Source: a virus | Direction: 5' to 3' (one strand) | Virus record (IMG/VR): IMGVR_UViG_3300039056_000005 | Location: 1 to 39,121 of that record | DNA length: 39,121 nucleotides | Shown here: positions 1 to 39,121 of the stretch, one piece after another | Layout of the letters: every line of letters begins with the position of its first letter | How positions within the stretch are numbered: the first letter of the stretch is position 1 | Program-made: the position numbers and the translations under genes | Notes under the pieces: model-generated | Seen by the model: only the letters and a program-made list of their open reading frames with translations | Told to the model about the DNA's origin: nothing | Database searches by the model: none

Positions 1-17
1 GTTTCCCAGTCACGATC
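1..17 (+). other. Library primer tag at left end
   Basis: These 17 bases are identical to the reverse complement of the last 17 bases of the window. They match the constant part of a primer widely used for random-primed amplification of viral DNA (starts GTTTCCCAG, ends CACGATC). Phage sequence begins at about base 18. The tag should be trimmed; it adds a few false codons to the gene that runs off this end. Confidence 0.9.
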
Positions 18-1109
18 CGAGGCCGCAATGCCACGGTCGGCTGCTTCTGCAAAACTCATGGCGGCGTCGGTACCGAAACGCTCACCAACGTATTCAATCA
101 CGCCTTCTTGGAATAGTTCGGTTGCGGCCTCTTTCGTGCCAGCCCCGGCGCCACCAGCGGCAACACGGGCAACGCCATTCCTCATAGCCAGCTTGCCAAC
201 GGATTCAGCCCCGGCTTTGGTAATACCTTTCGCACCATAGCGCTCTAGGATGGCGGATCCCAGGGCAAACGGCGCGGCTTCCAGCACGTCCGTCAGTTCT
301 GCCTTTTCCTTGCCCTTGTTCTGGGCGCGGGCCTCTCCCATTTCACCAGAACGGGCAATCACGTACCCGGGCAGTGACAGGGTAACGGCCACCATATCCG
401 GGATAGACTTGATACCTTCCTCAAAACCGTATTGCAAAACCTCTGCCCAGGCAGATCCTGACAGCGGCCCGTTCTGGCTGAACTCAAACTTCACCTGTTC
501 CCAGGTGTTATCCGGCACATAGCCGGCGTCCAGGTTCTTCAGGTTTTCGGCGGCCACGTCCAGGGCTTCAGTACCACCTTGCGCTTTGTACTCGGCGTAT
601 TCCTCGCCATTTAGGTACTTTGGTACCAGTCCGTCCTCCCACACAAAACCACCCAGCGGCATGGATTCTTCGGCGGATTCAGCCCCGGCGTTGATGGCGG
701 TCAGTGCGCCACCACCAAGATCCCCTACACGCTCAGCTGCACCACGGGCGGCATTGAAGTCCTGCACTTCCTTCCATTCACCAGTGGCACCCCTGGCAGG
801 CTCTGGCGGTAGCTCATAGCTGCCGGTGGCCCCATTGGGTCCGGTTTGCTCGATCTCTGCAGGCTCAGGTATAGCGGTAGGGTCTGCCGGCGCCGGACCA
901 CGGCGGCCAGCGTCGGCAATTTTGCGGCCGGTATCCGGCTGAAGGTTCAGCGGGCGCCGTTGCGGCTCCTGCTCGGGCTCTGGTTGGTCTTGGTACAGTT
1001 CGTTGTGCCAGCGTGCCAGCTCTCTTGCACCCTCGGTATCCCCTGCCAGGTGCGCCTTCTCAAGCGCGTTTAATAACTGATCCTTGGAAGGCTGCTGGTT
1101 CTCGCTCAT
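1..1109 (-). CDS. N-terminal part of giant ejection/polyvalent protein (partial, 3' end missing)
   Basis: The frame opens at an ATG (1107-1109), eight bases after the stop of the preceding ejection-protein gene, and stays open to base 1, giving about 364 genuine residues before the primer tag. The first 100 residues are rich in Pro, Glu and Gln. The rest is Ala/Gly-rich, with helical stretches such as GVARVAAGGAGAGTKEAA and no domain I can name. It occupies the place of the third ejection protein (P22 gp16 position) after two smaller ejection-type genes. The gene entering from the right end of the window in the same orientation also has no start, so I infer that both are pieces of one gene interrupted by an unsequenced gap. 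The visible sequence does not prove that joining. If they are separate genes, this one is a truncated ejection protein of unknown length. Confidence 0.8.
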   Translation of the reverse strand, partial: MSENQQPSKDQLLNALEKAHLAGDTEGARELARWHNELYQDQPEPEQEPQRRPLNLQPDTGRKIADAGRRGPAPADPTAIPEPAEIEQTGPNGATGSYELPPEPARGATGEWKEVQDFNAARGAAERVGDLGGGALTAINAGAESAEESMPLGGFVWEDGLVPKYLNGEEYAEYKAQGGTEALDVAAENLKNLDAGYVPDNTWEQVKFEFSQNGPLSGSAWAEVLQYGFEEGIKSIPDMVAVTLSLPGYVIARSGEMGEARAQNKGKEKAELTDVLEAAPFALGSAILERYGAKGITKAGAESVGKLAMRNGVARVAAGGAGAGTKEAATELFQEGVIEYVGERFGTDAAMSFAEAADRGIAASDRDWE

Positions 1110-1116
1110 TACTACC

Positions 1117-2010
1117 TCACTGGCTGTACATATTGAGTAGTTCGTTGCGGTCCATGGTACCGCCCTGGCCTAGATCACGCACGCTGATTCCCAGCTGGCG
1201 GGCGGCCTGTGTTACCGCTGCTGAACGTGTTTTAGCCTGGCCTTGTGAGTATAGCTGTGCGGCACGGGTTGTAATGGCCTGCACTTTGGAACGGTTTTCC
1301 GGGTTCAGGTTCTGCAGGTTGCCTTGCTGGTCAAAGATGCCCCCCAGCAATTCAGCGGCCTGGCGGAACATCAGGTTTTCGTCGGATGATTTGAAGTCGC
1401 TACCAGATCCGCCGGCTTGCTCTTTCAACAAGGCATTGCTGGTGGTCGATTCGATCATCTGACCATCCTTGTAAAGACGATCTTCCCCACCAAAGGTGAT
1501 TTGCTCGGGATTCTTCAGCATATCGTCCAGCTCACGGGCACGCGCCAGCCCCATCTGCACAAAGTTTGGGTCATATTCTTCGGGCATTTTACTGGCCAAC
1601 TCTGGTGATACGTTTTGTCTTGCCAGCTCATACCTTTGGGCTTGCTCTTGCTTCGTGCCAGCGGACAAAATATAGGAATTCATCCTTCCCAATGTTTCCA
1701 CGTTTTCTTCCATCTGCTTACGCTGGCGCTCGTCCATGCTCTTGAAGGCTTCCTGCACCTGCGCAGCTTCCTCCGGAGCGAAAGCGATCAGCTCACGCTC
1801 TGCCTGGCGGCCATCCTCACCCCCTGCAGCCACCCGGGAGCGTAACTGGTTCAGGGTCTGGCCACGCTGGCGGGCGCTTTCCCGGTCCTCTTTCTTCCAG
1901 TCCAGCGCCAGGGCGTTGGCCTTGCGCTGCTGTCGGGAGCCCTTAACCGCTTCAGTGGTGCGGTAAACCTCACCCATATCAATGCCAAACTGATTCGCCA
2001 TGTTAGCCAC
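1117..2010 (-). CDS. Putative DNA ejection (internal virion) protein, 297 aa
   Basis: A 297-residue, strongly helical, Gln/Glu/Ala/Arg-rich protein without signal peptide or clear membrane segment. Residues from about 25 to 150 look like long amphipathic helices with charged heptads. The C-terminal third has a short repeat-like pattern (RQLGISVRDLG) that could be a small helical bundle. No enzyme motif is visible. Its start overlaps the previous ejection-type gene by eight bases and its end lies eight bases from the start of the giant gene, so the three form a translationally coupled group. By position it corresponds to a P22 gp20/gp7-type ejection protein, released from the capsid to help DNA cross the periplasm. 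The assignment rests on context and composition. Confidence 0.6.
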   Translation of the reverse strand: MANMANQFGIDMGEVYRTTEAVKGSRQQRKANALALDWKKEDRESARQRGQTLNQLRSRVAAGGEDGRQAERELIAFAPEEAAQVQEAFKSMDERQRKQMEENVETLGRMNSYILSAGTKQEQAQRYELARQNVSPELASKMPEEYDPNFVQMGLARARELDDMLKNPEQITFGGEDRLYKDGQMIESTTSNALLKEQAGGSGSDFKSSDENLMFRQAAELLGGIFDQQGNLQNLNPENRSKVQAITTRAAQLYSQGQAKTRSAAVTQAARQLGISVRDLGQGGTMDRNELLNMYSQ

Positions 2011-2722
2011 CGGTGCCCAATGCTTTGTAGAGCAAGAAATTCTGTGCGCCCTGGTTCAAGGACTGCCCAATGCCCTGATAGGAGCTGGCGCGGGCGTTGC
2101 CTTGGTTTATTGCGCCTTGAGCCAATGCGTTACCCGTAGCCTGTGTTGCCTGAGTCACGTTGTTGGCCATATTGGTTCGGGCGTTCTGGTCTGCCTGGTT
2201 AGCCACCTGCCCCACGTTGGCCAGCGTTGCCAGCCTGTTAAACTGTGCGTTCTTGTTGCTCATGTCCAGCTTGTATTCGGTTGTAGCTCGATTGAATGCT
2301 TTGCCGTATTCCTGGCTGGCAAGATCTGATACGTACCGGGTCACGGCGCGGGCCTGTGCCCCCGACTGAAGCCGGCCCCGTGCTGCTGCGCTGGCATCCA
2401 GGGCATTGATTCCTTCTTGCCTGCGGAACTGGTACCCAGGATCAGCCTTAAATTTAAAGTTGAAATCTCCGGGATTGAACTCTCCCGACTGAACACCGGC
2501 CCGCAATTCCTCAAGGGATTCGGCGCCAATCTCACGCCATGGCGCGTTGTCCTCTCGCTGCTGATCGAAAATTTCTTTCTGGAAATCAATTGTTTCACGG
2601 TTTGCCTGAACCTGTGCATCACTGGCTTTCCCAGCTGCTTTTGATTGCGCCTTACCGGACTTGTAGGACGTATAGCCACCGACAACGGCGCTACCAACAA
2701 CGGCAGTTGCTACCCATGCCAT
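2003..2722 (-). CDS. Putative DNA transfer/ejection protein, P22 gp7-like, 239 aa
   Basis: The product opens with a short Gly/Ala/Val hydrophobic helix (residues 2-16, AWVATAVVGSAVVGG). Long Gln/Ala/Asn-rich helices follow, then a middle section with DFNFKFKADPGYQFRRQEG and NALDASAAARGRLQSG. That middle section is a recurring signature of phage proteins annotated as DNA transfer or tail-assembly proteins in P22-like and other podoviruses. The C-terminal half is Gln/Asn/Ala-rich with weak repeats. A GGGGGGTG ribosome binding site precedes the ATG. It probably sits inside the virion and is ejected with the DNA. It overlaps the upstream cupin-like gene by 13 bases and the next gene by eight. Confidence 0.7.
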   Translation of the reverse strand: MAWVATAVVGSAVVGGYTSYKSGKAQSKAAGKASDAQVQANRETIDFQKEIFDQQREDNAPWREIGAESLEELRAGVQSGEFNPGDFNFKFKADPGYQFRRQEGINALDASAAARGRLQSGAQARAVTRYVSDLASQEYGKAFNRATTEYKLDMSNKNAQFNRLATLANVGQVANQADQNARTNMANNVTQATQATGNALAQGAINQGNARASSYQGIGQSLNQGAQNFLLYKALGTGG

Positions 2723-3270
2723 AAATCACCCCCCTCTAAATAGTTCCACGGGTACTCGCAATCGCGGTAATCCATGGTTGTTACTTCATCTTCCATCTCG
2801 GAAAGATGCTGAGACTTTGTCCCGGTAATGGCGAAAATCAAAGTGTCTTGGTGAGTGTAGATGGCAGCCTTTGATCCTGGCAGCAATTCCCCGCGATAAG
2901 GTCCAGCTATTCTCTGAGTACCCATCTCAGTGGTGAATGTCATCTCTCCAAAGGGGACAATCCAAAACCTCGATTGCTTCCATATCCTGCTTACTATAAA
3001 CATACCGGCAGGCATGAACAGCTCACGAATGTAGGCACCTCCCACTATGTACTCTTTCAGACCGTTATCGTTAAGCTCTGCCACCTCGTTACCTGTTGAA
3101 ATTTCCTCCAGTGCTTCATGGAAACGGTCAATGCGGTTCCGCGCCTCGATGCGCCCTTCCTGGTCGCCAACGGAAATGGCTCCGTAAATCTTGCTGGAAT
3201 CCGCTACTTCAGGCGTATTCTCAAGAACCCATTGCTGTAACTTTTCTTGAGGATCAATTATCTGGCTCAT
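2710..3270 (-). CDS. Cupin-like structural/accessory protein, 186 aa
   Basis: I place the start at ATG 3268-3270, which shares one base with the stop of the upstream gene (TGATG); an in-frame ATG at 3333 would overlap that gene by 64 bases. Residues 1-75 are helical and acidic. Residues 80-165 are beta-rich, with alternating strands around IRELFMPAGMFIV, FGEMTFTTEMG and TLIFAITGT, and look like a small cupin barrel. Metal-binding histidines of typical cupins are not evident, so a structural role fits better than an enzyme. It lies between tail-accessory and ejection genes, which suggests a late, virion-associated product. Function unknown. Confidence 0.65.
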   Translation of the reverse strand: MSQIIDPQEKLQQWVLENTPEVADSSKIYGAISVGDQEGRIEARNRIDRFHEALEEISTGNEVAELNDNGLKEYIVGGAYIRELFMPAGMFIVSRIWKQSRFWIVPFGEMTFTTEMGTQRIAGPYRGELLPGSKAAIYTHQDTLIFAITGTKSQHLSEMEDEVTTMDYRDCEYPWNYLEGGDLWHG

Positions 3271-3608
3271 CACACCACCGTCACGCCAGAAGCCATAAGC
3301 AGGACAGAACCTGCGGTGTCCGTTTTCGCCCACACGGTGTCACCTGGTGAAAGGATCTGACCTTCCAACTGGTACACAGGGAATGACTGGTTACTGTCCA
3401 GGGATTTCTGTTTCAGAAGCAGGTTGGTGGCATCGGCGGTGCCGCCAGCGGGAACAATGTGAATATCTACCAGCTCCACCCCGGCAGACACGTTGCTCAG
3501 GGTCATTTTGCTGATAATGACGCGCTTCTGTGCCGGCGCCTCGTAGTATTGCGCCACAACGGCTGTCAGGGCCTGCGGGCTGATTAACTGGATTGGCGTT
3601 GCATTCAT
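3270..3608 (-). CDS. Small beta-rich virion-region protein, 112 aa
   Basis: A 112-residue protein with no Cys and few charged residues, consisting almost entirely of predicted beta strands (KRVIISKMTLSN, VELVDIHIVPAG, GSVLLMASGVTVV). It reads like a single Ig-like or jelly-roll domain of the kind used as head or tail decoration. A GAGGT ribosome binding site sits seven bases before the ATG. It is preceded by the 154-residue gene at nine bases and followed by the cupin-like gene with one base of overlap, so it is part of the late structural operon. I do not recognise a named family. Confidence 0.65.
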   Translation of the reverse strand: MNATPIQLISPQALTAVVAQYYEAPAQKRVIISKMTLSNVSAGVELVDIHIVPAGGTADATNLLLKQKSLDSNQSFPVYQLEGQILSPGDTVWAKTDTAGSVLLMASGVTVV

Positions 3609-3617
3609 GGCGTTACC

Positions 3618-4082
3618 TCAAAGAGTTGACTGGTCCTGCGTGCCACGGAAAGCCATGGCCACCACCAGGTTGGATAGATGGCTGACCTCTGCACGCAGTT
3701 CCCCTATCTCGCTGCGGCATCCGGCCATTTCTGACAGTGTAACCGTTCTGAGGGTTTCTATCGCTTCGATCAGGTCAGATTGTGGCGCCCTGGCAGCAAC
3801 CAAGGCGGCAAGGTTATTTACAGCCTCGTCAATGGCTCCATGGCTGGCGCCGGATTGCTGCATCACAAACGATGGCTGGCGGTCCTCCGGATCTGTCGGC
3901 CCTGCCGGACGAAAGAACGGGTACGCATTGGTGGAGTCCAGCACGTCGATGGCATCCTGCTCCCCCCCGGTTCGCTTCCACAGTCGGTGCATGAACTCAA
4001 CAAAGGGCCTGGTGGGTCTGCCCGTTCTCAGGTCCACAATGCCCATGTTAATTGGTGGTGGATCAACCTTAATGCCTGGCAT
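3618..4082 (-). CDS. Tail-region protein, possible tail-needle position, 154 aa
   Basis: The start is taken as ATG 4080-4082 because GGAGG lies seven bases upstream and the 14-base overlap with the end of the gp10-like gene suits coupled translation. The longer frame from 4130 has no such site. The N-terminal third contains a conserved-looking PPINMGIVDLRTGRPTRPF segment. The C-terminal half (residues about 85-150) is an amphipathic helix with heptad spacing, likely a coiled coil. In P22 the tail needle gene 26 follows gene 10, so this could be a functional counterpart, but I see no sequence match to gp26. Treat it as a structural protein of unknown role. Confidence 0.6.
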   Translation of the reverse strand: MPGIKVDPPPINMGIVDLRTGRPTRPFVEFMHRLWKRTGGEQDAIDVLDSTNAYPFFRPAGPTDPEDRQPSFVMQQSGASHGAIDEAVNNLAALVAARAPQSDLIEAIETLRTVTLSEMAGCRSEIGELRAEVSHLSNLVVAMAFRGTQDQSTL

Positions 4083-5454
4083 CTTCAACCTCCGCATACG
4101 CGCCCAGGATGGCCACGGGAATCGGATCACTGATCTGCACCCGATACTGCCGCTGGCGGAACATGCCCAGCCGGTTCCAGGCCACCCGGGTTAGGTAGTT
4201 TCCGGATTTGCCAATGGCAGACCAATACTCATGGCTCCACGTCCTGCCGCCATCGTCGGACCACTGAAGCATTGCTTGAGGATTGTCACCCTGGCCGGTC
4301 ACCAGGCCAACGCCACTTTCCATATCCAGCTCCAGGCGGTGCATGGTAGCGCGGCGGCGGTTGGCATGAAGCGGCGGCGATACCGCAATGCGTCGGATCT
4401 CGTCGGTATTATCGGTGTGAATGTTCAAGGCCATGGTGTAAATGTGGCCATTCTGGAAGTCGCCCACCAGGTGCTGGCCATAAGCGTATACGTAGCACCC
4501 GGCATGGTGCCGGCCCCAGCGGTAATGGCTGCGCTCATGCCATAGGCCGGTGGATACGTCGAACACCACGGTAAGGCTCTTTGATGGCAGGGTCAGCACG
4601 TAGAAAGCGTGCCCCTCCTCAATGTAGGTATAAGCAATGGCGTCAGGGTTGTTGTCGCCTATGCGGGCCTCGACAGCGTGTGTGCTGATCCTCATGGGCT
4701 GGTAGCCAGATGCCCGATACACAATGCCATCATCACCCAGCCAGAACACGGTATTATCCAGTTTGTCGGCGCTGTGCGGTGCCTGGCATCCTTTCTCAAT
4801 GAAGGCGCCCTGCATCCGCTCAAACGGGAAATCTACATCGCCACTGTTGTACCAGACCTCAATAGAATCCGTGCCGAATACCCACAGCTCCCGGTGATCT
4901 GACAACACGGCAACGGTATCATCCGGCGCCCCTTCCGCTGTCGCAAACCGCAACGGGTCAAACTCGGTTGATAGCAGGTCTGAAAGGAAGAATTGCCCGG
5001 TACCGGCTCGGTTGAAGATGAAATAGCCATCCTGGTAGGTGACGGTTGTTGCCGGGTACCAGCCATCGCCTGACAGCTCCCGCAATCCTTTTTCCTCGCT
5101 GTAGGCATAGCCTTTGATGCCATCGACAAACACCAGATCAATGCCGTTGGTGGCAATGGATACCGGGCCTGATTGGCTCACATCACCCATTTCGGTGGGC
5201 TGTCCAGCATGGTCAACGTGATACAGCTTGCTTGCCGTGACGGCATACAGCTTCTGGTTAAGTTTGTGAATGGCTTTCACGGGCGCCGTGGGCAGTCTGG
5301 CAAACGTCCATGTTCCCGGCGTGCCATACAACGCCACAGGCGTCTTGCTGTCTGGCGGCAAACCTTCAGCGTACAGATTCACCAGGCGCGAACCATTGGC
5401 GGCCTCTGCCCTGGTCTGATTACTGCCGGTTGCCCACTGAATCGGTCGCATCAT
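4069..5454 (-). CDS. P22 gp10-like tail accessory / packaged-DNA stabilisation protein, 461 aa
   Basis: Its length (461 aa) is close to P22 gp10 (472 aa). The N-terminal pattern, with ANGSRLVNLYAEGLP, LYGTPGTWTF and later FGTDSIEVWYNSGDVDFPFER, is typical of that family. The protein is beta-strand-rich with repeated short blades such as VSIATNGIDLVFVDG and DGYFIFNRAG, consistent with a beta-propeller-like plug. In P22 this protein closes the portal channel together with gp4 and gp26 after packaging. It starts at an ATG overlapping the stop of the gp4-like gene (TAATG) and is followed by a small tail gene with 14 bases of overlap. Family recognition is by eye from motifs and gene order. Confidence 0.85.
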   Translation of the reverse strand: MMRPIQWATGSNQTRAEAANGSRLVNLYAEGLPPDSKTPVALYGTPGTWTFARLPTAPVKAIHKLNQKLYAVTASKLYHVDHAGQPTEMGDVSQSGPVSIATNGIDLVFVDGIKGYAYSEEKGLRELSGDGWYPATTVTYQDGYFIFNRAGTGQFFLSDLLSTEFDPLRFATAEGAPDDTVAVLSDHRELWVFGTDSIEVWYNSGDVDFPFERMQGAFIEKGCQAPHSADKLDNTVFWLGDDGIVYRASGYQPMRISTHAVEARIGDNNPDAIAYTYIEEGHAFYVLTLPSKSLTVVFDVSTGLWHERSHYRWGRHHAGCYVYAYGQHLVGDFQNGHIYTMALNIHTDNTDEIRRIAVSPPLHANRRRATMHRLELDMESGVGLVTGQGDNPQAMLQWSDDGGRTWSHEYWSAIGKSGNYLTRVAWNRLGMFRQRQYRVQISDPIPVAILGAYAEVEDARH

Positions 5455-6158
5455 TAGCCTGGCCCACTGTAAATGTCATAGCCTCGGGGTTGAGTCAGGC
5501 CCGGATCTACCTGCAGTTCACGCAGCCTGGTGGCGCTGTTGGTGCGCTTCAGTACCTTCCGGGCCTGTGAATACTGCGCGGCAATCACTTGGTCCACTTG
5601 CTTGCCATACTCCGGCGCTAGCTCCAACGCCAGGCCAAGACGGATGGCACGCTCATACCCTGGTGGAAACTCCACTTCAGCGGTTAGTGCCGGCAGATCC
5701 TGAATCGGCTTTGAGCTAACCATCACCAGCTTGTTTCCGGCTGCGGTTACGGCGCTGAATCTCAGAATGCCCAACGGATTATCGGATGTGTAATAGGCGT
5801 AGCGCGGGAATGACTGCACGTTGCTCTTGATGGGGATATCGGACCACGTATTGAGCCCGACAATCTCCACGGCCACGGAATGCCCGGAAGGCTCCCGGAT
5901 ATTCAGCTTTTCAATGATGGTTGGCCGGACGGTATCGAAGTCTCCCCCGGGCCCTATCGTAAAGCTGTTCTTCTCGGTCAGGTCGAATTGCTCATGCACC
6001 AGGGCGGGCACCAGCAGGGTTTCGTTGGTCCAGCTGTCCAGCATCTGCTTCGCATACAACAAAGCGTCCTGTAACTCAGCGGGCCTTGCTTCTTCCCCGC
6101 TGGCCAGGACGCCTATGCTTCGCAGTGCGCTTTCAACCAATCGCTTCGTGGTTGCCAT
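5454..6158 (-). CDS. P22 gp4-like tail accessory (head completion) protein, 234 aa
   Basis: The first 60 residues are helical with the pattern expected of gp4-type adaptors (VESALRSIGVLASGE, then LQDALLYAKQMLDSWTNE). In P22 gp4 this part binds the bottom of the portal ring and extends it. The protein is longer than P22 gp4 (166 aa) because of a beta-rich insertion at residues 65-150. It is followed directly by the gp10-like gene and preceded six bases upstream by a small gene, the same order as in P22-like tail modules. I assign it as the first tail accessory factor. Confidence 0.8.
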   Translation of the reverse strand: MATTKRLVESALRSIGVLASGEEARPAELQDALLYAKQMLDSWTNETLLVPALVHEQFDLTEKNSFTIGPGGDFDTVRPTIIEKLNIREPSGHSVAVEIVGLNTWSDIPIKSNVQSFPRYAYYTSDNPLGILRFSAVTAAGNKLVMVSSKPIQDLPALTAEVEFPPGYERAIRLGLALELAPEYGKQVDQVIAAQYSQARKVLKRTNSATRLRELQVDPGLTQPRGYDIYSGPG

Positions 6159-6164
6159 GGCGCT

Positions 6165-6476
6165 TTACTCCAGGCCGCTGCGGACCTTCTCGATCAGGGT
6201 TTCTTCTTTCCAGGCTTTCAGCATTTTCACGCCAAGGTACCGGCCCAGCTTCACCAGTTCATCCTTGGTCAAGTCGGTGGGTTCCTCGTTGAAACGCTCC
6301 AACAGTTCGTCACGCTCCTGGTCATTGCTTTCAACCTGGTCGTTCTGCTCTACAGGCGAGTCCTGCCAGCCATCGGCTTCCAGGGCTTCCAGTTCCTCGG
6401 CAGTGACGTTCACCAGTTTGGGTTTCTTGTCGGCGTGATAGATCCAGGTTCGGGTTTTCTTGGCTTCTTCAGTCAT
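6165..6476 (-). CDS. Small acidic protein between coat and gp4-like genes, 103 aa
   Basis: The ATG at 6474-6476 has GGAG eight bases upstream. The alternative start at 6515 lies inside the terminator-like hairpin and is unlikely. The protein is very acidic in the middle (residues about 45-70, many Glu, Asp and Gln). It ends in a compact helical segment (LTKDELVKLGRYLGVK, then EETLIEKVR) that resembles a HeH/LEM-type helix-extended-helix fold seen in other phage proteins at head-tail gene junctions. No catalytic motif is seen. It may be a head-completion or assembly factor, on position alone. Confidence 0.6.
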   Translation of the reverse strand: MTEEAKKTRTWIYHADKKPKLVNVTAEELEALEADGWQDSPVEQNDQVESNDQERDELLERFNEEPTDLTKDELVKLGRYLGVKMLKAWKEETLIEKVRSGLE

Positions 6477-6500
6477 TGCGGTTCTCCAGGCGGGATAAAA

Positions 6501-6540
6501 GTAAGGGCCTGACATGTGCCTGGCCCTTACTCGTTGCTGC
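6501..6540 (-). terminator. Hairpin terminator after the coat gene
   Basis: A perfect nine-base inverted repeat (GTAAGGGCC and GGCCCTTAC) with a 22-base loop lies ten bases past the coat stop codon. In the leftward direction the second arm is followed by TTTTATCC. This resembles a leaky intrinsic terminator that would set coat and scaffold transcripts above the tail genes downstream. Confidence 0.65.
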
Positions 6541-6550
6541 TACCTACCAA

Positions 6551-7813
6551 TCAGCCTTCAGCTGACCACATGCGGTGTGCCAGCTCAGGGTAAATCATGT
6601 GCGCACCCCAAACGGCGTCAATCCGCGTGATCTCTGACTGCTCATTGATATCGTATGCCCCGGTCATTGACAGGGACAGGCCGGAATCCGGATCACGGAC
6701 GCGAGACTTCACAGTGGCAGACTGCGGCAGTTCCAGGTCAACCATTGCCAGGGCAATAGCATCGCGGTGGAACAGGAAGTTTTCGCGGTATGTGGTGTTC
6801 GGGCTGCCCAGCACAGTAATGGCGGCGTTGTCAGCAGGTGCGGCATCCACGTTCTGGTATGCCTTGGTGCTGATTATGTCGCCTTCCTGGTTGGTGGTGG
6901 TCTGGTTTCCATCGTTGATAGCAGGGCTGATCTTGATGGTAGCCAGTCCGCCAATGTCCGAATTCACGTCCTGCTGCACAACAAAGTGCTTCAGGCGGCC
7001 AGTGGATGAATAGTTCTGCGGGTTGATCTCATACACCCCGGCAAACTGAATCACGTCACCCGCTTTCAGCAGGCCGGTCACGCTGGCGGTCCAGCCATCG
7101 GTCTGGATAGTGTCGCCAGTCTGACCTGCACCTGCAGTCAGCGGTATGCCACCATACGCACCCACGGTGTGAGTCGGCAGGTTAGCGGATTCAAACAGGT
7201 CGAAGCCGGCCAGCGGCCCCATGTAACCTTTCTGAATGGCGCCTTTCACCAGCATTTCGTTGTACTTGTTGCTGATTGCGTCAGAAACTTCAGCCGCATC
7301 CAGCATGTTCAAGATACAACGGCGCATCCCATCATCGGGAACAGCCACCTGGCCCATGTACGCCTTCGCAAGATGGAAATTCTTGAGATTGATGGCGGTA
7401 CCGGGCGTGCCGGAGCTGAAGAACGCTTCTTTCGCGGTCAGCAGGATTGAACGGTCAATGACGTTGGCAATCTGGATCATGCCAGACTTCAGGTAACGCT
7501 CACTGAATTGCTCAACACTGAGGGTCCGGTCACGCATGGTGACCTCCAGACCAAAGTGTTCTTGCCGGTTGATGTTGAACGGAATGCTCAGGTCAGTCAT
7601 GGGCTGCTTCTGCAACACACGGCCTGAAGCAGTCTTGGTGCGGAAAGGCTTTTGCAGGGAAATGGAGTCACCCACCTTTGCAAAGCGGCGTTCCAGGTCG
7701 CGGTGTACCAGCGGTGCGGCCACCAGGTTGTTTTTCAGAAGGCGCAACGCCTCCTTCACAATAATGTCGTCCGTCAGCAGACGGTTACCTTTTTCACCGT
7801 TGAGTTGCGGCAT
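6551..7813 (-). CDS. Major capsid (coat) protein, P22 gp5-like, 420 aa
   Basis: Length (420 aa), position after the scaffold, and motifs mark this as a P22-type coat protein with an HK97 fold. Examples are EALRLLKNNLVAAPLVHRDL near the N-terminus, SISLQKPFRTKTASG, and the FHRDAIALAMVDLELP segment at about 345-360, which is characteristic of this family. Residues 230-340 look like the inserted Ig-like domain, starting around LLKAGDVIQFAGVYEIN. The start has GGAG nine bases upstream. It builds the icosahedral procapsid around the scaffold. The gene is bracketed by a candidate promoter before the scaffold gene and a hairpin terminator after it, as expected for the most abundant virion protein. 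Confidence 0.9.
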   Translation of the reverse strand: MPQLNGEKGNRLLTDDIIVKEALRLLKNNLVAAPLVHRDLERRFAKVGDSISLQKPFRTKTASGRVLQKQPMTDLSIPFNINRQEHFGLEVTMRDRTLSVEQFSERYLKSGMIQIANVIDRSILLTAKEAFFSSGTPGTAINLKNFHLAKAYMGQVAVPDDGMRRCILNMLDAAEVSDAISNKYNEMLVKGAIQKGYMGPLAGFDLFESANLPTHTVGAYGGIPLTAGAGQTGDTIQTDGWTASVTGLLKAGDVIQFAGVYEINPQNYSSTGRLKHFVVQQDVNSDIGGLATIKISPAINDGNQTTTNQEGDIISTKAYQNVDAAPADNAAITVLGSPNTTYRENFLFHRDAIALAMVDLELPQSATVKSRVRDPDSGLSLSMTGAYDINEQSEITRIDAVWGAHMIYPELAHRMWSAEG

Positions 7814-7833
7814 GGCTCAATACTCCTAAATAG

Positions 7834-8784
7834 TTACCAAAAGCCCCTGCCGTTTCGCTCCCGCTCGTTCATGGTGCGCTCGTACTCAGAAAAGTCCATA
7901 TCGGCTGCACTTTTCGAGGATGAATCGCTACCCCTCACGGGCTCGATTGGGTCAGGCGCCTGGGTTGTCTTTTTACCGGGCGGTTTCATGTTTGCCACTT
8001 TCGCTTCCAGCTTCCCGATTTCCCGGGCCTGCGCCAGTGGCGACAAACCAGCAATACGGCTGGCCTCGTCTTTGTGCTTGCCAAGATAGTAGGCCACGTC
8101 ACCAGGGTTATCTGATTCCGCCAGGGCCTTGACCATATCCTTGGTGATCTGCACGTCCGGTGCGGTCACCACATCATCGAAGTCGTCATACTTCTCGCGG
8201 CTCTCGTCGAACGCTTCTGTCACGTCCTCTAGTGCCTCGGTGTATTCCGTATCTTCTTCCTGGTCCTGGTCCTTCGCGTTGTCGTCGGCGCCCTTGTCTT
8301 TCCCATCGTCAGCTCCTTTCCCATTTTTCTGTCCGGCTTTCCAGTCTGCCAGTGAATCCAGGTAATCGTCATAGCTGTCGAAGTCGGAAGGGTCCGGTTC
8401 GTCGGTGCTGGTGTCAGTGTCGGCCTTTGCGTTGTCGCCCTCGGGCTGCTTGCCCTGGCTGCGAATACGCTTCAGCTCGTCCTCTGCCTCTTTTGCTCTC
8501 TTGGTCAAACGGTCAATGCGCTTCTGGTACGAATTCCGGGCTTTGCCCTTGGGCTTCTGTACCTCGCCGGCATCGTCGGCGGGTTTTCCATCGGCATCGT
8601 CCTTGCCTTCTTCCGCTGAAACGTCCTGGCCCTCCTGTTGGCCCTTTCCCTCGTCTTGGGCTTTGGCCGATCCTTCACCCTGTGTTTTCTGAGTATCGCC
8701 TTCCGGCTGATCCTCAACGGCCTCGGTAACGAAAACCTCGTAGCTTTCGGTTTCTTGCTCAGGTGTCTTGGCTTCTTCTGCCAT
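7834..8784 (-). CDS. Capsid scaffolding protein, 316 aa
   Basis: A highly charged, low-complexity protein between portal and coat genes. Residues 1-80 are Glu/Gln/Asp/Lys-rich, residues 85-115 form a basic coiled-coil-like helix (KRIDRLTKRAKEAEDELKR), residues 120-200 are again very acidic, and the C-terminus has helices ending in NERERNGRGFW. This composition and location match P22 gp8-type scaffolds, which organise coat subunits in the procapsid and then leave. A strong GGAG precedes the ATG by nine bases, and a candidate promoter lies about 60 bases upstream. No protease domain is seen, so the scaffold probably exits intact. Confidence 0.85.
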   Translation of the reverse strand: MAEEAKTPEQETESYEVFVTEAVEDQPEGDTQKTQGEGSAKAQDEGKGQQEGQDVSAEEGKDDADGKPADDAGEVQKPKGKARNSYQKRIDRLTKRAKEAEDELKRIRSQGKQPEGDNAKADTDTSTDEPDPSDFDSYDDYLDSLADWKAGQKNGKGADDGKDKGADDNAKDQDQEEDTEYTEALEDVTEAFDESREKYDDFDDVVTAPDVQITKDMVKALAESDNPGDVAYYLGKHKDEASRIAGLSPLAQAREIGKLEAKVANMKPPGKKTTQAPDPIEPVRGSDSSSKSAADMDFSEYERTMNERERNGRGFW

Positions 8785-8813
8785 GTCGCGTTGTCTCCTT
8801 CGCGGATTTATCC

Positions 8814-8865
8814 CCTGTGATAAGCCACAGGTAGCTTGTGGTCACATTATAGCCTGTTATCAGGC
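8814..8865 (-). promoter_or_regulatory. Candidate promoter and two hairpins between portal and scaffold genes
   Basis: Leftward strand: a perfect -10 hexamer TATAAT (8846-8851) lies in AGGCTATAAT. It is flanked by a hairpin over the portal stop (GCCTG, four-base loop, CAGGC; 8852-8865) and a second one before the scaffold gene (CCTGTG, six-base loop, CACAGG; 8814-8831). The best -35 candidate is a weak TTGCTG, 19 bases upstream. The same ten bases AGGCTATAAT recur before the tailspike gene. Confidence 0.5.
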
Positions 8866-10977
8866 ATTAACAGCAACTTCGCTGCCTTGCTGGCTCTGCG
8901 CCATGATCTCGGCCATGGCCTCAGCTACCAGGTTGCGCACGGTTTCTTCAATGGAGCCTGGCCCTGCCAGCATAGCATCCCGTTCAATCTCAGCCATTTT
9001 GGCGCGGGCTTCGGCGGTGTCGGCCTCGGCCTTGGCCATATCAGCTTGCGCACGGGCGGTGTCTGCTTCTGCCTTGGCCTTGTCTGCCTCGGCGCCGGCC
9101 ATATCGGCTTCTGCCTTGGCCATTTCGGCCTGTTGCTCTGGTGTCGGCTGCGGTGGCTGGATATCCAGTTCGTCCATTTCGTCCTGGTCCAGAATGCCCG
9201 GTGGCAGGATCTTCTTCAGGCGCTTGCTGATCTCGTCAGCTCCCGGCCAATCCATGTTCTTGGCTATCAGGTCCGCCAGCACGCCAGCGGCAGACGGTAC
9301 CGCTTGAGCAAACTGGATCAGGCTGTCAGCGGCCTGCAGTCGTTGAGTCTGGTATCCCGGGCCTGCCTTCACGGTCACGTCGAACTTGCCTTGTGCGATA
9401 TCGTGAACCAGCACGGGCTTGCCGGTTTCCTCGTCCATCACCATCTGGTTGATACGGAGCCAGTCGCCGGTACCGTCCTCAAACTGAACACGGATAACGC
9501 GCTCACTGTCGTATACCCTCGGGATCAGCTCAATACAGATCTGCCCGATACGGCCAATGGCACGGCTCAGGTTGTCGATGTAGGCGAAGGTTCCCCGGTC
9601 ACCCTGTTGCTGTCGTGCCAGGATGGCCTTGCCGCTGGTTTCGTTGCCCTGCGCACCTACGCTGGCATCGTACAGGCCAATGGTGGCCTTCATCTCGTCC
9701 GTGAAGCTCATGGCAATCTGCAGCTCTGCCGTGGGCATTGGAGTGCCCTGGTTGCGCTGCGGTGGCGGGATATCGGCGCGGGCGTTGTATCTCAGCACGC
9801 TGGCATTGTCGACGTTGGCGCTTTCCCACTCCTGTTCATAGCCCTCGATGGATTCAGCATCGGCCACCCATGGTGCCTTGGGCGCCAGGGCGGATTTCTC
9901 CGTTGCGGCCGTCATCCAGAAGTTGTGCATCCGTTGGGCGTCTTTCCCGTACCGGATCAGGCCACGGTAGAAGGTTTTATCACCAATGGTCATTTCCTTA
10001 CCCAGCACAGGGACCACGGGAATGGTCCGGCCTGGCCAGGTAACCGGGCCTTCCAGGATCTCGTAGGCGGTGACCTTGGCCCACTTCACCACGTAGGTTT
10101 TCACCTTCCGGGTCCGCTTGACGGTAATGCCCATCTCCTTCAGCTCGTCCAGAACGTCCTTTACCTCGTCCTCCCACACAACACGATCATCGCTCAGAAG
10201 TAGCAGGGTCCGGTTCTTCGGCTCACGCCAGAAGTATTCCGCCACCCGCACGCCTTCTTCACTCACCCACCAGGAATACTCACCACGGTCGGCGTCGATC
10301 AGATCCCCTCGGACTGCATCGGGATACCGCTTTTCAAACTCCTTCTTGCGCATCCGCTCCCCAATGAAGCAGAAGTTGGCATCTGAAAAGTCCGGCTCCA
10401 CGGCGTCAGGGTCCATCAGTACCGCGAAACGGTTGTGAATGCTCTTGATGCACAGATCCTGCTCAAAGGCATCATCCGTGGAATACTTGGTCAGCACGCG
10501 CAACCAGCCAAAACCACCTTCAACGGCGTGCTGGAATGCCGTGTCATAGTGCGCTTCGGCCTTGCTGGTGTACTCGATATTGCGGATCAGGGCTTCATAC
10601 ACTTCCGCCAGCGAGTAGTTCACCTTGCCAGTCAGGTTGGGTAGCTTCTGCGGCTCGTCCTCCCCGGCGCCGGCAATGTTGGCTTCAGTTGGATGCACAT
10701 GGATGGCTGGCCGGTTCTGGCGCTGGTCGCCCAATACCTGGTCAACGTACTGCGGGAGTTTGTTCAGGGTAAGGCACGGGCGCTGCTTCAGTTCCCGTTG
10801 CTGCTTGATGTAGTCCGGCCACTGCTCACCCGCCAGGAACTTGATATCTTCCTGCGCGGCGTCGAAGTTGTGCTGCCATGCCGTCTTGGCATAGTCCGCA
10901 CGCTCCCGGATCTCCTTCAGCATTTCTTCCTTGCTGTCACCCTCGCGGGTCTTTATCGGTTCTTTGCCTGGTAACAT
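8860..10977 (-). CDS. Portal protein, P22 gp1-like, 705 aa
   Basis: A large portal (705 aa; P22 gp1 is 725 aa) following the large terminase gene. Family features are the N-terminal WPDYIKQQRELKQRPCLTLN segment, the DQVLGDQRQNRPAIHVHP stretch, EQDLCIKSIHNRFAVLMDPDA and a long helical C-terminus. The start chosen is ATG 10975-10977 with GGAG seven bases upstream. The dodecameric ring it forms is the DNA entry and exit channel and docks terminase during packaging. Residues about 620-675 form a striking Ala/Lys/Glu/Asp repeat, likely an extended coiled-coil barrel crown like the one projecting into the P22 capsid. It ends next to a promoter-like region before the scaffold gene. Confidence 0.9.
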   Translation of the reverse strand: MLPGKEPIKTREGDSKEEMLKEIRERADYAKTAWQHNFDAAQEDIKFLAGEQWPDYIKQQRELKQRPCLTLNKLPQYVDQVLGDQRQNRPAIHVHPTEANIAGAGEDEPQKLPNLTGKVNYSLAEVYEALIRNIEYTSKAEAHYDTAFQHAVEGGFGWLRVLTKYSTDDAFEQDLCIKSIHNRFAVLMDPDAVEPDFSDANFCFIGERMRKKEFEKRYPDAVRGDLIDADRGEYSWWVSEEGVRVAEYFWREPKNRTLLLLSDDRVVWEDEVKDVLDELKEMGITVKRTRKVKTYVVKWAKVTAYEILEGPVTWPGRTIPVVPVLGKEMTIGDKTFYRGLIRYGKDAQRMHNFWMTAATEKSALAPKAPWVADAESIEGYEQEWESANVDNASVLRYNARADIPPPQRNQGTPMPTAELQIAMSFTDEMKATIGLYDASVGAQGNETSGKAILARQQQGDRGTFAYIDNLSRAIGRIGQICIELIPRVYDSERVIRVQFEDGTGDWLRINQMVMDEETGKPVLVHDIAQGKFDVTVKAGPGYQTQRLQAADSLIQFAQAVPSAAGVLADLIAKNMDWPGADEISKRLKKILPPGILDQDEMDELDIQPPQPTPEQQAEMAKAEADMAGAEADKAKAEADTARAQADMAKAEADTAEARAKMAEIERDAMLAGPGSIEETVRNLVAEAMAEIMAQSQQGSEVAVNA
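8995..9130 (-). repeat. Degenerate repeat encoding AKAEAD units in the portal C-terminus
   Basis: About five imperfect copies of a 21-24 base unit encode hexa- to heptapeptides of the form AKAEAD, AGAEAD and ARAQAD in tandem. The period suits an alpha-helical barrel. The DNA copies differ mainly at third codon positions, so the repeat is old and held at the protein level. Confidence 0.7.
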
Positions 10978-10987
10978 GGTCAGTCTC

Positions 10988-12607
10988 CTATGCGCCAAGC
11001 CAACCACCAGGGCCAGGACTGTGGGCTTTCCTGGCTGGCTTTGGTTTCTCGTCTTTCCAGTTTAGCCCCATCTGTTGGAGCGCGTCGGTGTAGTTGGTGG
11101 CCCACTTCGGGCCTACAGTATCCTTGAAGGTTTCGTTGTCGTGGTCCCATTCCCGGCGCAACGCCTTGATGGCCTTCCACCCGGTGTGGTTCGCCATATC
11201 GCCCTGGTTCCCGGAAATGTCAGTGTCACAGCGTACCTTGTCGATCCAGATACGGGGAAACAGCTTCTTCAAGGCGTTGATGGATTCCCGTTTGTTCTTC
11301 ACCCGTGGCACAGTCTTGAACTTAATGCCCATCCGTTTGGCGGTCTGCAGTCGGCGCTCACCCGACATAAGCTCCCGGACCTCGATATCGTGAGGCGCCA
11401 TGTGTTCACCAAACCGGATTCCGTACTTGTCCCGGAAGTCATGCAGCCAGTTGATGTAATGCTCCATGCCCTCATCCCGGTTACCGTAACAGGCAATGCA
11501 ACGGATCTCCTTCTGGTGTACCTGAACCAGCCAGATTGCCATATCGTCGTTGATACCAAGATCCCAATAGGTGTGAACGGGCAGGCTTTTCTCAACGGGG
11601 ATGTTGGTAAGGCGGCTTTCCTCGAGCAATAGCTCAACCTCAGTCTTATACACCACGCCTTCCGCCAGGGCATCGTCCGGTGACTGCTGGTATTGGGCAC
11701 TGAACATATAGTTGTCGGCTTTTTCCATGGCAAGCAGTGTCTCCGTGGGCTCTTTCTCTGGCCAGTAGCTGACACGCTTGCCGGTAAATCCGGTGTCACG
11801 TATGCAGGCTTCCCGCATTTCGTCACTCAGCTGGTCCAGGTAACTGCGGTCGATTATGGCAGGGATCTTGAACAGCTGGTAATTGTCCGGGCTTTTATCG
11901 CTGTTCAGGTAGTCGGTGCTGTCGCCCTTGGCTATCCGCTGCTGCACCATGATGATGGGCACGTTGTCGTGTGCCAGGCGGGAGCGAACGATACGGTTGA
12001 TACGCTTGTTGCCCTTGTCGATCAGCCGGCCACTCTCGGCGTCCTTGGGCGGCAATGGATCATCCATTACCAGTGCCCCGGTGAATCCTTCCTCCATGAA
12101 TCCAGCACGGCGGCCTGTTACCTGGCCATTGATGCTGGTGCCGTACAGCCGGTGCTGGTTGCCATGCTGGTCGATGTACTTCCAGTTGTGCTTGGCCTTG
12201 GTGTCCTTGGATGGCGTCAGCGGCCATAGAGTCTGGAATTCCTCACTGTCCAGGATCTCCTTCACCCGGGTCGCGTTCTCGGTCACCAGGTCGTCGGAGT
12301 AGGAAAGCGGGAGCCATCGTGTCGATCGCTTCTCAGATATGCACTTGAGGATGCACCAACACGGCCAGTGGATGGACCATATCTCTGTCTTTGTGCTACC
12401 GGGCGCCACGTTGACGATTCCCCGGGGGATCTCCATACGGTAAACGGATTCGGCCAGGCGGCATTCATAGGTGTGGTGCCAATTCTTGCGGAACTTCTGG
12501 CCCTGCAGTAGCTGGAAGAAGATACGCATAAACGCTTCAAAGGATGCTTCACTGGCCACCTTCACGGCCAGCTTCTCCGCGTCCGTCATTTCCTCCCACT
12601 TCAGCAT
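10988..12607 (-). CDS. terL: Terminase large subunit (packaging ATPase-nuclease), 539 aa
   Basis: The ATPase half has a Walker A variant APGSTKT at residues 68-74, and the Walker B strand ALVMDD at 178-183 is followed by a proline pair, as in Terminase_6-type proteins. The nuclease half begins near residue 345 with YWDLGINDDMAIW, where Asp349 is a likely metal ligand of the RNase H-like fold. The protein pumps DNA into the procapsid through the portal and cuts the concatemer. It starts sharing one base with the small-subunit stop codon and ends ten bases before the portal start. The P22-like module suggests headful packaging, which would also explain a circularly permuted genome. Confidence 0.92.
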   Translation of the reverse strand: MLKWEEMTDAEKLAVKVASEASFEAFMRIFFQLLQGQKFRKNWHHTYECRLAESVYRMEIPRGIVNVAPGSTKTEIWSIHWPCWCILKCISEKRSTRWLPLSYSDDLVTENATRVKEILDSEEFQTLWPLTPSKDTKAKHNWKYIDQHGNQHRLYGTSINGQVTGRRAGFMEEGFTGALVMDDPLPPKDAESGRLIDKGNKRINRIVRSRLAHDNVPIIMVQQRIAKGDSTDYLNSDKSPDNYQLFKIPAIIDRSYLDQLSDEMREACIRDTGFTGKRVSYWPEKEPTETLLAMEKADNYMFSAQYQQSPDDALAEGVVYKTEVELLLEESRLTNIPVEKSLPVHTYWDLGINDDMAIWLVQVHQKEIRCIACYGNRDEGMEHYINWLHDFRDKYGIRFGEHMAPHDIEVRELMSGERRLQTAKRMGIKFKTVPRVKNKRESINALKKLFPRIWIDKVRCDTDISGNQGDMANHTGWKAIKALRREWDHDNETFKDTVGPKWATNYTDALQQMGLNWKDEKPKPARKAHSPGPGGWLGA

Positions 12608-13224
12608 TACAGCTTATCCAGTAGTTGGCCCAGGGCCTTGGCAATCTCCGGTGAATCTACATTGCCGTCCAGGGTCAGGTTACCTTCCACCTTCTTGGGA
12701 GCATCCCAGCCTTCCAGCTCGGACAGCTGCTTAATGGCGCCGGTCTGGCTGTGCAGCTTGAACTTGAAGCCGTCCCGGCCTGTACTCAGCTCGGCAATGG
12801 CGGCGGCGTGCCCATCGTCCATGTTGTCCTGGTCGATCAGCTGCCAGACGGTCTGGTATACCGGGTTACCGTCCTCGTCCTCGCCTACCTGCGCATCCTT
12901 GAATCGAACCACGTCTTTCACGGTTGTTCTGGCAATCTTGGTCAGGGTTTCCAGGGCTTCTTCCCGGGTCATTACTGACTTTGCAGCCGCTGAACTCACC
13001 AGACTGTCGTAAAATGCTCGGACACTACCTTTTTCCAACATCTTACCAATAACATTGTTGGCGCTTTTCCCCTTCGCCTTGCCTCCTGCCTTCACGTAAG
13101 CATCCATCTTGCTCATGCCACTGGCACAGTGAATCATCGTCCACTTCTGCAGGTGCGTCAGCTTGGCGGCCAGTTCCTGCTGTTCTGGCGTCAGCTGGTA
13201 TTCAGTCTTTGTTTCTCGGCTCAT
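12607..13224 (-). CDS. terS: Terminase small subunit, 205 aa
   Basis: The N-terminal half contains LTPEQQELAAKLTHLQKWTM and the helical segment MSKMDAYVKAGGKAKGKSANNV, typical of the Terminase_2 small-subunit family, where it forms the DNA-binding helix-turn-helix. The remainder has FYDSLVSSAAAK and a helical oligomerisation region. It recognises the packaging site on phage DNA and hands it to the large subunit. I prefer ATG 13222-13224 because AAGGT lies six bases upstream; ATG 13228-13230 overlaps that site. It overlaps the end of the holin gene by 23 bases, coupling lysis and packaging genes in one late transcript. In P22 the pac site lies within this gene; I could not identify one by eye. 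Confidence 0.85.
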   Translation of the reverse strand: MSRETKTEYQLTPEQQELAAKLTHLQKWTMIHCASGMSKMDAYVKAGGKAKGKSANNVIGKMLEKGSVRAFYDSLVSSAAAKSVMTREEALETLTKIARTTVKDVVRFKDAQVGEDEDGNPVYQTVWQLIDQDNMDDGHAAAIAELSTGRDGFKFKLHSQTGAIKQLSELEGWDAPKKVEGNLTLDGNVDSPEIAKALGQLLDKL

Positions 13225-13573
13225 CGTCATACCTTCGGTTGGTCATCGGCAGTCCCATCTTCTTGCACACAAGCTGCTCGAGCATGTAGATGGCTCTGCC
13301 GCCCATGTGGCCACTGATCCCGGCCAACGCTGCGGTTAATATCAAGCTGAATTCCAGTTCCTGGCATATCAGTGCCGTCATAATCCCGGCGAAGGCTGAT
13401 ATGGTCCATTCCCCAATAAGCTCCACGAAACTGAACGGTGCGTTGTTACGACGAACACGGCTGATATAGCTCACGGTCCCTCCCCATAATGCGAGAAGCG
13501 CGAACCAGACGTAACCAAAGCCCACGTCGAACAGTGCTTTCAAAATACTATTGCCACCTTGACCATCAGGCAT
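13202..13573 (-). CDS. Holin-like membrane protein (phage holin 3 / LydA type), 123 aa
   Basis: Three hydrophobic segments are visible at roughly residues 12-35 (VGFGYVWFALLALWGGTV), 50-70 and 75-95, with a conserved-looking LAGISGHMGGRAIYMLE stretch and a charged tail (TNRRYDDEPRNKD). This arrangement fits the LydA-type holin family. The ATG at 13571-13573 overlaps the preceding nuclease-like gene by eight bases and has GGGAG nine bases upstream; an ATG at 13591 is also possible. It would make lesions in the inner membrane at the end of infection so that the amidase reaches the peptidoglycan. It directly precedes the terminase genes. Confidence 0.75.
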   Translation of the reverse strand: MPDGQGGNSILKALFDVGFGYVWFALLALWGGTVSYISRVRRNNAPFSFVELIGEWTISAFAGIMTALICQELEFSLILTAALAGISGHMGGRAIYMLEQLVCKKMGLPMTNRRYDDEPRNKD

Positions 13574-13913
13574 ACGCTTGCGCTCCCACATTCCAGTCTG
13601 TCCTCGTTGACGCTGCCACCTTCTTGATCCTGTTCACCAGCTCTACAGCATGCTGCTCATTCTCGATTACCGTTATGGCTCCCTTGAATGATCCGTGAAA
13701 GGTTACCTGCTGCGGTGTCAGCTTGCGCCTTGCAGGCTCTTTACTGCCGTCCTTGACCTCTACCAGTACCGTCACACCACCAAAGCCGATAACCAGGTCG
13801 GTGAAGCCATCATGGGCTGCGCTGGTAATGGCTACGCTCACACCCATGGCCCGTATCAGCTCCACCAGGGCGCTCTGATTTTCGTCAACCTTTGCCGCTC
13901 GTCTGTTTGCCAC
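13566..13913 (-). CDS. PD-(D/E)xK nuclease-like protein, 115 aa
   Basis: A small alpha/beta protein with the pattern of a restriction-like nuclease core: an N-terminal helix with Glu (DENQSALVELIRAMG), then GFTDLVIGFGG and VTVLVEVKDG, giving Asp and the E-x-K pair, followed by KLTPQQVTFHG, a helix often seen after the active site in VRR-NUC and related phage enzymes. It starts at GTG 13911-13913 with GAGG seven bases upstream and overlaps the holin-like gene before it by 29 bases. It might trim branched or damaged DNA before packaging. Its place between two membrane lysis genes and next to terminase is common in related phages. The substrate is not deducible. Confidence 0.7.
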   Translation of the reverse strand: MANRRAAKVDENQSALVELIRAMGVSVAITSAAHDGFTDLVIGFGGVTVLVEVKDGSKEPARRKLTPQQVTFHGSFKGAITVIENEQHAVELVNRIKKVAASTRTDWNVGAQAYA

Positions 13914-14475
13914 CTTGCAGCCTCGTCGCTAATGCTTGAATCAATCCGCCAGCGGGCTGCTGCCCAGCGGCTACCTGTTTGTCCTGGCTGCGCTTATGAA
14001 CACTGATACCCAGCACGGCCAGTGCGAATCCCCACATGGGCGTGAGGGCGGCGATTGCCTGAGATACCTGGCCGGCCTGTTCCGGCGCCCACACGAATGA
14101 CCAGGCTATGGCCACAGACTGCAGTGCCCAGGATATCGCGGCCAGGTAACCAAAGGTCGGGCGCCATCTTCGCACGTATCCGTCATTGCTGGCGGCCTCG
14201 GCCCTCATGGTTTTGTTCACCTGGCCCAGCTTGGCGGTTTCCGCTTCCAGCATCATGGCCTTCAGCTCTCGCTCATGCTCTTGTTCCAGGCGCTTTATAC
14301 GCTCATACGCTGCCGGGTCCGACTTGAGGATTTCACCTACCTCGTCCGGATCATTGCCGGCGCCCAGGGCCTGCGACACCAAACCACCCACGGCGCCACC
14401 TGCCGGACCACCCAATAGCGTGCCCACTATCGGCGCGGCCTTGCCTACCATCTTGCCAATGTCGGACCAATCCAT
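13885..14475 (-). CDS. Holin-of-3TMs-type membrane protein, 196 aa
   Basis: It starts at ATG 14473-14475 with GAGG eight bases upstream. An N-terminal Gly/Ala/Pro segment (VGTLLGGPAGGAVGGLVS) is followed by a charged coiled-coil region (residues 55-95). Two or three hydrophobic helices follow in the order RPTFGYLAAISWALQSVAIAW and LTPMWGFALAVLGISVHKR. This organisation is that of the 3-TM holin family first named for gene-transfer-agent release. The RRWRPTFGY motif just before the first long membrane helix is typical. It lies 12 bases downstream of the amidase gene, so amidase and holin are co-expressed. With the LydA-like gene the phage has two candidate holins; one could act as antiholin or pinholin. 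Confidence 0.8.
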   Translation of the reverse strand: MDWSDIGKMVGKAAPIVGTLLGGPAGGAVGGLVSQALGAGNDPDEVGEILKSDPAAYERIKRLEQEHERELKAMMLEAETAKLGQVNKTMRAEAASNDGYVRRWRPTFGYLAAISWALQSVAIAWSFVWAPEQAGQVSQAIAALTPMWGFALAVLGISVHKRSQDKQVAAGQQPAGGLIQALATRLQGGKQTSGKG

Positions 14476-14486
14476 AACGGGCTGCC

Positions 14487-14933
14487 TCAGTCGATGTGTT
14501 TTTTTTGGCGGGATGCCCACCAGGCGGGAATGTCCATGTTCGGACAGGTTTTGCGGGAGTCCAGGTCACGATGGCCTACTACTTCGGCCTCTGGATATTC
14601 GGCCAGCTTCGCCAGAAGCCATCCTTCCAATACTCTCAGCTGATCTTCATCCGGTGCGGTGTCGGTGATAATGCAGATGCCCAGGCTGTCGGAGTTGTCG
14701 CCTTCCCCGTTCTCGTCAAAGTCCCGGACGTGGGCGCCCTGCCAGTAATCCGGGCGGCCTGGCTCAATCTCGGCGGTTCCGGTAATCACGGCGTTGTAGC
14801 CTATACCATCCCAGCCCCGCTCCTGGTGCCAGCGGTGAATGTCGGCGGCGGTGTCTCCCCGGTCTTTCGGGCTGTCACTGATATGAACCACCAGGAACTT
14901 GATATGAACCACCAGGAACTTGATCTGTCTCAT
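14487..14933 (-). CDS. Endolysin: N-acetylmuramoyl-L-alanine amidase (T7 lysozyme type), 148 aa
   Basis: The product cleaves the amide bond between muramic acid and the stem peptide. It has the compact single-domain size of T7 lysozyme (151 aa). Zinc ligands expected at T7 H17, H122 and C130 are found as His17 (FLVVHIS), His121 (VVGHRD) and Cys130 (KTCPN); the catalytic Tyr46 (GYN) and Lys128 are also in place. The residue after Tyr46 is Asn rather than the usual His. There is no signal peptide, so release needs a holin, and two holin candidates follow. A perfect 21-base duplication near the start repeats IKFLVVH, so a second His (His10) precedes the ligand strand. T7 lysozyme also inhibits its own RNA polymerase, but this phage has no such polymerase. 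Confidence 0.9.
   Translation of the reverse strand: MRQIKFLVVHIKFLVVHISDSPKDRGDTAADIHRWHQERGWDGIGYNAVITGTAEIEPGRPDYWQGAHVRDFDENGEGDNSDSLGICIITDTAPDEDQLRVLEGWLLAKLAEYPEAEVVGHRDLDSRKTCPNMDIPAWWASRQKKHID
14883..14924 (-). repeat. Perfect 21-base tandem duplication in the amidase gene
   Basis: Two identical 21-base copies (14883-14903 and 14904-14924) encode IKFLVVH twice at residues 4-17. The copies show no mismatch, which points to a recent slippage event or an assembly artefact. The frame is kept. Confidence 0.95.
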
Positions 14934-15013
14934 TGAATCCTCGCAACTATTGCCTGCACAGAAGTGTATCCTTTGCTTTCAGAACAGGGCCTTCAGCCAA
15001 CGCCAGAAGCGAA

Positions 15014-15352
15014 TCAGAAAGCCCGGAACTCCAAAGGGGGGTTGGGTATCCTGTCGCTGATTGCGAATTCTACCGTGTTCGACCACAGGGAAACGCGCTC
15101 CGGATCTTCCTTTGCAAAGCTACGCAGTGCCATTTCATAGCTTCCGGTATCCAGGCCAACGTCAGCAATGGGCGCTTCATAGGCGCCGGCCTCGTCGGTT
15201 CTCAGGCTGGATGGCACGGTCATAAGCGGCACGATAGAATCGGCTTCCTCGTCGTACAGTCCAATCTCATACTGCAGTTCGTAATCAATGGGCGTGCCGT
15301 CCACGTTGGTCGTGGGCGCCATCCAGGATAGTGTGGTCGGGTTAATCTTCAT
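15014..15352 (-). CDS. Fibronectin type III-like small protein, 112 aa
   Basis: A single beta-sandwich with FN3 landmarks: LSWMAPTTNVDGTPIDYELQY near the start, the GSYEMALRSFA strand, and SLWSNTVEF late in the domain. Such small FN3-like proteins are common near lysis genes and tail modules of phages; their role is unclear, possibly carbohydrate or cell-surface contact. The ATG overlaps the stop of the DUF1364 gene (ATGA). A run of six C bases (15036-15041) lies four codons before the stop; in the -1 frame after it the reading frame continues to a stop at 14979 with the tryptophan-rich, basic stretch FLIRFWRWLKALF. Whether the true C-terminus is the short or the long form is open. Confidence 0.7.
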   Translation of the reverse strand: MKINPTTLSWMAPTTNVDGTPIDYELQYEIGLYDEEADSIVPLMTVPSSLRTDEAGAYEAPIADVGLDTGSYEMALRSFAKEDPERVSLWSNTVEFAISDRIPNPPLEFRAF

Positions 15353-15663
15353 GGCTTCAGCCCTTTAATAGCGATAATCCCCAGCTCCACCATCCGGCGC
15401 CAGGTTCTGATTAGTGCCCTGCGATAATACCATTCCCGGTGTTCAGATTCAGATTCTGGCCACTTAATCCGGCTGTCGATCGCATCATGGCACGCGCTAC
15501 AAGCATAGCACGCGCTCAGGTCGTCGGCCTTCTTCCCCATGCCGTTGGATTCGTCAGGCAGGTGCGCCAGGATTGTCGTTGAAGGGTCGTAGTTGCACAC
15601 GCCTACCAGGTTGACGGTGCATTGCTCGTTGCGGGCTGAGTCGCGCATTTTCTGTGACTTCAT
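15349..15663 (-). CDS. DUF1364 family putative nuclease, 104 aa
   Basis: The product carries the family signature clearly: ARNEQCTVNLVGVCNYDPSTT, then LAHLPDESNGMGKKADDL and CYACSACHDAIDSR. The Cys pairs (CYACSAC) and the AHL and CHD histidines suggest a zinc-stabilised HNH-like nuclease fold, as proposed for DUF1364, which is frequent in lambdoid phages beside recombination and Nin-region genes. I start it at ATG 15661-15663, which overlaps the previous stop (ATGA). The longer frame from 15783 would overlap the transglycosylase-like gene by 124 bases without need. Its role may be in recombination or branch processing; this is not shown for this protein. Confidence 0.8.
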   Translation of the reverse strand: MKSQKMRDSARNEQCTVNLVGVCNYDPSTTILAHLPDESNGMGKKADDLSACYACSACHDAIDSRIKWPESESEHREWYYRRALIRTWRRMVELGIIAIKGLKP

Positions 15664-16391
15664 ATAAGCGACTCCTGAATTGGTACGCGATTCCAGCATT
15701 CCGCGCTGTTGTGTGATTCGATCCGGGCGGCCATCAGTTCCGCGCGCCATTCTTTTGTTGGCGGCTGGTATGTGCCCTTCCATGCCGAATCAATCCCTAT
15801 ATTTCTGCCTACGTTGGTGCTGTCTGCGCTGGCAAAAGGGAATTTAGTGAATACGGCAGGGTCAAGCATTCGCAATCCATGCAGGCGGGTTACTGGCCTT
15901 CCACTATCGTCACAAATGGCGTTCAGTGCCTGGCCCATACGGTTCCACCATTGCCCTGTGCCAATCTGTGCAAACGCTCCCGAGCTTCCAATACACACAC
16001 GCGGCCAGAAGTGCGCCAGTCCAAACAGGCGCTCAATGGATTCGTGCATGTGCCATACCGGCGCCGAATACTGCTTATCGTGCGGCCATTCCCGGATCAG
16101 ATCATCATTGGCAATTTCATCACCGTCGATAACGTCCGGGATTACAGCGAAGTCGAAGCCCGGATGGCTTTTTAGATCGTCCACCCACTCATAGTATGGG
16201 CGCCAGTCGCTGATAGGCTTTCCGGTTTTCCATGCTGTGAAGGCTCCATTATCGACTGCGAAACTTTGGCAAAGCTCCGTTGCAATCTCCAACTGCTCGG
16301 GATTCATAAAGCTCACAAAGGCATGGCGGCCAGCCAACAACCTGGCGGCTGCCGTTGCTGGCGTTACCGGCAGTCCGTGATAGTGAATCAC
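15660..16391 (-). CDS. tRNA-guanine-transglycosylase-like (DpdA-like?) protein, 243 aa
   Basis: An alpha/beta protein that reads like a TIM barrel: an N-terminal MIHYHGLPVTP, FVSFMNPEQ, then VDNGAF (Asp47), VIPDVIDGD (Asp86), GSSGAF, HGLRML and finally ASADSTNVGRN (Asp190). The run of strand-end Asp and Gly motifs recalls tRNA-guanine transglycosylases and the phage DpdA proteins that insert 7-deazaguanines into DNA, but the match is distant and the zinc site of classical TGT is not apparent. No preQ0 synthesis genes occur in the window, so a modifying role would depend on host precursor. The start is GTG 16389-16391, with GGGGGA upstream, three bases past the ssb stop. Conserved in phages; function unproven. 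Confidence 0.55.
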   Translation of the reverse strand: MIHYHGLPVTPATAAARLLAGRHAFVSFMNPEQLEIATELCQSFAVDNGAFTAWKTGKPISDWRPYYEWVDDLKSHPGFDFAVIPDVIDGDEIANDDLIREWPHDKQYSAPVWHMHESIERLFGLAHFWPRVCIGSSGAFAQIGTGQWWNRMGQALNAICDDSGRPVTRLHGLRMLDPAVFTKFPFASADSTNVGRNIGIDSAWKGTYQPPTKEWRAELMAARIESHNSAECWNRVPIQESLI

Positions 16392-16393
16392 TG

Positions 16394-16831
16394 CTATTTC
16401 CCCCTGGCCTGCTGGTAACCGTTGGGCTGTGAATGCTGCTGATAGGCTCCCCGGCTCTGCTGTTGCTGTCCCTGCTGATCGTCGGGCTTGCTGTCCAGCA
16501 TCTGCATTTGCCCGTTGATATCCACCACCACTTCAGTCGTGTACCGGTCCTGGCCATCCTGTCCCTGCCACTTCCGGGTTTGTAGCTTGCCTTCGATGTA
16601 GACCTTGCTGCCTTTCTTCAGGTACTGGCCGGCCACTTCCGCGATTTTGCCGAAGATCACCACCTTGTGAAACTCTGCCCTTTCCTGCTTCTGGCCAGTG
16701 TTCTTGTCCTTCCATTCCTCGTTGGTGGCTATGCTGAAATTGGCCACGGCATTACCGTTTGACGTGTACCGCATGTCTATGTCTTGGCAGACATTGCCCA
16801 ATATGATGGCTTTATTTATACCTCTGGACAT
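16394..16831 (-). CDS. ssb: Single-stranded DNA-binding protein, 145 aa
   Basis: A typical OB-fold [25 protein letters not shown] at the start, then [35 protein letters not shown] and [13 protein letters not shown]. Residues about 115-145 are a disordered Gln/Gly/Ser tail. The tail ends in QARGK and lacks the acidic DDDIPF tip that bacterial SSBs use to recruit partner proteins. It would protect single strands during replication and annealing-based recombination by the phage annealing protein. The ATG lies within the end of a small upstream frame (16816-16937), so translation may be coupled. Confidence 0.93.
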
Positions 16832-16937
16832 AGATTTTCTCCCGGGTTCAATCCTGTTTTCTTGGCGTATGCCCTTCCCGCGTTTATCCCAGCTGCAGCC
16901 ACAACCAGTTCGGGCTTCCAGGGTTTGGGCGCTTCAT
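16816..16937 (-). pseudogene. Small gene broken by a one-base shift upstream of ssb
   Basis: An ATG (16935-16937) overlaps the stop of the upstream gene (ATGA) but its frame ends after 17 codons. One frame away, starting two codons later, reads [20 protein letters not shown] and on to NLCPEV with a stop at 16816-16818 inside ssb. Together they would make a protein of about 40 residues, coupled at both ends, if one base were restored near codon 3. The Lys/Pro-rich then alpha-helical composition looks coding. A sequencing deletion or a real frameshift mutation would look the same here. Confidence 0.4.
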
Positions 16938-17125
16938 GCCCTCACCCCATACTGCCGCTTCAGCTTCTTCAGGCGCTTCTCCATCATCCGGGCCTTTACC
17001 GGGCCTACCTGGTGGCGGTCACGCTTGAGTCGCCGGCTCAGGTCGGCAATGTAGTCGCGCATTGCGGCCTGGTCGCGAATGTCCAGGGGTTGCTCGTCTT
17101 GATGGGTTGGTTTTTCAGGGTTCAC
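16934..17125 (-). CDS. Small basic helical protein, 63 aa
   Basis: It starts at GTG 17123-17125, four bases after GAGG of a strong GGGAGGTGAG site, overlapping the previous stop by four bases. The product is highly charged. An N-terminal acidic part (EKPTHQDEQPLDIRD) is followed by basic amphipathic helices (YIADLSRRLKRDRHQ, MMEKRLKKLKRQYG), which suggests RNA or DNA contact or a coiled-coil pair. I do not recognise a family. It belongs to a run of small, overlapping accessory genes leading to ssb. Confidence 0.6.
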   Translation of the reverse strand: MNPEKPTHQDEQPLDIRDQAAMRDYIADLSRRLKRDRHQVGPVKARMMEKRLKKLKRQYGVRA

Positions 17126-17556
17126 TCCTCACCTCCCGCTTTCTCCAGTTGGTCTGCCTGCTGTCTGAGGCGGGCGGCTTCGGATTGGGCGTATTCCTTA
17201 ATTACGTCAAACCCTTCGGCAACATAGTTCATGGTTTCAGTTCGTTCTGCTCTTGCAACAGAAGCTCCAAGTTCTGCCTTTCCTGATACCGTCTCCAGGC
17301 TCCCAATAGCATCCGCCACCCTCGCCAGCGCCCTATCCAGATCGGCCTCCAACTTATCTTTAGTCGCCTTCGTATCGCCAAAGTGCATCATCACATCAAG
17401 GCTTGCCTGGCGGACTCGTTCGTTTTCTTTCCTGGCTGCGAAAAGCTCATATTTAAGATCGGTCCATTCATCGCTTTTGATGTGCACGCGCTCAACACTA
17501 ACGCTGTTGCCGCTCATAAACCGCCGATCAATAACGTCAAAGATTGAATCACTCAC
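17122..17556 (-). CDS. Coiled-coil accessory protein, 144 aa
   Basis: A mostly helical protein starting at GTG 17554-17556, right after a GGGAGGTGAG site in the end of the preceding gene. Residues 30-55 and 65-140 have heptad-like hydrophobic spacing (KLEADLDRALARVADAIGSLE, AARLRQQADQLEKAGG). There is no membrane segment and no enzyme motif. The C-terminus (EKAGGEE) is encoded by the ribosome binding site of the next gene, a pattern repeated in this cluster. Function unknown. Confidence 0.6.
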   Translation of the reverse strand: MSDSIFDVIDRRFMSGNSVSVERVHIKSDEWTDLKYELFAARKENERVRQASLDVMMHFGDTKATKDKLEADLDRALARVADAIGSLETVSGKAELGASVARAERTETMNYVAEGFDVIKEYAQSEAARLRQQADQLEKAGGEE

Positions 17557-17906
17557 TTCTCACCTCCCATATCCGCTGGTGGCTGCACTTCCAGGAGTTC
17601 GACGGTCTTTCCTGCCTTGTCGTGTGAGCAGTCGGATAGAAATATTGCCTGCCCATCATTAACCCATGAGTGACAGCGGAACGTTCCGTCATGGTTTTGG
17701 GTCAGAACGCTGGGCTTGATCGTTGGCTTTTCGGTGTCACCGTTCCACGTCCAGCTTCCGGTACCGGCTCGTTTTCCGCTGAGGATCACTGGGAAGCACT
17801 CAGGGAAAGTCCGGCTTGGAATGTGAATTAGCACATGAGTGCATTCGCTGATCTCACAAGAAACTGGGCCGATGCCTTTGACGATTTTCACGGGAGCGGC
17901 CTTCAT
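17553..17906 (-). CDS. DUF6527-like protein, 117 aa
   Basis: A small beta-rich protein with the characteristic central stretch GTGSWTWNGDTEKPTIKPSV followed by CHSWVNDGQAIFLSDCSH. This WTWNG...PTI.PS pattern followed by a Cys/His-containing part is how I recognise the DUF6527 group, found in many phages and integrative elements. Its Cys and His residues could bind a metal; the biochemical role is unknown. It starts at ATG 17904-17906, overlapping the upstream stop, with GGGAGGTGAGGT immediately before it. The final residues (PADMGGEK) are encoded by the next gene's ribosome binding region. Confidence 0.7.
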   Translation of the reverse strand: MKAAPVKIVKGIGPVSCEISECTHVLIHIPSRTFPECFPVILSGKRAGTGSWTWNGDTEKPTIKPSVLTQNHDGTFRCHSWVNDGQAIFLSDCSHDKAGKTVELLEVQPPADMGGEK

Positions 17907-18466
17907 ACCTCACCTCCCATATCTGGCGCGGCTGGCGGGGTATAGGCACCGAACTCTGTCGCACAACCTGTTGCATGAAACGGCTCAAGGTTCCCGCACT
18001 GCTGGCACCGAAGATCCTCAATAGAGCTTCTCCGCCCCTCCGGTACTCCCTGCGCCTTGGGTGGGTGGGTGTAGAGCTTTGTTCCAGCCCCGTAATCATC
18101 GGGATTGGCGAGCCAGTGCAAAGTTGTTCTGAGCCTGCCATAACCAAACTTTCGGACTTCTGCCACCGGCTCCACCTCCCCACTTGCGGGCGCTTGGCTA
18201 CTATCGTCCCACGTTTTCCGTTCCAGCCTTTCCGCCAGATCCGACCCGGTACCGGCGTTGTCGATGGCCTGTTGGATGATCCGGTCCAGCTCGTCACTCA
18301 GTCTCGGATAGCCGCGGCGTACATCATCCAGGATCATGCTCATCAGGATCAGTGCCGAATGCTGGCGGTCAATAATGTGTTGTGCGTCGTCGCTGTAGTT
18401 CCCCACCTGCTTGGATGCCTTCATGGCTATCGGGACAGGGACACCAGCTTGTAATAGTTCTTTCAT
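17903..18466 (-). CDS. Ea22-like accessory protein with C-terminal zinc-finger-like segment, 187 aa
   Basis: Residues 1-90 are helical (SALILMSMILDDVRRGYPR). A low-complexity linker follows, then a part reading LRTTLHWLANPDDYGAGTKLYTHPP, which resembles the variable modules shared by Ead/Ea22-like proteins of lambdoid phages, where GTKLYT is a frequent joint. The C-terminus has CQQCG and a later Cys within ATGCATE, a possible zinc-binding knuckle. Modular, rapidly changing genes of this kind are generally non-essential. The start has a weak site (GGGCGGTT) and lies 36 bases after the Gp49-RyR gene. Function unknown. Confidence 0.6.
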   Translation of the reverse strand: MKELLQAGVPVPIAMKASKQVGNYSDDAQHIIDRQHSALILMSMILDDVRRGYPRLSDELDRIIQQAIDNAGTGSDLAERLERKTWDDSSQAPASGEVEPVAEVRKFGYGRLRTTLHWLANPDDYGAGTKLYTHPPKAQGVPEGRRSSIEDLRCQQCGNLEPFHATGCATEFGAYTPPAAPDMGGEV

Positions 18467-18501
18467 CGTAAACCGCCCCAGGTTGCCCCAGGGCGCTCCA
18501 T

Positions 18502-19137
18502 TCAGCTAAGGGCGGTTACCACTGCCTTGAACAGATAATCCTTGCTGCGTTGCTCTTGCGGCAGGTTCTCGTAGGCAGTCACGCACGGATGGCAACGGGC
18601 AACGGCGTCTTTCACGTCACCATGCACCCAGCCATCGTTCAGCTTTTCTTCCAGCCAGCTGTTGTGGCTATCTTCCGGTGTGGCGTCCGGGTTCTTCTGG
18701 TGAAAGGCCACACCCTTGATGGCGCTCTCCTTCTGCCAGTCCGGCGCTTCTTCCCACGGTACCTGGCTGTTGTCGCCCAGGGATTTGCAGTAGGCGCGGT
18801 TCACTTCATGCGCCAAGCGGGCAATGCGTTCAGCGTTAAAGCTCAGTTTCCGGTAGGCTTCTAGCTTCCAGATCTCGCTGAATGCGTTGTCGTAGCTGAT
18901 CTTCCGGACAATCTCGTCGCGCCAGTTGGCAGGGTCAATGCAGGTCGCGGGCTTGCCCACCACCACAAAACCGTTATCCATCCGGATGCCGCAATACATC
19001 AGCTTCTGTCCGGCAATCACTACGGTTTCATAGTCCACGTCGACAATGCGGGATTCGATCAGGGCGCTGGTGATCTTGTCGCCATCACAGCCCAGGTCAC
19101 GCATCATCTGTTCCACTTCGGTATGGTTCATAGCCAT
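18502..19137 (-). CDS. Phage Gp49-type plus RyR-domain protein, 211 aa
   Basis: The N-terminal 80 residues (MNHTEVEQMMRDLG, SRIVDVDYETVVIAG, NGFVVVGKPATCIDPANW) match the small Gp49-like phage family. The C-terminal half, from about residue 105, has the RyR repeat pattern: IARLAHEVNRAYCKSLGDNS, PWEEAPDWQKESAIKGV, TPEDSHNSWLEEKLNDGWV and a final helix. RyR domains were named from ryanodine receptors but also occur in bacterial and phage proteins, where some bind nucleotides. The fusion suggests a sensor or effector domain on a phage early protein; ligand and role are unknown. It begins with MAM and has AGAGG upstream. Confidence 0.75.
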   Translation of the reverse strand: MAMNHTEVEQMMRDLGCDGDKITSALIESRIVDVDYETVVIAGQKLMYCGIRMDNGFVVVGKPATCIDPANWRDEIVRKISYDNAFSEIWKLEAYRKLSFNAERIARLAHEVNRAYCKSLGDNSQVPWEEAPDWQKESAIKGVAFHQKNPDATPEDSHNSWLEEKLNDGWVHGDVKDAVARCHPCVTAYENLPQEQRSKDYLFKAVVTALS

Positions 19138-19179
19138 GGTGCTGGCCTCTTGCTTGCCGGGCGGTGCCCGGCGGTGAGT

Positions 19180-20001
19180 TTACTTCTGGAAGGTGCCGAT
19201 AGTGACGGACATATCCAGGTCGGTACCGGCATCCTCGATCAGTTCCGCCAGCTCTTTACCCATTTCCTCCTGAATGGCCTCCAGGCGCTTGATACGGATA
19301 GTCAGCTGCGGATCTTCTTTTGATGCCAGGACGGACAGGCGCAATTCAAAGTCACGCGCCTTCAGCCCGTTGTAGGGCGTGCAGGTGAATACCAGGGCGT
19401 TGGGCAATTCGTGTTTGCTCTTAGCCTCCACGCTTTCCAGGGCGCTGCGGCTGCCCCGGAAGTCACCCACTTCGCTTTCCCGCTTGCTGTTGGCCTCGAT
19501 GCTCATTTCACGAATGGCCATGATGGCGCGGGCAAGGTTCACGGGCTTGCCTTCAGCATCCAGGGCGGCAACGCAGTGCTGCCAGTCCTCCACGAATTCC
19601 GCCAGCTTGCGTTGGCTCAGGCGCTGCCCATTGTGATCCAGCAACGACACATACTCGGCGGTCTGCTTCATGTTCAAGGTTGCGGTGAAGTCGGCGTGCC
19701 CCGGGCTGTCCTCGGTGCCCAGGTTCAACACGGCCACGGCGTTCATGCGCTCCGGATCCACAAAACACACGGCGCCCACGGTGTCATGGTCGGCACAGTA
19801 GTTGATGAACGATTCCGGCAGTCGGGTTTCAAACTTTCCCCGGTACCGCACGCGGCCTGGCAGTTTGCTTTCCAGGTCGTGGACGGTGTAGTTATCCGGT
19901 GCCGCCAGCACGGGCACGGCCAGATCCATGGTAGTCAGATCCTGGTTCAGTGCCTCGACGGTCTGCGCCTGCTGGATCTGCTCGATAGCTGATTTATCCA
20001 T
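19180..20001 (-). CDS. DUF2303 (YfdQ-like) protein, 273 aa
   Basis: Length and motifs fit the DUF2303 family found in many prophages: RYRGKFETRLPESFINYCA early, CFVDPERMNAVAVLNLG, PGHADFTATLNMKQTAEYVSL, FRGSRSALESVEA, and the C-terminal DLDMSVTIGTF. The protein is soluble, mixed alpha/beta, with no membrane segment. Family members sit in early or recombination regions and have no established activity. Here it follows the 119-residue gene, an association I have seen in other phages, and precedes the Gp49-RyR gene by 42 bases. Confidence 0.8.
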   Translation of the reverse strand: MDKSAIEQIQQAQTVEALNQDLTTMDLAVPVLAAPDNYTVHDLESKLPGRVRYRGKFETRLPESFINYCADHDTVGAVCFVDPERMNAVAVLNLGTEDSPGHADFTATLNMKQTAEYVSLLDHNGQRLSQRKLAEFVEDWQHCVAALDAEGKPVNLARAIMAIREMSIEANSKRESEVGDFRGSRSALESVEAKSKHELPNALVFTCTPYNGLKARDFELRLSVLASKEDPQLTIRIKRLEAIQEEMGKELAELIEDAGTDLDMSVTIGTFQK

Positions 20002-20038
20002 GTTTCATTTCCTTCTCAGTGTGTGGGGAAAACCAGGA

Positions 20039-20398
20039 TTACTCCTGGCTGTCCTCCGGATATGGCTTTCTGGCCGGCAGGCCATCGCGGTCAAAGATCT
20101 GCGCCTGGTTCTCGGCAAAGAACGTCAGGGCGCCACGGCTGCCAACGTGCATTGGCGTGCTGGTGGTGTTGTCCTCGCTCATGCTGCCGCGACTGGTCGG
20201 GCGCTTGTACTTCAGCGTGTGGTCAATCTGTACCTGGTGGCTGTTGCCGATCTGCTTGATGGTGAATGAGATATCCACCTTGCCCAGCTTGCCTTGGTCA
20301 ATCACGGCGCCGGCCACGTCACTCAGGATCTGTGACAGCTTTTCCTCAAACACGCCACCATCCAGATCCTCGATGAATTTACCTACCTTAGTTGGCAT
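20039..20398 (-). CDS. Conserved early phage protein next to DUF2303, 119 aa
   Basis: I start it at ATG 20396-20398, preceded by AAGGAG and overlapping the end of csrA by 11 bases; the longer frame from 20434 is unlikely. It reads as an alpha-beta protein: an N-terminal helix (VGKFIEDLDGGVFEEKLSQIL), beta strands (VDISFTIKQIG, VQIDHTLKYKR), then a polar C-terminus (FFAENQAQIFDRDG). No catalytic motif is seen. It is encoded between csrA and the DUF2303 gene, so it is probably expressed early, but its role is unknown. Confidence 0.65.
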   Translation of the reverse strand: MPTKVGKFIEDLDGGVFEEKLSQILSDVAGAVIDQGKLGKVDISFTIKQIGNSHQVQIDHTLKYKRPTSRGSMSEDNTTSTPMHVGSRGALTFFAENQAQIFDRDGLPARKPYPEDSQE

Positions 20399-20576
20399 TA
20401 CGGCTCTCCTTCTTGCGTTGCGCGATTTCCTCACGGTCTATCGCTGTGTCACGGGACGCATTCACCCCGATCTTGATCTGTGATCCGTTGACAGCCAGCG
20501 GGAATACCTCGATCTTCTCCCCGCTCTTTGTCTCGATCACAATCTTTTCATTCACTCTTCGCGTCAGAATCAACAA
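20388..20576 (-). CDS. csrA: CsrA/RsmA-family RNA-binding regulator, 62 aa
   Basis: It is nearly the same length as E. coli CsrA (61 aa) and keeps the core: MLILTRRVNEKIVI, VNGSQIKIGVNA and DREEIAQR. The residues that bind GGA motifs in E. coli CsrA, Leu4, Arg6 and the Arg of REEI (Arg44), are conserved. The start is a rare TTG (20574-20576) seven bases after GGAG, inside the end of the exonuclease gene with 29 bases of overlap. The phage protein may bind host or phage mRNAs and redirect translation, touching carbon storage, motility and biofilm genes that CsrA controls in gammaproteobacteria. Alternatively it could tune phage mRNAs only. Confidence 0.9.
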   Translation of the reverse strand: MLILTRRVNEKIVIETKSGEKIEVFPLAVNGSQIKIGVNASRDTAIDREEIAQRKKESRNAN

Positions 20577-21159
20577 CTGCCAGCTCCTTCATTGCAAAGT
20601 AAATGTCCAGGCAAGCACGGGCGTCTGCCATGGCGCTGTGTGCGTCCTCCAGCTCTCTGCCCATAAAGTGCAGGTAGGCCTCAGACAGCTTCGGTGACTT
20701 GTACCCGTACCGGCCTTTGGGCTCCATCTGCATGATGGGCTTGGCCATGAGCATGGTGCAGTCGTGGTTCTCTTTCTCAGCCCACTGTTCCTGCACGTTC
20801 TCCGGGAAATACCGCTTGGTGGCAATCCGGATAATGCGCTGGTCGAAGGTGCGGTTGTGCGCCAGGCGCTTGGCGCCTCCCACCATCTGCAGGAACAGGG
20901 CAACGGCGTCAGCTTCATTCACGCCTACCTGGTTGGCCATTTCGGTGGTGATCCCGTGAATGTCGGTCACTTCCTGCGGGATCTCCCAGCCGTCCGGCTG
21001 AATAATCAAGTCCAGGCTCGATATCACCTTTTTGGTGTCCTCGTCCGCCAGGATCGCGGCAATCTGAACAATGTGCGGCTGGTGGTGGCTGTCGCTCGGG
21101 TTCTTCCAGTCCGGCATTCCTGATGTTTCCAAATCGTATACGCATATCAAATTATTCAT
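20548..21159 (-). CDS. DEDDh 3'-5' exonuclease (DnaQ/ExoX-like), 203 aa
   Basis: All catalytic positions of a DEDDh exonuclease are visible: Asp9 and Glu11 in VYDLETSG, Asp106 in HNRTFDQRI, and His174 with Asp179 in DAHSAMADA. The IHGITTEMA segment is the usual Exo II neighbourhood. There is no polymerase or other extra domain. Likely tasks are 3' end trimming during recombination or replication repair, alongside the annealing protein encoded upstream. The ATG overlaps the HNH gene's stop by four bases and its own 3' end contains the start of csrA. Confidence 0.88.
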   Translation of the reverse strand: MNNLICVYDLETSGMPDWKNPSDSHHQPHIVQIAAILADEDTKKVISSLDLIIQPDGWEIPQEVTDIHGITTEMANQVGVNEADAVALFLQMVGGAKRLAHNRTFDQRIIRIATKRYFPENVQEQWAEKENHDCTMLMAKPIMQMEPKGRYGYKSPKLSEAYLHFMGRELEDAHSAMADARACLDIYFAMKELAVVDSDAKSE

Positions 21160-21590
21160 GCTGATATCCTTCCTTTTGAGTCTCGATTTTTAATCGTTGG
21201 CCTTGAGTGAAGCCCGGTTTCATAGGCTTGCTTTAGCCCATTGCTGATTTTTGCCTTTGTTTCTTCGGTGTGTGTTGCGCCTGTTTTGTGGTGGCTGTTG
21301 TGGTCTGCTGGCGATATCAGTTCCAAGTTTTCCGGTCTGTCATCGCTTCTATTTTCGTTTTTGTGGTGAACATGCTCGTTTGGCAGCAATGCCCGACCCA
21401 ACACTGAAGACATAACCGCGCGGCTTCTTCTCAGATAGATACCACCAGCAACAACTTTTGACGAAAAGAACGGGTGCGGCCTTACTCTCACCCTCCAATA
21501 AGGATTCTTTCCTCTTGGCGCATATTCGCCAATTACCTCAATTCCATGAGGCAACGTATACAGTGGCTTTTTCTGCACAAATTTCCCCAT
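21156..21590 (-). mobile_element. HNH homing endonuclease gene, 144 aa
   Basis: An HNH enzyme: the active-site region is VHHKNENRSDDRPENLELIS followed by DHNSHHKTG (His75-His76, Asn88, His97/His100). The C-terminus HTEETKAKISNGLKQA resembles the NUMOD3-type DNA-binding repeat common in homing endonucleases. It sits between the coiled-coil protein gene and the exonuclease gene. Its base composition is poorer in G+C than its neighbours (for example runs of TTTTT and TTTTAATCG near 21180-21260), as expected for a mobile insert. It overlaps the exonuclease start by four bases, so the insertion has been accommodated without breaking that gene. No intron or intein is seen, so it looks free-standing. 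Confidence 0.85.
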
Positions 21591-21629
21591 GGTGTTCTCC
21601 AGGTTTTGGGCGCCGTAGCGCCCTATCGG

Positions 21630-22733
21630 TTACAGGTAGCGGCTCAGAATGTCGTTCAGCTCATGGGTTGCCTGCAGGGACAGCTCCCATTTATCGGACC
21701 ATGCCGCCAGCTCAGTCCACACGTCCGGCGTATCCATGGCGGGTTCTTCCACAGTTTCCGGCTCTGCTGGTTTGTGGTCTGGCTTTGGTGCCTCGTCGCC
21801 CTGGTGTTCGGTGACCTTCGGAGTCTCCGGTACCGTGGCTTTCTCTGCCGGCGCCGGCGTTTCCAAGGTTTCCGGTTCCGGGTCTATCTTGGCTTGCGCT
21901 TCCTCAACCATGCGCTGCTGCTTGAGCATCACGGTCAGCTGTTGAATGGCGGTTTGCCTGGCTTCCTTGGCAATCTCTACCTGGTCACCAAACTGCTCTT
22001 CCGGGATCTCGTAGTTTTCCAGCCGGTCAATCTGACGCTCGATATCGGCTGCCGGCTGGCCTATCAGGTTTGATGGCGTCATGCGGATACGGTTTATCAG
22101 GTCGTTAATCCGCTGCTTTTGCTCCTGCTCGGCCTGCGCTTTACGCAAACGCTCCTGCTCGGCCTGTGATTCCTCGTACCTCACCTGTTGCCCGTACAGG
22201 TCTGAAAGCTCCTGTAACACTGCCTGCTGCGCCTCGATGGCCTCCCGGGTCAGGTCGTAGTAATCGCGCTTGGTGTCGATCGCGTCCACTTCCTCAATCA
22301 GCTTGGCAATCTCGTCACTGGATTGGTTTCGGGCCTTGGCGGTCCTGCCATAGATGGCGTTGACCTTCTCGCGCAAGCGGGCAATCCGTTCTTCTTCCTG
22401 CTTCTTCTTCCGGTCATCCACTTCCTTTTTCGCGGCTTTCATCGGCTCCTCAAGCTCTACCAGCTTGGCGGTGATCCGTTTGGCCTCGTTGTCGATGATC
22501 CGGCCCGCATCCAGGTACGGCTTTTTGATCCGCTGGCGCTCGGCGTCCAGGCTGGTGCGGTAGCTGGTCAGCTCTTTCACACCCTCCTTCACGAATTCAT
22601 AGCCATCCTTGGTGTTCACGTCCGGGATATTGCTATACTTCTCACTCAGCAAGGCCAGGGCGGCATCGGTTTTTTTGAATACCTCAACGTCTACCTTGCC
22701 CTGCTCGATATCGACCTGGTTAAGATCAGTCAT
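21630..22733 (-). CDS. Coiled-coil recombination-associated protein (DUF1351-like), 367 aa
   Basis: The start is ATG 22731-22733, overlapping the annealing protein stop (ATGA) with AAAGGAA upstream. The N-terminal half is a long coiled coil (SYRTSLDAERQRIKKPYLDAG, then LVELEEPMKAAKKEVDDRKK), a layout known from DUF1351-type phage proteins encoded beside single-strand annealing proteins. Residues 215-275 have another heptad region, then a disordered Pro/Glu/Thr linker (residues about 280-330). A short terminal domain ends in LNDILSRYL. It may act as a partner or cofactor for recombination; no catalytic residues are visible. Confidence 0.65.
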   Translation of the reverse strand: MTDLNQVDIEQGKVDVEVFKKTDAALALLSEKYSNIPDVNTKDGYEFVKEGVKELTSYRTSLDAERQRIKKPYLDAGRIIDNEAKRITAKLVELEEPMKAAKKEVDDRKKKQEEERIARLREKVNAIYGRTAKARNQSSDEIAKLIEEVDAIDTKRDYYDLTREAIEAQQAVLQELSDLYGQQVRYEESQAEQERLRKAQAEQEQKQRINDLINRIRMTPSNLIGQPAADIERQIDRLENYEIPEEQFGDQVEIAKEARQTAIQQLTVMLKQQRMVEEAQAKIDPEPETLETPAPAEKATVPETPKVTEHQGDEAPKPDHKPAEPETVEEPAMDTPDVWTELAAWSDKWELSLQATHELNDILSRYL

Positions 22734-23584
22734 TTCCTTTCTCCATTTTGTTGTGCGTCTTCGCCCTGTTCTGCAGGGCTTCTTTTTGCGTGCCCACAAT
22801 CCGGGCACTTGCTGTCTGGCTTGCCTTTTCCGGTGGCTCCGCACTCATGGCAAACCAGCTCAACGTCCGGGATCAGCTTGTCCAGCTGCGCGTTGTACGC
22901 CTCGTCAATCCGGGCTCTTACCTTGTCGAAGTCCACACCCAGCACAGCACACTGGCGCTGCGCCTTACGCAGATGGCCCTGGTACATCAGCCGCAACGGT
23001 GCAGGGCTCGGTACCTTGGCGTAGGTGTCGGTTTCCCGCTTCAGCCATTCACTGAACTCTGTCCTGGCCTTGGTCATTTCTTCCTCGGCATCGTCGGCAT
23101 TGCGCACGGATTCCTTCACCTTGGCGGCCTCAACATAGTTCGTGTCGTCGTACAGCCCCAGGAACACGTCAGCGCTGAAGCCAATCATGGACAGGCACTT
23201 CTTGATGGCGTCTGTCAGGGATTTCTTGGGCGCGTCAAAGTCGGTCATGGCGCCGTAGTGCGTGCCCCGGATATAGGGCGTGAGGCCAAAATGCACCACT
23301 TCACACTTCTTGTCGCCACGCATGTACCAAAGCCGGACCTTGAGCGTGTGCATGATGGCGTTGCCAATCACGGCGCCGTCTTTGGTGATAGGCGCTCCAG
23401 GCTGAAAGCTCTCGTCCTCGATCTCGTAGCCCCAGCCCTCACCAATCGGGCCAAACGCCTCAGTGGCCCGCTTCACCATGTAGGTGCCGTTGATGCTGGT
23501 AACTTTTCGTCCGTCCAGGTCGCCGGTCTTGGTGTAGCCTGGCGCGGTTTCCTCAACGCTTTTCCACAGATCCAGGTTACTCAC
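22730..23584 (-). CDS. Single-strand annealing protein, Rad52-like, with C-terminal zinc ribbon, 284 aa
   Basis: Residues 1-150 show the pattern of Rad52-superfamily phage annealing proteins: INGTYMVKRATEAFGPIGEGW, HTLKVRLWYMRGDK, FDAPKKSLTDAIKKCLSMIGF and SADVFLGLYDD. They promote annealing of complementary strands during phage recombination and repair. A helical middle section follows, then a zinc ribbon (CHECGATGKG, later CPDCGH) near residues 245-270, an addition that may help DNA or protein contact. It starts at GTG 23582-23584 and overlaps genes on both sides by 4-8 bases. The exact subgroup (Sak, Sak3 or Erf-like) is not certain from motifs alone. Confidence 0.75.
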   Translation of the reverse strand: MSNLDLWKSVEETAPGYTKTGDLDGRKVTSINGTYMVKRATEAFGPIGEGWGYEIEDESFQPGAPITKDGAVIGNAIMHTLKVRLWYMRGDKKCEVVHFGLTPYIRGTHYGAMTDFDAPKKSLTDAIKKCLSMIGFSADVFLGLYDDTNYVEAAKVKESVRNADDAEEEMTKARTEFSEWLKRETDTYAKVPSPAPLRLMYQGHLRKAQRQCAVLGVDFDKVRARIDEAYNAQLDKLIPDVELVCHECGATGKGKPDSKCPDCGHAKRSPAEQGEDAQQNGERK

Positions 23585-23879
23585 TGTCGCTATCCTCCGG
23601 CTTGTGTTCGATGGCCGTCAGCTCACGGATGCGCTGCTCGATAGGCGTGATCTTCCGGAAGTATTCGTCGCGCACTTCCTCTGCGCACGCTTCCAGCATG
23701 TTCATTTCGGCCTCTACCGGGTCTGTTTTTGGCACGCTGAGTACCACGGTTTCAGTGCCAAGCAGGATATAGCCGTATTTCGACATGTCCGTACACATGG
23801 CATCCACTTTGCCGTTTGAGTATTTCGACAAGTGAAAATAAATCGTTACTTCGATGGTGTCTGGAATGGTGTTGCTCAT
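23577..23879 (-). CDS. Small early protein of unknown function, 100 aa
   Basis: A 100-residue acidic protein. A beta-strand part (TIEVTIYFHLSKYSNG, YGYILLGTETVVLSVP) is followed by a helical C-terminal half (EAEMNMLEACAEEVRDEYF, PIEQRIRELTAIE). No domain is recognised. The start ATG overlaps the stop of the previous gene (ATGA), and its end overlaps the annealing protein start by eight bases, so it is coupled to the recombination genes. Confidence 0.65.
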   Translation of the reverse strand: MSNTIPDTIEVTIYFHLSKYSNGKVDAMCTDMSKYGYILLGTETVVLSVPKTDPVEAEMNMLEACAEEVRDEYFRKITPIEQRIRELTAIEHKPEDSDSE

Positions 23880-24142
23880 TTACCTTCTCCCGGGAACACC
23901 TTGCGCTCCCAATCAGAAATGTAGTCAGAAATCTTGTTCTTGTTGGCCAGACGATAAATGTCGCTCTTGTTCGCTCCAAGCCCTCTAGCCACACTAAGAA
24001 AGCTCACAAAATCGTGGGGGGATTTGGATATTTGGCTAACTGGCCAGACTTTCCGAACAAAAGCGCTGTCTGCCTGAACTCCACCATGAGGCTTGTAAAT
24101 CAGGCTTCCGTTCTCGTGCAGGTAGTATTCGTCTATTCTCAC
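23876..24142 (-). CDS. Small early protein of unknown function, 88 aa
   Basis: It starts at GTG 24140-24142, which overlaps the stop of the upstream membrane-protein gene (GTGA). The N-terminal part is beta-like (IDEYYLHENGSLIYKPHGG) and the C-terminal half is helical (FVSFLSVARGLGANKSDIYRL, then SDYISDWERKVF). The LGANKSDIYRLA stretch could be a DNA-binding helix pair, but the evidence is thin. It is the second gene of the leftward early operon. Confidence 0.6.
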   Translation of the reverse strand: MRIDEYYLHENGSLIYKPHGGVQADSAFVRKVWPVSQISKSPHDFVSFLSVARGLGANKSDIYRLANKNKISDYISDWERKVFPGEGK

Positions 24143-24309
24143 TTGCCACGCTCCATATTGCAGTTAATGTCAGGGTTGAATGCCGGCCAGGTGCCTTCTT
24201 CAACCATATTGCAGTAGTGCCGCTCGGCGGCTAGTTCGGCTTCGTAGTCGCTCTGTCCTACCAGGCCAATGACTATAATGATTGCGGTTATCAGTAATGC
24301 TTTCTTCAC
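24139..24309 (-). CDS. Small single-pass membrane or exported protein, 56 aa
   Basis: The first gene of the leftward operon, starting at GTG 24307-24309 just after GGAGGTG. Residues 2-18 (KKALLITAIIIVIGLVG) form a Lys-Lys-led hydrophobic helix, a signal anchor without a clear cleavage site. The short outer part has two Cys (HYCNMVEEGTWPAFNP, then INCNM) that could pair in the periplasm. Proteins of this size and layout, a hydrophobic start then a YC...WP...C tail, recur in phages. It may be a superinfection-exclusion or early membrane protein; that is inference. Its stop overlaps the next gene's start. Confidence 0.65.
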   Translation of the reverse strand: MKKALLITAIIIVIGLVGQSDYEAELAAERHYCNMVEEGTWPAFNPDINCNMERGK

Positions 24310-24331
24310 GTCCACCTCCGTTTCGACTAGC

Positions 24332-24346
24332 CAAACGCTGCGTTTG
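24332..24346. promoter_or_regulatory. Palindromic operator candidate in the divergent control region
   Basis: A perfect palindrome CAAACGC-T-GCGTTTG with a one-base centre. Its right arm overlaps the -35 box of the rightward promoter, and it lies just inside the start of the leftward transcript, so a protein bound here could repress both. The 60-residue HTH protein encoded next to it is the natural candidate ligand. Confidence 0.6.
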
Positions 24347-24372
24347 ACGTAACCTGAAAGTTAGGGTATATA
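24344..24372 (+). promoter_or_regulatory. Rightward early promoter (sigma-70 type)
   Basis: TTGACG (24344-24349), a 17-base spacer, then TATATA (24367-24372). This is close to consensus and lies about 40 bases before the HTH gene. It drives the regulator and replication genes. Confidence 0.7.
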
Positions 24373-24386
24373 TTCGCTTGTGTCAA
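24358..24386 (-). promoter_or_regulatory. Leftward early promoter (sigma-70 type)
   Basis: On the leftward strand a perfect TTGACA (24381-24386), a 17-base spacer and TAACTT (24358-24363). It overlaps the rightward promoter face to face, so the two should interfere with each other. It would start transcripts about 40 bases before the small membrane-protein gene. Confidence 0.6.
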
Positions 24387-24414
24387 CAATTATTCAATTT
24401 GGGAAATGCTAAAC

Positions 24415-24597
24415 ATGAATGAACCAAAGCTTATGACAATGGAGCAGGTGCGCCAAGGTTTGAGCGATAGGAAGCTCAAGCAGGTGTCGAGAGAGTCTGG
24501 CGTGAAATATCACACGGTCTTGGAAGTGGCTAATGGCAAGCGGCCTAACCCCACCTATGACACCTACATAGCGCTGGTGAACTATCTGACCAAGTGA
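24415..24597 (+). CDS. Small helix-turn-helix regulator (Cro-like), 60 aa
   Basis: A short XRE/Cro-type DNA-binding protein. Helices are recognisable in MEQVRQGLSDRKLKQVSRESG with the recognition helix in VKYHTVLEVANGKRPNPTYDT; the SGVKYHTV...NGKR pattern is characteristic. There is no C-terminal oligomerisation or protease domain, unlike lambda CI. I prefer ATG 24415-24417 with GGGAAA nine bases upstream; ATG 24406 is in frame but has no ribosome site. As the first gene of the rightward transcript, next to the palindrome, it probably autoregulates and switches off the divergent early promoters. Confidence 0.8.
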   Translation: MNEPKLMTMEQVRQGLSDRKLKQVSRESGVKYHTVLEVANGKRPNPTYDTYIALVNYLTK

Positions 24598-24604
24598 GGG
24601 CTTT

Positions 24605-25405
24605 ATGTCGGCACACGGATGGATAAAGCTCCATCGGTCGATGTTCGATAATGAGCTATGGATGGCAGAGCCGTTTACCAAAGCTCAGGCATGGATTGAC
24701 CTTATCGGGCACACCAATCACAAGCCAGGATCTACGTGGATTCGCGGTATAGAAGTGAAGATCGAAAGAGGCCAGCTTGCATGGTCTGAACTGACAATGG
24801 CGAAGCGCTGGCAGTGGAGCAGAAACAAAGTAAGAAGGTACTTAAAGCTTCTCGAAAAGAAGGGAATGGCGATACAACAAACTAACAAGGTAACGTCTAT
24901 CCTAACTATCTGTAATTACGAGACATACCAAGGCGACGATACAACAGACGATACAACAGACGATACAACAGACGATACAACAGAAGGACAACAGAAAGAC
25001 AACAAACGATACACAAACAAGAATGATAAGAATGAAAAGAATGAAAAGAAAACAAATACACCCGCTGCCGCGATTGATTATTCGTCATGGCCAGATAATC
25101 CATCGGAGCAGGTGTTCAACGATTGGCTTGCAGCACGGCGTAAGGCCAAAGCAACGCATAGCCAGACAGCCATGAACCAAATCGGAAAAGAATTGCGCAA
25201 AGCGGCGGCAATGGGAATATCGGTCGATGAATGTTTGGCAGAAGCAGCCACCAGGGGCTGGCGCGGATTTAAAGCGGAGTGGTTACAAAATGAAAAACAT
25301 CAACGAAACGGTAGGCAAGGTATCCCAACATTTACAACGGACCCAGACGACACCAGTTGGGCAGAAGGATTCGACCCCAACTCAGGCGACCTCGAAAACC
25401 TTTGA
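24605..25405 (+). CDS. Replication initiator, lambda O-like, 266 aa
   Basis: The N-terminal 110 residues (GWIKLHRSMFDNELWMAEPFT, QAWIDLIGHTNHKPGSTW, KRWQWSRNKVRRYLKLLEKKG) are a winged-helix DNA-binding domain as in O-like and DnaD-like initiators. A tandem DDTT repeat follows (residues 111-127), then a Lys/Asn/Glu-rich linker. A C-terminal domain (FNDWLAARRKAKATHSQTAM, LAEAATRGWRGFKAEW) would interact with the helicase loader. The repeated DNA inside the gene resembles origin iterons of lambda. The next gene is lambda P-like and overlaps by 116 bases, so together they would load the host DnaB helicase at the origin. Confidence 0.8.
   Translation: MSAHGWIKLHRSMFDNELWMAEPFTKAQAWIDLIGHTNHKPGSTWIRGIEVKIERGQLAWSELTMAKRWQWSRNKVRRYLKLLEKKGMAIQQTNKVTSILTICNYETYQGDDTTDDTTDDTTDDTTEGQQKDNKRYTNKNDKNEKNEKKTNTPAAAIDYSSWPDNPSEQVFNDWLAARRKAKATHSQTAMNQIGKELRKAAAMGISVDECLAEAATRGWRGFKAEWLQNEKHQRNGRQGIPTFTTDPDDTSWAEGFDPNSGDLENL
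24869..25060 (+). other. Candidate phage replication origin
   Basis: The iterons are directly followed by about 70 bases that are very rich in A on the + strand (24983-25052, for example GAATGAAAAGAATGAAAAG), which would melt easily. Iterons then an A-rich tract inside the initiator gene is the architecture of the lambda origin, where O binds iterons and the AT-rich side opens. The origin call is inference from this arrangement. Confidence 0.6.
24935..24982 (+). repeat. Four perfect 12-base iterons inside the initiator gene
   Basis: GACGATACAACA occurs four times head to tail without mismatch (24935-24946, 24947-24958, 24959-24970, 24971-24982). Degenerate copies follow at 24983-25015, and one partial copy (GCGATACAACA) lies about 65 bases upstream near 24870. 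In protein they read DDTT repeats. Confidence 0.95.
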
Positions 25406-26003
25406 GGAAATGGACACCAAGGTTATCAATCGCCTGTTTCAGAGACTGCAGGAGATATTCCCAAAATGGCGTGAAATATGGCAGTCAGACGGCGAAGTGA
25501 AAGCAGCCAAGCGGCAGTGGGCAAAGCAACTTGTGAAAGCGGGCGTCAGTGACATTAAGATGATTCAGGAAGGACTAGAGCAGGCCAGGGCTTGTGGTTG
25601 GGTTCGCCCTCCTAGCGCTGGCCAGTTTGTGTCCTGGTGCTTGGAAGCAGCCAAAGAGCGAAACGGTATCCCAGGAAAGGATAACGCCATAAGCCAGATG
25701 ATGGCGCTTCTGCGTAAAGGCGATCATAGCCGGCGCCGATCCAGTTTGAGCCCTGCCATGTATACTATGAGCCGTTTCATTGACTGGTATGAAATAAAAA
25801 CCAAAGATTCCGACAAGGCGGCCAAGGCTATGGCCCGGGCTTATGACGAAATGATTGACCACTGGATGCACGGGCATGATTTCTATCAACAGCCAACAAT
25901 GATTGAGCACGGCAATCCAACAGGCGTTGTCACTGAGTCCAGTCGCAAGAAAGGCAGGGAAACACTGGCAAAGCTCATGGGGGAATTGAAGGGTGCCGAT
26001 TGA
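25290..26003 (+). CDS. Replication protein P-like helicase loader, 237 aa
   Basis: Start ATG 25290-25292 with GGAGTGG nine bases upstream; the frame from 25227 has no such site. The central part fits the lambda P family: INRLFQRLQEIFPKWREIW, KRQWAKQLVKAGVSDIKMIQ, EQARACGWVRPPSAGQFVSWC, where the P-S-A/P-G-Q-F-V-x-W-C block is diagnostic. The C-terminal half has SLSPAMYTMSRFIDWYEIK and a helical end. P-type proteins capture host DnaB and deliver it to the initiator-origin complex, so this phage probably uses the host helicase and polymerase. It overlaps the initiator gene by 116 bases and the next gene by 11. Confidence 0.85.
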   Translation: MKNINETVGKVSQHLQRTQTTPVGQKDSTPTQATSKTFEEMDTKVINRLFQRLQEIFPKWREIWQSDGEVKAAKRQWAKQLVKAGVSDIKMIQEGLEQARACGWVRPPSAGQFVSWCLEAAKERNGIPGKDNAISQMMALLRKGDHSRRRSSLSPAMYTMSRFIDWYEIKTKDSDKAAKAMARAYDEMIDHWMHGHDFYQQPTMIEHGNPTGVVTESSRKKGRETLAKLMGELKGAD

Positions 26004-26595
26004 AGTCATGCTGGTGAAAGGCCAGGACGGATCCTTGCGGCCGGCGTCAGCGGCAGACCAGGAACACATGGGTAAATTCAAAACCGGCCAGGCGGTGCGG
26101 GTCACGGTGACACAGATCAAAGCCCGGTCCCTGCAGCACCACAGGCTGTATTGGGGCGGGCTCATTGAGATCACCATGGATTATTGGGAGCCCACAGGCG
26201 GCCTGGTATCCGCCAGCGAAACGGGCACGCTCAAGCGGTTCGCGGATTGGCTAGACAGGCAGGGCGGCAATTCTGGCGCCGTGCGTAGGGCTTGCTCTGC
26301 GTTTCTCGATGAACTAAGGCATTCACGCGGGCAACGGATAGACAGCCCTCACAAGTCCCGTGAGGCGCTTCACGAATGGATCAAGGTTGAGGCGGGATAC
26401 TTCGATTACGTTATGGCACCCAACGGTGTGACGAAAAAGCCCCGGTCCATAAACTTCAATGCCATGGACCAGGACGAATTCAACGATTTTTACAAGGCGG
26501 CCTTCAACGTCTGCTGGCGGCTTATCCTTTCCCGTGTGTTTGAGGATCAACAGCAACTGGAAAATACCATTAACCAGCTGCTGGCGATTGGTTAA
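25993..26595 (+). CDS. DUF1367 family protein, 200 aa
   Basis: The C-terminal half carries the family pattern: IKVEAGYFDYVMAPNGVTKK, PRSINFNAMDQDEFNDFYKAA and a final helix. The N-terminal part has KFKTGQAVRVTVTQIKARSL followed by QHHRLYWGGL, the HHRxYW-like element at which NinB- and DUF1367-type proteins resemble each other. In lambdoid phages DUF1367 genes lie directly downstream of replication genes, as here, and are suspected recombination accessories; no activity is established. The start is GTG 25993-25995 (GGGGGA upstream); ATG 26008 is an alternative. It ends the rightward operon, meeting leftward short frames head-on. Confidence 0.8.
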   Translation: MPIEVMLVKGQDGSLRPASAADQEHMGKFKTGQAVRVTVTQIKARSLQHHRLYWGGLIEITMDYWEPTGGLVSASETGTLKRFADWLDRQGGNSGAVRRACSAFLDELRHSRGQRIDSPHKSREALHEWIKVEAGYFDYVMAPNGVTKKPRSINFNAMDQDEFNDFYKAAFNVCWRLILSRVFEDQQQLENTINQLLAIG

Positions 26596-26668
26596 TCTCA
26601 GCCGCGCCAATGTCCATATCGGCGGGCGTGTCAGCGGCGTTGATGATGATTTTTTTAATCTGTATCAC
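26570..26668 (-). CDS. Very short reading frame at the convergent end, 32 aa
   Basis: A GTG (26666-26668) follows directly on the stop of the preceding 25-codon frame, with GGAGG just upstream, and reads VIQIKKIIINAADTPADMDI to a stop at 26570-26572, overlapping the end of the DUF1367 gene head-on. The ribosome site is good but the product is tiny. It may be a genuine micro-protein or the rest of a deleted gene. Confidence 0.3.
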   Translation of the reverse strand: MIQIKKIIINAADTPADMDIGAAEINQSPAAG

Positions 26669-26825
26669 TCAAACCTCCGCGCAACCAAGCCGGCGCAATA
26701 CCGGCCTTACGACGTATTCTCTGAGTTGTCCTGGGTGGATTGTCATCTAAACACTCCTTATCGACCAACCGTCCAAAGGTGCCATCTGGTGAGTATGCAA
26801 ATCTGGTCAGGGCGAGTGTGGTCAT
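26655..26825 (-). pseudogene. Remnant of a DUF5675-like gene, 56 codons
   Basis: Downstream of the tailspike an ATG opens the frame TTLALTRFAYSPDGTFGRLV, which I recognise as the beginning of DUF5675-like proteins (typically about 130-150 aa) found near tail and lysis genes of marine phages. After that the similarity stops abruptly and the frame continues with unrelated residues to a TAA at 26655. The expected middle and C-terminus are missing. I read this as a deletion scar. The family call rests on about 20 residues. Confidence 0.4.
26669..26746 (-). pseudogene. Truncated 25-codon frame (VRP...LG-type phage protein start)
   Basis: An ATG with AAGGAG seven bases upstream reads TIHPGQLREYVVRPVLRRLG and stops five codons later. 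The LR.YVVRP.L..LG pattern resembles the first residues of a phage protein family whose members continue for 150 or more residues with WSPAAENLVLGT-like text. Nothing of that continuation is present here. It overlaps the DUF5675-like remnant in another frame, so at most one of the two can be intact in origin. Confidence 0.35.
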
Positions 26826-26851
26826 ATATTCTCGGACACCGAAAATTAAGA

Positions 26852-29107
26852 TCAGTTCCAGCTATTGCCTGTGCTTTTGATTGTAGCACCCACTGCTGAT
26901 ACTCTTCCTGTAATTGAGCCATTACTGCAACCGCTGACAATTACAAAATCTGACGCCTGCATCCGTATATCAGAGCCTGAAATCGCCTGAGTGAAATGGC
27001 AGGCACTAATTATCGCATTTTTTGCATAAATACCATCTATGTGATAAGCGGTGTTAAGGTCAAAACTTACGCCGTTAACGATGAGCGTTGCTTTGTTCAA
27101 GCTGTTTCCGTTTAGATATAACCCCCTTGATCCTGCCCCTTTGATGCTCCCGCCGTTAATCACATACTTTATTTCTGACGCTGATGGTATATTTTCAAAA
27201 AGAATTCCCCCAGTGCATTCATCAATGTCATTGTTTGAGAGGAATAAGCTTTTCATGAATCCAACCCTTATTCCATAAAGTCCTCCAGATACGACATTGC
27301 CACTAACAGTGCATCTATAACTTAATGTTGCTCCGTCTGCCGGACCTTGTATGTATATGCCTGAGTTGTTTTCTCCGGATAAGCGAATAACGTTATTTTC
27401 GCAAACCCAATCAGTCACATCTTCTGCAATTGTCGAGTGAGTCATGGCGATCGCAGAGGATGAGCCTGCATTGTTATCGCCATCAACAATATTATTTGAA
27501 CAAATTACGCGGTTGCTTCTTGTTATCTTAAATGGCGTATAGTAGTAATCTTTTGCTGTGTTGTTAGTAATTACTGTGTTTTCTGACCTATTGTAAAGAT
27601 CTACGCACCCAATATAATGAAATCCGCCTGTTATCGGCTTTCTCTGTCCAACCCTCTCAAAATAACAGCCATCAACAACAATGCTGCTATAGCTGTGCAG
27701 AGATATATCTTGTACATCAAATATAAAACCACCACCAGCAGCGTCAGCAACCAAAACAGATGAATTCTTGACAATGCAGTTAGTGAATCTTACGTTAGCG
27801 GTCGTGCTTGAAATTCTGAAATTTACCGCCTGAGTTTGTTCGCCAGTTATTCCGGTTGCCTCTGCCATATCGTAAAATTTGCAACTATCAATTATTGCCG
27901 TGTCAATTGGAGCGTTTGGACAGTGCACACCTGAAAAAACTGAGTTGATAAATGTAACACCTAAAACCTCTATGTTTGTACCTGTAAAATTAATACATGA
28001 CTTTAGCCTATCAGTCTGATTTGATTGATTCCCGTCAAAGGTTATATCGCCATCAATGAAGATAGAATCTGTTGCAGAAATCATATGGCTATTGCTTAAG
28101 GCGGCGAGAACAATTTTCGAGGAGCCTGTACAGGTCAAATAAATACTGGCTACTGAGGATAGCCCTGTAATGCTGTATATCGCAGAATCTATTAATTCCA
28201 CAGGAAGTTGAAGAGAAAGCACAGAGTTCAGGGAGGCAGTGTCATCAGCAGTTCCGTTTCCGACAGCGCCAGCCATTTCAGGGGTTAGTTTTCCTGAAAG
28301 AATTCTTTTAAATCTTCCGGTTGTTATCGAAGTAGCTTTAAAGATTGTTACGCCATTAGCGGTTTCTGTGCTTGTAGCATCCCAATAAAACGGACCGCCG
28401 CCAACATCCGTGCCTGCGTAATATCCTGTTACCTCATATCTCGAACCATCAGCAGGCTCAGAGGCAATAGCCTCAAGCTCCGCCACACTACCCACATAAA
28501 TGGTGCGCTTGTCCAGAGCCTGAGTCACCGTGTCAGAGGTGCCGGTGTGGGATACTAGGTCGGAGCCAAGGGACGAAAAAGCAGCAACTATGTTTCTTTC
28601 TGCATATTGTGCTGTTGAAGATATCGTGGCGCCGTCGAGCATACTTAATTCAACGGTTGTTTTTCCGTCTGCATAAGTGGCACTGACTACAGTGCCAAAA
28701 ACAAAACCAAAGTCCTGCTTCACCCGAATCGCAACGCCTTTCACGTATTCATCGGTCAGCCCACCATCCACAGTGAACGTGGTGGTGTTCACCTGCGTGA
28801 TATTGCGCTGGCGAACCCACTCCTTCTGAAGTTGGCTCGGATCACTTACTGGATCACTGGTCCAGACTTCTACATCGTCGGCATCCTTCACCACGACTTT
28901 GTAGCTGCCGTTCAAAAATATATCGGCATAACCTGCGCCATTCAGGATTACAGGGTTGGCGTTCTGTGTTTCTCCGCCCTCAGTAGTGAAGGTTGCTTTA
29001 GGTGTGTTAGTTCCTGCCTGGTAGGTGTAAACCTTGCCGAAGGCCAGCGGTTTTCCGGTGTCGCTGTCCCAGGCGTAAAACTTGGGACCAATGATTGCTA
29101 CTGCCAT
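26852..29107 (-). CDS. Tailspike / receptor-binding protein with beta-helix, 751 aa
   Basis: Residues 1-110 are the conserved adaptor that plugs podovirus spikes to the tail: MAVAIIGPKFYAWDSDTGKPL, FGKVYTYQAGTNTPKATF, VILNGAGYADIFLNGSYKVVV. Residues about 110-270 form a stem and linker (TLTPEMAGAVGNGTADDTASL at about 273-293 opens the spike). Residues 275-745 are a right-handed parallel beta-helix, with repeated strand and turn patterns such as NVRFTNCIVKNSS and NNTAKDYYYTPFK, as in polysaccharide-cleaving spikes. The helix-coding part is markedly AT-rich compared with the adaptor part. It would bind and probably trim a surface polysaccharide. The catalytic residues are not identifiable by eye. 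Confidence 0.88.
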   Translation of the reverse strand: MAVAIIGPKFYAWDSDTGKPLAFGKVYTYQAGTNTPKATFTTEGGETQNANPVILNGAGYADIFLNGSYKVVVKDADDVEVWTSDPVSDPSQLQKEWVRQRNITQVNTTTFTVDGGLTDEYVKGVAIRVKQDFGFVFGTVVSATYADGKTTVELSMLDGATISSTAQYAERNIVAAFSSLGSDLVSHTGTSDTVTQALDKRTIYVGSVAELEAIASEPADGSRYEVTGYYAGTDVGGGPFYWDATSTETANGVTIFKATSITTGRFKRILSGKLTPEMAGAVGNGTADDTASLNSVLSLQLPVELIDSAIYSITGLSSVASIYLTCTGSSKIVLAALSNSHMISATDSIFIDGDITFDGNQSNQTDRLKSCINFTGTNIEVLGVTFINSVFSGVHCPNAPIDTAIIDSCKFYDMAEATGITGEQTQAVNFRISSTTANVRFTNCIVKNSSVLVADAAGGGFIFDVQDISLHSYSSIVVDGCYFERVGQRKPITGGFHYIGCVDLYNRSENTVITNNTAKDYYYTPFKITRSNRVICSNNIVDGDNNAGSSSAIAMTHSTIAEDVTDWVCENNVIRLSGENNSGIYIQGPADGATLSYRCTVSGNVVSGGLYGIRVGFMKSLFLSNNDIDECTGGILFENIPSASEIKYVINGGSIKGAGSRGLYLNGNSLNKATLIVNGVSFDLNTAYHIDGIYAKNAIISACHFTQAISGSDIRMQASDFVIVSGCSNGSITGRVSAVGATIKSTGNSWN

Positions 29108-29132
29108 GGTGTCTCTCCTGGTTGTTTCGCTG

Positions 29133-29142
29133 ATTATAGCCT
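29133..29142 (-). promoter_or_regulatory. Candidate promoter box before the tailspike
   Basis: AGGCTATAAT on the leftward strand, containing a perfect TATAAT, lies at the stop codon of the giant gene and about 25 bases before the tailspike start. The same ten bases occur before the scaffold gene. No good -35 box is seen, so an activator may be needed, or the match may be chance. Confidence 0.4.
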
Positions 29143-32100
29143 ACGGCATTTCGTCATGTACTTGCTCCAGGGCATCCTTGGCCTGGCGGTAAAATTTCTC
29201 AAGAGCCCGGTTTTTCTGCTCATAGTAGCTTTCAATCGCTGATTCTTTCTGCTCGGCAGTCATGTTCTCGTTGTACTTGTACGAGGCTATGATTTCCTGC
29301 TGATCGTCAAAAGCATTGTCGATCTGACTGAAGGCGCCATTCAGGCCAATCAGGATCTGGTTCACCTTATCCCCGGCAAACTCCGGCGCCTTGGATGGAT
29401 CACGGATGGCCTCACGCTGCAGCATGTTGAACGTCTGCTGTGCGGCGGCGGCCTTTACCTTCAGATCCCAATAGCCTTCTGTCCATTTTGTCCGGTATGG
29501 CACTTTCTGGCCAACGAACTGGTGCGTCATGTAATCAATCGGCGCGCCCCGGTTGAACGGGCGCGGCCCCCAATCGTCCTGCTTCCACAGGGCGGCCTCT
29601 GACGCATCGGCAATAATCATCTCCACATAGCGCAGAAATCCCTTGCTGTAGTGCTCTGCCACCAACGGTGATACCCCCAGGTATTCACCCAGCTTGCGGT
29701 ACATGATGGGCGTGCGGTCGGTGTACTGGTATTCAGCCGGGATATCCATCATGTAATGCGGCACCACGGGCGCCCCGGTGAACTTCTCATTGCGCTGAAC
29801 TTCTACCCAGGGCTGAAGGATACCGGGATAATCCCCGATACCAACGGTGTTCACCAGGGCCCATGCCAGGTGTTCGGATGCTTCTTTTCCGTCCCTTTTC
29901 TTCACATAGTCCAGGCCTACTTCCGGCAACGTGGCAAAGATATGGCCAAGGTCATACGGGCGAGGGATCTTGAACGGCGTGTCGGCGCCGGGGATGAAGA
30001 TCCACCAGAAGCGGGCTTTCTGGTCTGGCGTCAGCTGCTGGTACCGCTCATCATCCTGGTTCAGCAACCACAAGATCACACTCATCATGGTCAGCACACT
30101 GCCTTTCATCAGGAACACGGCTTTTTTATCAGTCATGCGTGCCAGGTTGGTGCCTTTCATTTCCCCGCGGATCTCGGAAAATTCCCGGGCGGCCTTGTCC
30201 AGCCCCTGAATGCCGGCGTTCATAAACGGCACGGTGCGCAGGAACTTGGCCCACAACTCATTGCGGCCCATCTTGCTAAAGTCGGTAGCGATCTCCCTGG
30301 CCTCCCAGGCGGCCTCCATCGGTGACGTGCCTTTCTTCACACCCAACTCATAATCACCAATGCGCGAACCGTACTCGAAAGCGCTGGTGAAGCGGTCCCA
30401 GCCGGCCAGGAACTTTGCGGCCGCATCCCAGCCGGATTCGCTCGGCAGGTCCAGCCGGCGCCGGTCGCGGGTTTCCTGTGTCCGGGCCTCGATCCTGGTA
30501 CCGTAACCGCCACCCTGCAGCCGGAATTCCTTGTAGATCTTGGTATTGAACATGAAGTGCCCCATGCCCTTGAGCGTGCTGTAGACCGGAATGAATCGGT
30601 TGCGGCTCATAATGGCGGAACTGACAGTATCCCTGACGGCGTTCGGCCCCAGGAACTGGAACATGCTGGTAACCGTCCGGGTCTGCAGGTTCTTCACCCG
30701 GTACAGAGCATTCATCACGGCGCCACTGCGAAGCCCGCTCAGGCCGGTGAGCATATCCACCAGCAACGGCTCATGCACTTCAAAGTACACCCGCTTGCCA
30801 TTCACCACGGCGCTGTCCACGTAGGTTTCCGTGGTCTGCGGCTTGTGCCCGAAGGTCCAGAAACTCAGCAATGCCGGGTTGGCTTCCAGGGCGGCGGCGA
30901 TATCCTCCACGTCCGTCACCTGTGCGTCCGGATCTCCGGCCATAATCATGCCGTCCTTGCTCACGGTCAGCCCCATTTCCGCCATGGCCTCGGCCATCTT
31001 GGCGGCCATCTGTGCCTGCTCAACCTGCACCTTCTTGCTGTCCGGTGCGATCTTCGCGGCAAACAGGGCGCCGTCCTGGCTGTTCATAATGTCGTTGTAG
31101 AGCGTTGCCTTGGCGCGGGCGATAATGGCGGCCCGTATATTCGATTGCAGGCTTTCGACAATGTTTTCTGCTATTTCCCGAGTGTTTTGATACCCACCCC
31201 TTAGCTGACTTTGTATGTCACCAGCGCCCATTTCGTGGCCATCCTCAATGCGCTGAATTACACGATGGAACGGCACGTAGTTCTGGTTCATCTTCTTGAA
31301 AGCTCGGCGCTGGCTTTCGTCAATCAGCCCCATCTGCACGTAGAAATCCAGCATCCTGCCATTGAACTTCTGGAACTCATCGAACACCTGCGGGAATTCC
31401 GGGTATTTCTGGCCCAGGGCAAGGCCGGCGTCAATCTCCTGGTCGGTGAAAAGGTTTTCTCGGCCCTGCTTCATCAGTTCCTGGCCTCGTCTGGCCTTAA
31501 AATACTCCATAAGAGCATCAAACCTTGGCCACCCGTGTTTGGCCACTGGCTTAAACACCTCATTCAATCCCTTTCCGCTGAACTCAAAGTAACCATCTTC
31601 AGTAAGCCTTGGCGTGCCGTCTTTCATGACGGCCTCATGCACGGATTCGGCGCCGTTCAGCATCTGGAACTGCTTGTACGGGCTCACCATGGCTTCGCCA
31701 ACTTCGCCCTTCAGCGTGCGCTCAACCACCTTGGCAGCATGGATCTTGTCAATCACCTGCTGACGATACCGCTCCAGTGGGTAACTGCTCTGGTATTCGA
31801 TTATCTGCTGCCTAGGCGTTAGCTCACGGCCAGACTTGGCCCGAAACTGTGCCCGTGGCCCCTGCAGGTACCAGCGGTGCATTTCGTCCTGCAGGCGCTT
31901 CATCTTGCGATCCAGCACGGCATCATCTTTCATCACCTGTTCAAACCTCTGCGTGAACAGTGGTGCCCTGGCCTTGGCCTCGCTGTAGTTGGTCAGCCAC
32001 AGGCGCACGAACTCGGCAAAACCTTCCTTGGCCTTCAGGTTCTTCTTGCTGGTGTAGCTCAACGCCTCCACTTCCTTGCGGTATTTGCTGTCCTTGTACT

Positions 32101-35100
32101 CCCGGGTAAACCGCTTGTTGTAGCGGTAGTGCATATCCAGGTAGTGCGCCATTTCGTGCGCCATCACCTCTACATTGTCGTAGCTCTTCACCCGCACTTC
32201 GCTGTTGTTGCTTCGGTAAAAGCCCAGCTTTGACTTGCCCTGGACTTTTCCGAAGTAGATACGCTTTCCAATCAGATCCTGCAGCATGAACCGGATACCC
32301 TCACGGCGGGTCGGTTTTTCCTCCGGCTTCAGGGTTACGGTGCGATCCCCAATCTTGAATTTGCTGTTGTCCGGGCGCCGTGGCACGCCTGTCATGCTGT
32401 ACGGTGGCTGCCACTTAGGCATGGGTACATCGGCCCCCATATCGCTCATCATGGCGCTGGTGGCGTCCTGGCTGGTGGCGTCCTGGTCCTTTTTGGGCTG
32501 CAGCTCGGCAATCACCAGCTGGTGGCGGGCCTTAACCTTTGACAATTCCTCGGCCTGGTCCCACTCCTGCACCTGTTCTTCCAGCTTTGGCAGATCCCTT
32601 TCGGCCTGCTTCACCCGGGCGGCCTGCTGTTTGGCCTCGGCGTCGATGGCTGAAATGGTGTTGGCCACCCTGCGCGCCAGGCCGGTGGCATCGGCGCTGC
32701 CGATATCCTTGATATCCACCTGGTGTTCCAAGGCGCCGTCCAGGGTCAGCACAAACCGTGTTCCGGTGACATTATCCAGGGTCATATCAAAACCGGCATA
32801 GCTGCCAATGGCCTTGGATTCGGTACCGGCGTCTGACATTTTCGCGGCTTCCGCCAGGATCTCCTGGCCGGCGTCCTTGTGCTTGTCGAACGTCTGGCCA
32901 TTCACGGTGATACTGAAGTCTTTGGGCGCGGCCTTGGCCTTCTTCACGTCCTGAGCGTACTTCAGCAAGCGATCCTTGCCCCGCTCCACAATAGATTTTT
33001 CGCGGCGGATGGCGTCACGGATGCGGAACTGTTCGCGGTCGTGTTCTTCCTCGGCCTGTTCCAGCTTTCGCAGTTTCTGGCGAAGATCCATTTCTTCCAG
33101 GATCAGCGGATTGCCACTTGATGCCGCTTTCATCTCGGCGGCGTTGGCTGATTCCGCTCCCAAGTCCTCGATCTCGCGCTGTTTGGTGTTGCCCTTGCGC
33201 ACCTGCTCGATAAACCGAGCCTTGGTTTCGATGGTCTGCCACATGCGGCTGTCCAGCGTCTGCTTGGTGGCGTAGCGGTTGATCTCGATTTCAAAGCCAT
33301 TCGGGTCACGGTCGTACAACTCGTTACCCTGGCGGATAATCCGGCCTTCCCGCTGTTCCAGGTCTGACGGCCTCCACGGTGCATCCATGTGGTGGAGCCC
33401 CACCAGGCGGGTCTGCACGTTCATGCCGGCGCCCATCTTGGCAGTGGAGCCCATCAGCACGCGAACACGGCCTGTGCGCACCTTGGCGAACAATTCAGCC
33501 TTCTGCAGCTCGGTGTTGGCATCGTGGATATAGGCCACTTCCGATTCCGGTATGCCTAGGTTAATCAGCTTCTGGCGCAAGTCGTCATACACACTGAAGT
33601 CGCCATCCAGGGCTTCCAGCTCGTCCGGGCTCATGCGGTCCAGCTGTTCGCTGGCGGCCTCGTCGCCATCCTCGGCACGTTGGATCAGGTCACGGATTCT
33701 GTTGGCTTCCTGCGCCTTGGCGCCCTTGGGCGTACTCAGGTCGATGAATACCAGCTGCGCACCCTTGTCGTCGGCCCACTGGTCGTACAGTGTTTTAATC
33801 CGGCTGGCGGCCTCGTTGATCTTGCTGTCTGGGTTGTCGACGTACAATGCCGGGTCGATCAGGCGCATATCCAGGGCGGCCTTCCGGGCATCGCTCATAA
33901 TCTTGAGCATGTTGTCGGCGCCCTTCTCCGGCTTCTTCGGCAGGTGTTCAGCACGCCATACCAGTGAGCCCTTCGGATAAACCTCGTTGCCCCGCTCATC
34001 CTGAACGGGCACGCCAATGTAATCGGCCTGGTCCTTGCTGCGCTCCACAACAATGTTATTCGGCTTCCCGCCCTTGATCTTCGGTACCGGAAGGCGCTTG
34101 CCCTGTGCCGCCAGCTGCTTGTTGATATCGTCGCGGTTTACCACGTCACCAAAGGTCAGGTACCGCTGCATCAGCTCGGGCAGGTTCACGAACTTTCTGA
34201 AACGGCTGTTCAGCTTGTAGCTGCCCGTTGGTGACAGCTCCCAATCGGTGACCACTTCCCCGTACATGCGTGCCCAGGCATCGAAGTGTGCAATGCCCTG
34301 GTCCTGCAGGGTCTGGTAATCCAGGAACCGCTGCATCGTATACATTTCCGCCATGGTGTTGCTGATTGGCGTGCCGGTGGCGAATACCACGTTGTTGCCG
34401 CCAGTGCGCTCCAGGATGGATTGCACCTTCATAAACATATCGGCGGCCTTCTGGCTGCCCTGCGGGTTACCCAGGCCGGCAACGCGGGTCATGCTGGTGG
34501 CAAAGCCCAGGTTCTTGAACTCATGGGCTTCATCCAGGAACAGGGCATCCACACCCAATTCACCAAAGGTCAGGTTATCGTCCTTGTTCTCGGCATCGAA
34601 CAGGCGCTTCAGCCTTTCCTGAAGGCGCTCTTTCTGCTTCTCGATCTGCTTGATGGACCGGGCGCCCTTGCCTTCCTGGTCGCGGATAGTGGAAATGGCG
34701 GTGTCGATATCCCGGATCTGCTGGTTGATAAACCGTTCCTGGAACTCGGCATCCATTTCGACCTTGCCAAACGAGGAATGCGCCACAATCACGGCGTCCC
34801 AATCCCCGGTGGCGATCCTGGCGAACAGGCGCTTACGGTTACCCTTCTCAAAGTCTTTCTTGGTGGCGGCCAGAATGTTGGCGTTGGGATACAGCTTGGT
34901 GAAATCCTCGGCCCACTGGCCCACCAGGTGATTCGGTACCGCGAACATGGGCTTTTTGGCGCGGCCTGTCCGGCGTAGCTCCATGGCCCCGGCGATCATG
35001 GTGAAGGTTTTGCCGGCGCCCACTACGTGATCCAGCAACGTGGTACCGCTCTGCACAATCCGCCAGGCGGCATTGGCCTGGTGCGGACGCAACTTCACAA

Positions 35101-38100
35101 TGTCGTCGCCCACCTTGCCAGGGAACGTCAGGTGCGAACCGTCATACTTCCGCACGCGGTCGGTGTTGAAGGTGTCGTTGTAGAGTCGAACTAGGCGATT
35201 ACGGCGGGCATCGTCTTTCCAGATCCAGCGGCGGAACTCCGCTTTCACCCGTTGAATCTTCTCGTTGGCGGCGTTGGTGGCGGATTCGTTGATAACGGTG
35301 GTGTTTTCGTCCACTCGATCCCGAATCACTATGCTCTTGTCGTTTGCCGCGGCGGTCAAAATATCGCTCACCTGCGCACGGTCGGTACCGTACTGGCTTT
35401 CGGCGGCGGTTGTCGGGCTGCCTTTGATGTTCCACTTGGCCATTACCGGGTTGTAGGTTGCCTTGCCGCTGGCGTTACCCAGGATATGGTCGGCAAACTC
35501 GGTCACCACTTCCGGCGGCAACCAGTGGGCGCCAGGCTTCACCCGGATATCGACGGCTTCAATGTCCTCCGGCTGCACATCCTTCAGGGCCTGCACGTTG
35601 CGCTCAAAGCGCGGCATATCCTTCGCCATGCGCTCGGCCATGGCCAGCTTCTGCTTCACGTTGCCGGACAGGTATTCGTCGCGGGATTCCCAATTATTGG
35701 GCGTACTCTCGAAAACCAGGTCGCCCAGCTCGGCCACAATGGCGCTTTCCGTCTTGCCGTACAGTTGGCTCATGTACTTCATATCCACCCGGCCCTTTTC
35801 GGACAGGCTGGCGGTCAGTGCATCCTTGGCGGTGGTGGCTTTCTCCGGCGCCTTGTAGGGCTGCTGTGTCCGGGTCCGGAAGATGGCGGCCTTCTCGGCG
35901 CTCGGCTTGCGCGGGGTTTCCCCGGTGCGCTTGGCCACGGTCGGGCTGATACCCTTATCAAAGGATTCTTCCAGGGCGGCCAGCTGCGGCCAGGTTGGAT
36001 CATCCCGGAATAGGCGCTTGTTGGCATCCAGGTTGATGGGTCCGTTCTTCTTTACAAACTGGTCATACACCCGGTTGAGTCGGTCACGCAGTGCGCCCAG
36101 GGCCTCGTCCTTCACGTTTTCGGTCAGCTGCGCCTTACGCAGATCCGCGAACACGTCACGGACCTTAATCAGACCACGCACCCGTTCTTCGGCCTTTTTG
36201 CTCGGCATTTCCACGGGCTCAGACCGGGCCTGCCCCATTTCGCTTTCCAGGCGGATGCTGATCTGGTCGCCATCCAGGAACATGCTGCCCACCTTCACGT
36301 TCTCCACGCTGGTCGGCAGGGTTACTTCCTCGGATACCGGCTCAGTGGTGGCGGCGTCCATAAAGTCTTTTGGCAGGCTGGCCAGGGCTTCCTGCAGTAG
36401 CGCGTTGGTGTCTTGCCCCTGCCTTGCCACCAGGGCAGGCTCATTCGGCCCGTACATCGAACCGTAGGCGCCCCATTCACCCAGCATCATCCCCGGATTG
36501 CGGTCGAAGTATTCGTTTAACGGTACCTCGATACCCTTGGCATCCTTCACGGTGTTGACCACGGACCAGGATTCACCAGACGGCTGCTCTCCCTCCCGGC
36601 GCTTACGCAGAAAGATGATATCGGTAGTGACTTCGGTGCCGGCGTTCTTCAGGAATGCGTTGTTCGGCAGTCTCACAGCGCCCAGCAAGTCGGCACGCTC
36701 GGCCAGGTAATCACGCGCCATCTTGTTGTTGCCGTCCATCAGGCGGCTCGATACCACCATGGCCAGCACGCCATTGGGTTTCAGGCCGGCCATAGATTTG
36801 GCGAAGAAGTAATTGTGAATGCTCATTTTCGACAAGGCTTTGCGCTTGCCGTCATACAGCTTCTGATTGCCAAACGGCGGGTTACCAATGGCCAGGTCAA
36901 AATAGCCATCCGGCATGTTGAACTCTTGAAAGCCCATCGGTGCCTGAATGTTGGCGCCAGGGTACAGCTTCTGCGCAATGCCCCCGGTGATATGGTCCAG
37001 CTCCACCCCGGCAATGCTGCTCTTGGATCTCACGCCACCCGGCATGAATCCCAGGAAGTTGCCGGTACCAACGGATGGTTCCAGCACGCGGCCACCCTGA
37101 AAGCCCATGTTCTTCACGGCCTTCCAGATCTCGGTGACAATCTCCGGGCTGGTGTAGTGGGCATCCTGCGTACTGCGGCGAGCGGCGTCATATTCTGCTT
37201 CGGTCAAGGCCTCCTGCAGCTGTTTGGCCTCCTTCTCCCAGCCCTTGGTGATCTTGCCGCGGTCACCCACAAAGGCTTGAGGCAGGCCACCCCAGCCCAC
37301 ATAGCCGGCCAGGATCTGCTGTTCCTCCGGTGTGGCCTGGCGGCCTTCTTCGTTCAGCTGCTTCAGTGTCTGGATGGCTTTCAGGTTGTTCTTGAACTTG
37401 GTTTTGGCCCCGCCAGCACCAATGTTCATTTCCGGCGTCAGTGTGAAGAACTTGGCCGGCCTGTCGCCTGCTGGCTCTGCTCTCTGCGTTGTTGCGCCTT
37501 TTGGCGTTGGCGCCTTCTTTGCCGCTTTTTCTGTCGCATCTACGCTTCCCTCAGATCCTCGGGTTGCGGGCTGTCTGCTTCCAGCGTCCTGCTCATCGTC
37601 TGCAGGGCGTCGCTCAGTATCGCGGGTCCGTTGCCCGCCGGCTTGTCGTTCTCCGGTTCCCCCGGTGGAAACAGGTACGTTTCCCTCACCATCTGAAACG
37701 CCTCGTCCGGCTGGTACCCCGCTTCCTCCAGCTCGATCACCTGCTGGTACGTCTGTTCCGCTGCCTGTTTCAGCATCGGGTCCAGCGTCCCCTGCTTCTT
37801 CAGGCTCTGATACAGCTTCGGCCTGTTCTCCTTCCAGTGTTCTCTGGCCTGGTTGATCCAGTTCTGCAGGTTCATCCTGTGTTACCTCCGATGGTCGCTC
37901 GGCAGTGTCACCCGGCGTACCTTGGTCCCGGGCGGCAGGCTGGCTAGAAACTCCGGCGTCACCTCCGGACCTTGTGACGCCTGGCGGGGTTTCGCCTCGG
38001 CCTGCTCGTTGCCCGGTGCGCTCCCGCTCTGCCTTTTGGGCTTGTAGCCCTCGTTCTGCTGCTTCGATCGTTTCCGCTGTGCCATAACTCAGCCCTATTC

Positions 38101-39104
38101 CACGCTTGGTGATTACCTCACCACTCGGTAGCTCAAATTCAATAATAGCGTTTTCCAACTCTGCAGCCACTTCCTGCATCAGCTGTTCCGCTTCCTGTTG
38201 GGTATTGGCCTGCACCCAAAACTCATCACCACTCGGATGATACGCATCGGCGCCCTTTGCTTTGAATGCGCGGCCAATGGCCTGCAGCATCTGATCCCCG
38301 GCGCCGTGGCTCATGTTGTCGTTGATCCACTTCAGGGAATCGGCGTCAACTGATACCTGTACAGGCTTGCGCTCGTTTTCCTCATAGGCGCGGCGGTTGC
38401 CCAGGCCGGTTAGATCATCCTCAAGCAGTGCCTGGCGCATTTCGTCCTGTGTCATTTCAGCGACACGGCGGCGGGTTTGCGGGTCTTGTCGGCGCTCTAC
38501 GTTCGCCACGCCATCACCCTTTCTATCTTTTGCCTGAGCCAGTGCTTCAAGCGCGTTATCCCAATTTCCGGATATCGGCGTATCTCCTTCAGCATCAAAT
38601 GCTTGGAATGTATCGTCCCTGCGATCCTGAATCAGTTTTATACCGGGATCGTCGGTGTAATACGTGTAGATATCGAGAGGATCTTGCCAAACCTTGCCAG
38701 CCTTTCCTTGGAAATCAGGAAATTGGCCGTCTTTAATCTTGTTTGGCGTTTGGCCATCATAGCGCCGTTTGGTGGTTGCGGGCTCTGGCGCCGGAATATC
38801 CGCCAGCATCTGCCTGGCCTGATCGGCTCGCATATCCCACAACTGCGCATCAGTCACCCCGGCATCCCGCAACTGGTTGCGCTCAAACGGCGTCAGATCA
38901 TCAGCGGCCTGCCCGGTTTCCTGCCCGGCTTCTTGCTCAGGCTCTGGCCGGTCTGCTTCTTCCGGCGGCCTCACTGGCTGCAGCGGTACGTTCATATCCT
39001 GCGGCATTGCACCCTGGCGCGGCGCGATATCAATGCCCCGTTCTTTCAGCTTCTGCGCTACCAGGTCACCCATAGTCGGGCGCTCTGGTGCCCGTACCTT
39101 CTCA
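29141..39104 (-). CDS. Giant polyvalent protein: GGDEF, DNA methylase, SF2 helicase, zincin and C-terminal ejection-type domain (partial, 5' end missing)
   Basis: The frame is open from the primer tag to a TAG at 29141; the first Met (39073) has no ribosome site, so this is the rest of a longer gene. Numbered from that Met (3,310 residues): GGDEF domain 215-350 (DLTGLGNRR 220-228, SGDEF 281-285); disordered linker 350-540; adenine methylase 590-830 (EPSVGTGNF 665-673, NPPFG 731-735); SF2/SNF2 helicase 1325-1950 (GAGKT 1352-1356, DEAH 1514-1517, ATGTP 1565-1569, QREGRIIRQG 1907-1916); coiled coils about 1990-2190; zincin HEMAH 2306-2310 with likely third ligand Glu2354 in GFAEFVRLW; long C-terminal domain 2440-3310 (NAVRDT, hydrophobic helix 2990-3004). 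Methylase-helicase fusions such as P1 DarB protect incoming DNA; large phage polyvalent proteins are thought to be ejected with it. Confidence 0.9.
37540..37875 (-). CDS. Overprinted gene nested in the giant gene, 111 aa
   Basis: In a second frame of the same strand, GGAGGT lies eight bases before ATG 37873-37875. The product is a helical, normally composed protein: NLQNWINQAREHWKENRPKL, then TLDPMLKQAAEQTYQQVIEL and GYQPDEAFQMVRETYLFPPG. It reminds me of small phage proteins of the W....RP..Y..LK..G type with a VRE.YLFPPE-like end. By hand count about 83% of its codons end in G or C, like nearby genes, while the giant frame over the same bases has only about 30% in the 30 codons I counted and encodes low-complexity Gly/Ala/Pro/Glu/Arg text. 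Function unknown. It stops at 37540 (TAG). Confidence 0.6.
   Translation of the reverse strand: MNLQNWINQAREHWKENRPKLYQSLKKQGTLDPMLKQAAEQTYQQVIELEEAGYQPDEAFQMVRETYLFPPGEPENDKPAGNGPAILSDALQTMSRTLEADSPQPEDLREA
37882..38085 (-). CDS. Overprinted gene nested in the giant gene, upstream partner, 67 aa
   Basis: In the same frame as the 111-residue nested gene, ATG 38083-38085 opens a basic protein: a Lys/Arg/Gln-rich start (AQRKRSKQQNEGYKPKRQ), then VTPEFLASLPPGTKVRRV and a stop at 37882, which overlaps the next gene's GGAGGT ribosome site. About 79% of codons end in G or C. The start has only a weak site (GAGTT), so it is less certain than its partner. It could bind nucleic acid, judging from charge alone. 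It begins in codon 330 of the visible giant frame. Confidence 0.45.
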   Translation of the reverse strand: MAQRKRSKQQNEGYKPKRQSGSAPGNEQAEAKPRQASQGPEVTPEFLASLPPGTKVRRVTLPSDHRR

Positions 39105-39121
39105 GATCGTGACTGGGAAAC
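39105..39121 (-). other. Library primer tag at right end
   Basis: Reverse complement of bases 1-17. In the leftward strand it starts the window with GTTTCCCAG and reads in frame with the giant gene for five to six codons, which are artificial. Phage sequence ends at 39104. Confidence 0.9.

Follow-up and report, generated by a model that had tools for sequence, protein, structure and literature searches.

A phage-borne CsrA-family regulator gene at a fixed junction in a run of recombination-type genes

We analyzed a 39-kb virus record (39,121 nucleotides, referred to as the window) that is largely collinear with Vibrio phage VvAW1, and found that it encodes a phage-borne regulator of the CsrA family. 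The gene is real and lies on the minus strand at 20388-20576, where it encodes 62 amino acids from a TTG start. The product is probably a phage CsrA/RsmA-family protein that binds GGA-hairpin RNA and, to the advantage of the phage, changes how host mRNAs are translated or how stable they are; we infer its dimeric state, RNA binding, expression and targets. Phage-borne csrA has already been described, and the window gene is a genuine but ordinary example. The additions here are a fixed cassette site, a hairpin extension specific to the clade, and the separation of csrA from a GGDEF domain.

Translation of the minus strand at 20388-20576 gives LLILTRRVNEKIVIETKSGEKIEVFPLAVNGSQIKIGVNASRDTAIDREEIAQRKKESRNAN and then a stop codon. 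An earlier note on this DNA had reported a phage-encoded CsrA at this position and gave no strand; the plus strand of the same interval has an internal stop and does not encode CsrA. On the minus strand the claim holds, because the product matches the Pfam CsrA family (PF02599) at 52.3 bits against a cut-off of 27 (E=5.4e-14, profile positions 2-52 of 53) and PHROG 9500 'CsrA-like regulator' with E=1.4e-18. In phmmer, solved RsmA/CsrA proteins align over nearly the whole protein with E about 2e-9. The NCBIfam csrA equivalog cut-offs were not reached (49.2 vs 70.1 for TIGR00202; 52.3 vs 73 for NF002469), and the window CsrA is therefore a diverged member of the family. A chance open reading frame was ruled out by the family scores, the conservation of the gene in the members examined, and the purifying selection described below.

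The TTG start, also proposed in the earlier note, is well founded. A ribosome-binding site, AAGGAG, which contains GGA, is located 7 bases before the TTG (20584-20589, minus strand). Upstream of the TTG, the frame is open for just four more codons, and none of them is ATG, GTG, or TTG. The second codon is also TTG; the first is favored because homology begins there (M1-L2-I3-L4), with the protein aligned from residue 1 to the M1 of CsrA. Start codons vary among the nine csrA genes compared: three use TTG (the window and the related contigs L003 and L004), five use GTG (L005-L009), and one, VvAW1, uses ATG.

We aligned 27 CsrA proteins and found M1, L2, L4, R6, E10, G31, Q33, G37, A40, R48, and E50 (numbering in the window protein) to be invariant. 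By alignment to solved CsrA/RsmA proteins, R48 corresponds to R44 of E. coli CsrA; L4 and R44 are reported to be critical RNA contacts in characterized CsrA proteins (PMC7652899). R7 is present as well, so equivalents of L4, R6, R7, and R44 are all found, as expected from the earlier description of conserved RNA-contact residues. The predicted monomer (26 sequences; pLDDT 82, pTM 0.51) shows a beta-rich CsrA fold with a C-terminal helix, in which beta1 and beta5 are not formed. A Foldseek search with this model returned CsrA/RsmA chains as all of the first 14 matches, with TM scores of 0.62-0.73 for the first 12.

The window protein thus resembles bacterial CsrA/RsmA (PDB 7yr6, 1vpz, 2bti, 2jpp) in its predicted fold and in these RNA-contact equivalents. 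It differs from them in falling below the equivalog cut-offs, in having Asp (D47) where CsrA has H43, and in carrying four additional residues from beta2 to beta3. These residues (ETKS, codons 15-18; 20523-20534, minus strand) extend the beta2-beta3 hairpin; the extension is four amino acids long in the window clade and three in VvAW1, and is absent from all 18 other aligned sequences. The RNA preference may differ because of the longer hairpin and the replacement of H43. It is very improbable, in our judgment, that the two changes make the protein a specificity variant, either with a different set of bound RNAs or one that host CsrB-type sponge RNAs fail to titrate. If this were true, the phage CsrA would stay active while host CsrA is shut down. 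On the window, Rfam gave no match to a CsrB/RsmX-type RNA up to E=1.

The csrA gene, placed by the earlier note in what may be an early operon, is part of a same-strand run of recombination-type genes. The end of a DnaQ/RNase T-type 3'-5' exonuclease gene (20548-21159, minus strand) overlaps it by 29 bases, and its own end is overlapped by 11 bases by a gene for a phrog_204 protein (20039-20398, minus strand; the ATG at 20398 was chosen by homology). The exonuclease gene is upstream of csrA in all eight relatives (L002-L009). The phrog_204 gene after csrA is intact in L003-L006 and broken or replaced in L007-L009. Further along the same strand, at 18502-19137, the window encodes a protein that joins a Phage_gp49_66 domain and an RyR domain.

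We searched for related exonucleases and recovered 22 viral loci; five of these belong to csrA-carrying contigs recovered before, in which csrA comes immediately after the exonuclease gene. The other 17 loci, together with the added records of Vibrio phages vB_ValP_FGH and 1.211.A and Shewanella phage X14, gave no CsrA match (0/20 records, several of them fragments). In vB_ValP_FGH and in one of the exonuclease loci (L033), the phrog_204 gene directly follows the exonuclease gene. This junction and the absence of csrA beside related exonucleases indicate that csrA is accessory and occupies a fixed junction. The clade offers a natural comparison of related operons that differ in the presence of csrA at this site, which would allow a clean test of the effect of phage CsrA on infection. 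In a scan of genome contigs, 13 loci matched at 43-50% identity. The exonuclease-csrA arrangement was present in none of them, and the scan thus turned up no close prophage relative.

HNH endonuclease genes flank the junction, at 21156-21590 (minus strand) in the window, upstream of the exonuclease gene, and at 27714-28298 (minus strand) in VvAW1 (L002), between csrA and the phrog_204 gene. HNH genes are a possible driver of cassette exchange. In L009, recombination has left a scar at the cassette site: a displaced 3' csrA fragment (4837-5064, plus strand) lies behind an inserted gene and beside the complete csrA. We considered a second csrA paralogue in L009 and rejected it, as this piece is a displaced part of the same gene.

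In the reading that we favor, translation of csrA would take place on the mRNA of the recombination-gene operon and would probably be coupled to that of the exonuclease gene that it overlaps. The protein would form the usual domain-swapped dimer, and the dimer surface with L4, R6, and R44 (R48 here) would bind GGA-containing RNA hairpins. The translation or stability of the bound host mRNAs would then shift to the benefit of the phage. Candidate targets are mRNAs for metabolism and surface structures, and possibly those for defense. Published csrA genes of phages and plasmids make host reprogramming of this kind plausible by analogy.

The earlier note had linked this reprogramming to a planktonic/sessile switch made up of CsrA and a GGDEF domain in the giant protein of the phage. 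The domain itself stands: Pfam places it at residues 219-348 of the 3310-amino-acid open reading frame of a DarB-like polyvalent protein (38030-38419, minus strand; 27.1 bits, cut-off 23.8), with SGDEF in place of GGDEF. GGDEF-type domains in phage polyvalent proteins have been described previously (PMC5512222). The pairing did not find support. The domain was detected in none of the 14 other csrA-carrying records searched, several of which are fragments, and it is skipped in G001, the closest of the longer relatives (csrA 94% identical), where the match of the giant protein covers residues 1-225 and resumes at residue 358. Thus, csrA and the GGDEF domain are not inherited together, and we rejected a linked CsrA-GGDEF module as unsupported. 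The difference between the window and G001 is a domain-level insertion or loss. Both ends of the window lie inside the giant gene (N-terminal part at 1-1112 and the remainder at 29141-39121, both minus strand); as given, the two parts have no common frame, and the terminal sequence therefore probably lacks bases or contains errors.

Phage CsrA may instead regulate phage mRNAs, either its own operon through the AAGGAG sites of csrA and its neighbors or the choice between lysis and lysogeny. Two features are consistent with this: csrA belongs to a phage operon whose genes overlap, and its ribosome-binding site contains GGA. The earlier note had suggested a search for GGA motifs in phage leaders, and this gave no hairpin enrichment. 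By a crude rule (ANGGA in the loop of a stem of at least 3 bp, from -60 to +20, in 41 window leaders with the giant-gene leader left out), such hairpins occurred in 3 of the 41, below the mean of 6.5 in the flank-shuffled control and near the mean of 4.2 at random positions; 197 of 200 flank shuffles reached three leaders. Any ANGGA was present in 18 of 41 leaders versus 12.2 at random positions, a surplus expected from ribosome-binding sites. The phage's own leaders therefore show no sign of being CsrA targets by this simple-hairpin rule. We consider regulation of phage mRNAs unlikely, and the lack of a GGA-hairpin excess weakly favors host targets over phage targets.

A more specific host effect would be anti-defense, with csrA repressing host mRNAs for CRISPR-Cas or other defenses; such a role has been proposed for the RsmA/CsrA homologues of phages. 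Campa et al. (2021) reported that RsmA represses cas operons and that phages carry RsmA/CsrA homologues whose presence is correlated with host CsrA; they also described a plasmid-borne RsmA that replaced RsmA in another genus (PMC8450108). For phage proteins, however, the anti-CRISPR-Cas action is put forward there as a proposal (PMC8450108), and we consider it an unlikely account of the window gene.

It is very unlikely that csrA is a decaying or neutral passenger. Its absence from phages with related exonucleases and the displaced fragment in L009 would fit such a gene, but csrA is intact in all nine members examined and evolves under purifying selection. In all 28 pairs of eight clade csrA sequences, dN/dS was at or below 0.5 (median 0.23), where the pairs are not independent and both csrA ends overlap neighboring genes. 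Delivery of CsrA in the virion, to act before phage transcription, is most improbable: one CsrA peptide was reported in purified virions of Burkholderia phage JC1, but its authors called it unconfirmed (PMC9144972), and JC1 csrA adjoins a capsid gene, whereas window csrA is among recombination genes.

Our favored reading, a CsrA acting on host mRNAs, concerns a gene with known phage relatives. Among 2517 phage genomes, Sobrero and Valverde (2020) listed 30 with csrA, VvAW1 included (PMC7366521), and the VvAW1 genome paper described the product of gene 26 as an RNA-binding regulator (COG1551; PMC3558961). This CsrA-like regulator (gp26, YP_007518368.1) is 49% identical to the window CsrA. Like the window gene, it directly follows a homologous exonuclease gene in a largely collinear genome and has the beta2-beta3 extension, but it has an ATG start and an HNH gene between it and the phrog_204 gene.

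Although phage csrA is widespread, E. coli phage PTXU04 was the only case we found with a reported infection phenotype. Knockdown of PTXU04 csrA by CRISPRi-ART gave smaller plaques, the role having been previously untested according to the authors (PMC11879866). PTXU04 gene 28 is likewise a phage csrA in a genome encoding a large polyvalent protein, but it is distant in sequence, lacks the hairpin extension, and adjoins a holin gene. Because of this distance, the phenotype transfers weakly to window csrA. Pseudomonas phage F116 (p24) and JC1 (gp47) also carry csrA, in other genome places than the window, and F116 p24 differs in having a long C-terminal tail. In the structural-gene region of F116, p47 (L053, 33363-33569) is annotated as CsrA-like and has no Pfam match; the clear csrA is p24. 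Further phage csrA genes are reported in J26 and CSP3 (PMC12038007, PMC10269572). A tblastn search of 50,697 phage records returned 89 with a canonical CsrA query and 10 with the window protein.

Follow-up and report, generated by a model that had tools for sequence, protein, structure and literature searches.

Polyvalent proteins were defined as a class in 2017 (Iyer et al.), and their delivery at invasion and processing by a zincin were proposed at the same time (PMC5512222). The view of such a protein as a multi-function weapon delivered with the phage genome is therefore an already published one for this class (PMC5512222). A prophage protein of Acetonema longum, WP_004096050.1, combines GGDEF, SNF2, adenine methylase, zincin and ADP-ribosyltransferase (ART) domains in one chain (PMC5512222). 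DarB of phage P1 is described, in the account relayed by PMC9144972, as guarding the phage DNA against type I restriction when it enters the cell. Gp69 of Burkholderia phage JC1, a DarB-like homologue of Bcep22 gp75, was identified by mass spectrometry through 51 unique peptides from virions purified on CsCl (PMC9144972).

The 39,121-nucleotide viral DNA analysed here (the window) contained two open frames on the minus strand that ran off its opposite ends, one without a stop codon (3..1109) and one without a start codon before the contig end (29141..39121). The explanation that best accounts for the whole, with a probability of roughly 80%, is that both belong to one DarB-like polyvalent gene of ~3,740 residues, split by ~167 unassembled bp, whose product would be packed in the capsid, injected and armed with an exchangeable payload. 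Among the criteria for polyvalent proteins, several unrelated enzymatic domains, accessory domains (LPD38 and a zincin motif) and a location among virion genes were all found, and the PHROGs match was to a DarB-like antirestriction protein (phrog_10089, E 0). Judged from its sequence, the product is a DarB-like polyvalent protein with an N-terminus of the BA3-phage type. Because the class and the domain combination have been on record since 2017 and JC1 gp69, a homologue, was detected in virions, the gene belongs to a known class. The class is thus not new, even in its combination of GGDEF, methylase, SNF2 and zincin; the informative addition is the documented loss of GGDEF in a relative that carries an ART-PolyVal domain nearby.

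When the giant protein was compared with the described systems, the A. longum protein shared its combination of activities and its proposed role at entry. However, that protein is from a firmicute prophage and the two were likened by domain content, whereas the window represents a P22-like short-tailed phage, with a BA3-type N-terminus and LPD38. Gp01 of Vibrio phage VvAW1 (YP_007518343.1, annotated 'DarB-like antirestriction', 3,640 aa) matched in gene position, direction and size. It was 73% identical across the 2,912 residues that hold the methylase, helicase, zincin and LPD38 and 79% identical across the first 47, but it had no GGDEF, and its N-terminal region and cassette zone differed. 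The closest relative was the uncultured phage L016 (IMG/VR 3300003534_000001, also listed as L032), whose giant protein of 3,759 aa was encoded by one ORF across the junction. It was 96% identical over 2,946 residues and 81% identical over the N-terminal 362, but GGDEF was deleted with a scar and ART-PolyVal was inserted. JC1 gp69 shared the methylase and helicase (34% identity over 1,890 residues, E 0.0), but it is longer (4,515 aa) and the alignment covered the core, without the N-terminus or GGDEF. The methylases of BA3-type podophages (Thalassomonas phage BA3, Shewanella phage X14 and Vibrio crassostreae phages) were 55–57% identical to residues 119–359 of the window protein and ~46% identical in the zincin region, and their genes likewise lie before the tailspike gene; in contrast, they are ~2,700 aa long and their middle part was different and did not align. 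P1 DarB was 31% identical in the methylase segment, but ~190 residues aligned and no more. Structure prediction of the N-terminal region from 11 sequences gave a pLDDT of 40, which was too poor for use.

The original prediction had listed GGDEF, methylase, helicase and zincin domains and a polyvalent-type C-terminus. The first three were confirmed, as GGDEF, the Eco57I methylase, ResIII and Helicase_C/SNF2 each passed their Pfam gathering scores. The adenine-specific DNA methylase (36683..37087, minus strand; Eco57I, PF07669) contained motif I VLEPSVGTGNF at 37055–37087 and GNPPFG at 36869–36886. The SNF2/ResIII-type helicase (33323..35098, minus strand) contained GAGKT at 35006–35020, DEAH at 34517–34537 and QREGRIIRQGN at 33323–33355. 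The C-terminus matched the large polyvalent protein associated domain LPD38 (29588..30052, minus strand; Pfam E 8e-35). The zincin stood in part: MPTase-PolyVal scored under its Pfam cut-off (12.9 vs 27.5 bits, E 0.12), but the zincin-like metallopeptidase motif (32009..32158, minus strand; HEMAH at 32144–32158 and EGFAEF at 32009–32026) was kept, as HE-x-AH...EGFAEF, in 14 of the 14 distinct VvAW1-cluster and BA3-type proteins examined, the window included. PADLOC returned only methylase/helicase-type matches on the giant protein, and the GGDEF module was without a match. The methylase and the SNF2-type helicase would act on the incoming DNA and so protect it from restriction, and the zincin may cleave the polypeptide into fragments.

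The phage GGDEF module comprised 165 codons (38000..38494, minus strand), from RRQD to just before RGETPPG. Pfam GGDEF (PF00990) was matched at 38030..38419 on the same strand with 27.1 bits against a cut-off of 23.8, and the match contained the SGDEF loop (38219–38233) and DADSLKWINDN (38315–38347). The structure model of the module reached a pLDDT of 89.5, and its best PDB matches in Foldseek were the diguanylate cyclases PleD (6.6e-9), SiaD and SadC. Nine phage-encoded copies had the motifs N.RAY, SLKWINDNM.H and YH.SGDE in common, and D59, N67, D68 and the loop residues G-D-E were invariant (numbering of the nine-copy comparison). A standalone GGDEF gene was found in Yuavirus and Vojvodinavirus, with the module 34–40% identical; unlike that of the window, it is a small separate gene away from the structural genes and is not fused. 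When the module was compared with the homologue L021, pN was 0.12 and pS 0.71, with synonymous sites near saturation, and the module was under strong purifying selection.

Cyclase activity of the predicted module is likely from its sequence, and its product, a cyclic dinucleotide and most probably c-di-GMP, would shift signalling in the host. A catalytically dead GGDEF, which serves the giant protein as a mere nucleotide-binding domain or structural spacer, was considered unlikely. Such a reading draws on the active-site loop, which is SGDE across the phage family and not the canonical GG(D/E)EF, on a score under the NCBIfam cut-off (TIGR00254, 25.9 vs 37.4), and on VCA0965, which was inactivated by an engineered serine at the first motif position (PMC3974145). 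However, the natural SGDEF variant of ECA3270 is active (PMC3974145), the catalytic-motif residues were kept in all nine phage proteins, and the module was under the purifying selection described above. Hyperbiofilm was seen in lysogens of LK3 (PMC8471281), a Bordetella phage from a group with a standalone GGDEF homologue; this also speaks against a dead enzyme but is a correlation only. The window adds an example of a GGDEF enzyme whose active site, though variant, is probably functional and which is placed within a putative entry protein that has a virion-borne homologue.

As in VvAW1, the giant gene had ejection genes on its upstream side and the tail fibre gene on its downstream side. Upstream lay a homologue of VvAW1 gp02 (1117..2010, minus strand; phrog_36852, function unassigned), preceded, two genes upstream of the giant gene, by a DNA ejection protein gene (2003..2722, minus strand; phrog_598). 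The downstream neighbour was a tail fibre gene at the position of VvAW1 gp40 (26852..29107, minus strand). The ejection-protein position proposed earlier was therefore borne out by gene order, and the presence of the homologue JC1 gp69 in virions agrees with it. A lytic transglycosylase stood at the N-terminus in several relatives with a more distant core, most of them phages of ~61–68 kb, fitting an ejection through the cell wall. Given these relatives and the virion-borne JC1 gp69, it is reasonable to infer by analogy that the window protein is packaged and ejected; no reports on the virion content of the window phage or of VvAW1 were found. The protein would be packed in the capsid of a short-tailed phage together with ejection proteins and would enter the host with the DNA. 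Action late in the producing cell in place of injection, for example as a methylase or helicase for packaging or capsid assembly, is rather improbable. The gene does stand among late genes, and a link of the P1 antirestriction system with the morphogenesis of the capsid has been described (Piya et al. 2017, relayed by PMC9144972), but the 51 peptides from purified JC1 virions, the transglycosylase of the relatives and the location after a DNA ejection gene all favour delivery into the host.

Both ends of the window were artificial, as had been suspected. The 17-nt sequence GTTTCCCAGTCACGATC occupied bases 1–17 (plus strand) and 39105–39121 (minus strand), with one copy per end in opposite orientation and no third copy inside the 39,121-base window. 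These 17 bases are primer B of random PCR/SISPA, and primer A consists of the same 17 bases followed by nine random ones (PMC5492393). The ~9 bases inside each primer (18–26 and 39096–39104) lay under the random nonamer and are maybe non-template sequence. A phage terminal repeat was discarded as an explanation, because at least 120 further viral contigs of IMG/VR contained these 17 bases, and they were terminal in nearly every case. With a primer at both ends, the ends are the limits of amplified fragments and the break is biologically meaningless. The ~167 bp between two random-primer sites would simply have been left unassembled. Since the split is an artefact of a primer-ended assembly, the 'missing ends' of genes in such records are not to be taken for biology.

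Without the primers, the left part of the gene encoded the N-terminal 364 residues from an ATG (18..1109, minus strand), with the BA3-type region at residues 119–359. The right part (29141..39104, minus strand) began with one leading base at 39104 and continued for 3,320 residues to the stop codon, a frame far longer than expected by chance. Continuity was observed directly in relatives. VvAW1 has a single 3,640-aa CDS between its gp02 homologue and tail fibre gene in the same gene order, and the uncultured phages L016, L018, L019 and L020 have single ORFs of 3,726–3,863 aa with a common MSENQQPS start. In L016, the left part aligned to residues 1–371 and the right part picked up at 430, so that the two ends aligned, in frame and in the expected order, to consecutive stretches of a single relative. 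After two unaligned residues, 168 bp separated the matching points in L016, and subtraction of base 39104 left 167 missing bases, which satisfy the required remainder of 2 modulo 3 and keep the frame. L019 and L020 implied ~60 missing residues, and the overall estimate was about 56–60. From these relatives the full protein is estimated at ~3,740 aa and the gene at ~11.2 kb, or ~28.6% of a ~39.25-kb genome.

The two end frames are thus almost certainly one leftward gene as judged from sequence, with the missing stretch known from relatives only. The claim of one gene spanning both ends held on the continuous ORF of five relatives and the frame arithmetic, and its share of the phage, put at about 28%, agreed with the computed value. 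The minimum of about 3,680 residues matched the sum of the two parts (3,684), but the full length is nearer 3,740. Two separate genes, or unrelated contig ends with a coincidental continuity, are very improbable. The sequence of the gap comes from relatives; yet a stop followed by a new start, or unrelated sequence between the parts, was seen in none of the five relatives, and besides the ordered, in-frame alignment to one relative, the flanking genes on both sides fit the gene order of VvAW1. An exact search gave no second contig of the same virus over the left end. At the other end, contig L015 from another metagenome began with the same primer near the end of the window and was 100% identical to it over 12,178 bp, GGDEF included.

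In this single gene, the N-terminal region was separated from the methylase core by a variable cassette zone (37874..38791, minus strand), which differed among close relatives and ended at the conserved linker DEP(T/A)ELDQPGQ. When L016 was compared with the window, DNA identity was 93.6% over 28813–37886. At the GGDEF site, 405 bp (135 codons; 38000..38404, minus strand) were missing in L016, where a clean deletion bounded by two GGCC microhomologies preserved the frame. The scar in L016 joined EMTQDEMRQALLEDDLTG directly to RGETPPGVTR, with EDDLTG abutting RGETPPG, and the conserved sequence at either end of the GGDEF module was retained. An ART-PolyVal domain (PF18760; 77.6 bits, cut-off 31.2, 2.2e-21) was located ~40 residues beyond the scar, before the linker DEPTELDQPGQ. 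Because L016 keeps both module ends, loss of GGDEF in L016 is a simpler direction than gain in the window, and the same remnants argue against a recent insertion of GGDEF in the window. Close relatives without GGDEF and the chimera-prone nature of amplified viromes might suggest that assembly had misplaced the GGDEF segment into the giant gene as a chimera. This is scarcely credible, given that L015 is 100% identical and that L016 retains, at the same position, traces of the two GGDEF ends.

In sequence terms, GGDEF looks like an exchangeable cassette, because in a phage almost identical to that of the window it was lost and an ADP-ribosyltransferase module is present instead. The position of GGDEF would then be a zone of exchangeable payload. 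In the payload zone of L018, L019, L020 and VvAW1, the segments differed and no Pfam family scored above its cut-off. The segment of L019 resembled ART by eye, a resemblance unsupported by any Pfam family passing its cut-off. We tentatively suggest that an injected giant protein exchanges its payload in the zone that separates the N-terminal region from the methylase core. There, phages that are otherwise almost identical would replace a cyclic-dinucleotide synthetase by an ADP-ribosyltransferase or by modules of unrecognised type, comparable to the exchange of tips in polymorphic toxins. If so, the phage would re-arm the protein with which it enters the cell, to counter one host signalling or defence system or another, and leave the remainder unchanged. 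The window and L016 provide a natural comparison of GGDEF present with GGDEF deleted and ART-PolyVal nearby, on a background of 2,946 other residues at 96% identity, by which the role of the payload in the first minutes of infection could be addressed. In the viral scan, GGDEF was present in 1 of 23 core-bearing loci, L031, which is the same virus as the window.

The N-terminal region of the giant DarB-like polyvalent protein (window 18–1109) and its zincin region (window 32009–32158) were both common to the BA3-type phages (L114 and L115), whereas the middle part of the protein differed from that of these phages. Judged from sequence comparison, the two ends look as if they formed a common chassis.

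In the giant protein of the relative L018, a stretch exceeding 60 residues (SEQEADDASSVGIGSQVTFNGKDETVADV...QTATDAK) occurred twice within the cassette zone, at approximately residues 530 and 815, a further sign of rearrangement in the zone. The closest GGDEF domain (75% identity) was found in a different phage (L022:7283–17293; IMGVR_UViG_3300032040_000017), in which GGDEF was fused with a Strawberry-notch-type helicase and ART-PolyVal in a single open frame at least 3,337 codons long. A distant relative of the methylase-helicase core (L052:3351–8000; IMGVR_UViG_3300020156_000034) carried a zeta-toxin domain and a 2′-5′ RNA ligase-like domain, the latter with weak similarity to Acb1 (anti-CBASS), N-terminal to the methylase core.

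Window 26902–39079 was 100% identical to a contig from another metagenome (L015:1–12194; IMGVR_UViG_3300039055_000100), which also started with the SISPA primer, near the end of the window. The primer, GTTTCCCAGTCACGATC, was present in at least 120 IMG/VR contigs (L116–L195 and further viral contigs), nearly always terminally, at one or both ends. Untrimmed primers are therefore common in IMG/VR, and they can mimic terminal inverted repeats in its contigs.

Follow-up and report, generated by a model that had tools for sequence, protein, structure and literature searches.

A TnpV-like gene probably nested in the +1 frame of giant DarB-like methylase-helicase genes

A 111-codon open reading frame (ORF) was identified inside a giant DarB-like gene of a virus (IMG/VR record IMGVR_UViG_3300039056_000005). 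The window, that is, the whole stretch of 39,121 nucleotides that was analyzed, carries both ORFs on its minus strand. It is close to certain from the comparisons made here that the 111-codon ORF is coding, and it is very probably a real nested gene that is translated independently of the giant. An earlier note on this DNA had placed two consecutive ORFs in one frame at this site, both within the open frame of the giant, and both were found there. Strong conservation is seen for the 111-aa ORF but not for the 67-aa ORF, and thus the comparative data decide which of them is a gene.

The phage records that were examined annotate the giant and not the small gene. The protein has therefore gone largely unannotated, although many phages and mobile elements encode it. 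The pair of frames also shows, in nature, strong selection on one frame next to neutrality of the other, which nevertheless has to stay stop-free, and this can be useful for studying how overlaps persist.

The giant gene and the open frames within it

The features of the window are listed in Table 1. The giant qualifies as DarB-like, with an adenine methylase and an SNF2-type helicase fused in one giant phage ORF. It also contains an LPD38 domain in the same ORF as the GGDEF, methylase and SNF2/ResIII domains. A methylase-helicase dyad and GGDEF domains have been described in a survey of polyvalent proteins (Iyer et al., 2017, PMC5512222). The methylase region of the window giant is about 50% identical to its counterparts in many fecal records. 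The domain directly upstream of the nested ATG is swapped among near relatives in the manner of a cassette, and the right border of this cassette is the nested start codon. It contains GGDEF in the window (37890-38420) and other sequence in L014-L016. In L013 (5400-6000) and L033 it is apparently ADP-ribosyltransferase-like, as judged by eye.

Table 1. Coordinates of the giant ORF, its domains and the open frames within it
Feature	Position	Strand	Remarks
Giant DarB-like polyvalent ORF	29141..39121	minus	3326 codons within the window; possibly truncated at its 5' end by the window edge
GGDEF domain of giant (motif SGDEF)	38030..38419	minus	Pfam 4e-6; upstream of nested gene
67-aa ORF (P0002), unsupported as a gene	37882..38085	minus	Lacks homologues beyond a near-identical contig and the L013 fragment
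Shine-Dalgarno site GGAGGT	37884..37889	minus	8 nt upstream of the start codon (ATG) of the 111-aa ORF
Putative nested gene, 111-aa TnpV-like protein (P0001)	37540..37875	minus	Homologues, dN/dS 0.16, conserved ATG, 4-helix core
DNA adenine methylase module of giant	36194..37486	minus	Eco57I match within, Pfam 5.8e-11; directly downstream of nested gene
SNF2/ResIII helicase module of giant	33272..35131	minus	Pfam matches: ResIII 1.7e-9, SNF2 2.8e-6, Helicase_C 2.2e-6

The preference for G/C-ending codons that had been reported for the small ORFs, and its absence from the giant frame, were both borne out. The GC content at third positions (GC3) is 83% in the 111-aa ORF, 78% in the 67-aa ORF and 72% in the whole giant, and it is only 37% in the giant frame within the 111-aa ORF. 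By codon position, the GC fractions of the 111-aa ORF (0.62/0.37/0.83) are like those of the giant elsewhere (0.61/0.40/0.73), and the coding phase therefore switches at the 111-aa ORF. The ribosome site that had been noted for this ORF is present (Table 1). An identical site in L012 has a duplex energy of -10.8. The length of the ORF by itself is no evidence beyond chance: when the giant was shuffled synonymously, 49% of the shuffles contained an alternative-frame ORF of 111 aa or more on the same strand.

The proposal of two nested genes, both in the low-complexity linker of the giant, stood for the 111-aa ORF. The 67-aa ORF begins within the end of the GGDEF match and not in the linker. Searches with its product (tblastn in phages and a scan of IMG/VR) returned only one near-identical contig and, in L013, a match of 39 aa that lacks a start codon. 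Between P0002 and L013, 9 of 17 changes fall at the third position of P0002, which leans to its frame with too few changes to count. With recurrence limited to these two cases, P0002 was dropped as a second gene.

Homologues of the small protein and its relation to TnpV

A protein search had been suggested for both products, and for the 111-aa product it returned homologues that also occur as stand-alone genes outside the giant. By tblastn, matches were found in 21 phage records, mostly in genes annotated as a DarB-like, methylase or transglycosylase giant. The phages include VvAW1, PBC5, Atu_ph08, Pavtok, PEp14, Stean, LASTA, SJM3, SopranoGao, POI1126, Itty13, and Mwe-JY07. The record of Pseudomonas phage Itty13 (L005) annotates large reverse-strand ORFs, and both the giant and the nested gene were missed. 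The first pass gave 28 loci and a profile gave more than 100, at identities of 42-100%. IMG/VR contributed 17 loci, then 73 by profile, and bacterial contigs contributed 33. In an alignment of 23 homologues, 18 columns are invariant, beginning at Met1.

For every locus, the frames that remain open over the length of the small gene were determined. With about a dozen exceptions, the small gene is a short closed ORF within the open frame of a giant. The relative frame is constant, with giant codons always beginning at the third position of small-gene codons, and the remaining same-strand frame is short and has many stops. Once identical copies were removed, 88 distinct loci were left, each nested in this one relative frame, which was the rule by which the 88 were selected; nesting in the other frame was found at no locus. 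The host giant is typically a DarB-like methylase-SNF2 protein. The nesting recurs in phages of Proteobacteria and cyanobacteria, in verrucomicrobial chromosomes and in clostridial elements, and it is also seen in fecal 'Bacteriophage sp.' records and in Pseudomonas phage USP_25. The chromosomal methylase ORFs of L150, L151, L152, L158, L130, L131, and L129 open with a QLDLF/QLSLF-like motif, a peptide that we take to resemble the sliding-clamp binding motif.

The gene is not universal. There is no recognizable nested copy in the DarB-like giants of BcepIL02, Parlo, Pseudomonas phage 8P and Y7, or in Dfl-JY45. Profile searches found it in 3 of 399 genomes of a Burkholderiales sample and in 2 of 391 of a Clostridia sample. 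Plasmids searched with P0001 and a stand-alone relative gave no significant match.

AlphaFold predicts a 4-helix core at residues 1-72 (pLDDT >90) and a low-confidence tail. A fold search of the PDB returned nothing at E <1, and the sole match in BFVD was the PBC5 entry. PADLOC and NCBIfam gave no convincing family. Pfam TnpV (PF14198) matches 31 of 40 family members, with a best E of 1.5e-10, and hhalign aligned the family profile with TnpV at E 1.3e-5 over about 47 columns. As judged from these profiles, the 111-aa protein is a remote TnpV relative. The window protein scores 17.2 bits (E 0.005), below the curated cut-off of 27 bits, and for this reason it is named TnpV-like. Some members of the same alignment pass the cut-off, such as the copy behind L123 (L181) at 39.1 bits. 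Two other readings of the protein were rejected. A DNA mimic does not fit, as the core charge is only -8 to 0 (-3 in the window) and not strongly acidic. A match to PHROG 938 'endolysin' does not indicate a lysis function and probably reflects the upstream ORF of PBC5, which enters the small frame in that record.

TnpV is present in 27 of 60 clostridial genomes. Many of these copies are nested as well, within giants that contain methylase domains, SNF2 helicase domains or both. The relative frame agrees with that in the phages, and since there are only two such same-strand frames this agreement may be a coincidence with a chance of about one half. Their ribosome sites are of the AAAGGAG type, and the host frame is again open beyond chance. 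Other clostridial copies stand alone. Canonical TnpV was also seen nested in giants (methylase/SNF2 where checked) of clostridial and other Bacillota elements at L164, L166, L174-L178, L187, L189, and L192-L198. Tables derived from RefSeq name a 'TnpV protein' at nested positions in Cohnella and Monoglobus records. Thus the small gene is annotated in some elements, and its nesting seems to have gone unremarked. The text of the polyvalent protein survey (PMC5512222) mentions neither TnpV nor an overlapping gene, and no published description of the nesting was found in the open-licence literature, including the TnpV passages available there.

In the passages on TnpV in PMC3158075, a role in excision of Tn4451 is postulated only, from similarity to lambda Xis. 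By extension, the small protein could be an excisionase-like recombination factor with no functional link to the methylase-helicase. Some stand-alone copies do lie near integrases (L116 and L122). However, phages that have been described as virulent also carry the gene (LASTA, PMC10052179), and it is nested in a giant gene rather than beside an integrase. Its association, in phages, clostridial elements and verrucomicrobial loci alike, is with methylase/SNF2 genes. An excisionase-like factor is therefore considered unlikely, and a product connected with the methylase-helicase is preferred. The nesting in any case provides a new context for TnpV.

Selection on the two frames

Start codon and ribosome site are conserved across the nested family. 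The mean Shine-Dalgarno energy at the start sites is -6.97 kcal/mol, compared with -2.26 kcal/mol at 11,197 other ATGs (Mann-Whitney p ~1e-43). A site at -4 kcal/mol or below is present in 95% of loci and at 21% of other ATGs. Many loci also have a stop in the small frame a few codons upstream of the nested start, and read-in from far upstream is excluded at these loci.

The rate analysis in both frames that the earlier note had proposed was carried out as an OLGenie-style count over 106 close pairs, the pairs and loci being phylogenetically non-independent. Within the overlap, the small frame has a dN/dS (dNN/dSN) of 0.161 (0.11-0.22), whereas the giant frame has one of 1.04 (0.69-1.56). The methylase region of the same loci served as a control, and there the giant frame gives 0.071 and the same alternative frame 0.95 (0.74-1.20). 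The roles of the two frames are thus exchanged between the two regions, and purifying selection on the nested frame exceeds what the host frame explains. Among the close pairs, the third small-frame codon position changes most (0.123, compared with 0.044 and 0.031), and the slowest-changing position in the overlap is the wobble position of the giant. The findings against which the earlier note had set its proposal were a lack of homologues elsewhere and constraint in the giant frame only; neither was seen.

The neutrality of the giant residues in the overlap could be read as a sign that the giant is not one protein. The upstream protein, the small gene and the methylase-helicase would then be separate genes, joined by a frame that is accidentally open. 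The record of PBC5 appears split in this region, and it is the exception among the named phages, with the giant frame broken just upstream of the nested gene (L002, 8800-9001). Compared with Atu_ph08, this break is an apparent one-base difference, a sequencing error or a mutation, which would account for the split. In nearly all phage loci, however, the upstream domains and the methylase share one stop-free frame. The mean chance per locus that the giant stays stop-free under synonymous reshuffling is 0.34 with the codons of the small gene itself and 0.05 with giant usage. The giant frame is open at 88 of 88 loci, which are related and were chosen as nested, so that the product of the per-locus chances is no p-value. 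Verrucomicrobial loci lack the upstream domains, and yet their methylase ORF extends some 18-30 codons ahead of the nested gene and opens there with a conserved QLDLF-like motif. Separate genes are accordingly very unlikely. Since the giant is stop-free where reshuffling usually breaks it, both frames appear to be translated, and we infer that both products are made.

Still less probable is a programmed +1 frameshift by which the upstream half of the giant would continue into the small frame and carry it as a C-terminal extension. The upstream ORF of PBC5 does enter the small frame, which is probably why a PHROGs profile ends with the small-protein domain. Against this, the conserved ATG and Shine-Dalgarno site lie where homology begins, and stops stand directly upstream in the small frame at many loci. 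The small proteins of L013-L016 are 77-93% identical to that of the window, although the sequence upstream is wholly different, and conservation therefore starts at the ATG.

The least probable reading of all is that the small ORF is open by chance and that its conservation is a shadow of constraint on the giant. Its unremarkable length would suit this reading, which is ruled out by the codon-position rates, by the dN/dS values of the overlap with their opposite in the methylase control, and by the persistence of homologues as stand-alone genes.

Possible function, origin and comparison with known systems

In the preferred reading of a nested, independently translated gene, the small protein would be translated from its own start and ribosome site within the mRNA of the giant, and the giant would be translated straight through the nested gene. 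The giant residues in the overlap would form an unconstrained low-complexity linker, the sole requirement being the lack of stops. The 4-helix protein could serve the methylase-SNF2 dyad specifically, either as a partner or as a regulator. Co-translated from the same message, it would then arise next to its client and be passed on together with it. This is speculative, plausible but short of probable. The association with methylase/SNF2 genes agrees with it. Tn4451-like elements that have no methylase-SNF2 giant also contain canonical TnpV, which counts against the partner role. Because several DarB-like giants show no recognizable nested copy, such a partner is not obligatory for every one of them. 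The protein is nevertheless a candidate for a partner of the DarB-like antirestriction enzymes.

A tree of 74 sequences was built from only 96 columns, with long branches and an arbitrary root. In it, stand-alone copies, which were retrieved by similarity to nested ones, are scattered among the nested copies, with 10 changes, at least 5 of them forced by well-supported branches. For example, a stand-alone copy from Variovorax groups with a nested copy from Xenophilus. Because of this scatter, the nesting looks old and not like a recent fusion. The idea that small genes had lain between larger ones that were later fused was consequently not upheld, given also the same-frame nesting across phyla. 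Within the TnpV-like family, the stand-alone copies look like escapees. Tentatively, the antirestriction giants with methylase and SNF2 domains, in phages as in conjugative elements, may descend from an ancient two-in-one gene. This gene would have carried a TnpV-like regulator or partner in the +1 frame of the N-terminal region of the enzyme, its phase conserved across phyla. Free-standing copies would have escaped repeatedly, some into restriction-modification islands.

Restriction-modification neighborhoods of stand-alone copies were seen in a few anecdotal cases. The copy in L119 adjoins a full type I restriction-modification system, and that in L128 adjoins a BrxH/HmaA-like helicase and an HmaB-like methylase. 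The copy in L127 adjoins an AAA_5 ATPase, possibly McrB-like, that is fused there to a probable membrane segment.

Several known systems can be compared. TnpV of Tn4451 and clostridial elements (PF14198) is of similar small size and many of its clostridial copies are nested, whereas the window protein is under its cut-off and Tn4451-type copies stand alone. Embedded Rz/Rz1 spanin genes (PMC9144972) also place a whole gene within another, but Rz1 sits in a lysis gene. The ardD gene inside tniA (PMC3533173) is a nested antirestriction gene; it is antisense to tniA. The 111-aa gene is not known to be homologous to Rz1 or to ardD, and it is likened to both by arrangement. The Rpn antitoxins (PMC10327210) arise from an internal start in a larger nucleic-acid enzyme gene, and their small product acts with or on the enzyme. 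Type I-D Cas11d, as cited in PMC10327210, is likewise an internal-start product within a larger nucleic-acid enzyme gene. Those products are in frame and share the residues of the enzyme, whereas here the other frame encodes an unrelated protein. The host giant itself, which combines GGDEF and LPD38 with an adenine methylase and an SNF2 helicase in a single ORF, resembles the DarB-like methylase-SNF2 proteins such as DarB of phage P1, and one of these, the DarB-like gp69 of phage JC1, was found in virions by mass spectrometry (PMC9144972).

Follow-up and report, generated by a model that had tools for sequence, protein, structure and literature searches.

The 39,121-nucleotide stretch of viral DNA analysed here (IMG/VR record IMGVR_UViG_3300039056_000005, positions 1 to 39,121; hereafter the window) encodes a GGDEF domain within a giant DarB-like polyvalent protein. 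This domain is most likely a feedback-insensitive diguanylate cyclase delivered with the phage DNA, its activity, product and ejection being what we infer. Directly supported are the domain itself, its predicted fold, the conservation of its catalytic residues, the missing canonical product-inhibition (I-) site, the late-gene context and the modular loss of the domain in a relative. On balance, we favour a compact, catalytically intact GGDEF enzyme that would serve as an exchangeable module of a virion-packaged DarB-like protein, enter the cell with the DNA and make c-di-GMP.

The GGDEF domain of the original prediction is real. DLTGLGNRR, DADSLKWIND and SGDEF were read directly in one frame on the minus strand at 38218–38428, the interval originally assigned to the domain; that interval contains the motifs, but the whole domain is longer, at approximately 37988–38473 (Table 1). 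By profile and predicted fold it is a member of the GGDEF family (PF00990). Pfam matched PF00990 to residues 235–364 of the open ORF with 27.1 bits, compared with a curated cut-off of 23.8, and the match reached 34.6 bits in a single-record search. The domain is divergent, since its TIGR00254 score of 27.3 lies under the cut-off of 37.4 for that model. At E≤0.1 it is matched by 34 distinct PDB sequences, most of them named GGDEF or diguanylate cyclase, and in a profile search of PDB sequences DosC, DgcR, TpbB, WspR and PleD matched at E∼1e-15 to 1e-11. Within the DADSLKWIND motif, which also holds Lys264, we take Asp259 to be the metal-binding Asp and Asn267 to be a guanine contact, by analogy with PleD-type cyclases. 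Asn267 and Asp276 would together provide the guanine contacts, and Lys363 and Arg366 of KAER are presumably the basic active-site residues. With roles assigned from this general background, the metal Asp, the guanine Asn/Asp and the C-terminal Lys/Arg are all found in the window domain. The signature reads SGDEF, in which the second Gly, the acidic and the Phe positions are as in GG(D/E)EF and the first Gly is replaced by Ser. The original view that this variant is compatible with activity agrees with what has been published, in that an active consensus of (G/S/A)G(D/E)EF has been put forward and the SGDEF protein ECA3270 is cited as an active cyclase (PMC3974145), and MbaA, also with SGDEF, makes c-di-GMP in vivo. 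The lack of cyclase activity in vitro in the isolated cytoplasmic part of MbaA (PMC8079147) counts on the other side. Beyond the usual GGDEF end, residues 370–382 form a tail of the pattern GxRAxRGExPxG in which Arg372 and Arg375 are invariant in 60 alignment rows, and the RAxRG part of which is common to the YuA-like free-standing GGDEF proteins.

Table 1. Coordinates of the GGDEF domain, its host protein and neighbouring genes in the window (aa, residues of the open ORF).
Feature	Position	Strand	Basis
DarB-like polyvalent protein, 3326 codons, 5'-open at window edge	29141..39121	-	ORF, Pfam, PHROGs
GGDEF domain, aa 217-378	37988..38473	-	core of AlphaFold2 model; PF00990 match
DLTGLGNRR, aa 236-244	38390..38416	-	direct reading
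DADSLKWIND, aa 259-268 (Asp259, Lys264, Asn267)	38318..38347	-	direct reading; conserved in relatives
SGDEF signature, aa 297-301	38219..38233	-	direct reading; conserved in relatives
KAER (Lys363, Arg366), C-terminal basic residues	38024..38035	-	conserved in relatives
Stretch missing from L023, aa 240-374, 405 nt, in-frame (junction DDLTG/RGETPP)	38000..38404	-	comparison with L023
DNA methylase domain (Eco57I, PF07669), aa 730-813	36683..36934	-	43.2 bits
SF2/SNF2 helicase N-terminal part (ResIII, PF04851), aa 1342-1536	34514..35098	-	38.2 bits
Helicase_C (PF00271), aa 1859-1932	33326..33547	-	28.3 bits
LPD38, large polyvalent protein associated domain, aa 3024-3178	29588..30052	-	121 bits
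Probable N-terminal part of the same protein, 369 aa	3..1109	-	match to L023 and VvAW1 gp01
phrog_36852 gene (unknown function), directly upstream of N-terminal fragment	1117..2010	-	346 bits
DNA ejection protein (phrog_598), second gene upstream of N-terminal fragment	2003..2722	-	174 bits

An AlphaFold2 model of the window domain, built from its alignment to 59 relatives in the surveyed loci, has a mean pLDDT of 92.9 and a pTM of 0.83. Comparison of a predicted structure with cyclases had been named as a check on the original prediction, and the modelled GGDEF fold appears intact rather than collapsed. Its best structural match is DgcR (6zxb; Z 16.5, rmsd 1.8 over 136 residues, VIA-align 2), PleD (1w25) gives Z 14.9 by the same method, and GGDEF/cyclase structures dominate among the 50 PDB matches listed by Foldseek with the model as query. 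The window domain thus shares its predicted fold and its metal and nucleotide residues with PleD, WspR, DgcR and DosC; unlike them, it has Ser at the first signature position, a short first helix and no recognised sensor or dimer domain. It also differs from them in its I-site, as no canonical RxxD feedback site is present in the window domain and none stands in exact register in 66 of the 68 readable relatives; such a site occurs widely in the family but does not define it. The short first helix is general among the phage domains, with a median NRR-to-DxD spacing of 13 (60 of 70 rows readable) versus 21 in the chromosomal set (54 of 72 readable). Two points speak against an active cyclase: the DxLT Asp, which is common in cyclases, is found in only 28 of 70 relatives, and no dimerisation element was identified in the window protein.

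Relatives were surveyed with five query sequences, giving 79 viral and 80 genome-contig loci (the best 80 of 85 viral and the best 80 of 140 genome relatives), and, once identical domains had been merged, residues were counted in the 70 that lie in ORFs of 600 aa or more, the window domain not included. These 70 rows include L028, which carries the window's own domain sequence and differs only in row ends; L065, which ends before GDEF; and L116, a 632-aa ORF on a bacterial contig, of uncertain phage nature and labelled chromosomal in the tree described below. The frequencies are not population estimates, because the loci were found through GGDEF motifs. Asp259 and Asn267 are each present in 70/70 relatives, Lys264 in 65/70, Lys363 in 68/70 and Arg366 in 61/70, with Lys at the last position in six more. 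GDE is found in 69/70, that is, in every row that reaches it, preceded by S in 63 rows, G in five and A in one. To control for search bias, each of the two search motifs was checked in the rows that only the other had retrieved: GDE is present in 17/17 readable rows found with the DSLKW motif only, and Asp259 and Asn267 are present in 27/27 rows found with the GDEF motif only. Of 13 GGDEF pairs, the eight with unsaturated dS gave dN/dS values of 0.10–0.37, and five, among them the window versus L004, are saturated at synonymous sites. As judged from these alignments, the module appears to be kept catalytically intact where it is present.

In a quick tree of 81 rows (39 of 72 polyvalent domains after thinning, 12 free-standing and 30 labelled chromosomal), the polyvalent and most free-standing YuA-like domains split from most of the sampled chromosomal GGDEFs with an SH-aLRT of 91, and the polyvalent group has a value of 92, neither being starred. 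Two Oxalobacteraceae rows labelled chromosomal, L114 and L126, are misplaced inside the polyvalent group, as is the free-standing L106 among the chromosomal rows. This separation, the DSLKW signature peculiar to the phage domains and their short first helix would also suit an active enzyme with a role in conflict and a product other than c-di-GMP, such as cyclic GMP-AMP, linear pppGpG or a cyclic dinucleotide of another kind. Iyer et al. 2017 (PMC5512222) allow that such domains might interfere with the nucleotide responses of the host. We nevertheless regard a different product as unlikely. Asn267 and Asp276 are both kept in the window, and Asp276 is found in 64/70 relatives (N in five of the remaining rows and T in one). 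GGDEF enzymes that make cGAMP are marked by a Ser replacing the second guanine-contact Asp, and Ser occurs at the Asp276 position in 0/70 relatives.

The presence of GGDEF domains in polyvalent proteins, which the original prediction had missed, is already in print: Iyer et al. 2017 reported them and suggested cyclic-nucleotide signalling (PMC5512222). As in the window, GGDEF is joined there to further domains in a giant (pro)phage protein, among them SNF2 ATPase, adenine methylase and metallopeptidase, and an Acetonema longum prophage protein is named. The paper describes RelA/SpoT and GGDEF in polyvalent proteins as 'not very widespread', whereas the present survey adds 70 further domains, near-invariant residues and an in-frame loss. 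The window domain is therefore a real and well-supported further member of an already known kind, and the present analysis contributes a survey of relatives, conservation examined residue by residue with search bias controlled for, the lack of an I-site and an in-frame deletion found in nature. The literature covered, which included few subscription journals, gave no account of a virion-delivered cyclase that had been tested. Other known relatives are free-standing: YuA gp44, MP1412 gp43 and Bordetella FP1 gp39 are ∼34–46% identical to the window domain, depending on alignment, and like it have DSLKW and [SA]GDEF, and most proteins of this type group with the polyvalent domains. They are annotated as diguanylate cyclases, and the database record of YuA gp44 speaks of a 'putative role in host cell conversion'. 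In Bordetella, lysogeny by a YuA-like phage that encodes such a separate GGDEF protein was accompanied by more biofilm, the cause of which was not traced to that gene, and by a rise in flagellar motility (PMC8471281).

Modularity is indicated by L023 (IMG/VR contig 3300003534_000001), the polyvalent protein of which is 96% identical to that of the window over 2946 aa. L023 reads ...MTQDEMRQALLEDDLTG directly followed by RGETPPGVTRSGGD..., and in the window DDLTG and RGETPP are separated by 135 extra residues. L004 has a protein that differs in other respects but is 81% identical to the window over 149 aa and 67% over 255 aa, and L023 retains both module ends, including the ends common to L004 and the window. 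Because L004 shares these ends, loss in L023 is likelier than gain in the window. An ART-PolyVal (ADP-ribosyltransferase) domain follows just after the scar (L023:6403–6807, 76.5 bits), in the same region as the GGDEF domain of the window. Since L023 lost the core in frame and an ART-like domain follows in the same region, the GGDEF domain appears to be an optional, exchangeable module of the polyvalent protein, a dispensability that the original prediction had missed. The methylase-helicase backbone of the window is that of P1 DarB and of the DarB-like proteins of VvAW1 (gp01, 73% identical to the window protein over 2912 aa), PEp14, SopranoGao and others. Unlike the window, however, none of 18 records with this backbone that were not chosen by GGDEF has a GGDEF match; these are 13 DarB-like phage records including VvAW1 (0/13; 13 of 104 records were covered) and contigs L023–L027. 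Because it was lost in L023 and is absent from all 18 backbone records, the benefit of the module would be conditional. The same GGDEF family occurs in other backbones with Strawberry-notch helicase, LPD22, LPD39, RadC, InPase or ART (Pfam, 10 giant ORFs). Among the 145 giant ORFs of the InPase- and ART-anchored sets, each taken from the best 80 loci, the only traces of GGDEF are four intact domains, on contigs already in the GGDEF-anchored set, and the L023 scar, with no otherwise degenerate domain. GGDEF was found in 3/78 InPase-bearing giant ORFs, and in 1/67 ART-bearing giant ORFs as an intact domain, plus the L023 scar.

The position of the module ahead of the methylase-helicase part could mean that it serves as a sensor, binding GTP or c-di-GMP to tune its enzymatic neighbours and making no messenger; ∼24% of GGDEF domains are degenerate and some of these are receptors (PMC3974145). 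Such a role seems improbable, since the metal-binding residues, which mere binding does not need, are as conserved as the nucleotide contacts, and the domain lacks the canonical I-site that receptors usually employ. The relatives also lie in unrelated backbones, the window's methylase being matched by only 4/74 giant GGDEF ORFs (BLAST, E≤1e-5), with many ORFs of this set truncated where their loci end.

A type I inorganic pyrophosphatase lies within ∼45 residues of the GGDEF domain, in both orders, in L031, L036, L042, L047, L049, L051, L053 and L060. A functional link between InPase (PF18823) and GGDEF through removal of pyrophosphate was considered and is unsupported, because InPase is common in polyvalent proteins without GGDEF; it is present in 17/74 giant GGDEF ORFs but also in 4/13 DarB-like loci that lack GGDEF.

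With GGDEF, methylase, SF2 helicase and LPD38 in one giant protein, the large open ORF of the window is a polyvalent protein, and it matches phrog_10089, DarB-like antirestriction, with 2588 bits (PHROGs). At its opposite end the record has a 369-aa ORF that probably belongs to the same protein, as suggested by the similarity of this ORF to two relatives: its residues 1–362 are 81% identical to L023 residues 35–405 over 374 columns, and its residues 1–47 are 79% identical to Vibrio phage VvAW1 gp01. By L023 numbering, the gap between the two pieces is ∼46–50 codons. The incompleteness of the protein in the window had likewise escaped the original prediction. Because the N-terminal part sits at the other end, the record seems to be an almost complete genome with its break within the polyvalent gene; the VvAW1 genome has a close size (38,682 bases, compared with 39,121 for the window) and, in gene order, VvAW1 gp02 occupies the same place as the phrog_36852 gene. 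Upstream of the polyvalent gene and on its strand, the phrog_36852 and DNA-ejection genes come first, followed by those for tail, head-closure, major head, scaffold, portal and terminase proteins.

The original prediction had spoken of an ejected phage protein. The DarB/polyvalent class and the location beside a predicted DNA-ejection gene bear out part of that description, and ejection itself is what we infer. P1 DarB is a head protein present at ∼40 copies per virion, is believed to translocate and has an N-terminal capsid signal (PMC9024508), and by analogy the window protein may take the same route. A search for a shared N-terminal packaging motif found an ALEKAHLAGD-type stretch in 5/9 DarB-like/polyvalent relatives (L009 and L023–L026); as this pattern occurs in only 1/63 giant GGDEF ORFs, no general packaging signal was found. 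Because the gene sits with late structural genes, the protein is presumably made late, and the cyclase might act in the phage-producing cell instead of being delivered. The YuA-like proteins, which unlike the window's are separate, ∼156 aa long and encoded upstream of terminase and portal genes with no DarB-like fusion, would be in keeping with this reading. For the window protein we find late action distinctly unlikely, given its fusion to a DarB-like protein and the conserved N-terminal 47 residues shared with VvAW1, which fit, without proving, a capsid signal like that of P1 DarB. A degenerate or purely structural spacer, an alternative raised originally and in keeping with the in-frame deletion tolerated in L023, is highly improbable and a poor fit to a metal Asp in all relatives, GDE in all 69 rows reaching it, low dN/dS and the near absence of degenerate traces in the InPase- and ART-anchored sets.

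We propose that the delivered cyclase would work as follows. The DarB-like polyvalent protein would be packaged in the virion and enter the cell with the DNA, where two delivered copies may pair through the faces of their GGDEF domains and condense two GTP molecules to c-di-GMP. The enzyme would escape shut-off by its product because the canonical RxxD site is missing. The level of c-di-GMP would then go up in the first minutes after entry, ahead of any phage transcription of consequence. Likely consequences would be an immediate post-translational change in the host, such as braking of the motor or a switch in pili or adhesion, or else interference with nucleotide-triggered host defence. If the domain is active on entry, this would be a virus that injects a second-messenger synthase and alters host physiology before any phage gene is expressed. 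More tentatively, there may be a dedicated phage clade of feedback-insensitive mini diguanylate cyclases that are swappable cargo of injected polyvalent proteins and that, in the first minutes after the DNA enters, reset host c-di-GMP or blind defences triggered by nucleotides, with swaps for ART and other modules mirroring changing host conflicts. The intact relatives and the natural in-frame loss, as between the window and L023, suggest clean test pairs for the function of the domain.

Elsewhere in the window, no RNA family, and hence no c-di-GMP riboswitch, was found with Rfam at gathering thresholds, and ten other window ORFs gave no Pfam match to EAL or PilZ at E≤0.01. Positions 18502–19137 encode an Sf6 gene 66-like part (PF13876) fused to an RyR domain (PF02026), which also occurs in ryanodine receptors and in conflict-related proteins of prokaryotes.
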